From positions 1 through 38,763 of the forward strand of contig JALVTF010000036.1 of the NCBI GenBank assembly GCA_027024145.1: a stretch of 38,763 nt of DNA, given 5' to 3'. The position numbers and the translations under genes were made by a program. Positions 1 to 38,763 of this stretch are shown piece by piece (position 1 is the first letter of the stretch; each line of letters opens with the position of its first letter). This DNA is from Campylobacterales bacterium. GTDB lineage: Bacteria > Campylobacterota > Campylobacteria > Campylobacterales > Nitratiruptoraceae. Below the pieces are notes generated by a model. The model ran no database searches. It worked only from the letters and a program-made list of their open reading frames with translations, and was not told where the DNA came from.

Positions 1-2432
1 TGGCGCATCACTTCCCCTCTTGGCATACAATGAAAACCTTTGGACTTGCCGGTGTAGTATGTATAGCGAGTGTCAAAAGGACGATAATCTATTGGTACGA
101 TATTTTTTCTATTCGGTCCACTTTGCCTGATATCTTCTTGTGCGAGTGCCACTTTCCAATCTCTCACATCTTTTCGAAGATTGTATTTTTTACGAGCCGT
201 TTCTACATCCAACGCAATAAAGTCCGTCACGATTTCCCAAACTTTTTCAGGAGTGTCCTGAATGGTGAATTGGTCTCTTGCTGTGACAATACCCACGGAA
301 CTGACCGGAAAAAGCGTATCGAGCGAAAAGCCGCTTTCGTATTCGGCCTGGAGGGTTTCGTCTTTGGGCACGAAGTAGTATTGGGGTGTTTTGGGCGAGA
401 GTTGTTTGTAATCGACGTTTTTGACGCTGTGGGTGCTCAAGAACGTATATTTTTCTTCTCTCAAGCCGTAAAGGTCGGCGTGGAAGACTTTGGCCAGTTC
501 GCCTTCGCTCTTTTGCCCCGTTTTGACAAACAGATTGATACTCACTCCCTGTTTGATGTCGAAGACGTTCTCGTCCTTACCGCCGTCGGGTGCGGTCTCT
601 TTTTTGTTGGCGTTGCCGTGGAGGTCGAGGACGTAGATTTCGTCGAAAGTCTGCAGCAGTTTGTAGCGCATTCCTCTGAATGTAGGGTTGTCCAGATAAC
701 CGTGGGGATTGATGTAGGCCAATATCCCTTCGCCGTTGCGCTCGATATAGTATTGGCCGTAGCGGATGAATTTGACGTAATCGTCGTTGAGCCACTTGGG
801 ATTTTTCTCTTTGAGTTTGCCGCCGTCTGGCTCTTGCTTGTAATCGTTCAGGAGCTTCTCTATCCACGAGCCTTTGTTGGCAGAATGCCCCGAATAGGGC
901 GGATTACCCAGCACCACCATGACGGGGGTGTCGCGTTTGACGCGGTTGGCTTCATCGGCCTCTTTGGCCAGCCATGAGGCAAAAAGCGTGCCCGTGTCGG
1001 GATGGTACTCTTCGAGAGAGTTGGTCAGATAGATGCGCAATCTCTGGTTTTTTCGCGGTTTGTAGCCGGTTTGGCCAAGCAGGAGGTCGAGTTTAAGATG
1101 GGCGATAGCATAGGGTGCCATGAGGATTTCAAAACCGTTCAGTCTGGGGATGAGATGTTCGGCCACATAAGAGCTCCAGATGCCCTCCTGTCCTTCGAAT
1201 CGGCGGTAAATCTCTTTGACCACATCGGCCAAAAAGGTGCCCGTTCCCGTGGCGGGATCGAGTATCTGGACTTTATGCATCTCCTTTTCGATGCGTTTGT
1301 AGCCGTCTTTGTAGCGTTTGTCACCGCCTTGAGAAGATTTGATGGTGACGATGGTTTTGGAAGTATCGGCTAGTCCCTCGATGAGGCCGAACTTCTCTTT
1401 GAGCAGCACATCGACGGAGCGGACGATGAATCGCACCACCGCTTCTGGGGTGTACCACACACCACGGGACTTTTTAAGCTTTTTGTCGTAGTGGCCGAGG
1501 AATGTTTCGTAAAAGTGCAGCATCGCATCGCGCTGGCCCGTGGCTTTGCCAAAGTCTTTTAGCAGCGCTCGTACATCGGTGGCGCGAAAGATGTCGGCGA
1601 GGTCTGCGACTATCCATTCGATGCGCTCATCGATATCGGGTCCTGCGATGTAGCCAAAGAGCGAGCGTAAGAAAGGATTGGACTTGGGAATCAGCTCGGC
1701 GGCTTCTTGGCGACTGAAATCTTCGAGTGTGGGGTCGTGGAGCCTTGCAGCGAACATCCCGTAAGCGATGGTCTGGGCATAGATGTCGGCGAATGCTTTG
1801 GGGGTGATGTCGTGGATGAGGATGCGCTTGAAGGCTTCCATCTGGTCTTTGAGGGTGGAGTCGTCGCCGCTTGCTTCGTCGCTTAGGATCGCCTTTTCGA
1901 TGATGTTGGCCAAAAGTTTGGCCTTGGTGGCCATCATTTTGGCAAGCTTCGCAGGGGATTTGATGCTTTGACCCACATAGAGACAAAAATTTTGTAAAAG
2001 ATTCACAAAATCCTCATAATTTTGCGGCAGTGGCACGATTTTGCCATTTTCTATCTTGCCGATGGCCAGCTCTTGCACCGCTTCGCCGTGAAGGTAGAGA
2101 CGAAAAGTGAGATAGTCGGTGATGATGAGGTTCTCCAATGAAGCCTTATAACGCCCAAACTGCTCTTGGAGCTGTTTGTCGTCGAGGTTTTTGCCTACAT
2201 CTTTGGCCTCGATGTAGCCTATGGGGATGTCATTTTTGTTGGTGACGATATAATCGGGTGCGCCGCAAGCTTGGCGCTTGGGTTCGTTGATGATCGTGAC
2301 GTTTGGGCAGAGTATTTCGAGGAGATTTTGCAAATCTCCTCGGTAACTATGTTCGGTGGAGATACCGCTTGCGTAGCGTTTGGCTATAGTGTCGATATAC
2401 TCTTGGATGGCTTCTTGAGTGCCTATCGCCAT
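1..2432 (-). CDS. Type IIG/ISP-like restriction-modification enzyme (nuclease + N6-adenine methyltransferase), C-terminus cut by window edge
   Basis: About 810 residues are visible from the ATG at 2432 with no stop before base 1, so the 3' end lies outside the window. The N-terminus has a PD-(D/E)xK nuclease pattern (GAPD near residue 55, IEAK near residue 74). An adenine methyltransferase core follows: YTPE near residue 326, SAM-binding DPATGTGTF near residue 391 and catalytic NPPY near residue 510. The rest should be target recognition. I see no helicase motifs between nuclease and methylase, so it resembles single-chain type IIG enzymes rather than translocating ISP enzymes such as LlaGI, though its methylase half is of the kind usually named type ISP. 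Two stop codons lie in frame just upstream of the ATG, which fixes this start or a later one. It probably forms an operon with the small gene 12 bases upstream. The recognition sequence cannot be read. Confidence 0.88.
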   Translation of the reverse strand, partial: MAIGTQEAIQEYIDTIAKRYASGISTEHSYRGDLQNLLEILCPNVTIINEPKRQACGAPDYIVTNKNDIPIGYIEAKDVGKNLDDKQLQEQFGRYKASLENLIITDYLTFRLYLHGEAVQELAIGKIENGKIVPLPQNYEDFVNLLQNFCLYVGQSIKSPAKLAKMMATKAKLLANIIEKAILSDEASGDDSTLKDQMEAFKRILIHDITPKAFADIYAQTIAYGMFAARLHDPTLEDFSRQEAAELIPKSNPFLRSLFGYIAGPDIDERIEWIVADLADIFRATDVRALLKDFGKATGQRDAMLHFYETFLGHYDKKLKKSRGVWYTPEAVVRFIVRSVDVLLKEKFGLIEGLADTSKTIVTIKSSQGGDKRYKDGYKRIEKEMHKVQILDPATGTGTFLADVVKEIYRRFEGQEGIWSSYVAEHLIPRLNGFEILMAPYAIAHLKLDLLLGQTGYKPRKNQRLRIYLTNSLEEYHPDTGTLFASWLAKEADEANRVKRDTPVMVVLGNPPYSGHSANKGSWIEKLLNDYKQEPDGGKLKEKNPKWLNDDYVKFIRYGQYYIERNGEGILAYINPHGYLDNPTFRGMRYKLLQTFDEIYVLDLHGNANKKETAPDGGKDENVFDIKQGVSINLFVKTGQKSEGELAKVFHADLYGLREEKYTFLSTHSVKNVDYKQLSPKTPQYYFVPKDETLQAEYESGFSLDTLFPVSSVGIVTARDQFTIQDTPEKVWEIVTDFIALDVETARKKYNLRKDVRDWKVALAQEDIRQSGPNRKNIVPIDYRPFDTRYTYYTGKSKGFHCMPRGEVMR
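2318..2342 (-). other. Perfect 11-bp hairpin inside the start of the restriction gene
   Basis: In the mRNA the arms CGAGGAGATTT and AAATCTCCTCG pair perfectly around a 3-base loop. The hairpin lies about 90 to 115 bases after the start codon, in codons 31 to 39. One arm contains an AGGAG Shine-Dalgarno-like core. A role in restraining translation is inference; it may be chance. Confidence 0.45.
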
Positions 2433-2444
2433 TTTTGATACCTA

Positions 2445-2714
2445 TCAGTCGCACTTGTCGATGCCAAGCGTTGTTAAGAGCTCTTCGAAAAATGGACCTG
2501 CCTTTTTGTCGTAGTCGTCGTGAAACTCGATCACATATTCGCCTGTCTCCACATCTCTTGGCTCCACGGTGATTTGGGGTGAGATTTTATATTTGACGAT
2601 GAGGTCGTTGACGAGGTTGCAGATCTTTTTCTTCTCTTTTACGCTCTCATAGTCGATCTCGAGTTTCGCGTAGCGCTCTTCCATTGCTACGTGTGCTTTG
2701 CATCTCTTTTCCAT
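2445..2714 (-). CDS. Small hypothetical protein translated ahead of the restriction enzyme
   Basis: 89 residues that I do not recognise. The N-terminal half is charged and probably helical (roughly residues 1 to 45, rich in Lys and Glu). A short strand-rich part (ITVEP, then EYVIEF) follows, and then a final helix (FFEELLTTLG). There is no signal peptide, membrane segment or helix-turn-helix. The start is well supported by a perfect AAGGAG placed 5 bases before the ATG. Its stop is 12 bases from the ATG of the restriction-modification gene, so the two are very likely co-transcribed. It could be an accessory or control protein of that enzyme, or an unrelated passenger. No function is claimed. 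Confidence 0.7.
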   Translation of the reverse strand: MEKRCKAHVAMEERYAKLEIDYESVKEKKKICNLVNDLIVKYKISPQITVEPRDVETGEYVIEFHDDYDKKAGPFFEELLTTLGIDKCD

Positions 2715-2758
2715 AGTCGCTCCTTGTATAATAAATTTTCAACCACTCATCTGCACTC

Positions 2759-2764
2759 ATTGTA
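2759..2764 (-). promoter_or_regulatory. Candidate -10 box for the restriction operon
   Basis: TACAAT on the minus strand, about 45 bases upstream of the small gene's ATG. It matches the TACAAT/TATAAT boxes seen before other genes here. No convincing -35 box is seen, as is common in this phylum. Confidence 0.35.
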
Positions 2765-2783
2765 TTCGTTTGATGAGCTTTTT

Positions 2784-2903
2784 GGTCACCAGCTGCTCCT
2801 ATGCTCGTACACGAAACTCGAGGGTTTCGGACTCGCATATAGTCGCTAGCTTTCGCAAAGGCACGCAAGCAAAGCAGTTTGCTTGCTAAAGCTTTTTGCT
2901 TTA
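2784..2903. repeat. Palindrome-rich intergenic segment
   Basis: This stretch between radA and the small gene is packed with symmetric sequences: GGTCACC, CAGCTG, CGAAAC/GTTTCG around CTCGAG (2812-2829), GCTAGC (2845-2850), a perfect 9-bp hairpin GCAAGCAAA/TTTGCTTGC with a 4-base loop (2865-2886), and directly after it TAAAGC/GCTTTA (2887-2903). It could be a REP-like or MITE-like element, or the processed end of the radA transcript. No T-tract follows the 9-bp hairpin in the radA direction, so a classic intrinsic terminator is unlikely. Confidence 0.5.
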
Positions 2904-2910
2904 CCTTTGC

Positions 2911-4257
2911 TCACATCCAGTCCACTATCTTTTCTACACTATCGACCACATAGGTCTTGATGGTAGGCTCTTGCAAAGGCTTGCTGGGGACGATCGCCTT
3001 GCGAAAGCCCTGGGATGCCGCCTCTTTGAGGCGCAGGTCTTGCATCATCACGTCGCGTAGCTCTCCTGTGAGTCCCACTTCGCCCAAAAATATGGTCTCT
3101 TCGCTGATGGGACGGTTGCGAAAGGAGCTGAGAATCGCCGCTATCACCGCTAGATCTGCCGCAGTTTCAGTGATCTTGATGCCGCCTGCGATATTGACGA
3201 AAACGTCGTATTGGTTAAAAGGCAGATCGAGCTTTTTTTCCAGCAGTGCCAAAAGCATCGTAAGCCTGCTGGCATCGAAACCCGTGGCGCTGCGCTTGGG
3301 AGTAGGGTAGCCGCTTTCTGCCACGAGGGCTTGGACTTCGAGGATGATGGGACGCGAGCCTTCCATCACCACCGTGGCAGCAGAGCCGACGGATGCGTTT
3401 TTGCGGTTGAAAAAGCGCTTGGCGATATTTTTGGCGCTTATGAGTCCCTTGTTGGTCATCTCGAAAATCCCCACTTCGCTGATGGAGCCGAAGCGGTTTT
3501 TGAAGCCTCTTAGCAGGCGCAGCTCCTGGGAGCTGTCTCCTTCGAAGTAGAGCACCGTATCGACCATATGTTCGAGGACTCTGGGGCCTGCGATGGAGCC
3601 CTCTTTGGTGATGTGTCCGATGATGAATATGGGGATTTTTCGAGATTTGGCGGTGCGCATCAGCTCGAAAGTCACCGCCTTGACCTGGCTGACTGTCCCG
3701 GGAGCCGAAGCCACCTCTTCGGAGTAGATGGTCTGGATGGAGTCGATGACGAGGAGGTCGAAATCATGTGTAGTCAGTTGCGCAAGGATATTTTCCAATA
3801 CAAGCTCATTACATAGGTAGAGATTTTCATGATTGGCTTCGATGCGGTTGGCGCGCAGTTTGATCTGTCCAGCCGACTCCTCGGCACTGACGTAGAGCAC
3901 TTTTTTTCCCTGGCGCGCCAGGTTGGCGCATGTTTTGAGCAGCAGCGTCGATTTGCCCACGCCAGGGCTGCCGCCCACGAGCACTAATGAACCCTCCACG
4001 AGGCCGCCTCCGAGCACGAGATCGAGCTCGTCTATGCCGGTGGGTATGCGTCGGACGTTGTCTTCTTGCACTTGGGTGATGGGGATGATGGTATCGGCCT
4101 TTTTCGCGCTCTTTTCTATACGCTCCATCACTTCGAGATCTTTTGGTTTGATCTCGATGAAACTCTCCCATGCTCCACAATTGGTGCATTTGCCCAGCCA
4201 CTTGCTGCTACGAAAGCCGCATGCTTGACACTCAAAAACCTGTTTTTTCTTTGCCAT
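2911..4257 (-). CDS. radA: DNA repair protein RadA (Sms), recombination branch-migration ATPase
   Basis: 448 residues, the normal RadA length. The N-terminus has a four-cysteine zinc finger (CQAC, then CTNC). Then come the RecA-like core with Walker A GGSPGVGKST, the RadA-specific KNRFG motif and a C-terminal Lon-like domain. RadA is a DnaB-like ring ATPase that extends heteroduplex DNA during RecA-mediated recombination. The ATG at 4257 is preferred over the TTG one codon earlier, because the ATG overlaps the upstream stop by one base (TGATG) and so is translationally coupled. It is the last gene of an operon after the thioredoxin lipoprotein, ftsY and a small membrane protein, an order I recall from Campylobacter jejuni (Cj1207c-Cj1205c region). 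Confidence 0.96.
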   Translation of the reverse strand: MAKKKQVFECQACGFRSSKWLGKCTNCGAWESFIEIKPKDLEVMERIEKSAKKADTIIPITQVQEDNVRRIPTGIDELDLVLGGGLVEGSLVLVGGSPGVGKSTLLLKTCANLARQGKKVLYVSAEESAGQIKLRANRIEANHENLYLCNELVLENILAQLTTHDFDLLVIDSIQTIYSEEVASAPGTVSQVKAVTFELMRTAKSRKIPIFIIGHITKEGSIAGPRVLEHMVDTVLYFEGDSSQELRLLRGFKNRFGSISEVGIFEMTNKGLISAKNIAKRFFNRKNASVGSAATVVMEGSRPIILEVQALVAESGYPTPKRSATGFDASRLTMLLALLEKKLDLPFNQYDVFVNIAGGIKITETAADLAVIAAILSSFRNRPISEETIFLGEVGLTGELRDVMMQDLRLKEAASQGFRKAIVPSKPLQEPTIKTYVVDSVEKIVDWM

Positions 4258-4490
4258 CAAGAGCCTTGAAGCATTTTGATTATCTGTTTATTGAGTACGA
4301 TACCGAGTACTACACGCCATACCACGATGGTGCCTACCATGAGTGCGATGTAAAAGAGCGCCAAGAGTTTGTGCTGGCCAAAATCGAAATTTTCGTAGCG
4401 AAACCGCATCGCCAAAAAACCTACGTAAAAGAAAATAATAATAAACACACCTATCCAAAAGATAAGCTCGGGACTATGCAAATATCGCAT
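4257..4490 (-). CDS. Small membrane protein between ftsY and radA
   Basis: 77 residues from the ATG at 4490. There are two clear hydrophobic segments (about residues 9 to 28, with IFWIGVFIIIFF, and about 43 to 65, with LLALFYIALMVG) joined by a short charged loop, so a two-helix inner-membrane protein is likely. An upstream in-frame ATG at 4514 is possible but would lengthen the overlap with ftsY. With the chosen start the overlap with ftsY is 17 bases, and the end overlaps the radA ATG by one base. That tight coupling is the main argument that it is real. I do not recognise a family and propose no function. Confidence 0.7.
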   Translation of the reverse strand: MRYLHSPELIFWIGVFIIIFFYVGFLAMRFRYENFDFGQHKLLALFYIALMVGTIVVWRVVLGIVLNKQIIKMLQGS

Positions 4491-5337
4491 CGAGAATGGT
4501 ATCCACGTATTCATTAGGATCGAAGGGCACCAAATCCTCCATCTTCTCACCTGTACCCACATAGAGTATCGGTAGTCCTAATTCGTGGGAGATAGAAAGC
4601 AGCGCTCCCCCTTTGGCTGTGCCGTCGAGCTTGGTGACGATGATGCCGTCGACTCCCACCATCTCGTTGAAGGCTTTGGCCTGATTGATGGCGCTGTTGC
4701 CCTGTGTGCCGTCGATGACGAGGAGTTTGCGATGTGGTGCGCCCTCCATCGCTTTGTTGCACACACGTACGATCTTTTTGAGCTCTTCGGCGAGGTTGCT
4801 CTGGGTATGGAGACGCCCGGCGGTATCGATGAGGACGATGTCGATATCTTTGGCTTTGGCCTTTTGGATCGTATCATAGGCTACGGCGCTTGGGTCGTGC
4901 CCCTGTTTGGTGGCGACGATGGGGACGTCGAGCTTCTGCGCCCAGCGTGTGAGCTGTTCGATAGCTGCGGCGCGAAAGGTATCGCCGGCTCCCAGGATCA
5001 CGCTCTTACCTTCTTGTTTGTAGCGGTAGGCGAGTTTGGCGATGGTAGTCGTCTTGCCCGCACCATTGACGCCGATGATGAGCTCTACGAAGGGTTTGAC
5101 GTCGGGCAGTTGGAGTGAAACGGGACGAAACAAAAAGAGCAGCTCGTTTTTAAGCGCCACGCGATTGACCTTCGATGGCAAGGATGCCACGATCTTTTCG
5201 ACCAGATCATACTCCACATCCGCTTCGATGAGGATCTCCTCGATCTCTTCAGGTGTGGCGTACTTTTTCTTTTTCTCGACGTTCTCTTCGATATTGTCGA
5301 CGGTCTTTTTGAGCGCTCGTTTGATAAATCCAAACAT
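4474..5337 (-). CDS. ftsY: Signal recognition particle receptor FtsY
   Basis: 287 residues, lacking the long acidic A domain of E. coli FtsY, which is usual in this phylum. An N-terminal four-helix N domain is followed by the SRP-type GTPase G domain: G1 GVNGAGKTTT, the insertion-box motif DTFRAAA, G3 DTAGR, G4 TKLDG and a closing GTGE. FtsY pairs with Ffh to hand ribosomes making membrane proteins to SecYEG. The ATG follows the stop of the thioredoxin lipoprotein directly (TAGATG). The AGGAG Shine-Dalgarno lies in that gene's last codons, so the two are co-translated. Confidence 0.97.
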   Translation of the reverse strand: MFGFIKRALKKTVDNIEENVEKKKKYATPEEIEEILIEADVEYDLVEKIVASLPSKVNRVALKNELLFLFRPVSLQLPDVKPFVELIIGVNGAGKTTTIAKLAYRYKQEGKSVILGAGDTFRAAAIEQLTRWAQKLDVPIVATKQGHDPSAVAYDTIQKAKAKDIDIVLIDTAGRLHTQSNLAEELKKIVRVCNKAMEGAPHRKLLVIDGTQGNSAINQAKAFNEMVGVDGIIVTKLDGTAKGGALLSISHELGLPILYVGTGEKMEDLVPFDPNEYVDTILDAIFA

Positions 5338-5913
5338 CTACTCTCCTAAGGCGTTTTTGATATCGCTCTCGATCATCTCAAAGGGTGCGGCTCCGAGATA
5401 GTGGATGAAGTATTTGCCATCCACATACATCACGACCAGTGGTATGGGCATATCGCGTGTGCTTATGTGCATCTGCGCATAGATGCGTTTGGCGAGTCTG
5501 TTGTTCTCTTCGTAGTTTGTGGAGACAAAGAACTTGACCCCTTCGAGCGTCAAAAATTTTTCTATATTATTGGGTTTGTCAAGAAGTATGCCGAAAATTT
5601 GGACATTGTGAGGATGCGTTTTGAGCACTTTTGCAAGTTCCGGAGCTTCGGCTTTGCACGAAGGGCACCAGGTCGTGAAGAAAAAGAACATAGTGATCTT
5701 TTTGGAAGCGTTACTATCGATGGTTTTATCTTCGATATGCAAAGATACACTTTTACCATTCATATCTTTTAATATAAAATCTTTTTGTATGGGTTTGGGC
5801 GCAGGTTTTACAACGCTCTTTTGGACTGTGGCGTTGGTCTCTTTTTTCGTGCCTTTTTTCTGGCATCCTGTTATAATTAGCAGTGCTGTAAGCAAGAGTA
5901 TACCGAGTCGCAC
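5338..5913 (-). CDS. TlpA/ResA-like thioredoxin-fold lipoprotein
   Basis: 191 residues. The N-terminus is a lipoprotein signal: a hydrophobic stretch ending ITGC, with Cys17 as the lipidated residue, followed by a Lys/Thr-rich linker. The body is an AhpC-TSA/thioredoxin fold with the redox motif TTWCPSC and the downstream cis-Pro region (MPIPLVV). It should sit on the periplasmic face of a membrane and reduce or exchange disulfides, as TlpA and ResA do in cytochrome c maturation. The actual partner is unknown. It heads the operon with ftsY and radA. The 44-base gap to the divergent cyclo-ligase gene must hold both promoters. Confidence 0.88.
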   Translation of the reverse strand: MRLGILLLTALLIITGCQKKGTKKETNATVQKSVVKPAPKPIQKDFILKDMNGKSVSLHIEDKTIDSNASKKITMFFFFTTWCPSCKAEAPELAKVLKTHPHNVQIFGILLDKPNNIEKFLTLEGVKFFVSTNYEENNRLAKRIYAQMHISTRDMPIPLVVMYVDGKYFIHYLGAAPFEMIESDIKNALGE

Positions 5914-5957
5914 GACATTCCTTTTTTCTTTTGATTATATGCAAAGAAGGCTTAAAA

Positions 5958-6638
5958 TTGGGTTTCGGTAAACAGAGATTTAGACGAATATGCAAAGAGC
6001 GGCTCTTTCGTTCCAATCCTTTGCAAGGCAAGAAAGTGGCCAAGAAGCTCTTGCATGTATTGCAAATGCTCGGAGCAAAAAGGGTGCTACTTTATATGCC
6101 TATGCGCCACGAGCCCGATATTCGCATGCTGTTTAGGCAAAGGCATACCTTCGAGCTATATGTGCCGTTTATGCAAGGGCAAAGCTTTAAGATGGTAAAA
6201 TTGAGGCTGCCGTTTGAGACGAAGCGATTCAATATCAAAGAGCCCAAAAACTCTTTTTTTCAAACAACTATCGATGTAGCGGTGGTGCCTGTCATCGGGG
6301 TAGACGGGGACTTTCGCCGTGTGGGATTTGGAAAAGGGATGTATGATAGATTTTTTGCTGCTCTATCGTACAGGCCCTATGTGATATTTGTCCAAAACCG
6401 AGAATGTTTTACCACACAAAAGGTCACAGACAGCTACGACGTGACTGGTGACATGCTTATTACCCCGCAAAAAATTGTACTACGAGGGGATAGTAATGTG
6501 GATAGAGTTATTGGTAGGAAGCTCTGCCGCGATCATCGGTGGCGCTGCCGGATTTATCGCGGCCAAAAGAGTCGAAAAAGAGAAATTTACGATCTACGAA
6601 GAACAGGCCAAAGCCAAAGCCAAAGCCATCGAGCATGA
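5958..6638 (+). CDS. 5-formyltetrahydrofolate cyclo-ligase family protein (MTHFS), with overrun into rny
   Basis: The conserved parts of MTHFS are present: an N-terminal KQRFRR basic patch, YMPMRHEPD, YVPFMQ and the signature VDGDFRRVGFGKGMYDR. The enzyme converts 5-formyl-THF to 5,10-methenyl-THF using ATP. TTG at 5958 is preferred as start because AAGAAGG lies 7 bases upstream; a TTG at 5931 is also open. Oddly, family similarity should end near LITPQK (about 6475), yet the frame continues for over 140 bases into rny, giving a tail with no expected homology. Shifting to the -1 frame at the A6 tract (6470-6475) would stop at TAG (6491) just before the rny ATG. I recall the same neighbour pair in C. 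jejuni (Cj1208-Cj1209). Confidence 0.85.
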   Translation: MGFGKQRFRRICKERLFRSNPLQGKKVAKKLLHVLQMLGAKRVLLYMPMRHEPDIRMLFRQRHTFELYVPFMQGQSFKMVKLRLPFETKRFNIKEPKNSFFQTTIDVAVVPVIGVDGDFRRVGFGKGMYDRFFAALSYRPYVIFVQNRECFTTQKVTDSYDVTGDMLITPQKIVLRGDSNVDRVIGRKLCRDHRWRCRIYRGQKSRKREIYDLRRTGQSQSQSHRA

Positions 6639-8064
6639 AGCGCAGCTCGTATTAAAAAATGCTCAAGTCAAGGCACAAGAAGCCGAGATAGCGGCCAAAA
6701 GGGAGTATGAACAAAAACTCGAAGAGCTCAAACATGACTATGAGATGCGTTTCAATGAGCTCAGAGAAAAAGAGTCTTCGCTCAAACAGATGTTTAAAGA
6801 CGAGCTCAAACACATCACGCTCGAAAAGCAAGACCTCAAGGCCGAACGTGAAGAGATAAACAAACTGCGCCAAGAGTATGAACGGCTCAAAGCCGAGTAT
6901 CAGGAAAAATACAACGAAGTGCTCGAAGCGCTCCAAGCGCAGGCGGGCTTCACCACTGAAGAGGCCAAACAGCTGATACTCCAAAAAGTGGAAGAAGAAT
7001 CCCGTGCCGACATAGCCAATATCGTGCGTAAATACGAAGAGGAAGCCAAGCGCGAAGCCAAACGCCGCGCCAACTACATCATTGCTCAGGCTACCACGCG
7101 CTATGCAGGTGAATTCGCAGCCGAGCGCCTTATCAATACCGTCAGCATCCCAAGCGACGATATCAAAGGGCGCATTATCGGTAAAGAGGGGCGCAATATC
7201 AAGACTCTCGAGATGCTTTTAGGTGTCGATATCATCATCGACGATACGCCAAACGCTATCATTCTCAGTTCCTTTAACCTCTATCGTCGTGCCATCGCGA
7301 CGCGCGTGATCGAACTGCTCGTGGAAGATGGGCGTATCCAGCCGGCGCGCATCGAGGAGATATACGAAAAGGTCAAAGAAGAGTTCGACCAGCAGCTCCT
7401 CGAAGAGGGCGAAAATATCGTCATGGAGCTGGGTATCGGCCAGATGCATCCAGAACTCATCAAGCTCATTGGCCGCCTCAAATTCCGTGCCAGCTACGGT
7501 CAAAACGCGCTGGGACACTCACTCGAGGTGGCGCACTTGGCTGGTATCATGGCTGCGGAAATGGGAGGAGACGAGACTTTGGCCAAACGTGCAGGACTCC
7601 TGCACGATATCGGCAAGGCGCTGACGCACGAGTATAGTGGTAGTCACGTGGATCTGGGAGCCGATGTGTGCCGCCGCTACAAAGAGCCCGATGTGGTGAT
7701 CAACGCTATCTATGCACACCATGGTCATGAGGAACCCAAGACCATAGAAGCGGCTGCAGTATGCGCTGCAGATACTCTCAGCGCCGCGCGTCCCGGTGCG
7801 CGCCGCGAGGTGCTCGAGGCCTTCCTCAAGCGCGTGCAGTCTATCGAAGAGATCGCTCTTTCTAAACCGGGCGTCAAGAAAGCCTATGCCATCAACGCCG
7901 GCCGCGAGGTGCGCGTAATCGTCAACGCCGAGCTCATCAGCGACAACGAAGCGGTGCTTTTGGCCAAAGAGATAGCAAAAGAGATCGAAAGTGGCGTACA
8001 GTACCCAGGAGAGATCAAAGTCAACGTCATTCGCGAACAGCGAGCAGTCGAGTTCGCTCGCTAA
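6496..8064 (+). CDS. rny: Ribonuclease Y
   Basis: 522 residues, the usual length. Domains in order: one N-terminal membrane helix (about residues 2 to 22), a long charged coiled coil (about 25 to 200), a KH RNA-binding domain (IKGRIIGKEGRNIK) and an HD hydrolase domain (LGHSLEVAHL, LLHDIGKA, then AHHGHEE). RNase Y is a membrane-anchored endoribonuclease that starts mRNA decay where RNase E is absent. GAGGGGA ends 5 bases before the ATG at 6496, making it the best start; the longer frame from 6448 has no such signal. It overlaps the 3' end of the preceding frame heavily and the convergent CDF gene by four bases. Confidence 0.97.
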   Translation: MWIELLVGSSAAIIGGAAGFIAAKRVEKEKFTIYEEQAKAKAKAIEHEAQLVLKNAQVKAQEAEIAAKREYEQKLEELKHDYEMRFNELREKESSLKQMFKDELKHITLEKQDLKAEREEINKLRQEYERLKAEYQEKYNEVLEALQAQAGFTTEEAKQLILQKVEEESRADIANIVRKYEEEAKREAKRRANYIIAQATTRYAGEFAAERLINTVSIPSDDIKGRIIGKEGRNIKTLEMLLGVDIIIDDTPNAIILSSFNLYRRAIATRVIELLVEDGRIQPARIEEIYEKVKEEFDQQLLEEGENIVMELGIGQMHPELIKLIGRLKFRASYGQNALGHSLEVAHLAGIMAAEMGGDETLAKRAGLLHDIGKALTHEYSGSHVDLGADVCRRYKEPDVVINAIYAHHGHEEPKTIEAAAVCAADTLSAARPGARREVLEAFLKRVQSIEEIALSKPGVKKAYAINAGREVRVIVNAELISDNEAVLLAKEIAKEIESGVQYPGEIKVNVIREQRAVEFAR

Positions 8065-8939
8065 TCGTTGTGGGGTGAGTCGTCGTAGGGGTCGAGATGA
8101 ATTGTGATGTGCCAGTTTGAAGAGGGATCGAGTTTTTTGATCTCTTCTTCGATGGTGTCGGAGACGCGGTGCGCATCCATCAGTGAGATTTCCGGCGTGA
8201 AAACCACGTGTACGTCCACGAAGTTCGTATCTCCGCTGCGGCGGGTTTTGAGGTAGTGAAAGCCTGTGACTTCCGATTGTGAAGCGATGATTTTTTTGAT
8301 ATTTTCCACCAGCTCTTCATCCAGCGCCACATCCAGCAGCATCAGCGTGCCCTCTTTGATCAGCTCGTACGCCTCTTTAATGATATAGATAGCTATCGCG
8401 ATACCGAAAACTCCATCCACCCAGTCAAGCCCCGTGAAATAGACCACGACCAGCGAGAGAAATACGGCGGCGTTGGTGATGAGATCCGTTTTGTAGTGGA
8501 GTGCATCGGATTTGATGACGAGATTGTTGGTCTTTTTATAGACATAGTTGAGAAAGAGCACGATAAAGCCCGTCAGCACGATGGAGGCTACCATTACGAT
8601 GATGGAGCTTCCCAGGTAGGTAATTTTGTGCTGATGGAGTATGTTCATGAGCCCTTTGTAGAAAATGAAAAGGCCGGAAACCGTGATGACAGTTCCTTCG
8701 ATGACGGCCGCGAGTGCCTCGATCTTTCCCAGACCGTAGTTGAACTTCTCCGTCGGAGCCTTTTCGGCTTTTGAGATGGCGAAGTAGTTGAAGATAGAGA
8801 CGACCAGATCGAGGATGGAATCTATGGCACTTGCGAGCACCGCGGCTGAGCCACTGAGGATGCCCACGGCGAGTTTGATGATTACGAGAATCGTCGCTAC
8901 ACCACTTGCTACGACAGTGGCACTCTTTTGCAGACTCAT
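8061..8939 (-). CDS. Cation diffusion facilitator (FieF-like) metal exporter
   Basis: 292 residues with about six membrane helices and a C-terminal cytoplasmic metal-sensing domain (about residues 210 to 290, with VDVHVVF). The transport site has Asp40 and Asp44 (DSILD) in TM2 and His/Asp (HYKTD) in TM5. An all-Asp first half is the FieF/MamB pattern, so Fe(II), Zn(II) or Cd(II) are more likely substrates than in the His-containing ZnT type. It exchanges protons for metal across the inner membrane. Its ATG overlaps the stop of the upstream nucleosidase gene by four bases, so the two are co-translated although no functional link is obvious. Substrate assignment is inference. Confidence 0.92.
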   Translation of the reverse strand: MSLQKSATVVASGVATILVIIKLAVGILSGSAAVLASAIDSILDLVVSIFNYFAISKAEKAPTEKFNYGLGKIEALAAVIEGTVITVSGLFIFYKGLMNILHQHKITYLGSSIIVMVASIVLTGFIVLFLNYVYKKTNNLVIKSDALHYKTDLITNAAVFLSLVVVYFTGLDWVDGVFGIAIAIYIIKEAYELIKEGTLMLLDVALDEELVENIKKIIASQSEVTGFHYLKTRRSGDTNFVDVHVVFTPEISLMDAHRVSDTIEEEIKKLDPSSNWHITIHLDPYDDSPHND

Positions 8940-9487
8940 CTGTTTCCTTGGAAATTTTTTGGCGATTGTAGCGAAATTTCTCTTAATATTGTCACCGTAT
9001 ACACCTCTATGAGGGAGCTATCATGCGGGCAAGATTGGGGATTAAAGGCGTCAGATACGATTTTTAGTATCTTGCAGGGTTGCTTGAATCGTTTCGCTGC
9101 TTGCACGATGGCGCTCGCCTCCATATCTGCTAAGGTTTCTAATCTTTTGGTAGCGGGCTGTGGGAGTGTAGTGCAGGCGGCGTTTGGCAGGTGCTCTGAC
9201 TTTGGGAGATGATAGACTTTGTGCGTGCAGGTATCTACCACTTTGGAGATGTTGTAGAGTTTGCCGATTGCATTCCCGGCTGCGTAGCCGATATTGCATA
9301 GAGGTTCTTCCTTTTGTCCCAATGCGTAGCCGCAAGCCGCTGCTGCCGCTACGGCCCCGATGCCGGTGATGAGGAGTCTATGCTCATCGTTTGCAAAGAG
9401 AGAGTAAGGAGCGCAGGCTATCTTTTGCATTTTCAGCGCTTCGATGATGGGAACGGCTTCTGTTTTCGTGGCACAGAGTATAAGCAT
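8936..9487 (-). CDS. Nucleoside phosphorylase-fold nucleosidase, possibly MqnB-like (futalosine hydrolase)
   Basis: 183 residues, short for the family (usually 200 to 240). The N-terminus LILCATKTEA, the GIGAVAAAAA loop, NIGYAAG, the substrate-binding DMEASA and the catalytic-region VSDAF follow the purine nucleosidase fold shared by MTA/SAH nucleosidase and futalosine hydrolase. Members of this phylum make menaquinone by the futalosine route, so MqnB is a reasonable guess, but MTA/SAH or aminofutalosine cleavage by a Pfs-type enzyme cannot be excluded. The final 20 or so residues look low in conservation and lead into the ATGA overlap with the metal exporter gene. Confidence 0.7.
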   Translation of the reverse strand: MLILCATKTEAVPIIEALKMQKIACAPYSLFANDEHRLLITGIGAVAAAAACGYALGQKEEPLCNIGYAAGNAIGKLYNISKVVDTCTHKVYHLPKSEHLPNAACTTLPQPATKRLETLADMEASAIVQAAKRFKQPCKILKIVSDAFNPQSCPHDSSLIEVYTVTILREISLQSPKNFQGNR

Positions 9488-9500
9488 CGACGACCTTTGC

Positions 9501-9506
9501 TACAAT
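9501..9506 (+). promoter_or_regulatory. Candidate -10 box for the 2OG oxygenase gene
   Basis: TACAAT preceded by TTTGC. The predicted transcription start falls after the ATG at 9508, which argues that translation starts at 9553 instead. Confidence 0.45.
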
Positions 9507-9552
9507 TATGACGCGAGATGTCGTAGCTATTGTATCACTTCTTGGAGGAGAA

Positions 9553-10218
9553 ATGGTACCTATTAGCAAAAGCATCTTGGCAGACGAAAAGATTTTTAGA
9601 CTCGATTTCGATAAAACCCCGATGCCATCAGGCTATAGCGAGCTCCCTTTTATCTACGAGCGAGGCGTAGCGGATGAGGGGCTCTGCCGAGCCATCATCG
9701 ACTCCATTGACCGCGCCCGAGCATGTGACGCTGTTACTGAGGGAGGCTTCGATAAAAAGGTGCGCCACACCACGCTCCATCATCTTTCATCCCGAGCCAA
9801 AGAGCTCTATTTGGAAGTTTTAAGAACTATGCTACCAAAAATCGAGCGTTTTTTTAGCGTCACGCTCAGCTTCGCCACCGAGCCGCAGTTTTTGGAGTAC
9901 GGTGTTGGCGGGCGCTATGCTTGTCATGCAGACAACGGCAGTTTGCAAATGGTAGGTGATGAAATCGTGGGCTTTCGCATCACCAAACCCAGGCGCAAGG
10001 TAACGACGCTGCTCTTTTTGAATAGCTACGGAGAAGATTTTTTGGGTGGAGAGCTGGAGTTTTGCTATCTACGCGATACAGAGGGAAGAAGTGTTCGCTT
10101 GCAGCCACATCAAGGCGATTTTCTCGCATTTCCCAGCCACGCACTCTACATGCATCGCGTCCATCCGGTGAGTCAGGGCGTACGCTACGCTATAGCGCAG
10201 TGGCACGATATAATCTAA
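9553..10218 (+). CDS. 2-oxoglutarate/Fe(II)-dependent oxygenase (prolyl 4-hydroxylase-like fold)
   Basis: 221 residues from the ATG at 9553, which has GGAGGAG directly upstream. An ATG at 9508 is open in frame but overlaps the presumed promoter. The double-stranded beta-helix iron site is visible as HAD (CHADNG), a distal His (MHRVHPV) and the 2-oxoglutarate-binding Arg in GVRYAI. LGGELEF and GDFLAFPS are typical of the P4Hc/PKHD group. Such enzymes hydroxylate protein side chains or small molecules; the substrate here is unknown. The gene stands alone, ending in a four-base convergent overlap (CTAA) with the sigma-region-4 gene. Confidence 0.85.
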   Translation: MVPISKSILADEKIFRLDFDKTPMPSGYSELPFIYERGVADEGLCRAIIDSIDRARACDAVTEGGFDKKVRHTTLHHLSSRAKELYLEVLRTMLPKIERFFSVTLSFATEPQFLEYGVGGRYACHADNGSLQMVGDEIVGFRITKPRRKVTTLLFLNSYGEDFLGGELEFCYLRDTEGRSVRLQPHQGDFLAFPSHALYMHRVHPVSQGVRYAIAQWHDII

Positions 10219-10466
10219 AGTTCTGTGAGGATTTTTTTGATCATTTTGCCTTTTTTGGGATGACGGAGTTTCTTGATTACACTTACTTCTATTTGTCTGA
10301 CACGCTCTTTTGTGATTTTTAGCACCTGGGAAATTTCGGAAAGGGTGTATTCGCAGTTGCACTCTTTGTGGGTATCGAGGAAATAGTTGACTACTTGCGC
10401 AGCAGTTTGTGTGTCGAGGTTTTTCGTGAGTTCTATGAGCTTTTGCAGGCACGCGTCTTTTTGCAT
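10215..10466 (-). CDS. Stand-alone sigma-70 region 4-like helix-turn-helix protein
   Basis: 83 residues from the ATG at 10466, which is preceded by a GGGGGAG Shine-Dalgarno; a TTG 51 bases earlier is less likely. The C-terminal half is almost a textbook region 4.2: TLSEISQVLKITKERVRQIE followed by KKLRHP, which in RpoD binds the -35 element and the beta flap. Regions 1 to 3 are absent, so it cannot open promoters alone. The N-terminal 45 residues are helical and contain CNC. It could act as a small transcription factor, a decoy that contacts RNA polymerase, or a partner of a split sigma factor. It is divergent from cmoB. Confidence 0.8.
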   Translation of the reverse strand: MQKDACLQKLIELTKNLDTQTAAQVVNYFLDTHKECNCEYTLSEISQVLKITKERVRQIEVSVIKKLRHPKKGKMIKKILTEL

Positions 10467-10547
10467 TTCGCTCCCCCGTTTATAGGTTTGGCAAATTTTA
10501 TCGAAGGCGCGCTGCAAAAATGTTGCAAAGTAATATTATGGGTATTG

Positions 10548-10553
10548 TATAAT
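10548..10553 (+). promoter_or_regulatory. Candidate -10 box for the cmoB operon
   Basis: Perfect TATAAT, 20 bases upstream of the cmoB ATG, in the 107-base gap shared with the divergent sigma-region-4 gene. A small inverted repeat (TGCAA/TTGCA, near 10513-10527) lies upstream of it. Confidence 0.55.
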
Positions 10554-10573
10554 TAAGTAAAAACGGTGAAGTG

Positions 10574-11470
10574 ATGGATATTAAAGCGATTCGTAAAGAG
10601 CGAGAATCTTGGCTACAGTGGAAAAACATCGCGCCGCTGCGAAGGATGCTGGCGGCTCTGCCGCAGGTAGAGGCGCAGGTGGAGCTGGGTGATGTGGTGC
10701 GCATCGAAGCGGAGGTGAGCGAAGAGGTGCGTCGGCAGGTGCGTGAGACCGCCTGGGCGATGCGGCCCTGGCGCAAGGGGCCTTTCGAGGTGCTTGGCAC
10801 CTACATCGATAGCGAATGGAAAAGCTTCATTAAGTATAATCTCCTCGAGCCTTTTATGGATTTAGAAGGCAAAGATGTGGCCGATATCGGCTGCAACAAC
10901 GGCTACTATATGTTTCGTATGCTCTCGCAGCGTCCCAAAAGCCTCACGGGCTTCGACCCTTCGCCGATCTTTCGCACGCAGTTTGACTTCATCGACCATT
11001 TCGTGCGTAGCGGTATCACGTTTGAGCTGCTGGGCGTAGAGCATCTGCCGCTCTATGGCAAGCGGTTCGATACCATCTTTTGCCTCGGAGTCATCTACCA
11101 TCGCAGCGACCCGATTGCCATGCTCAAATGGCTCAAGCAGGGGCTCAAAGAGGGCGGCGAGGTCTTTCTCGACACCTTTTACATCGAAGGCGAGGAGCCG
11201 GTAGCGCTGTGTCCAGGAGTGAGCTACTCGAAGATAAAAAACGTTCACTTCGTCCCCACTATCGCGGCGCTGCACAACTGGTGCGAAAAGGCGGGATTCG
11301 GGCACTTCGAGGTGCTCTCTACCAAGCCTACCACCTTCGAAGAGCAGCGCAAGACCGAGTGGATCGAAGGACAAAGCCTCGAAGATTTCCTCGATCCCGA
11401 AGACCCGAGCAAAACTATCGAGGGCTATCCCGCGCCTAAGAGAGTCTATGTGCGCCTAAGGAGGAAGTGA
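10574..11470 (+). CDS. cmoB: tRNA U34 carboxymethyltransferase CmoB
   Basis: 298 residues. It matches E. coli CmoB along its whole length: MRPWRKGPF, the SAM-binding [27 protein letters not shown] and the C-terminal EGYPAPKR. CmoB transfers a carboxymethyl group from carboxy-SAM to 5-hydroxyuridine at the tRNA wobble position, giving cmo5U34 and wider codon reading. Its cofactor-making partner CmoA is not in this window. A GTG directly precedes the ATG and could also serve as start. The stop overlaps the next gene's ATG by one base (TGATG), beginning a run of translationally coupled genes. Confidence 0.96.
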
Positions 11471-12216
11471 TGCTACGAGGAATCTTGCTCGATATCGGCG
11501 GTGTGCTCTATGAGGGAAGCGAGCCTATCCTGGGAGCCGTCGAAGCACTGCGAAAGCTGCGAGAACGCTACAAGGTGCGTTTTTTGTCCAATACCAGCCG
11601 CCTGCCGCCAAGAGCTCTCAAAGAAAAACTCGAAAAGATGGGTTTTGGAGTAGAGGAGAGCGAACTCTTTACGGCGCTGAGCGCTGCCAAGCTCTTTTTG
11701 CAAAGTCAAAAAGCACGTTCCTACGTGATAGGCACCGACGAAGCGAGGGAGTATTTCGAAGATTTAGAAGGCGAGGAGCGCTATGTATTAGTGTGTGATG
11801 CGTACAAAAATTTCACCTACGATGCGCTCAACATAGGATTTCGCAAATTAGAGGCAGGTGCCGGATTCATAGCAACCAATATGAACCGCTACTTCAAAGA
11901 TAGCGACGGGCTGAGCCTCGATGCGGGAGGATTCGTCAAATGCCTCGAATACGCTAGCGGTAAAACAGCAAAGGTGCTCGGCAAGCCAAACTGCGAATTT
12001 TTCTCTCTGGCGCTGCAGAGTATGGGGCTTAAAAAAGATGAAGTGGTGATGGTAGGAGACGATATCGAGAGCGACATACTCGGTGCCAAGGCCTGCTGGC
12101 TGCGCACCGTGATGGTGAAGACCGGCAAGTTCAAACCGAACGACCTGCTACGCGGCAACCCCGATTTTTTGGTAGAATCTATCGCGGATTTGCCAAAACT
12201 ACTCGAGGAAATGTGA
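11470..12216 (+). CDS. HAD-superfamily phosphatase, NagD/LHPP-like
   Basis: 248 residues. HAD motif I is LLDIGGVLYEG: the first Asp (nucleophile) is present, but the usual second Asp is Gly. The human LHPP group likewise lacks it (DISG). Motif II is LSNTSR, a C2-type cap domain follows (roughly residues 75 to 170), then GKPN, and the last acidic motif is MVGDDIESD. Enzymes of this group dephosphorylate small molecules or phosphohistidine/phospholysine; the true substrate is unknown. GGAGG lies ahead of the ATG, and both ends overlap neighbours by TGATG, so it is co-translated with cmoB and the ArsC-like gene. Confidence 0.85.
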   Translation: MLRGILLDIGGVLYEGSEPILGAVEALRKLRERYKVRFLSNTSRLPPRALKEKLEKMGFGVEESELFTALSAAKLFLQSQKARSYVIGTDEAREYFEDLEGEERYVLVCDAYKNFTYDALNIGFRKLEAGAGFIATNMNRYFKDSDGLSLDAGGFVKCLEYASGKTAKVLGKPNCEFFSLALQSMGLKKDEVVMVGDDIESDILGAKACWLRTVMVKTGKFKPNDLLRGNPDFLVESIADLPKLLEEM

Positions 12217-12566
12217 TGATACGTGTATATGGGATAAAAACTTGCGGCAGTGTGAAAAAAGCGCTGAAATTTTTGGATAAATGCGGTGTGGAGTATGAGT
12301 TTGTCGATTTCAAAAAGACGCCGGTGGGATGTGACAAGGTCGACAGCTGGCTCCAAAAGGTCTCTATCGACAAGCTTTTCAATAACCGCGGCACCAAGTA
12401 TCGTCAGCTGGGCCTCAAAGAGCTGAATCTTGGTGAAAAGGGCAAAAGAGAGTGGCTTTGCAAGGAAAATCTCCTTATCAAACGTCCTGTCATCGAGCTT
12501 GAAAACGGCGATGTGGTAGTAGGATACGACGAAGCACTCTATAAAGAGGTGTTTTGTGGAGCTTAG
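12216..12566 (+). CDS. ArsC/Spx/YffB-family small protein
   Basis: 116 residues with the family's thioredoxin-like fold: KTCGSVKKA at the active-site turn, FNNRGTKYRQL in the middle and NLLIKRPV near the end. Only one Cys is at the active site, as in YffB-like members; the CxxC switch of Spx is absent. Arsenate reduction is possible in principle, but nothing nearby concerns arsenic, so a thiol-transfer or regulatory role is equally plausible. The ATG overlaps the upstream stop (TGATG), and the 3' end overlaps the thioesterase gene by 11 bases. Confidence 0.85.
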   Translation: MIRVYGIKTCGSVKKALKFLDKCGVEYEFVDFKKTPVGCDKVDSWLQKVSIDKLFNNRGTKYRQLGLKELNLGEKGKREWLCKENLLIKRPVIELENGDVVVGYDEALYKEVFCGA

Positions 12567-12945
12567 AACCCATCTATCGATAGATAGAGATCTCTGCGGC
12601 GAAGTGGTGGAGCTGAGTAACGGCTATGCAAAGGTGCGATTGGTGACCACGAAGCAGATGGCGGCTGATGAGCGTGGGCTCGTGCATGGAGGCTTTACCT
12701 TCGGGGCTGCGGATTTCGCCGCTATGGCGGCAGTGAATGATCCCTATGTAGTGTTAGTGGCTGCAGAAGTGCGCTTTTTAGCGCCTGTGGTGGTGGGCGA
12801 TGTGGTGGAGTGCGAGGCCAGAGTGATAGAACGAGAAGGTAAAAAGGGGCGCATAGAGGTAGTAGGATCGGTGGAGGAGCGCAAAGTCTTCGAAGGAATA
12901 TTTAGTACTTACACTCCTGCACAACACATCTTAGATCGCTCGTAG
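12556..12945 (+). CDS. Hotdog-fold thioesterase-like protein
   Basis: 129 residues with the hotdog core: GLVHGGFTFGAADFAAM (central helix region) followed by strands including AEVRFLAPVVVGDVVECEA. PaaI-type thioesterases hydrolyse acyl-CoA or acyl-ACP esters; the substrate is not known. The start is a GTG inside the ArsC-like gene, giving an 11-base overlap. A hotdog gene near cmoB also occurs in Campylobacter and Helicobacter as far as I recall (Cj0977 and HP0420), where Cj0977 is linked to virulence; orthology is not shown. It ends in a 15-base convergent overlap with the hydrolase gene. Confidence 0.82.
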   Translation: MELRTHLSIDRDLCGEVVELSNGYAKVRLVTTKQMAADERGLVHGGFTFGAADFAAMAAVNDPYVVLVAAEVRFLAPVVVGDVVECEARVIEREGKKGRIEVVGSVEERKVFEGIFSTYTPAQHILDRS

Positions 12946-13527
12946 CCAGTAGTCAGTGTGTCGCTGCTCGGTGGCGATAGTGGTGGGTTCGCCGTGGCCG
13001 GGATAGACCGGTTTGTCGTAGTCGATGGCCTGAAATCTGCGCAAGCTCTCTTTCATTGCTTCAGGGTCGGAGTAGGGGAAATCGACGCGCCCGATGGAGC
13101 CGCGAAAGATAAAATCCCCGCTGCACCAAAACTCTCCAAAATCGATCACACAGCATCCCGGAGTGTGTCCCGGAAAATGCAAAAAGCGTATTTGCACTCC
13201 CTCTAACTCTATGTCAGATTCTTGGCCGCTTACAGTGATGTCCGCCTCGCTTTTTGGCATCGGTATGCCAAACTGCTCGCGCTGCAAGAAAAAGGCGTCT
13301 TTTTCGTGAATGACGATGGGGATGGAGAGTTTTTCTTTGAGCTCGGCGTTGCTCCAGACATGGTCGAAGTGCCCGTGTGTGTTGAGGATGGCTATGGGAT
13401 TTTTGACGTTTTGCAGCACCCACTCGGTGGCGCCCACACCCGGATCGACGATGAAATCTTTGCCATCTATTGTTACAATATAGCAGTTGGTTTGGTACTG
13501 TCCCATGGGTTGGTAGCGAAGCTGCAC
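12931..13527 (-). CDS. Metallo-beta-lactamase-fold hydrolase (glyoxalase II-like)
   Basis: 198 residues. The binuclear metal motif THGHFDH is followed by His in FPGHTPG, Asp in CSGDFIF and His in YPGHGEP, the full ligand set of the fold. Small stand-alone proteins of this type (YcbL-like) hydrolyse thioesters such as S-lactoylglutathione analogues; the substrate here is unknown. The start is taken as the GTG at 13527, because AAGGAG lies 5 bases upstream and similarity begins right there (QLRYQPMG). A longer open frame to 13632 would run into the divergent DUF455 gene. Confidence 0.9.
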   Translation of the reverse strand: MQLRYQPMGQYQTNCYIVTIDGKDFIVDPGVGATEWVLQNVKNPIAILNTHGHFDHVWSNAELKEKLSIPIVIHEKDAFFLQREQFGIPMPKSEADITVSGQESDIELEGVQIRFLHFPGHTPGCCVIDFGEFWCSGDFIFRGSIGRVDFPYSDPEAMKESLRRFQAIDYDKPVYPGHGEPTTIATEQRHTDYWLRAI

Positions 13528-13549
13528 GAAGACTCCTTGAAGGATGGAT

Positions 13550-14368
13550 ATGGAATTTTTCGATATGCTTGAACGTATTATACTATTAGCCGACCCGTAT
13601 GAAAAAATCGCGGCATGCGAAGAGTTTGGCAAAGCCTACAAGGAGCTGCCCAAAGAGCACACCAAAAGCGCGAAGATCTTCGATATGCCTAGCTACGCTG
13701 CGATTTGTACCGTCGTCGATCCCAAGGATGTGCCAAGGCGCTCGCGTTTCGGTACCAAAGAGGGCAGAGCCGTGCTGCTGCATGCTATCGCCCATATCGA
13801 ATATAGTGCTATCGATCTGGCACTTGACGCTGCCTATCGCTATCGAGGTATGCCCGAGGAGTTTTATGCCGACTGGATTGAGGTGGCGCTCGATGAGTGC
13901 AGGCACTTTCGGATGATCGATGCGCTCTTGCATGAGCTTGGCTACAAGTATGGAGATTTTCCTGTCCATCAGGGGCTCTTCGATGCGGCCAGGGCGAGTC
14001 TGGATTTCATCGATCGCATGTGCGTGGTGCCACGTTACTTAGAGGCAAACGGCCTCGATGCCAATCCCAAGATCATCGCCAAGCTCGAAAAATTTCACGA
14101 TCCCTTCGCAGCCAAAATGCGTGAGGCTCTCCAGATAATCCTCGATGAAGAGGTAGGGCATGTCCAAAAAGGAGACAAATGGTTTCGCTGGGCCTGCGAA
14201 AAAGAGGGCATCGAAGATATGGTGAGCGAATATTTTGCAAGAGTGGAGCGTATCTATCCTGGAACGATCCATTCGAAACAGCAGATCAATATCACTGCCC
14301 GCAAGGCTGCGGGATTTAGCTGCGCAGAGATAGAGATGCTTGCGAAAGAGAAAGTTCGTTGTGGATAA
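13550..14368 (+). CDS. DUF455 ferritin-like domain protein
   Basis: 272 residues from the ATG at 13550, which has AAGGA 5 bases upstream; an ATG two codons earlier is also open. The four-helix ferritin-like pattern of metal ligands is visible as HIEYSAIDLALD, DECRHF and EEVGHV, the DUF455 signature. These proteins are expected to carry a di-iron or similar centre, and the family is distantly related to MiaE-type hydroxylases, but the reaction is not established. It is divergently oriented to the hydrolase gene with only about 20 bases between start codons, so at least one promoter overlaps coding sequence. A TATACTAT box lies within its own first codons (near 13576). Confidence 0.87.
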   Translation: MEFFDMLERIILLADPYEKIAACEEFGKAYKELPKEHTKSAKIFDMPSYAAICTVVDPKDVPRRSRFGTKEGRAVLLHAIAHIEYSAIDLALDAAYRYRGMPEEFYADWIEVALDECRHFRMIDALLHELGYKYGDFPVHQGLFDAARASLDFIDRMCVVPRYLEANGLDANPKIIAKLEKFHDPFAAKMREALQIILDEEVGHVQKGDKWFRWACEKEGIEDMVSEYFARVERIYPGTIHSKQQINITARKAAGFSCAEIEMLAKEKVRCG

Positions 14369-14445
14369 AAATTATTATTTTTATAAAATTATTTTTATTA
14401 AATGGGACAACTAAATATAAAAGAATCGATTAAGCGAAATTTCAA

Positions 14446-14451
14446 TATAAT
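14446..14451 (+). promoter_or_regulatory. -10 box in an AT-rich intergenic region ahead of the DegT-lpxK operon
   Basis: Perfect TATAAT, 30 bases before the DegT ATG. The 113-base gap (14369-14481) is strongly AT-rich at its left end, with A/T runs resembling an UP element. AGGAG (14471-14475) is a good Shine-Dalgarno. No terminator for the preceding gene is evident. Confidence 0.6.
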
Positions 14452-14481
14452 CAAAGTAGAGAATTAAGCGAGGAGTAAGGT

Positions 14482-15609
14482 ATGAAAAAAATTCCTCTTT
14501 TTAGTCGCAAGCATGACCAAAACGAAGTGGAAAAACTCACTGAAGCCATCGAGCGAGGTGGTATGCAAGAGGAACTCGAAGGAGCTTTTGCAGACTATAT
14601 CGGTGCGGACTTCGCCATAGCGACGGCCAACGAAACGGCAGCACTGCATCTGGCTATGACCGCTATCGACCTCAAGCGGGGCGACAAAATCATCTGCAGC
14701 GTCAACGCCTACCCCAACGTGCCTGAAGTTGTACGCCACTTCGATGCGGAGCCGATCTTCGTGGATATCAACGAAGAGGACTTCAATATCGATCTGGATG
14801 AGCTCGAAAAGGTATTGGCAAAAAACAAGAGCAAAAAGCTCAAAGGTGCTATCATCTCCCATGTAGGCGGGCAGCCAACGGACCTCGAGCGCCTCTATGC
14901 GATCGCCGAAGAGTACAATATCCTCATCATCGAGGATGCCACAGAGGCGATGGGAGCCACCTATAACGGCGAGAAAATCGGTGCACTCAAAGCAGATCTC
15001 ACTGCCTTTAGTTTCAATCCCCACAATCGCTATCCCACTGCAAAAGGCGGTATGCTGACGACCTTTAACGAAGAGCTCGACGAACGTGCGAGACTGCTGC
15101 GCCAAAACGCTCTCGTGCGTCGCGAATGGGATGAAGAGGGAAGCCTCGGATATATCTATGATGTGGTGGATATCGGGCTTGAATATGACATGAGCAATCT
15201 CGACGCAGCCTACAATGCGACGCTTTTGGCGAATAACGACGCAGAAATCGCGCGACGCAAGGAGATCGCCGCGATCTATACTAAAGAGCTTGCGAACACT
15301 CCGCATGTCAGTGTACCGCAGCCTCTACGCGAACACAGTTACGAGCTTTTCATGATCAAGGTCGATAAAAACCGTGACTCCTTCGCACGTGAGCTCTACA
15401 AGCGCGGTATCGAAGTGGGCTTGCACTATATTCCTCTGCATCTTCTTAGCTACTACAAGCAAAAGTACAGCCTGCGGGTCAACGACTATCCAAAAGCGCT
15501 GAGAAACTATCAGCAGATTTTGAGCCTACCCATCTATGGAGCCATGAGCGACGATGATGTGGCATACGTAATAGAGCAGGTCAAAGAGGTGGCACAATCA
15601 CACATTTAA
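14482..15609 (+). CDS. DegT/DnrJ/EryC1/StrS-fold protein lacking the PLP lysine
   Basis: 375 residues with the whole fold-type I core of sugar aminotransferases: NETAALHLAM (usually SGTAAL), VDINEEDFNID, the PLP-binding Asp in IIEDATEA and the C-terminal HYIPLH. The motif that normally reads SFHxxKxxxxGEGG reads SFNPHNRYPTAKGG, so the Schiff-base lysine position (residue 182) is Asn. The only nearby Lys is at 188, where Glu is usual. It cannot be a normal aminotransferase if the alignment is right. A dehydratase-like role (ColD uses His there) or a non-catalytic role is possible. It leads the operon with lpxK, so a sugar or lipid A link is plausible but unproven. Confidence 0.85.
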   Translation: MKKIPLFSRKHDQNEVEKLTEAIERGGMQEELEGAFADYIGADFAIATANETAALHLAMTAIDLKRGDKIICSVNAYPNVPEVVRHFDAEPIFVDINEEDFNIDLDELEKVLAKNKSKKLKGAIISHVGGQPTDLERLYAIAEEYNILIIEDATEAMGATYNGEKIGALKADLTAFSFNPHNRYPTAKGGMLTTFNEELDERARLLRQNALVRREWDEEGSLGYIYDVVDIGLEYDMSNLDAAYNATLLANNDAEIARRKEIAAIYTKELANTPHVSVPQPLREHSYELFMIKVDKNRDSFARELYKRGIEVGLHYIPLHLLSYYKQKYSLRVNDYPKALRNYQQILSLPIYGAMSDDDVAYVIEQVKEVAQSHI

Positions 15610-15668
15610 GCGCTTTTTTCGAAGAGCTCTTCTATCGTCCGCGAGCCTATCACTGGCTTGCAGCTCTT

Positions 15669-16538
15669 ATGTTGTTTCCTATTTCTCTCCTGTACTGTAC
15701 GATAGCGACTTTGCAAAAACTGCTCTGCATAAAGCGCTCCGTTTCCATACCTGTCGTATCCGTAGGGAATCTCATCGTCGGCGGTAGTGGCAAATCTCCT
15801 CTTATCGAGGCTTTGGCGAGTCGCTATGAGGATGCGGCGGTGGTGCTGCGCGGATATGGACGAAAAAGCGAGGGCTTGCAGGTAGTGAGCGAATGGGGGA
15901 AAATCCTCTGTCACGTAGAGTGCAGCGGCGATGAGGCGATGATGCTTGCCAAAGCACTGCCCAAAGCTTGCGTAATCGTAAGCGAAGATCGTCTCACAGG
16001 CATCGCCAAAGCCAAAGAGCTGGGGGCTCAAGTGGTTTTTTTAGACGATGCTTTTCGTCAATGCATCGAAAAGTTCGATATCCTCATCGACCCTAAGCCC
16101 CTCAACCCTTTGTGTCTGCCAAGCGGTCCCTATCGCCTGCCACGCCTCTTTTTGCGTAGCACCGATTTGGTACTGCGAGAGGGCCGAGATTTTTGGCGCA
16201 AAGTGTGGATAGAAAATCCCACGCCAAAGATGGTGCTCGTCACCGCGATAGCCAATCCCAAAAGATTGGAGCGCTATGTGGATCCCGCTATCCCTCGCTA
16301 CTATTTCGCCGACCATCATATATTTGAGCGCCAGGAGATAGAAAAGATCATAGAGCGAGAAAAGCCTACATCCCTTCTCGTCACGGCCAAAGATGCGGTA
16401 AAATTACGAAAATTTGGCTATCCGCTTTCGATTTTGCGCCTCGAGATCGAAGTGGCGCCCGAAGTTTTGGAAAAAATCGACAGCTACATAAGGAACTACG
16501 ATGCAAAAAAAGATCCAAACTGTCCAGACGCTCCTTGA
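15669..16538 (+). CDS. lpxK: Tetraacyldisaccharide 4'-kinase LpxK (real N-terminus probably upstream)
   Basis: 289 residues from the first usual start codon. The P-loop SVGNLIVGGSGKSP, LRGYGRKS and FLDDAF are LpxK motifs. The enzyme phosphorylates the lipid A disaccharide at the inner face of the cytoplasmic membrane. The frame stays open upstream of the ATG and encodes FFEELFYRPRAYHWLAAL, which closely resembles the membrane-binding N-terminal helix of other LpxK proteins. That stretch has no ATG, GTG or TTG; the best-placed candidate is an ATC at 15597 with AGAGGTGG before it, which would give 313 residues. The 3' end overlaps argB by 38 bases. Confidence 0.9.
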   Translation: MLFPISLLYCTIATLQKLLCIKRSVSIPVVSVGNLIVGGSGKSPLIEALASRYEDAAVVLRGYGRKSEGLQVVSEWGKILCHVECSGDEAMMLAKALPKACVIVSEDRLTGIAKAKELGAQVVFLDDAFRQCIEKFDILIDPKPLNPLCLPSGPYRLPRLFLRSTDLVLREGRDFWRKVWIENPTPKMVLVTAIANPKRLERYVDPAIPRYYFADHHIFERQEIEKIIEREKPTSLLVTAKDAVKLRKFGYPLSILRLEIEVAPEVLEKIDSYIRNYDAKKDPNCPDAP

Positions 16539-17355
16539 TGCGCTTCCTTTTATCAAGAAGTTTCGCGATCAAATCTTCGTGATCAAGTATGGCGGCAGCG
16601 CCCAGATCGACGAGAAGCTCAAGGCGAAATTCGCCCAAGATATTTTGCTCCTCTATACCGTGGGGATCAAACCTGTGATCGTGCACGGCGGGGGAAAACG
16701 CATCACGGAGATACTGGGGAGATTGCAGATAGATACCAAGTTTATCGACGGGCAGCGCGTCACTACGCCTGAGGTGATGGAGATCGTGGAGATGGTGCTC
16801 AGCGGCGATATCAACAAGGAGATCGTAAGCCTTCTCAACAACCACGGCGCCAAGGCCATCGGCATCAGCGGTAAAGACGCCCACTTCATTACCGCACGGC
16901 CAAAAGATTTCGAAAAATTCGGCTATACCGGGGTGATCGATCGCATTGACCCGGCGGTGGTGGAAAATCTCCTCGAAGAGCAGTTCGTCCCTGTCATCGC
17001 TCCTATCGCTGCGAGCGACGAGATCGGCCATCCGGGATATAACATCAATGCAGATCTTTGCGCCAGCAAGGTAGCGGCTGCGCTCAAGGCCAAGAAGATC
17101 ATTTTCCTCACCGACACTCCCGGTGTGCTGGATAAGGAGAAAAATCTCATCTCCACCCTCACCAAGGAAAAGATCGATCTGCTCAAAAAGGATGGCACCA
17201 TCAGCGGTGGGATGATTCCCAAAGTGGATGCTTGCTTGGAAGCCGTGGAAGGGGGCGTGGAAAAGGCCCACATCATAGATGGTAGAGTGGAGCACTCGCT
17301 GCTTTTGGAGATCTTTACCAGCGAAGGAATCGGAACGCAAGTTTTGGGAGCATAG
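16501..17355 (+). CDS. argB: Acetylglutamate kinase
   Basis: 284 residues. Amino-acid kinase fold: IKYGGSA near the start, VIVHGGGKRI for ATP/substrate binding, NADLCASKVAAAL and GGMIPKVDACLEA. It performs the second step of arginine synthesis, phosphorylating N-acetylglutamate. The extra N-terminal helix (TVQTLLDALPFIKKF) is the feature of arginine-feedback-inhibited hexameric enzymes, so end-product inhibition is expected by family knowledge. AAGGAA precedes the ATG, which lies within the end of lpxK. The cutA ATG follows the stop with no gap. Confidence 0.96.
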   Translation: MQKKIQTVQTLLDALPFIKKFRDQIFVIKYGGSAQIDEKLKAKFAQDILLLYTVGIKPVIVHGGGKRITEILGRLQIDTKFIDGQRVTTPEVMEIVEMVLSGDINKEIVSLLNNHGAKAIGISGKDAHFITARPKDFEKFGYTGVIDRIDPAVVENLLEEQFVPVIAPIAASDEIGHPGYNINADLCASKVAAALKAKKIIFLTDTPGVLDKEKNLISTLTKEKIDLLKKDGTISGGMIPKVDACLEAVEGGVEKAHIIDGRVEHSLLLEIFTSEGIGTQVLGA

Positions 17356-17661
17356 ATGCGTGTGATACTCTCGACTGCAGCAAGCAGCGAAGAAGCGAAA
17401 AAGATAGCTCGCCACCTGGTGCGAGAGCGCCTCGCGGCCTGTGTCAATATCGTCCCAAAAATCACCTCCATCTACGAGTGGAAGGGAAAAATCGTCGAAG
17501 ATAGTGAGGCGCTGCTCATCATCAAAGCGGCCGATTTTGCAAAAGTGGAAGAGGCAATAAAGAAGCTACATAGCTACGAAGTGCCGGAAATAATCTCTTT
17601 TGAAATAGACGAGGGGAGCCGAGAATATTTGGAGTGGATGGAAGCAGTTTTGCTACAATAA
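17356..17661 (+). CDS. cutA: CutA family protein (divalent ion tolerance)
   Basis: 101 residues, typical length. AACVNIVPKITSIYEWKGKI and the C-terminal SYEVPEIISFEI are the CutA1 hallmarks. CutA forms trimers with a PII-like ferredoxin fold; a copper-tolerance role was proposed in E. coli but the molecular role is unclear. It starts directly after the argB stop and so is co-translated. The last codons of the gene contain a TACAAT promoter box for thrC. Confidence 0.93.
   Translation: MRVILSTAASSEEAKKIARHLVRERLAACVNIVPKITSIYEWKGKIVEDSEALLIIKAADFAKVEEAIKKLHSYEVPEIISFEIDEGSREYLEWMEAVLLQ
17654..17659 (+). promoter_or_regulatory. Candidate -10 box for thrC within the end of cutA
   Basis: TACAAT preceded by TTTTGC, the same core as at 9501. 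It spans the last codons of cutA, 25 bases before the thrC ATG, and could give thrC its own transcript. Confidence 0.4.
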
Positions 17662-17684
17662 CCAAAAAATTTCAAAGGCGTTGT

Positions 17685-19148
17685 ATGCAGTTTATCGAAA
17701 CGCGTGGAAATGACGGAGTCAAGCCAAAAGAGGTGAGCTTTAGCGAGGCGATATTGAGTCCCGCTGCCAGCTACGGTGGGCTCTATGTGCCAAAGAGTCT
17801 GCCGAGTCTGGATGAGGAGTTTTTCCAAAGACATCAAGCGAGCTCCTATAAAGAGCTGGCTTTCGACCTATTGAAAAAATTCTGCATCGATATCGAGGAT
17901 GACCTGCTCCATGAAGCGCTGGAGCTTTATGATCGCTTCGACGATCCCAAAAACCCGGTGCCTGTGGTGCAGGTGCGAGAGGGACTCTCTATAGCAGAGC
18001 TCTACCACGGTCCTACGAGAGCTTTTAAGGATATGGCGCTCCAACCCTTTGGCCATATCCTCTCGGCTCTTGCCAAAAGAAGGGGCGAAAACTATCTCAT
18101 CCTGGCAGCCACCAGTGGTGATACGGGTCCAGCGACACTGGAGACTTTTAAGAACAAGCCCAACATCAAAGTGGCCTGCCTCTATCCAGCCGGCGGTACC
18201 AGCGATGTACAGCGCCTGCAGATGGTGACTGAAGATGGAGCCAATCTCAAAGTGATCGGTATCAAAGGGGACTTTGACGATGCGCAAACGGCGCTCAAAA
18301 ACCTCCTTGCCAGCGAGCGTTTCAAAGAGACGCTGGCACAAAAAGGGATCAAACTCTCTGCGGCGAACTCCGTGAACTTCGGACGTATCATATTTCAGAT
18401 CATCTACCATATCCACGCATACCTGGAGCTCATGCGCCGCGGTGTGATCACATATGGCCAAAAGATCCATCTCATCGTCCCCAGTGGCAATTTCGGCAAC
18501 GCCTTAGGCGGATACTATGCCAAGAAGATGGGCACACCCATCGAGAAGATCCTCATCGCTTCTAATGCAAATAATGTACTTACGGAGCTTATCAAGAAGG
18601 GGCGCTACGACCTGCGCAACAAAAGCCTCATTAAAACCACGAGCCCCGCGATGGATATCCTCAAATCCTCCAATGTGGAGCGTGTGCTTTTTGATAAATT
18701 TGGAGCTCAACGCACCAAGGAGCTGATGGAGGATCTGGCTTCGAAAAACTACTATGAGCTGAGACCCGAAGAGCTGGCCGCATTGCGCGAAGATTTCGAT
18801 GCGGATTTTACCACGGACGAAGAGGTGGCAGCGACGATCAAAGAGTATGCTCTGGAATACCACTATCTAATGGATCCGCATACCGCTACCACCATCAAGC
18901 TCTACGAAGAGCACAAAGAGCGCCCCTGTGTGGCATACTCCACGGCAGAGTGGACCAAGTTCGCTCCATCAGTTTTGCAAGCTATCGAGGGGCGCACGGC
19001 GCGTGACCAGGAAGCCCTCGAAGCGATCAGCAAACGCCTCGGTGTAGCGATCCCTGATCGTATCAAAGAGCTCTTTACGAAACCCATCATCCACGATACT
19101 GTTGTAGAAAAAGAGAAGATCGAAGAAGAGATACTCAAATTCCTCTAA
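17685..19148 (+). CDS. thrC: Threonine synthase
   Basis: 487 residues, the long (yeast/E. coli) type. The PLP lysine is in TRAFKDMALQPFG, the phosphate-binding loop in AATSGDTGPA and a second motif in VPSGNFGNALGGYYAKKMG. It converts O-phosphohomoserine to threonine. The ATG at 17685 is preferred because the N-terminus MQFIETRGNDG fits the family; the frame is open further back into cutA. I recall lpxK-thrC neighbourhood in C. jejuni (Cj0811-Cj0812). It ends in a four-base convergent overlap (CTAA) with the CorA gene. Confidence 0.96.
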   Translation: MQFIETRGNDGVKPKEVSFSEAILSPAASYGGLYVPKSLPSLDEEFFQRHQASSYKELAFDLLKKFCIDIEDDLLHEALELYDRFDDPKNPVPVVQVREGLSIAELYHGPTRAFKDMALQPFGHILSALAKRRGENYLILAATSGDTGPATLETFKNKPNIKVACLYPAGGTSDVQRLQMVTEDGANLKVIGIKGDFDDAQTALKNLLASERFKETLAQKGIKLSAANSVNFGRIIFQIIYHIHAYLELMRRGVITYGQKIHLIVPSGNFGNALGGYYAKKMGTPIEKILIASNANNVLTELIKKGRYDLRNKSLIKTTSPAMDILKSSNVERVLFDKFGAQRTKELMEDLASKNYYELRPEELAALREDFDADFTTDEEVAATIKEYALEYHYLMDPHTATTIKLYEEHKERPCVAYSTAEWTKFAPSVLQAIEGRTARDQEALEAISKRLGVAIPDRIKELFTKPIIHDTVVEKEKIEEEILKFL

Positions 19149-19915
19149 CTCTTTTTTAATAGCCTATAGATCCACAGCACGAAGGGCACCTCGAAAAACA
19201 CTAAAGCAACGGTGACTTTGAGGGTGCCGTGGGGATCATCAGTAAATGGTAATCCCCCTGTATTCATCCCGAAATATCCTGTGATAAGAGTCAGTGGCAA
19301 GAAGATGGCCGAGATGATGGTGAGGATAAACATGATTTTGTTCATCTTTTCATCCATCTTGGCGCGGTAGAAGCTGTAGAGGTTATCAAGCTTTTCGATA
19401 GCGCTTTTTGCGAAGTCGAAGGAGCGTTCGACATGCTCTGCGAGATCTTTGAAGGCTAATTCTTCGAGCGAATTTTTGTAGTGTCTGTAAAAGCGACTCA
19501 GTGCGATGGTAGCGTGACTCATGAGACGCTCGATGAGTGCCAGCTCCTTTTTGCAGGCTATCCAGTCGGTGGCAAAATCTCCCCGGTAGCTCTGTTCATA
19601 GAGCATATCTTCCATTTTGGCGATTTTGGTATGGAGTCGTGAAAGTTTGGCCAAAATCTTGTCGACGCGGACATCGAGATAGCTATGGAGTGCGGCGAAA
19701 TCTCCCAGCTCTTCGAAATCGCGCCGTTTTCTGTCGTAGCGATAGACTTTGCCGCCGTGGATCAAAAAGGCGTAGCTCATCACATCGACGCGCTCTTTGT
19801 TTATGAACGGCAGACGCAAAATGAAGATAGCATAATCTTTATAGTTTTGAAAGTCACTGGGGTGTTCGGAGTTGAGTAGGTCATCTAAAAGATAGGGGTC
19901 AATCTGAAAGTGCAT
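19145..19915 (-). CDS. CorA-family metal ion channel, short form
   Basis: 256 residues, shorter than E. coli CorA (316) because the N-terminal cytoplasmic domain is reduced. The long helical stalk is present (about residues 85 to 195), then TM1 ending in the selectivity motif YFGMN and TM2 (VALVFFEVPFVLWIY), with basic residues at the C-terminus (LLKKS). It should form a pentameric Mg2+ (or Co2+/Ni2+, or Zn2+) channel of the inner membrane; the ion is not determined. The start overlaps the end of the ABC-F gene by 17 bases, so they are co-transcribed. Confidence 0.9.
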   Translation of the reverse strand: MHFQIDPYLLDDLLNSEHPSDFQNYKDYAIFILRLPFINKERVDVMSYAFLIHGGKVYRYDRKRRDFEELGDFAALHSYLDVRVDKILAKLSRLHTKIAKMEDMLYEQSYRGDFATDWIACKKELALIERLMSHATIALSRFYRHYKNSLEELAFKDLAEHVERSFDFAKSAIEKLDNLYSFYRAKMDEKMNKIMFILTIISAIFLPLTLITGYFGMNTGGLPFTDDPHGTLKVTVALVFFEVPFVLWIYRLLKKS

Positions 19916-21839
19916 CGAGCTGTTCCTTTTTTTCTTCTAAAGCGATGTACTCTTCAAGAAGTCTGTCATGCTCTTCTTGGAGGTTGGCTAATTCTTCAGA
20001 GACCGAGACGATGCCGCGCTCTTCGTAACATTTGGGGTCGGATAGGCAGTCGTTGAGGTCTGCTATCTTCTCTTCGAGCTCTTCTATAAGAGGCGGCAAT
20101 TCTTCGAGGCGGCGCTGCTCTTTGTAGCTGAGTTTGGGTGTGCGCTTGCGTTCGCGCTGGGGTTTAGGCTTGTCAACATTCGCTGCGATGGATTCGAGCT
20201 CACGCAGCTCCTTTTCGATCTCGAGATACTCGCTGTAGCTTTGGTGCGACTCTTCGACGATGCCATTTCCTTTGAAGATAAAGAGCTTTTTGGCGATTTT
20301 ATCCACGAAGTAGCGATCATGACTGACGAATATCACGGCTCCTTGGAATTTTTGGAGGTACTCTTCGAGGATATTGATGGTGGGGATGTCCAGATCGTTG
20401 GTGGGCTCATCGAGGATGAGGCAGTCCACTTTTTTGGTAAAGAGCAGCGCCAGTGCCACACGGTTTTTCTCACCGCCACTGAGTGCTCCAATTTTCTTGT
20501 CCAAAAACTCTTTGGGAAAAAGAAAGTTTTTGAGATACCCATAGACGTGCATACTGCGCCCCCACACTTCCACGCGATCGCCGCCGTTGGGGCAAAAGGT
20601 CTCGATGAGGTTCTTATCGTCATCGAGCATAGTGCGTGCCTGGTCGAAGTAGCCGATGGTAAAGTCGCCGCGCTTGATGATGCCCCTATCGGGTTCGATC
20701 TGGCCCAAAAGCAGCTTGAGAAGGGTAGACTTACCGGCGCCGTTTTTCCCTACGATGGCGATGGTGTCACGCTGCAAGATGCGTGTGGAAAAGTCTTTGA
20801 TGAGCACTTTATCGCCGAGACTTTTGGAGACGTTTTCGAGCTCGAAAAGCACTTTTTTACGGCTGATGCCATCTTCTCGATTGAAGTGCTTCTTTTCGCG
20901 CTCGAGCTGCAGGCGTATCTTTTTGATGGCTGCGGGATTTTTCTTGGCCTGTTCGCGCAGCTCCAAGACTCGTTTCTTGCGTCCCTCGTTGCGCTTCATG
21001 CGCGCTTTGACTCCGCGGCGCAGCCACTCCTCTTCTTGTTTGAGCAGACGCAGCAGGTTTTCGTGCTGCTTTTGCAGGTTTTGTAAGAGTTCTTCTTTTT
21101 GGCGTAGATAGTCGGTGTAGCCACCGTTGAAGCTGCGCAGCTTACACTCCTCCACCTCCACCACGCGCGTGGCGATGTGGTCGATGAAGTAGCGATCGTG
21201 ACTCACAAAGAGCAGGGTATAGCGCTCTTTGAGAATCATCTCTTCCAAAAACTCCACCATATGCACATCCAGATGGTTGGTGGGCTCATCAAGCAGCAAG
21301 ACATCCGGCTTTTGCAAGAGCAACCCCGCCAGTGCCACGCGCCGCTGCTCACCGCCGCTGAGGCTGTTGACCAGGCGATCTTCGTAGGCTTTGAGGTCGA
21401 ACTCTTGCAAGACGCGCTCGATTTTTTCTTCGATATTCCAAGCACCGTGGTAGTCGAGATAGGCACTGAGGCGATTGAGCTCTTCGAGAAGTTCGGGGCT
21501 GTCTGGATTTTCGGCGATCTTGGCCGTTACCTCTTCGTAGCGTTTGCGCGCTTCGTTGATAGCGGCTAACTGCTCCACGATGGCCTGGCGGACCGTGAGG
21601 TGATCTGCAAAGCGCGGCATTTGCGGCAGCATTCTTATGGTGATGTTTTGGCGCACGAGCCTCTCACCTTCGTCGAACTCCTCGACTCCCGCTACGATCT
21701 TCATAAGCGTCGATTTGCCACTACCGTTGCGTCCCACGATGGCGACGCGTTCACCCTCGTCGAGGGTGAAATCGACATTGCAAAGAATCTTTTGAGCTTC
21801 GTAGCTTTTACTCACACCGAGGAGGTCTATTAATGCCAT
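19899..21839 (-). CDS. ABC-F ATPase, Uup-like
   Basis: 646 residues with two ATPase domains and no membrane segments. Domain 1 has GRNGSGKST, LSGGEQRR and LLLDEPTNHLD; domain 2 has GKNGAGKST, LSGGEKNR and LILDEPTNDLD. The linker between them (about residues 240 to 320) is helical and very basic, as expected for the P-site tRNA interaction arm. A charged coiled coil forms the last 100 residues, as in Uup. ABC-F proteins act on ribosomes to relieve stalling; Uup is also linked to branched DNA intermediates and ribosome assembly. The start has AAGGTG upstream and shares a 95-base gap with the divergent M48 gene. Confidence 0.94.
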   Translation of the reverse strand: MALIDLLGVSKSYEAQKILCNVDFTLDEGERVAIVGRNGSGKSTLMKIVAGVEEFDEGERLVRQNITIRMLPQMPRFADHLTVRQAIVEQLAAINEARKRYEEVTAKIAENPDSPELLEELNRLSAYLDYHGAWNIEEKIERVLQEFDLKAYEDRLVNSLSGGEQRRVALAGLLLQKPDVLLLDEPTNHLDVHMVEFLEEMILKERYTLLFVSHDRYFIDHIATRVVEVEECKLRSFNGGYTDYLRQKEELLQNLQKQHENLLRLLKQEEEWLRRGVKARMKRNEGRKKRVLELREQAKKNPAAIKKIRLQLEREKKHFNREDGISRKKVLFELENVSKSLGDKVLIKDFSTRILQRDTIAIVGKNGAGKSTLLKLLLGQIEPDRGIIKRGDFTIGYFDQARTMLDDDKNLIETFCPNGGDRVEVWGRSMHVYGYLKNFLFPKEFLDKKIGALSGGEKNRVALALLFTKKVDCLILDEPTNDLDIPTINILEEYLQKFQGAVIFVSHDRYFVDKIAKKLFIFKGNGIVEESHQSYSEYLEIEKELRELESIAANVDKPKPQRERKRTPKLSYKEQRRLEELPPLIEELEEKIADLNDCLSDPKCYEERGIVSVSEELANLQEEHDRLLEEYIALEEKKEQLDALSD

Positions 21840-21902
21840 TTATCACCTTTTTAAGGATTTTTTATAGTTTTTATCGTAAATACGCGGCTCAACCGATTTG
21901 TG

Positions 21903-21908
21903 TATAAT
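21903..21908 (+). promoter_or_regulatory. Candidate -10 box for the M48-prmC-mlaF operon
   Basis: Perfect TATAAT preceded by TTTGTG, 26 bases before the protease ATG. The 95-base divergent gap also holds AT-rich sequence suited to the ABC-F promoter on the other strand. Confidence 0.5.
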
Positions 21909-21934
21909 AGTCAAAATTTCGTAAAAGGTGTCTG

Positions 21935-23197
21935 ATGTTAGGAGTGAGTATCCTCTATGGGATCTATATCGTTATGAAAATCTATATCGCCGTGATGCAG
22001 GCGGGCTTCGTAAGCAAGGCCAAGAACGGCAAGCCTGTTTTGATGATGCCCAGTACGTTTTTTAAATCGGGACGCTACGCATTTAAAAAGCAAAGAATAG
22101 TCATTCTCGAAGCTTTTGTGGAGTATATCCTCTTTATCTTTTGGATGGGGACAGGTCTCAAATGGCTCGACGGGCTCATCACCATCGACGATCCCCTCAT
22201 CAAAAGTGTGCTCTTTATCGATCTCTTTTTGGCTATCAACTATCTCGTGACACTCCCTTTCGATATCTATACGAAATTCGTACTCGATGAGGAGTTCGGG
22301 TTTAACAAATCCACCTACGCACTCTTTATCAAAGACCAGCTCAAACTCGCCGCACTCTTTTTGGTTTTCGGTTCGCTCATCGTCTATGTGGTAAGCTGGA
22401 TCATCCTCAACGTTCCACACTGGTGGATATGGGGATTTGTATTTATATTCGGCGTCATCATACTCATAAACGCCATCTATCCTACACTCATCGCGCCGAT
22501 GTTTAATAAGTTCACACCTCTTGAAGATGAAGAGCTCAAAAAAGATATCGAAGATCTCATGCAAAAAAGCGGTCTCAAAGCCAGCGGCGTTTACGTAGTG
22601 GACTCCTCCAAACGTGATACACGCCTCAATGCCTATTTCGGAGGGCTTGGCAAGAGCAAGAGGGTGGTGCTTTTCGATACGCTTGTAAACAAGCTTTCCA
22701 AAAACGAGCTTTTAGCGGTATTGGGCCATGAACTGGGCCATTTCAAACACAAAGATATCCTCAAAAACATCCTCATGCTCGGTGTAATGTTTTTCGCACT
22801 CTTTTATATCTTTGCCAATCTGCCCGAAAGCCTCTACCAAAAAATCGGCATCGACCCCCACGCACCCTATAGCGTGATAGCGATGTTCTTGCTACTGAGT
22901 CCCGTCTTTTTCTTCTTTTTTATGCCGCTTGTCAATTTCGTCAGCCGCCGCAACGAGTATGCGGCAGACAGATACGGCAGCGAGCTGGGAGGTAGAGCGA
23001 ATCTGCGCAACGCGCTTTTGAAACTGGTAGAGGAAAACAGCAGCTTTCCGCTTTCGCATCCGCTCTATATCTTCTTTTACCACTCCCATCCGCCTATACT
23101 CGATCGCCTCAAGGCTTTGGGATTCGAAGAGGAGAGCGAACAGGACGAGGCGCTCAAAGAAAGATGTGCAGCGATCGATGACGATGAGAATCGATGA
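21935..23197 (+). CDS. M48 (Ste24/CaaX-prenyl protease type) membrane metallopeptidase
   Basis: 420 residues. Several membrane helices precede the catalytic HELGH (about residues 265 to 269) with the third zinc ligand in NEYAADRYG. The length, the early helices and the hairpin of helices after the HELGH fit the Ste24 type rather than the shorter HtpX. In bacteria such enzymes take part in membrane protein quality control; substrates are not known here. AAGGTG lies upstream of the ATG. The stop falls inside the start region of prmC. Confidence 0.92.
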   Translation: MLGVSILYGIYIVMKIYIAVMQAGFVSKAKNGKPVLMMPSTFFKSGRYAFKKQRIVILEAFVEYILFIFWMGTGLKWLDGLITIDDPLIKSVLFIDLFLAINYLVTLPFDIYTKFVLDEEFGFNKSTYALFIKDQLKLAALFLVFGSLIVYVVSWIILNVPHWWIWGFVFIFGVIILINAIYPTLIAPMFNKFTPLEDEELKKDIEDLMQKSGLKASGVYVVDSSKRDTRLNAYFGGLGKSKRVVLFDTLVNKLSKNELLAVLGHELGHFKHKDILKNILMLGVMFFALFYIFANLPESLYQKIGIDPHAPYSVIAMFLLLSPVFFFFFMPLVNFVSRRNEYAADRYGSELGGRANLRNALLKLVEENSSFPLSHPLYIFFYHSHPPILDRLKALGFEEESEQDEALKERCAAIDDDENR

Positions 23198-23978
23198 AGC
23201 GCTGCAAGAGGCTGTGAAGATGCTTCGGGACGTAGCGCGTCCGCGTTTGGAAGCTGAAATTTTGCTCGCTCACACTCTTGAAAAAGATCGCATCTATCTG
23301 CACGCGCATCCCGAAGAGATGGTAAAGGCAGAGCCTTTTTTCGCTCTCGTGCAAAGACGCGCGGCAGGTGAACCCGTGGAGTATCTCACGGGTAGGGTGA
23401 GCTTTTTCGGCGAAGAGTTTTTCATCGAGCCGGGCGTGCTCATCCCGCGGCCGGAGACGGAGATACTGGTCGAAAAGGTTGCAAAGGAGTTGCAGGGTAC
23501 GGAGCATGTGGCCGAAATAGGCACCGGCAGCGGCGTCATCGCCATCATGCTCAAAAAGCTTTTGCCAAACTTGAAAATCGTAGCGACGGATATCAACCCC
23601 AAGGCTATCGAAGTAGCCAAGAAAAACGCTACAAAGCATGCAGTCCATGTGGACTTTCGCCTCGCTTCCTATCTGGATGGCATCACCGAGCCCATCGATG
23701 TGATAGTCTCCAATCCTCCCTATATCAAGCGCGGTTACGAGCTGCCAAAAAGTGTGCGCTACGAGCCTGAAAGTGCGCTTTTTGGGGGAGAAGAGGGCGA
23801 TGAAGTGCTACGCCGCATCGTCGATATTTTCATACACTCACCTGCAAAGCTGCTGGCATGTGAGATGGGATACGACCAGCGTGCATCGATGCGAGAATAT
23901 ATGCGCTCATTAGGGCTTGAGCCGATATTTTACAAAGACCTCGCAGGGCTTGATCGAGGATTTATCGTAAGGAAGTAA
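23184..23978 (+). CDS. prmC: Peptide chain release factor N5-glutamine methyltransferase
   Basis: 264 residues from the ATG at 23184, which matches where the family begins (MRIDEALQEAV); GTG at 23166 and ATG at 23178 are alternatives. A small N-terminal helical domain binds the release factor. The methyltransferase domain has AEIGTGSGVIAI for SAM and the catalytic SNPPYI. PrmC methylates the GGQ glutamine of RF1 and RF2, which is needed for efficient termination. It overlaps the protease gene by 14 bases and is followed after one base by the DUF4149 gene. Confidence 0.94.
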   Translation: MRIDEALQEAVKMLRDVARPRLEAEILLAHTLEKDRIYLHAHPEEMVKAEPFFALVQRRAAGEPVEYLTGRVSFFGEEFFIEPGVLIPRPETEILVEKVAKELQGTEHVAEIGTGSGVIAIMLKKLLPNLKIVATDINPKAIEVAKKNATKHAVHVDFRLASYLDGITEPIDVIVSNPPYIKRGYELPKSVRYEPESALFGGEEGDEVLRRIVDIFIHSPAKLLACEMGYDQRASMREYMRSLGLEPIFYKDLAGLDRGFIVRK

Positions 23979-23979
23979 G

Positions 23980-24462
23980 ATGAAAAACGCAGTGAAGTGG
24001 ATCGATATCGTCTATCTGATGGTTTTGGGAGTGACCTTGGGATTGGTACTGACACTCGGCATCCTCGTCGCCCCGGTGGTTTTCCACACCAACAGCTATG
24101 TAGGGGATAATCTTTTGAGCCATTTTCAGATGGGGCTTTTGATGACGGCGATGTTTCTAAAAAGCAACTACTTTCTCAATGCCGTAGCCATTCTTATCAT
24201 TCTTCGTGAGGCATACGACTATAAGCTTTTCAAACGTGATAGATGGGTGCTTCCTTCGGCAGCGACGGCGGTGTTGATGATATTTCTCTTTACGCTATAC
24301 TATACGAAAAAGATCGTCTCCATGCAGGCGCTCGGCGCGGCGGTGACCCAGAGCGAAACGTTTCAAAACATACACAAAGCGAGTGAGTTTGACTTCAAGC
24401 TTTTGGCGCTCTCGCTCGTTTTGCTTCTGGGACGCAGACTCTATTTGCAGTGCAAAGGATGA
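23980..24462 (+). CDS. DUF4149-like integral membrane protein
   Basis: 160 residues with four predicted membrane helices (about 8 to 32, 45 to 75, 88 to 108 and 135 to 155). The first carries the GLVLTLGILVAPVVF pattern that I associate with DUF4149 (related to TMEM205). No catalytic residues are apparent and the function is unknown. It starts one base after the prmC stop, and its stop overlaps the ABC ATPase ATG (ATGA), so it is translated as part of the M48-prmC-mlaF operon. Confidence 0.78.
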   Translation: MKNAVKWIDIVYLMVLGVTLGLVLTLGILVAPVVFHTNSYVGDNLLSHFQMGLLMTAMFLKSNYFLNAVAILIILREAYDYKLFKRDRWVLPSAATAVLMIFLFTLYYTKKIVSMQALGAAVTQSETFQNIHKASEFDFKLLALSLVLLLGRRLYLQCKG

Positions 24463-25229
24463 GAGTGGACTATATCATTCGCATAAAGGATCTCAAAAAG
24501 AGTTTTGGGCAAAAGCAGGTCCTTAAAGGTGTCAATCTCAATGTAGTGCGTGGCAAAACCACGGTGATACTGGGACTCTCGGGTGGTGGTAAATCGACGA
24601 TTATCAAGCATATCGTCAGACTCCTCAAGCCCGATAGCGGCGAAGTGTGGGTGGAAGATGTGGATATGGCCCGGGCTGATGAAGAGACGGTCTTTCGTAT
24701 GCGCAAGAAAATCGGTTATCTCTTTCAAAGCGGTGCGCTCTTTGATAGTATGAACGTCTATGAAAACGTCTCCTTTCCTTTACGCGAACATACGACGATG
24801 AGCGAAAAGGAGATAGAAGAAAAGGTGCGCGAACGCCTCATGATGGTAGGGCTCAGGCCCGATGAGGTGCTGGGGCTCTATCCCGATGAGCTCAGCGGCG
24901 GTATGCGCAAGCGTGTAGGGCTTGCAAGAAGCATCGTGCTCGATCCCGAGATCATTCTCTACGACGAGCCTACCAGCGGCCTCGATCCCATCACCAGTGA
25001 TCTCATCACCCAGCTCATACGCCGTATGCAAAACGAGCTTGGCGTCACATCCATTCTTATCAGCCACGATATCAAGGAGAGTTTCAAAGCGGGAGACTAT
25101 TTCGCCTTTTTATATGATGGCAAAATCGTCGAGTATGGAGATGCAGAGCATTTTAGACGTTCAGATAACGAGTATGTCAAGCAGTTTTTGGAGGGGAGAT
25201 CCCAAGGGCCCATCAAGGTGGTGGGCTAA
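24459..25229 (+). CDS. MlaF-like ABC transporter ATPase (phospholipid transport)
   Basis: 256 residues. Walker A reads GLSGGGKST, the Gly-rich variant typical of MlaF, with signature LSGGMRKRVGLARS, Walker B IILYDEPTSGLDP and switch His in ISHD. MlaF powers MlaE-MlaD complexes that move phospholipids between membranes of Gram-negative cells. MlaE and MlaD homologues do not follow; the next gene is ftsZ on the other strand. The ATG overlapping the DUF4149 stop is taken as start; a GTG nine bases earlier is possible. Confidence 0.9.
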   Translation: MRVDYIIRIKDLKKSFGQKQVLKGVNLNVVRGKTTVILGLSGGGKSTIIKHIVRLLKPDSGEVWVEDVDMARADEETVFRMRKKIGYLFQSGALFDSMNVYENVSFPLREHTTMSEKEIEEKVRERLMMVGLRPDEVLGLYPDELSGGMRKRVGLARSIVLDPEIILYDEPTSGLDPITSDLITQLIRRMQNELGVTSILISHDIKESFKAGDYFAFLYDGKIVEYGDAEHFRRSDNEYVKQFLEGRSQGPIKVVG

Positions 25230-25233
25230 AGGA

Positions 25234-26349
25234 TCAGTCTTTTTGGAGCCTCATAAAAGCGGGTTTGTCCAGTTCATCGACGAATTCGTCTGAGCCGCCG
25301 ACTACCTTCATCGTATTGACATTGACTCTCGTTTGGATGGGTTGGACGATATTTTCGGGCTCTTCTTGTTCACGCTCTTTTTCAAAACCCGTGGCGATTA
25401 GTGTCACTTTGATCTGATCGGGAGCCATGTTTTCGTTGGTTGTGGTGCCGAAAATCACGTGTGCATCCTCATCTGCACTCTCATAGACGATATCCATCGC
25501 CTCGCCGATATCTACCAAGGGATAGTCAGGATGGATAGTGAAGTGTACGAGCACTCCTTGTGCACCGTTGATGGAGACATTATCGAGGAGCGGTGATTCG
25601 ATGGCGCTCTTGATAGCTTCATAGGCGCTGTTTTCACCCTGCGCTTCGCCCACACCCATGAGAGCCAGACCGCGATGGCTCATAACCGTCTGTACGTCCG
25701 CGAAGTCGAGGTTGATGTCGTTGTGACCATAAGAGAGGATTACACCGCTGATACCGCTCACCGCACGTGCCAAAACATCGTCGACGATGCGAAAACTGTC
25801 TTTGATACCCAGCTTTTTGTCCACGATAGCGAGGAGCTTGTCATTGGGGATGACGATAATGGAATCGCTCTCTTTTTTGAGTTCGTTGATGCCTTCTTCT
25901 GCGAGGCGTGCGCGTTTGCGTCCTTCGAAGCGAAAAGGCTTCGTGACTACCGAAATCGTGAGTGCACCCACCTCTTTGGCCGCGCGTGCGATGACGGGAG
26001 CCGCACCCGTTCCGGTGCCGCCGCCCATACCGGCTGAGATGAAGACGATATCGGAGCCATCGAGTTTTTCTTTGATAAAGTCGTAGCTCTCTTCGGCTGC
26101 TTGGCGTCCCACTTCCGGTTTCATGCCTGCACCGAGACCTCGCGTGGTCTTTTCTCCCAGTTGGATTTTGACGTGTGCTTGGGAAGAGGAGAGAGCTTGC
26201 GAATCGGTATTGGCTACGAGGAGTTCTATGCCATCTATTCCTTGTTCGATCATATGTCCTATCATATTACCGCCGCCACCGCCGACACCCACGGCTTTGA
26301 TATTTGCGCCCGTTATTACTCTATGTTCTTCGATTTGAAAAGCATCCAT
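25234..26349 (-). CDS. ftsZ: Cell division protein FtsZ
   Basis: 371 residues. The tubulin-type GTPase signature GGGTGTGAAPV, the nucleotide loop GVGGGGGNMI and the T7 synergy-loop region (NLDFADV) are all present. A short linker leads to the conserved C-terminal peptide (DELDKPAFMRLQ), which binds FtsA. FtsZ polymerises at mid-cell to build the division ring. GGAAGGAT precedes the ATG. It lies 21 bases after ftsA and converges on the mlaF gene with a gap of only four bases and no clear terminator. Confidence 0.98.
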   Translation of the reverse strand: MDAFQIEEHRVITGANIKAVGVGGGGGNMIGHMIEQGIDGIELLVANTDSQALSSSQAHVKIQLGEKTTRGLGAGMKPEVGRQAAEESYDFIKEKLDGSDIVFISAGMGGGTGTGAAPVIARAAKEVGALTISVVTKPFRFEGRKRARLAEEGINELKKESDSIIVIPNDKLLAIVDKKLGIKDSFRIVDDVLARAVSGISGVILSYGHNDINLDFADVQTVMSHRGLALMGVGEAQGENSAYEAIKSAIESPLLDNVSINGAQGVLVHFTIHPDYPLVDIGEAMDIVYESADEDAHVIFGTTTNENMAPDQIKVTLIATGFEKEREQEEPENIVQPIQTRVNVNTMKVVGGSDEFVDELDKPAFMRLQKD

Positions 26350-26370
26350 GTTCTATCCTTCCTAGAGTGT

Positions 26371-27747
26371 TTAGAAAAGCTGTGTCAGCCAACTTTTGAA
26401 TTTTGTAAAAATATCTTTGAAACTATGTTTCTCCTCCTCGAAGTGTGCCATGTTCGAAAGATCGTCCAAAGATTGCACTTTGGTGTCTTCGATCTCTTCC
26501 ATCTCTTCGAGAGAGGTTTGGGGAATCGGCGCGATAGCCTCTTCATGCATAGTATCGGTAAAAGTCTCTTCGTTTTTATAGCGTAGGCGGCGATTCGAAT
26601 CGATTTCATACATGGTATGTTCACCTGCACCATAGAGTAGCAGTCCGACCAGGGCGCTGTATTGCGGATCTTGGAGGCTCTCGTCAAGTCCTTCGATAGG
26701 TTTGGGCTTGGCGATACGCACGGGGAGATTGTCGAAAATCGCACTGGCGAGTTCTCGGATACCGGAGAGCTTGGTCATCCCGCCCGTAAGCACGATACCG
26801 GCTCCCAGTTGGTCTTTGAGTCCGCTCTTTTCGATGGAGTTGGCGAGGATCATGAGGGTTTCTTGGACGCGGGCGTGGATGACATTGTAGACGATTTCCA
26901 AGGAGACCTGGTGGGTTTCGTTTTCATCGCCGATGATGGGAATTTCGATGTAGTCGTTTTTGGGCTCACTGAGGTCTCCGAAATGGATCTTGATCTCTTC
27001 GGCCGTTTGGAGCGGTGTATGCAAAGCGATGGAGAGATCACTGGTGATATGCATACTTCCCACGGCGAGAAAGTCGTTGTAGACGATGGAGTTGCCAGAA
27101 TGGATTACCAGCTCGCAGGTACTGCCGCCCATATCGATGACGCATGCGCCCAGCTCTTTGTCCTCTTGTGACAGTGTCGCGATAGCCGCAGCGTATCCGC
27201 CCAGAACCACCGTGTCCACTTCGATACCCGCTTGTCGGACCGCTTTTTTGATATTGAAAAGGCTCGATTTGTGTGCCGTGATGATATGCACGTCCGCTTC
27301 GAGACGCGCAGCGTTCATACCGAGCGGATCTTCTATGAAATCTTGGTCATCGACGCGGAACTTATAGGGGAGGGCATGGACGATTTCGTATTCATGAGGG
27401 ATGTTGGCGTTGTAAATCGCCGTTTGCATCACGCGGTTGATTTCATCGAGCGAGATCTCTTTGTTGGGGATGTTGACGATGCCGTTGCTGTTGGTGCTCT
27501 TGACGTAGGCGCCAGAAAGTGAGACGATCGCTTTTTTCGGGGAGGTACCTGCTATGCGATAGGCGCTCTCGCACGCTTCCTTAATCGCTTTAGAAGCGAG
27601 GTCGATATTGGTGATGACTCCCTTTTTGAGGCCCTGTGCACGCGCAACACCCGTACCTGCGATGCGCAGGCATTTGTCATCTTGCTGAGCTATCGCTGCG
27701 CTGATTTTTGTTGATCCTACATCGATGGCTAAGATTGAAGCAGGCAA
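26371..27747 (-). CDS. ftsA: Cell division protein FtsA
   Basis: 458 residues of the actin-like family: ILAIDVGSTKI (phosphate 1), the SHS2/1C region (about residues 85 to 165), VIDMGGSTCELVI (phosphate 2) and IVLTGGMTKL (adenosine). The C-terminus has the amphipathic membrane-binding helix (KFKSWLTQLF) after an acidic linker. FtsA tethers FtsZ filaments to the membrane and recruits late division proteins. The start is a TTG directly after the upstream stop, with AAAGGAAAG inside that gene's last codons, so its synthesis is coupled to the chaperone gene. Confidence 0.97.
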   Translation of the reverse strand: MPASILAIDVGSTKISAAIAQQDDKCLRIAGTGVARAQGLKKGVITNIDLASKAIKEACESAYRIAGTSPKKAIVSLSGAYVKSTNSNGIVNIPNKEISLDEINRVMQTAIYNANIPHEYEIVHALPYKFRVDDQDFIEDPLGMNAARLEADVHIITAHKSSLFNIKKAVRQAGIEVDTVVLGGYAAAIATLSQEDKELGACVIDMGGSTCELVIHSGNSIVYNDFLAVGSMHITSDLSIALHTPLQTAEEIKIHFGDLSEPKNDYIEIPIIGDENETHQVSLEIVYNVIHARVQETLMILANSIEKSGLKDQLGAGIVLTGGMTKLSGIRELASAIFDNLPVRIAKPKPIEGLDESLQDPQYSALVGLLLYGAGEHTMYEIDSNRRLRYKNEETFTDTMHEEAIAPIPQTSLEEMEEIEDTKVQSLDDLSNMAHFEEEKHSFKDIFTKFKSWLTQLF

Positions 27748-29214
27748 TTACTTTCCTTTTTTGTATATCTTGATCGGATATCTTTGTTGGAGTTTTTCTA
27801 ACATCTTTTCATTGATCAATAGCTCTTTGAGTTTGAGACCATTATCGGTAATGAGGGCTCTATTTTTATCTACCTTCGGTGCCACCTGGAGCTTTTGATC
27901 CAAAATCTTGTAGAGTGCGACGCGATCTTGCGCGAGGACGATGATACCTCTGGGTTTGGTGCGCAAGAAGAGTTCACGCAAAAATCTCTGTGCTTGGAGT
28001 GGAGGCATCTTGATCTTGGCTATATCATCACGCGTCACATAGTCTTGTGTGACGATACCGTGGAAGGTCGCTATCTCTTTTTGGGCGAGCTCGGCGAGGG
28101 CTTTGCGTTTTTTGGCAGCCTCTACGTCCACTTTGACCATATTAGCGACCTTCTCAAGAGGCAGAGGTTTGGGAAGGAGTACTTTTTCGAGGCGATAGAT
28201 GTAGTATTTACCGTTTTGTATGGCAGGCTTGAAGACTTTGCCTTGCGGTGCGTTTTGCAGCTGCAGAGCCACTTTGGGAGGCAAAGCGTTGTGCTTGGTC
28301 ACTTCGATATGGCCCTGGGGCTCGATTTTGCCTTTTTTGAAAGCGATGTAGATTTTGAGTGCCTCTTTTTTGACATTTTTGAGGGCATAGTCTTTGGCTA
28401 CACGATCGCGAACTTGAGCGAACGGCAAGATCTTGCCGTCATTTGCCGTGTAGCTGAGTCGATGTTTTTTGTAGTATGTCTGCAGCACCGCATCACTGAC
28501 GTTCGCTTCTTTTGGAGAGACGGTGACGTAGGAGAGTTCGTACGTGGTGGGTGATTTGTACTCTTGTTTGTGGGCGTTGTAGTACTCTTGGATCTCTTTG
28601 TTCGTGACAGTGACGTTGATGTCGTCGCTGCTGAGCACTTTATACTCGATCTTGTCACCCATGAAGAGTGCTGCTGCGAACGCATCGAATTCCACGGGAT
28701 AGAGAACGGGTGCGAAGGCGCGTGAAAGTTTTTTCATAAGCAGCTCTTTGCGGACACTCTCTTCGAAGGTTTTGGGGCGCAGATGGTTTTGGGCAAGGAC
28801 CTTTTTATAGAGCGCATCGTCGAAATGGCCGTTTTGCCAAAAGACCTTCATATTGGCGATATAGTTGGCCACCTCTTCGTCACTCACTTGTAGCCCTATC
28901 TCTTTGGCGTAGTTGAGGAGTGTCGCTTCCTGGATGGCTTGGGAGAGTGCCAGTTTGTCCAGTTGCATCTCTTTGGCTTTTTCCTGATCGAGGGTGCCAC
29001 CCATCATACGGTTGTAGTACGCATATAGAGTGTTGTACTTTTGGTTGTACTCTTCATAGGTGACTTTGGTATCGCCCACTTCCGCCACAGCGTCCGCTGC
29101 CGAGCCGAACTTATACGCTCCCCAGCCCACAAATCCTGCACCTACGAAAGCGATGGTGCTGATCCAGATAGTGATGACCAGATACTTTTTATGTTTTTGC
29201 ATCCAAGTTATCAT
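27748..29214 (-). CDS. PpiD/SurA-like periplasmic folding factor with N-terminal membrane anchor
   Basis: 488 residues. Short basic N-terminus, one membrane helix (about residues 12 to 34), then a SurA_N-type helical chaperone domain (about 40 to 200) and a central region related to the parvulin fold (about 220 to 380) that shows no clear catalytic signature. It should be anchored in the inner membrane with its bulk in the periplasm, helping outer-membrane and secreted proteins fold. Isomerase activity is uncertain. Upstream linkage to ftsA and ftsZ matches what I recall for Campylobacter (Cj0694-Cj0696). Confidence 0.85.
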   Translation of the reverse strand: MITWMQKHKKYLVITIWISTIAFVGAGFVGWGAYKFGSAADAVAEVGDTKVTYEEYNQKYNTLYAYYNRMMGGTLDQEKAKEMQLDKLALSQAIQEATLLNYAKEIGLQVSDEEVANYIANMKVFWQNGHFDDALYKKVLAQNHLRPKTFEESVRKELLMKKLSRAFAPVLYPVEFDAFAAALFMGDKIEYKVLSSDDINVTVTNKEIQEYYNAHKQEYKSPTTYELSYVTVSPKEANVSDAVLQTYYKKHRLSYTANDGKILPFAQVRDRVAKDYALKNVKKEALKIYIAFKKGKIEPQGHIEVTKHNALPPKVALQLQNAPQGKVFKPAIQNGKYYIYRLEKVLLPKPLPLEKVANMVKVDVEAAKKRKALAELAQKEIATFHGIVTQDYVTRDDIAKIKMPPLQAQRFLRELFLRTKPRGIIVLAQDRVALYKILDQKLQVAPKVDKNRALITDNGLKLKELLINEKMLEKLQQRYPIKIYKKGK

Positions 29215-29227
29215 AAGCTTGCCTTTG

Positions 29228-29250
29228 TATAATTAGTGCCAGATATTGTA
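29228..29250. promoter_or_regulatory. Back-to-back -10 boxes for bioA (+) and the ppiD-like/ftsA/ftsZ operon (-)
   Basis: On the plus strand TATAAT at 29228-29233, preceded by CTTTG, points to bioA. On the minus strand TACAAT at 29250-29245 points to the chaperone-ftsA-ftsZ operon, about 31 bases from its ATG. The two predicted transcripts would overlap at their 5' ends, so the promoters may compete. Confidence 0.45.
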
Positions 29251-29286
29251 ATGAAAAACTCATTAAGGGACAATAAAGGCGAAGAC

Positions 29287-30576
29287 ATGGACAATGCGAG
29301 CTTGATGGCGCGTGATTTGGCACACATCTGGCATCCGTGTACCCAGATGAAAGACCACGAATCGATCCCCATCATTCCCATCAAACGGGCCAAAGGGGTC
29401 TATCTGTACGATTTCGAAGACAATCGCTACATCGATAGCATCAGCAGCTGGTGGGTCAATCTTTTCGGCCACTCCAACGATTATATCAATGCCAAAATCG
29501 CTGAACAGCTCGAAACCCTCGAGCATGTGATCTTCGCAGGCTTTACCCATGAGCAGATAGTGCGCCTCAGCGAGCGGCTGTGTGCTTTGACGGGACTGCA
29601 GAAGTGCTTCTATGCCGACAACGGTAGCAGCGCCGTGGAAGTGGCTTTGAAGATGGCTTTTCACTTTTTCAAAAACGCCGGCGAAGTGCGCCCCTATTTC
29701 GTCTCGCTTACCAACAGCTATCACGGTGAGACGCTCGGGGCGCTGGCTGTGGGTGATGTGGAGCTCTATAAAGAGACGTACGAAGAAATCCTCATCGAAA
29801 CCCTCCAAACCCCCGTACCGAAAGATCGCTCACCCGAAGCGACGGCGGCGGCGCTTGCAGCGATGGAGGAGCTCTTTGCGCATTATGAGGGCAAGGTCTC
29901 GGCGCTGATAGTGGAACCTTTGGTACAGTGCGCGGGTTATATGCATATGTATTCGCCCGAATTCTTACGCGGCGCCAAGGAGCTGTGTGAAGCGCACAAT
30001 ATCTTCTTCATCGCAGACGAAATAGCCGTGGGGTTCGGACGCACAGGAACGATGTTTGCCTGCGAGCAGGCGGGTATCAAGCCCGATTTTATGTGCCTTT
30101 CCAAAGGGCTTACGGGCGGCTATCTGCCGCTTTCGGTGGTACTGACGAGTGATAAAGTATACAATATGTTCTACTGCGACTACAACGAGTTCAAAGCTTT
30201 CTTGCACTCGCACAGCTACACCGGCAACGCACTCGCTTGTGCCGCAGCCAATGCGACTCTCGATATCTTCGAACAAGAAAAGGTCATAGAAAAAAACCGC
30301 ATCAAGATCGATTATATAGCTAAAAAGTTGGAAAAATTCAAAGAGCTTCCCAACGTCAAAGAGGTGCGCCAAACTGGGATGATAGCGGCCGTGGAGTCGC
30401 AAGGATACGATCCGAAGATGCGCATAGGCCTTCGCATCAATCAAGAGTGCTTGAAGCGCGGCGTCTTCATCCGCCCCCTGGGGCCTGTGGTCTATTTCAT
30501 GCCTCCTTATGTGATCGATTTCGATCAAATCGATACGATGATCGATACCGTCTATGAGGTGGTGAGCTCACTATGA
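29287..30576 (+). CDS. bioA: Adenosylmethionine-8-amino-7-oxononanoate aminotransferase
   Basis: 429 residues from the ATG at 29287 (AAAGGCGA upstream), where the family begins (DLAHIWHPCTQM). It is class III aminotransferase: SSWWVNLFGH, NGSSAVEVALKM, the PLP-binding DEIAVGFGRTG and the Schiff-base Lys in LSKGLTGG. BioA uses SAM to aminate KAPA to DAPA, the antepenultimate step in biotin synthesis. A GTG and an ATG upstream are in frame but lie too close to the promoter. Its stop overlaps the rsmH ATG by four bases; other bio genes are not in the window. Confidence 0.96.
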   Translation: MDNASLMARDLAHIWHPCTQMKDHESIPIIPIKRAKGVYLYDFEDNRYIDSISSWWVNLFGHSNDYINAKIAEQLETLEHVIFAGFTHEQIVRLSERLCALTGLQKCFYADNGSSAVEVALKMAFHFFKNAGEVRPYFVSLTNSYHGETLGALAVGDVELYKETYEEILIETLQTPVPKDRSPEATAAALAAMEELFAHYEGKVSALIVEPLVQCAGYMHMYSPEFLRGAKELCEAHNIFFIADEIAVGFGRTGTMFACEQAGIKPDFMCLSKGLTGGYLPLSVVLTSDKVYNMFYCDYNEFKAFLHSHSYTGNALACAAANATLDIFEQEKVIEKNRIKIDYIAKKLEKFKELPNVKEVRQTGMIAAVESQGYDPKMRIGLRINQECLKRGVFIRPLGPVVYFMPPYVIDFDQIDTMIDTVYEVVSSL

Positions 30577-31484
30577 TCCCGCATATTCCGGTGCTCAAAA
30601 ACGAATTGGTGCAAGCCTTTAGCGATACCAAAGGTACTATAATCGATGCAACTTTAGGGTATGGCGGTCACTCCCAAGCGCTGCTGGCATCGAATCCGAA
30701 CATCGACATCATCGGTATCGACCGTGATCAAGAGGCTATCGATTTTAGCAAGAGACGTCTCGCACCATATGGTGAGAGAGTCCAAATCATCAAAGGCCGC
30801 TTCGGTGAGGTAGTGCCAAAAATCCTTGCCGAACGGCCGGTGGCCGGTATCCTGGCCGATATCGGGGTTTCTTCCTTGCAGCTCGATAAAAAAGAGCGGG
30901 GCTTTAGCTTGCAAAGCGACACGCTTGATATGCGTATGGATAGACAATCTGAGCTCAGTGCATACGAAGTGGTCAACGAGTATGGCCCCGAGGAGCTGGC
31001 CAGAGTGCTGCGCGAATATGGTGAGATACGCAATGCCAGACGTGTGGCAGAGCATATCGTTCGACACCGTCCCATCACCAGTGCCAGGGAACTATCCCAG
31101 ATCGCTGCTCAGGTGCTGCCCAAAACCAAAAAGATCCATCCAGCTACCACGCTTTTGCAAGCGATTCGCATTGAGGTGAATCAGGAACTGCGCGAGCTCG
31201 AATCACTGCTCGATGCCGTGGAGACCTATACACCAAAAGGTGCTACAATTGCAATAATAACTTTCCATTCGCTCGAAGATCGCATCGTCAAAAACCGCTT
31301 CAAAAAGTGGGCTATGAAGTGCATCTGTCCACCCGAAGCGATGCGCTGCAGCTGCGGCGCGAACCACGCACTTGGTATAATAGTGACCAAAAAACCGATA
31401 ACGGCCACCCAAGAGGAGATCGAGCGAAATCCTCGCGCACGCAGCGCGAAACTGCGTATTTTTCGTCTAAGGGATGAGAGATGA
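30573..31484 (+). CDS. rsmH: 16S rRNA m4C1402 methyltransferase RsmH
   Basis: 303 residues. Family markers: HIPVLKNELVQAF at the start, ATLGYGGHSQALL for SAM, GILADIGVSSLQLD, RGFSLQSDTLDMRMD and FHSLEDRIVKNRF. It methylates the N4 of C1402 in the ribosomal P site. In most bacteria rsmH (mraW) opens the division and cell wall cluster ahead of ftsL, and the next small gene here fits that pattern. ATGA overlaps join it to bioA upstream and to the small gene downstream. Confidence 0.97.
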   Translation: MIPHIPVLKNELVQAFSDTKGTIIDATLGYGGHSQALLASNPNIDIIGIDRDQEAIDFSKRRLAPYGERVQIIKGRFGEVVPKILAERPVAGILADIGVSSLQLDKKERGFSLQSDTLDMRMDRQSELSAYEVVNEYGPEELARVLREYGEIRNARRVAEHIVRHRPITSARELSQIAAQVLPKTKKIHPATTLLQAIRIEVNQELRELESLLDAVETYTPKGATIAIITFHSLEDRIVKNRFKKWAMKCICPPEAMRCSCGANHALGIIVTKKPITATQEEIERNPRARSAKLRIFRLRDER

Positions 31485-31759
31485 GCACTCAAGAACGTGC
31501 AGAACTTTTAGAAAGCATCGAAGAGATCGAACGAAACAGTCTCGATGTGGGATATTTCATCTACGTGGTGCTGCTGATGCTTTTGGCCCTCTTGCTTTTT
31601 GTGCCCAAAATCTATCTTGCGAATCAAATCTACTACAAAAGCCGCACCATCAACAAACTCCTCGACGATTACGAGATTCTCAAAGAGGAAAACCGCCTCT
31701 TGACACAAAAACTCGAATACGAACGCTATAAAAATCAAGTGCTCGATACCATCTTTTAG
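31481..31759 (+). CDS. FtsL-like small bitopic membrane protein
   Basis: 92 residues: a charged cytoplasmic N-terminus (about 1 to 23), a single membrane helix (about 24 to 42, YVVLLMLLALLLFVP) and a periplasmic coiled coil with leucine spacing (about 55 to 92). This is the plan of FtsL, a septal protein that links FtsQ/FtsB to FtsWI, and position after rsmH is where ftsL normally lies. FtsL sequences diverge too much for motif proof, so the name is inference. It starts in an ATGA overlap with rsmH. Confidence 0.7.
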   Translation: MSTQERAELLESIEEIERNSLDVGYFIYVVLLMLLALLLFVPKIYLANQIYYKSRTINKLLDDYEILKEENRLLTQKLEYERYKNQVLDTIF

Positions 31760-31766
31760 TCCAGCC

Positions 31767-34700
31767 ATGCGAAGATTTTTAGAGTTTGCCATCAACAAGA
31801 GCGCTCTCAATCACACCTTTTTGATACTCATTTTCATTCTCTCTGTTTTTGCGTATAAAAACGTTCCCAAGGAGATTTTCCCGCCCGTGGTGCTCGACAA
31901 AATCCTCATCACGGGTGCGTATGCAGGTGCGAGCGCACAAAACCTCGATAGTATGGTGGTCAAAAATCTCGAAGACGAGCTCAAAAACGTCCAGGGACTC
32001 GACGATATCGACGCTATCGTAAAAAACGGTCGCTTCACGATCGTCTCGGACATCAAGGAAGGCAGCGACGATCTGATCGTCCTCAACGACGTAAAAGACA
32101 AAATCGCCAAAATCAGGCGCGACCTTCCGCCCGATATGGATGAACCGGTGGCGACGATTCTCAAAAAGAGTTTCCCCCTCGCTCTTGTGGCCATCGCCTA
32201 CGCAGGAGACAAGCGCAAGCTCTTGGCTGTGGCTGATGAACTTAAAAGTCGCCTCGCTTCCATCAAGGATCTGAGCGATATCGATATCCGCGGATGGCAA
32301 GAAGATGAGCTGAGCATCAAACTCGACAAGGAGCGCATCGACGCTCTGGGGCTACCGCTGCCCCAAATCACCCAGGCTATCAGCAATCTCTCCACAATTT
32401 TTCCTATCGGTTCAGTGAAGCAAAAGGGGCTCCATTTCTTCCTCACCACCCAAAACGGCCGCAAAAGCGTCAAAGCGCTCGAAGAAACTATCATCAGCGT
32501 GGGCGGCAAACATGTGCGACTGGGAGATATCGCCGCCATCAGTTTCACTCTGAGCGAGCCCAACACCATCTCACACTTCAATGGCAAGCCCAACGTCTCC
32601 ATCAATATCACCAAAACGAAAAACGGCAACGCCATCGAACTGGTGCACAAGATAAAGCATCTTCTCAAAGAGTTTGGCAAGAAGTATCCCGGTTTTACCT
32701 TCAAGGTCTACACCGACACTTCCATCTGGATACGCAATCGTCTCAACACCGTCACCTCCAATCTCTTTTTCGGATTGATTCTCGTTTTTGCCGCACTCTT
32801 GCTCACCGTCAACTGGCGCATCGCTTTGGTGGTGGGGATGGGGATACCCGTCAGCTTCATGATAGGGCTCATTTCATTGGAGTTTTTGGGATACAGCCTC
32901 AATATGCTGAGCCTCTTCGGTGCACTCATAGCGCTGGGGATGCTGGTGGACGAGGCGATCGTGGTAGCCGAAAACATCTATCGCCATCTCGAAAACGGAG
33001 ACGATCCCAAAACGGCCGCTATCAATGGTTCGCTGGAGATGTTTCCAGCGGTTCTTACAGCCACTTCCACGACGATTTTTGCCTTTTTGCCACTCATTAT
33101 CCTCAGTGGAGAGATGGGCAAATTCATCCGTATTCTTCCCATTATCATCTCTATACTGCTTCTAAGCTCCCTTTTTGAAGCGTTCTATTTTTTACCGCTG
33201 CACGCCAAGGATATCCTCAAAGTGAGCGCGAAGGGCGGGAGCAGCAGACTCTGGGAGTATATCGGAAACGCCTATGCGAAAAGCCTCGGCTTTTTACTGC
33301 GATTCAAGAAACTCTCGTTGGTTCTGATAGTGGGCGGGATACTCTTTGGTACGGCCGTTTTGCTCAAATCCACCAAATTCCAGCTCTTTCCAAGCTTCGA
33401 TACCACACAAATCTACATCACCGGACGCGTAGGAGTCAACAACGACATCCACGATACCGAAAAGCTCATCGAGCCGATAGAGCAGGCCATATTACATCAT
33501 ATCAAAAAGGATGAAGTGAGCTCCGTGACCACCATCGTGGGGATGAAACTCGATGCCAAAAATAACGCCGAACTGGGCGATAACCTTTTCCATATTTTCA
33601 TCAATCTCCATGAACTCAAACCACAAAACTTCGTCGATAAATACATCACGCCGCTCTTTAGCATCGCTTACGACGATTCGGATATGAAACGCTCACGCAG
33701 TGCCAAAGCGATAGCGATGGAGCTCAAAAAGCTTCTATCCAAGTACAAGCGAGGAGAAATCGAGGAACTCAACGTCATCGTCCCGCAAGCCGGCATCGTC
33801 AAAAGCGACGTGGAGATATCGCTCGTCTATGAAAAGACCAAAACCGTCAAAAAAGCGATAGCGCTTTTGGAAAGTGCGATGCGAAAGATAGATGGCGTCT
33901 ACAACATCACAGACGATGCCAAAGAGGGGGAGAAGGAGCTCAAGCTCATACTCAACGACTACGCCGATCGGCTGGGTATAACAGAAGGTTATCTGGCTTC
34001 CTATTTACGCACTCTCTACCTCGATGCCGAAGCGGCCAAGATGTTTCGCGACGGCAAACTGGTCTATGTCAAACTTCAAAGCCTGCAAAAAGACAACCTC
34101 GCCAAGCTGCGCTCGCTTTTGGTCGATGTGCCGGGTAGCAGCAAAAAAGTGGCTCTGAGGGACATCGCCCGTTTCGTGCAGATCGAGCATTTTAGCGATA
34201 TCATAAAAGAAAACGGCCAAAAAATCCGTACCGTCTACGCTTCACTCGAAAAACACAAACTCACTTCGGCAGACTTCTATCAAAAAATCGCTCCCGTGCT
34301 TGCAAAGATCAAAAAGATGGGCATAGGCGTAAAGATCAAAGGAGAGCAAAAAGAGAACGAAAAACTCCAGCGTGAGATCATGCGCGCCTTTATCATCGCG
34401 ATCTTCTTGATATTCGCCGCTTTGGTGTGGATGTTCAATTCGGTGCTCTATTCTCTGATCGTGCTCAGCGTCATTCCGCTTTCGCTCTTTGGGGTGCTGG
34501 CGGGCAATCAAATCATGGGGCTCAATCTCACGATGCCGGGTCTCCTCGGTCTCGTGGGACTTGCGGGTGTCGTCGTCAATGACGGGCTCATTATGGTGGA
34601 TTTCATCAAAGGCTGCAAAACTCCGAGCTGTATTTTAGAGCGGGCCAAACTCAGAGTGCGTCCTATTTTGCTCACTTCCATCACCACCATCTTAGGTTTA

Positions 34701-34853
34701 GCGACGCTGATGTTCTTTGCGAGCGGTCAGAGCCTGATCCTCCAGCCCATGGCGGTGACGCTGGGATTTGGCATAGGATGGGCGACGATTATCAACCTTT
34801 TCGTAGTGCCGCTTCTTTTTGCCGTCACACGTGGCAAAAGCGCTACGGTATGA
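31767..34853 (+). CDS. RND-family efflux pump inner-membrane subunit
   Basis: 1028 residues, normal for AcrB-like pumps: TM1 (LILIFILSVFAYKNVP), a first periplasmic loop, TM2 to TM6, TM7 (near LVLIVGGILFGTAVLL), a second loop and TM8 to TM12 to the end. The proton-relay motif in TM4 reads GMLVDEAIVVAEN; the second Asp of the usual VDD is Glu. TM10 has VNDGLIMVDF in place of the AcrB lysine motif, as in many non-AcrB RND pumps. No membrane-fusion or outer-membrane partner gene is adjacent. It follows the FtsL-like gene by seven bases with no clear ribosome binding site. The substrate is unknown. Confidence 0.93.
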   Translation: MRRFLEFAINKSALNHTFLILIFILSVFAYKNVPKEIFPPVVLDKILITGAYAGASAQNLDSMVVKNLEDELKNVQGLDDIDAIVKNGRFTIVSDIKEGSDDLIVLNDVKDKIAKIRRDLPPDMDEPVATILKKSFPLALVAIAYAGDKRKLLAVADELKSRLASIKDLSDIDIRGWQEDELSIKLDKERIDALGLPLPQITQAISNLSTIFPIGSVKQKGLHFFLTTQNGRKSVKALEETIISVGGKHVRLGDIAAISFTLSEPNTISHFNGKPNVSINITKTKNGNAIELVHKIKHLLKEFGKKYPGFTFKVYTDTSIWIRNRLNTVTSNLFFGLILVFAALLLTVNWRIALVVGMGIPVSFMIGLISLEFLGYSLNMLSLFGALIALGMLVDEAIVVAENIYRHLENGDDPKTAAINGSLEMFPAVLTATSTTIFAFLPLIILSGEMGKFIRILPIIISILLLSSLFEAFYFLPLHAKDILKVSAKGGSSRLWEYIGNAYAKSLGFLLRFKKLSLVLIVGGILFGTAVLLKSTKFQLFPSFDTTQIYITGRVGVNNDIHDTEKLIEPIEQAILHHIKKDEVSSVTTIVGMKLDAKNNAELGDNLFHIFINLHELKPQNFVDKYITPLFSIAYDDSDMKRSRSAKAIAMELKKLLSKYKRGEIEELNVIVPQAGIVKSDVEISLVYEKTKTVKKAIALLESAMRKIDGVYNITDDAKEGEKELKLILNDYADRLGITEGYLASYLRTLYLDAEAAKMFRDGKLVYVKLQSLQKDNLAKLRSLLVDVPGSSKKVALRDIARFVQIEHFSDIIKENGQKIRTVYASLEKHKLTSADFYQKIAPVLAKIKKMGIGVKIKGEQKENEKLQREIMRAFIIAIFLIFAALVWMFNSVLYSLIVLSVIPLSLFGVLAGNQIMGLNLTMPGLLGLVGLAGVVVNDGLIMVDFIKGCKTPSCILERAKLRVRPILLTSITTILGLATLMFFASGQSLILQPMAVTLGFGIGWATIINLFVVPLLFAVTRGKSATV

Positions 34854-34862
34854 ATTCTTTGC

Positions 34863-34868
34863 TATACT
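34863..34868 (+). promoter_or_regulatory. Candidate -10 box for the DUF2018-ispB-hemA-proS operon
   Basis: TATACT preceded by TTTGC, just after the end of the RND gene and 22 bases before the DUF2018 ATG. AAAGGAGGGG follows as a strong Shine-Dalgarno. Confidence 0.5.
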
Positions 34869-34890
34869 TTTACGATACAAAGGAGGGGAA

Positions 34891-35169
34891 ATGTATTTCG
34901 AAGACGATGATATTTTAGGAGGCACACCCAAAAGCAGATTTTTTGATATCATTTTCCATGCCAACCGCAACGTCGTAGAGGGTGAAATCGAAAAGATGGT
35001 GGAATGGATGGCGGCTTTGGAGCTGCTTTTGGAAGAAAAATGCGGACTCGACGCAGAAGAAGAGGTGCGAAAAGTTCTCTTCGACGAAGCCAAAAAGCAA
35101 GAGTTGGAAAATAGGATCAATTCTCTTTACATCGAATATATGGGTCAGATTCTCAGTCAAAGTGAGTAG
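34891..35169 (+). CDS. DUF2018 family protein
   Basis: 92 residues from the ATG at 34891, chosen because AAAGGAGGGG lies just upstream; an in-frame ATG 72 bases earlier lies inside the RND gene. It is a mostly helical acidic protein: DDILGGTPKSRFFDIIFHANRNVV, then helices to the C-terminus. As I recall, this family is restricted to Campylobacterota and sits next to the prenyl synthase in H. pylori too (HP0241/HP0242 area). The function is unknown. The next gene begins one base after its stop. Confidence 0.85.
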   Translation: MYFEDDDILGGTPKSRFFDIIFHANRNVVEGEIEKMVEWMAALELLLEEKCGLDAEEEVRKVLFDEAKKQELENRINSLYIEYMGQILSQSE

Positions 35170-35170
35170 G

Positions 35171-36061
35171 ATGTTGCAAACGGTTCAAAAAGAGATAGCA
35201 CATTTTATCGAGGAGTTGCAAGACGAACATGTCCGCACGCTCTTTGCCAAACTTCCTAGCGGCAAAATGCTGCGCAGCAAGCTGATCTTGCAAATCGCAC
35301 AAAATGAGCAAGCCCCGAAACTTGCAGCGGTGGTGGAGTTGATCCATGCAGCGAGCCTCTTGCATGACGATGTGATCGACGATGCCGACCTTCGTCGCGG
35401 TCAGCCTTCGCTCAATGCACTCTTTGGTAATAAAACTGCGATTATGCTGGGTGATATCCTCTATTCCAAAGCCTTCTTCGAACTCAGTAGCTTCGGCAGT
35501 GCAATAGCGCGCACCATCAGCTACGCCGTGGCGCTTTTGAGCTTGGGAGAGCTCAAGGATGTGGAGCTTTCTAAAAGTTTCAACGCCGATGAAGCGAGCT
35601 ATTTCGATATGATCTACAAAAAGACCGCTTCGCTTATCGAAGCGAGTGCCAAGAGCGCGGCGATACTGGCAGGGCTCGAGAGTGATCGCTACGCTCTGTA
35701 TGGCAAAAATTTGGGCTTAGCGTTTCAGATCGTCGATGATATTCTCGACATCACGCAAGATGCGGCGAAATTGGGTAAACCGGCTTTTGCCGATTTTAAA
35801 GAGGGCAAAACGACGCTGCCCTATATCTATCTCTATCAAAGACTGAATACGACAGATCGCGAGAGGCTTTTGGGGCTGTTTAAAAAAGATCTTACCGACG
35901 AAGAGAAAGCGTGGCTTCAAGAGAAATTCATCGCGACAGGAGCGTTGGAAGCGGCCAAGGAAAAAGCGAGAGCATTGGGCCATGAAGCACTGGAGTGTTT
36001 GCATAAGAGCGACGAGAAACTGCGCGCTATCATGCATGCACTCATAGAGAGGACATACTGA
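35171..36061 (+). CDS. Polyprenyl diphosphate synthase (IspB-like)
   Basis: 296 residues from the ATG at 35171. Both aspartate-rich Mg2+ motifs are present: LLHDDVIDDADLRRG and FQIVDDILDITQD, with the GKTTLPYIY lysine loop. The enzyme joins isopentenyl diphosphate units into a long trans-prenyl chain. The residues before the first motif (AASLLH) do not show the bulky pair typical of short-chain farnesyl synthases, so a long product for the menaquinone tail is likely by family knowledge, but chain length cannot be read from sequence. Its stop overlaps the hemA ATG (TGATG). Confidence 0.92.
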   Translation: MLQTVQKEIAHFIEELQDEHVRTLFAKLPSGKMLRSKLILQIAQNEQAPKLAAVVELIHAASLLHDDVIDDADLRRGQPSLNALFGNKTAIMLGDILYSKAFFELSSFGSAIARTISYAVALLSLGELKDVELSKSFNADEASYFDMIYKKTASLIEASAKSAAILAGLESDRYALYGKNLGLAFQIVDDILDITQDAAKLGKPAFADFKEGKTTLPYIYLYQRLNTTDRERLLGLFKKDLTDEEKAWLQEKFIATGALEAAKEKARALGHEALECLHKSDEKLRAIMHALIERTY

Positions 36062-37362
36062 TGCACTATCTGGTGGTAAGTTTTTCACACAAAAATTCCG
36101 ATATCGCGACACGAGAGAGATTGGCGCTTTCGCAAGAAGATGCCAAAGAAGAGGTAGCCAAATACCTGCTTGCCGACTCCCTCATCAACGAAGTCATCAT
36201 TCTTTCTACATGCAACCGCGTCGAGATCATAGCAAGTGTCCGTGATGTCTATGCGGCGACAGAAAAGATCATAGAGACGCTCAGCAAACGATCGGGCCTC
36301 GGCACCGACGAACTCGAAGGGCGTGCGGACATCTACGAAGACAATGGGGCCGTGCACCACATATTCAGCGTGGCAAGCGGCTTGGATAGTCTCGTAGTGG
36401 GGGAGACGCAGATCGCAGGCCAGCTCAAAGATGCCTACAAAGAGGCCTATGAAAAAGGATGGTGTGGTCAAAAACTTGGCCGTGTGATGCACTACACGTT
36501 CAAATGTGCCAAAGAGGTGCGCTCATCTACGGAGATCTCCAAAAACCCAGTCTCTGTGGCCAGTGCTGCTGTAAACATGGCCAAGGAGAAGTTGGGCGAT
36601 CTCGGTGGATACACTGCTATCGTAGTGGGAGCCGGCGAGATGGGACGCCTTGCGTGCAAGCATCTACGCGGCCATGGATGTAACGTGATTCTCGTAGGAC
36701 GCAACGAAGAAAAAACAAGTCAGATCGCCCAAGAGATCGATCCAGATATTCGTGTAGAACTCAGCGTCAATCTTCCAAAACTCGTCAACAGCTATCGACT
36801 CCTTTTTAGTGCCACCTCTTCCCAAGAGCCCGTGATCCGTCGTGATATGGTCACGCGTAAGAGTTTTCATCGACTCTGGTTCGACATGGCCATTCCGCGC
36901 GATATCGAAGAGATGCATGATCCCAATATCACCATCTACGCCGTAGACGATCTCAAAGAGATCGTCGAAAAGAATATGGCTTTTCGCGAAGAGCAAGCAC
37001 GCATCGCCTATAAGATCGTAGGACACTACGTCAAAGAGTTCTTTACGTGGCTGCAGACCCTCGAAATCGACCCCATCATCAAAGAGATTCGCGCCCAAGC
37101 CAAAGAAGCGGCCTTGGCGGAGCTGCAAAAAGCGCTCAAAAAGGGTTATGTGGACGAAGAGCAGGCCAAAAACGTTGAAAAACTCCTCCATAACGCCTTC
37201 AACCGCTTTTTGCACGCTCCCACCAAACGTCTTAAGGCGATCGCAGAAGAGCCCAGCGCGGATACCATCGTCGAAGCGATCAAGTACTTTTTTGAAATTG
37301 AAGAGGATGTGGGCCTCAATCGCTATAAATGTGAATGCTTCATGAATCTAAGGAGTGAATAG
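36061..37362 (+). CDS. hemA: Glutamyl-tRNA reductase
   Basis: 433 residues. The catalytic Cys lies in STCNRVEI; the signature SGLDSLVVGETQI, the NADPH-binding IVVGAGEMGRL and a C-terminal helical dimerisation domain follow in order. The enzyme reduces Glu-tRNA to glutamate-1-semialdehyde, the first committed step of the C5 route to heme. The order prenyl synthase-hemA-proS is the one I recall in Helicobacter and Campylobacter. Starts within the upstream stop (TGATG) and ends at TAG, directly before the proS GTG. Confidence 0.97.
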   Translation: MHYLVVSFSHKNSDIATRERLALSQEDAKEEVAKYLLADSLINEVIILSTCNRVEIIASVRDVYAATEKIIETLSKRSGLGTDELEGRADIYEDNGAVHHIFSVASGLDSLVVGETQIAGQLKDAYKEAYEKGWCGQKLGRVMHYTFKCAKEVRSSTEISKNPVSVASAAVNMAKEKLGDLGGYTAIVVGAGEMGRLACKHLRGHGCNVILVGRNEEKTSQIAQEIDPDIRVELSVNLPKLVNSYRLLFSATSSQEPVIRRDMVTRKSFHRLWFDMAIPRDIEEMHDPNITIYAVDDLKEIVEKNMAFREEQARIAYKIVGHYVKEFFTWLQTLEIDPIIKEIRAQAKEAALAELQKALKKGYVDEEQAKNVEKLLHNAFNRFLHAPTKRLKAIAEEPSADTIVEAIKYFFEIEEDVGLNRYKCECFMNLRSE

Positions 37363-38763
37363 GTGAGACTTGCAAAAGCTTTTATCCCCACCACAAAAGA
37401 AGCCCCCAAAGACGCCGTGCTTCCCAGTCATATCTATCTGGTGCGCGGTGGATTCATCTCGCAAGTGGCCAGCGGGATATACAATTTCTTGCCTCTTGGC
37501 AAACGTGTCCTCGATAAGATCCGCTCCATCGTCAAAGAAGAGCTCGACAAAGCCGGATGCCAGGAAGTGCAGCTGGGTTTCGTGACGCCGTGCGAGCTGT
37601 GGCAAGAGAGTGGACGTTTCGCAAAATACGGCAAGGAACTGCTTCGCTTCAAAGACCGCAAGGAAAACTGCTTCGTGCTGGGTCCCACACACGAAGAGAT
37701 GATGGTGGATCTCGTGCGTAACCGCGTCACCAGCTACAAACAGTTACCACTCAATCTCTATCAGATCAATCTCAAGTTCCGTGACGAAGCGCGTCCTCGC
37801 TTTGGATTACTTAGAGGGCGCGAATTTTTGATGAAAGATGGCTACTCCTTCCATGCCGACGAAGAGGATATGCGCCGCGAATACGCTCTCATGGAAGAGA
37901 CCTATAAAAAGATCTTTACACGATTGGGGCTCGATTTTCGCGCCGTGGAGGCGGATGTGGGCGCGATAGGCGGGAGTGCCAGCAAAGAGTTCATGGTGCT
38001 TGCAAACAGTGGTGAAGACACTATCGCCGTCTGCACAGAGTGTGAGTATGCGGCAAACGTAGAAGCGGCGACACGAAAAATGCCAGAGCCTCCTACGGAA
38101 GCTCCAGAATTTAGCAATTTCGAGCCATTCTATACACCGGGGCTTACCTCCATCGAAGAGCTCAGCGGCTTTTTCAAAGTCCATCCCTACTACTTCGTCA
38201 AAGCCGTAGCCAAAAAGGCGATTTTCGATGAAGGCGAAGAGATCGTCATCTTTTTCCTGCGCGGCAGCGACGAGCTCCAAGAGGTCAAAGCGCAAAACGC
38301 CATTGGGGCTAATGAACTTACAGACGTAAGCGAGGAAGAGCTTGAAAAGGCCGGCATCGTGCCGGGATTCATCGCTCCGTATGAGCAAGAGTGCCGCATC
38401 GTGCTCGATGAAGGCCTCAAGGGAGCCAAAGGACTCATTTGCGGCGGCAATCGTAAAGACTACCATCTTATCGGAGCGGATCTGAGCCACTTTGACGAAG
38501 CGCTCTTTGCCGATATCGTCCAGGTCAAAGAGGGGGATTTGTGTCCCAAATGCGGTGCCGCTTTGCATTTGACGAAGGGCATCGAAGTGGGACATATTTT
38601 TCAGCTCGGCACTCGCTACAGCGCAGCGATGGATGTTACGTTTCTCGATAGAGACGGCAAGGCCAAGCCTTTTGTCATGGGGACGTATGGCATCGGTGTG
38701 AGCCGCCTCGTGGCCGCGACTATCGAGCAAAATCACGACGATCGCGGCTGCATCTGGCCCAAA
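37363..38763 (+). CDS. proS: Prolyl-tRNA synthetase, cut by the right window edge
   Basis: 467 codons are visible and the frame is open at the edge. The start is GTG, with AAGGAG 7 bases upstream. Class II motifs are clear: motif 1 around [14 protein letters not shown], motif 2 in [25 protein letters not shown], and the insertion (editing) domain typical of bacterial ProRS (about residues 225 to 395, including [12 protein letters not shown]). A zinc-like pair CPKCG follows, then [10 protein letters not shown] of motif 3. It charges tRNA-Pro, and the insertion domain removes mischarged Ala. Last gene seen of the DUF2018-ispB-hemA operon. Confidence 0.97.

Follow-up and report, generated by a model that had tools for sequence, protein, structure and literature searches.

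The gene that precedes lpxK in a Campylobacterales bacterium of the Nitratiruptoraceae codes for a DegT-fold protein that lacks the catalytic lysine of PLP-dependent aminotransferases; it is probably an ancient and functional pseudo-aminotransferase, retained for a non-catalytic function linked to lpxK. The window, i.e. the whole stretch of DNA that was analysed, is 38,763 nt long, and its relevant features are collected in Table 1. We consider it very likely that the family of this protein is dead as a PLP transaminase, and quite likely that the window protein itself is. A structural role was among the options of the original prediction, and it is the one that the analysis favours.

Table 1. 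Features of the DegT-like gene and of the start of lpxK in the window
Feature	Position	Strand	Remarks
Probable DegT-fold pseudo-aminotransferase, lpxK-linked	14482..15609	+	375 aa; ATG to TAA, frame intact; 112 orthologues and 20 more
Family-specific invariant block K65-R66-G67-D68-K69	14674..14688	+	Before model strand 69-73
Near-invariant family-specific block R85-H-F-D-A-E-P91	14734..14754	+	Before model strand 90-94
K118-K119, family-specific	14833..14838	+	Before model strand 120-126
Decayed PLP-lysine motif SFNPHNRYPTAKGG	15010..15051	+	Codon 182 is AAT, 15025-15027
Conserved C-terminal substrate-loop segment HYIPLHLLSYYKQKY, residues 315-329	15424..15468	+	Family conservation
Putative Shine-Dalgarno region AAAGAGGTGGC for lpxK, within the DegT-like 3' end	15582..15592	+	Duplex energy -10.3 with the 16S tail
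Probable lpxK AUC start codon	15597..15599	+	10 nt ahead of the DegT-like stop, an offset that the ATC has in all 16 species of the genus
lpxK with proposed extended N-terminus, 313 aa	15597..16538	+	Start of the ORF caller at 15669

Both profile score and fold-type-I structure place the window protein in the DegT/DnrJ/EryC1/StrS family: PF01041 was matched over 357 residues (E 6.3e-84, 282.7 bits against a cut-off of 19.8), and the AlphaFold model (pLDDT 88.3, pTM 0.87) superposes on PseC (2fnu, TM 0.89/0.90) and on ArnB (1mdo, TM 0.86/0.88). In the profile search it matched none of the named NCBIfam subgroups, the best score, 270.1 bits for the PseC equivalog TIGR03588, being well below the cut-off of 423.5. 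With PseC and ArnB it has in common the fold, T52, D152 and the C-terminal HY.P.H...YY loop; its family differs from them in that the catalytic lysine is missing, the phosphate and uracil sites have decayed, new blocks have become invariant and linkage to lpxK is constant. Orthologues are present in 49 of 60 relatives, and 80 named loci were found with the RHFDAEP pattern, among them loci of Nitratiruptor, Sulfurospirillum, Hydrogenimonas, Sulfurimonas and Sulfuricurvum. A sample of the phylum gave an orthologue in 91 of 150 genomes at E<=1e-75, a few of the weakest of which may be other DegT proteins; all the phylum-sample matches listed belong to the same order, Campylobacterales. The lpxK-linked family forms a single clade (SH-aLRT 100) in a tree for which the columns of the motif had been left out.

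The motif around the Schiff-base position reads SFNPHNRYPTAKGG in the window protein versus SFHPVKHITTGEGG in the canonical paralogues of related genomes. The alignment is ungapped and puts Asn182 at the position of the lysine and Lys188 at that of the Glu of GEGG, just as had been proposed from the DNA alone. Among 112 non-redundant Campylobacterales orthologues, residue 182 is M (33), L (31), S (17), K (9-10), R (7), A (4), N (2), T (2) or one of several singletons; Lys is thus absent from 102 of them, while it occupies the equivalent site in all 27 canonical paralogues taken from these genomes. By entropy, site 182 is more variable than 331 of the 350 alignment columns. Neither Lys nor His was found there in 20 further orthologues picked to cover distant families, so that His, the hallmark of ColD-type PMP dehydratases, is seen in 0 of 132. 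Judged by the Schiff-base lysine, the window family does not qualify as a PLP-dependent sugar aminotransferase. Two divergent orthologues, L046 and L047 (G026, G045), have a lysine at or beside 182 in a broken motif (FSIGS-KIDNRFNTG, IAGLGSKVNGRFDAG), where the alignment is uncertain.

The variability of the site leaves the idea of a distinct reaction carried out by an 'Asn variant' without support, and the proposed check, conservation of Asn182 and Lys188 in Campylobacterota homologues, came out negative for both (2 and 3 of 112). A relocated lysine is not supported either: Lys188 is rare, no lysine of the PLP motif is invariant, and the lysines that are conserved (65, 69, 118, 119, 121, 293, 296 and 326) all lie outside it.

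Residue roles in the rest of the cofactor and substrate site were assigned from Spr1654, PseC and ArnB (PMC5936713) and from knowledge of the family. The PLP-phosphate and ring-Asp regions had been described as intact in the window protein. This holds for T52, S177 and D152; it does not for positions 234 and 236, which are E and D, nor for the GEGG Glu, which is K. Family-wide, the ring Asp and the phosphate-binding residues are unevenly kept (D152 in 60/63, T52 in 55/63, G189 in 42/63, S177 in 38/63). Site 177 is S in 38, R in 15 and G in 3 of the 63 sequences, with a few other residues; the Ser is replaced by Arg in the Sulfurospirillum-like branch and by Asp in the Sulfuricurvum-like branch, and Gly189 is frequently Ala. 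The Asn and Arg that the partner subunit normally contributes (NYR motif) are lacking in the family, 234 being K or E and 236 mostly D, and the uracil-pocket Gly at 26 is unconstrained. Some ligand may still enter the pocket, since D152, H127 (57/63), N75 (62/63) and the C-terminal HYIPLHLLSYYKQKY loop with its aromatic residue 316 are retained; in Spr1654/PseC/ArnB the corresponding loop forms part of the wall of the cavity for the nucleotide sugar (PMC5936713). The most decayed orthologues, L203-L206 (G063, G065, G092, G158), have lost the phosphate Thr/Ser and most site residues and are nevertheless located directly before lpxK.

The protein is under strong purifying selection, with a dN/dS of about 0.05-0.08 (dN 0.083 and dS 1.09 between the window and its nearest species; 0.042 and 0.817 for another pair). 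Residues K65, R66, R85, F87, D88, K119, N297, D299, F301 and A302 have become invariant where canonical enzymes vary, and N297-R-D-x-F-A302 constitutes a family-specific block in addition to those of Table 1. The strands of the fold-type-I sheet are ordered a-g-f-e-d-b-c. From this topology, the blocks K65-K69, R85-P91 and K118-K119 would be situated at the pole opposite the PLP site, and should together make one mostly basic surface because the strands that they precede (69-73, 90-94 and 120-126) are neighbours in the sheet.

The claim that the DegT-like gene leads lpxK was borne out well beyond the window. The gene immediately precedes lpxK, in the same orientation, at 109 of the 109 orthologous loci with enough flanking sequence and at 20 of the 20 further ones (129 in total), against 0 of 9 for the canonical paralogues. 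Conserved gene order by itself can reflect shared regulation. Of 12 genomes without the gene, 11 keep lpxK, so the DegT-like gene is not required for lipid A; there, other genes precede lpxK, often one which, by eye, we take to be nadE. In the Campylobacter-like locus L042 the order is MBL-nadE-DegT-lpxK-thrC-kdsB and in L160, which has the same family code, it is MBL-nadE-lpxK-thrC, which looks like a clean loss of the DegT-like gene. On the other side, a ferritin-like gene (13544-14368 in the window; presumably DUF455, a label given by eye) stands directly before the DegT-like gene at the majority of loci from the taxonomic family of the window, and also in certain other families; at other loci, such as L014, L021 and L025, it is not in that place. 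Our search of the literature found no DegT/lpxK link, no DegT pseudoenzyme and no AUC-started lpxK.

Across the order, the start of lpxK lies inside the 3' end of the DegT-like gene or closely follows it. In the window the true start is probably 15597, not the called 15669. The starts called in the genus remove the conserved LpxK N-terminus and, for two of the species, cut into the P-loop as well. At the homologous start, none of the 16 species of the genus (L001-L015, L020) has an ATG, GTG or TTG; the exceptions are further in, a TTG at codon +3 in one species and an ATG ten codons in for two. In L004 and L020 the first such codon is at +82 and +60, beyond the start of the P-loop (VGN..GKT). 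In all 16 an ATC is present instead, preceded by AAAGAGGTGG or a close variant, and the mean duplex energy with the 16S tail is -10.0 at this ATC versus -2.5 at the first downstream canonical start (background 17-mers from the window: mean -2.6, 1st percentile -9.9). The lpxK of the window genus thus combines the lack of a canonical start with a conserved alternative codon and its Shine-Dalgarno sequence, as expected of a noncanonical start. The A of ATC is the third-codon position in the DegT frame, and it stays A in CAA, AAA, CGA and AGA; yet CAG is as frequent as CAA in the DegT-like genes. The stretch between the ATC and the called start has a coding-like pattern of substitution (entropy of 1.05, 0.82 and 1.50 by codon position), and the proposed N-terminal extension matches the N-terminus of other LpxK proteins. 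As another way into the lpxK frame, -1 frameshifting was considered and rejected: no slippery site was visible by eye, and L005 and L009 have a stop in the lpxK frame immediately before the ATC. Outside the genus, L026 is a single case of an lpxK without ATG, GTG or TTG 45-66 codons before the P-loop, with ATA or ATT instead.

On this comparative basis, lpxK appears to be initiated at AUC in the cell. Noncanonical starts repressed by IF3 are on record for infC (ATT in E. coli, ATC in Streptomyces) and sigR (GTC) (PMC5472188). The proposed start of lpxK resembles them in being other than AUG, GUG or UUG; it differs by the nature of the gene, and in that both initiation at AUC and control by IF3 are here putative.

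Several other readings of the DegT-like protein were weighed. That relatives with a normal lysine might betray an isolated pseudogene mutation had been foreseen, and such relatives do exist: residue 182 is Lys in 8, Arg in 5, Asn in 2 and Gly in 1 of the 16 species of the window genus. An isolated mutation is nevertheless ruled out by the dN/dS values and the intact orthologues, nearly all other genera being without the lysine and the protein being under purifying selection. PLP binding may occur in the K182 part of the family, since half of the genus has the residue, and these congeners could be true transaminases that regained it, with S177, T52 and D152 in place, the Asn of the window and the Gly of a sister species then marking recent pseudogenisation. 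We find this last scenario unlikely. Within the genus tree the residue changed between Lys and R, N or G on no fewer than three separate occasions, the lysine-bearing members also lack the GEGG Glu and the equivalents of N234 and R236, and the window protein and its nearest neighbour have intact frames and a dN/dS of about 0.08. Drift between neighbouring codons, or a lysine regained and then not kept, is the likeliest account of the pattern. ColD-type dehydratases work with a His in place of the lysine, and the family could likewise be an active lysine-less enzyme, using PMP or PLP without a Schiff base and His/Gln181 or Asn182 as acid-base on a sugar nucleotide. The F-x-F-[SN]-P-[HQ] stretch ahead of 182 is indeed conserved for the most part, and the sugar-binding loop persists, as do D152 and H127. 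However, in ColD and E1-type PMP-dependent dehydratases, which share with the window family the DegT fold without the Schiff-base lysine, the His is fixed and the cofactor site is kept. Here, His is never found at 182 and M, L, S, A, G, V and R are tolerated, whole lineages have replaced the phosphate Ser by Arg or Asp, and neither the GEGG Glu nor the Asn/Arg of the partner subunit has survived, which makes such an activity quite improbable.

SPTLC1-type inactive fold-type-I subunits retain a PLP fold without its lysine, as does the window family, which could be the inactive subunit paired with a canonical DegT aminotransferase in a heterodimer, in the manner of SPTLC1 in serine palmitoyltransferase. 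DegT enzymes dimerise, and their active sites are shared between the subunits (PMC5936713); nearly every examined genome with the gene has at least one canonical paralogue. The SPTLC1 model implies a constant active partner, and none was found: in genomes with two DegT genes the other copy belongs to differing subfamilies (SFNGNK in G000 and G027, SFHAIK in G030, SFYATK in G032, SFFPAK in G022), and the canonical paralogues are never lpxK-linked (0/9). We accordingly give this pairing a low probability. Lastly, the gene could owe its retention to its translation alone, which as a leader would set lpxK expression through translational coupling, with a protein product of next to no importance; this would suit the position of the lpxK start across the order and, in one genus, the putative AUC and Shine-Dalgarno sequence inside the gene. 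A leader alone would leave unexplained 375 intact codons, a dN/dS of 0.05-0.08 and invariant residues throughout the protein, and we regard it as very improbable.

The favoured reading, a retained pseudo-aminotransferase, also has a plausible origin. By profile score the nearest relatives with an intact lysine (L050, L063, L216 and L217; motif SFYATKTL[SA]TGEGG) belong to glycan clusters; the gene immediately downstream of each resembles a sugar transferase and is taken, by eye and not by profile, to be PglC/WcaJ-like. They share with the window family K65-x-G-D and, at the position of RHFDAEP, YF[DNK]A[IK]P; they differ in keeping the Lys, GEGG and Gly26 and in preceding that transferase rather than lpxK. 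This lineage is a candidate donor of the DegT-like gene, and from its setting the source of the family was likely an ancestral UDP-sugar aminotransferase. An ArnB/PseC-like enzyme of a glycan-assembly cluster would have been captured upstream of lpxK early in the Campylobacterales and would then have shed the PLP lysine along with a good part of its cofactor-binding site, and with them transamination. What was kept would be the fold, some of the sugar-binding loop and newly fixed charged residues opposite the active site; such a retention implies a binding role, and the protein might act as a scaffold, regulator or sensor. Its task would most likely be tied to LpxK, made by coupled translation, or to lipid A assembly, since the gene is always 5' of lpxK and carries the lpxK Shine-Dalgarno and AUC in the genus; we hold this link to LpxK or lipid A at somewhat under even confidence. 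The full proposal, an order-wide pseudo-aminotransferase serving as dedicated partner or regulator of LpxK, which acts at a conserved lipid A step in the making of the outer membrane, with a Nitratiruptor-type 3' end that drives AUC-initiated, IF3-sensitive and coupled LpxK synthesis, is more doubtful and is put forward tentatively.

To conclude, the name 'DegT aminotransferase', given on fold alone in many genomes, is very likely wrong for this large and ancient lineage, whose conserved surface points to something other than transamination. The order concerned takes in Sulfurospirillum, Sulfurimonas and, as we infer, many Campylobacter and Helicobacter species. With the gene in a fixed place before lpxK, it becomes possible to test for an accessory step so far missing from lipid A assembly; and if the AUC start of lpxK is true, an envelope gene joins the very short list of genes using such codons.
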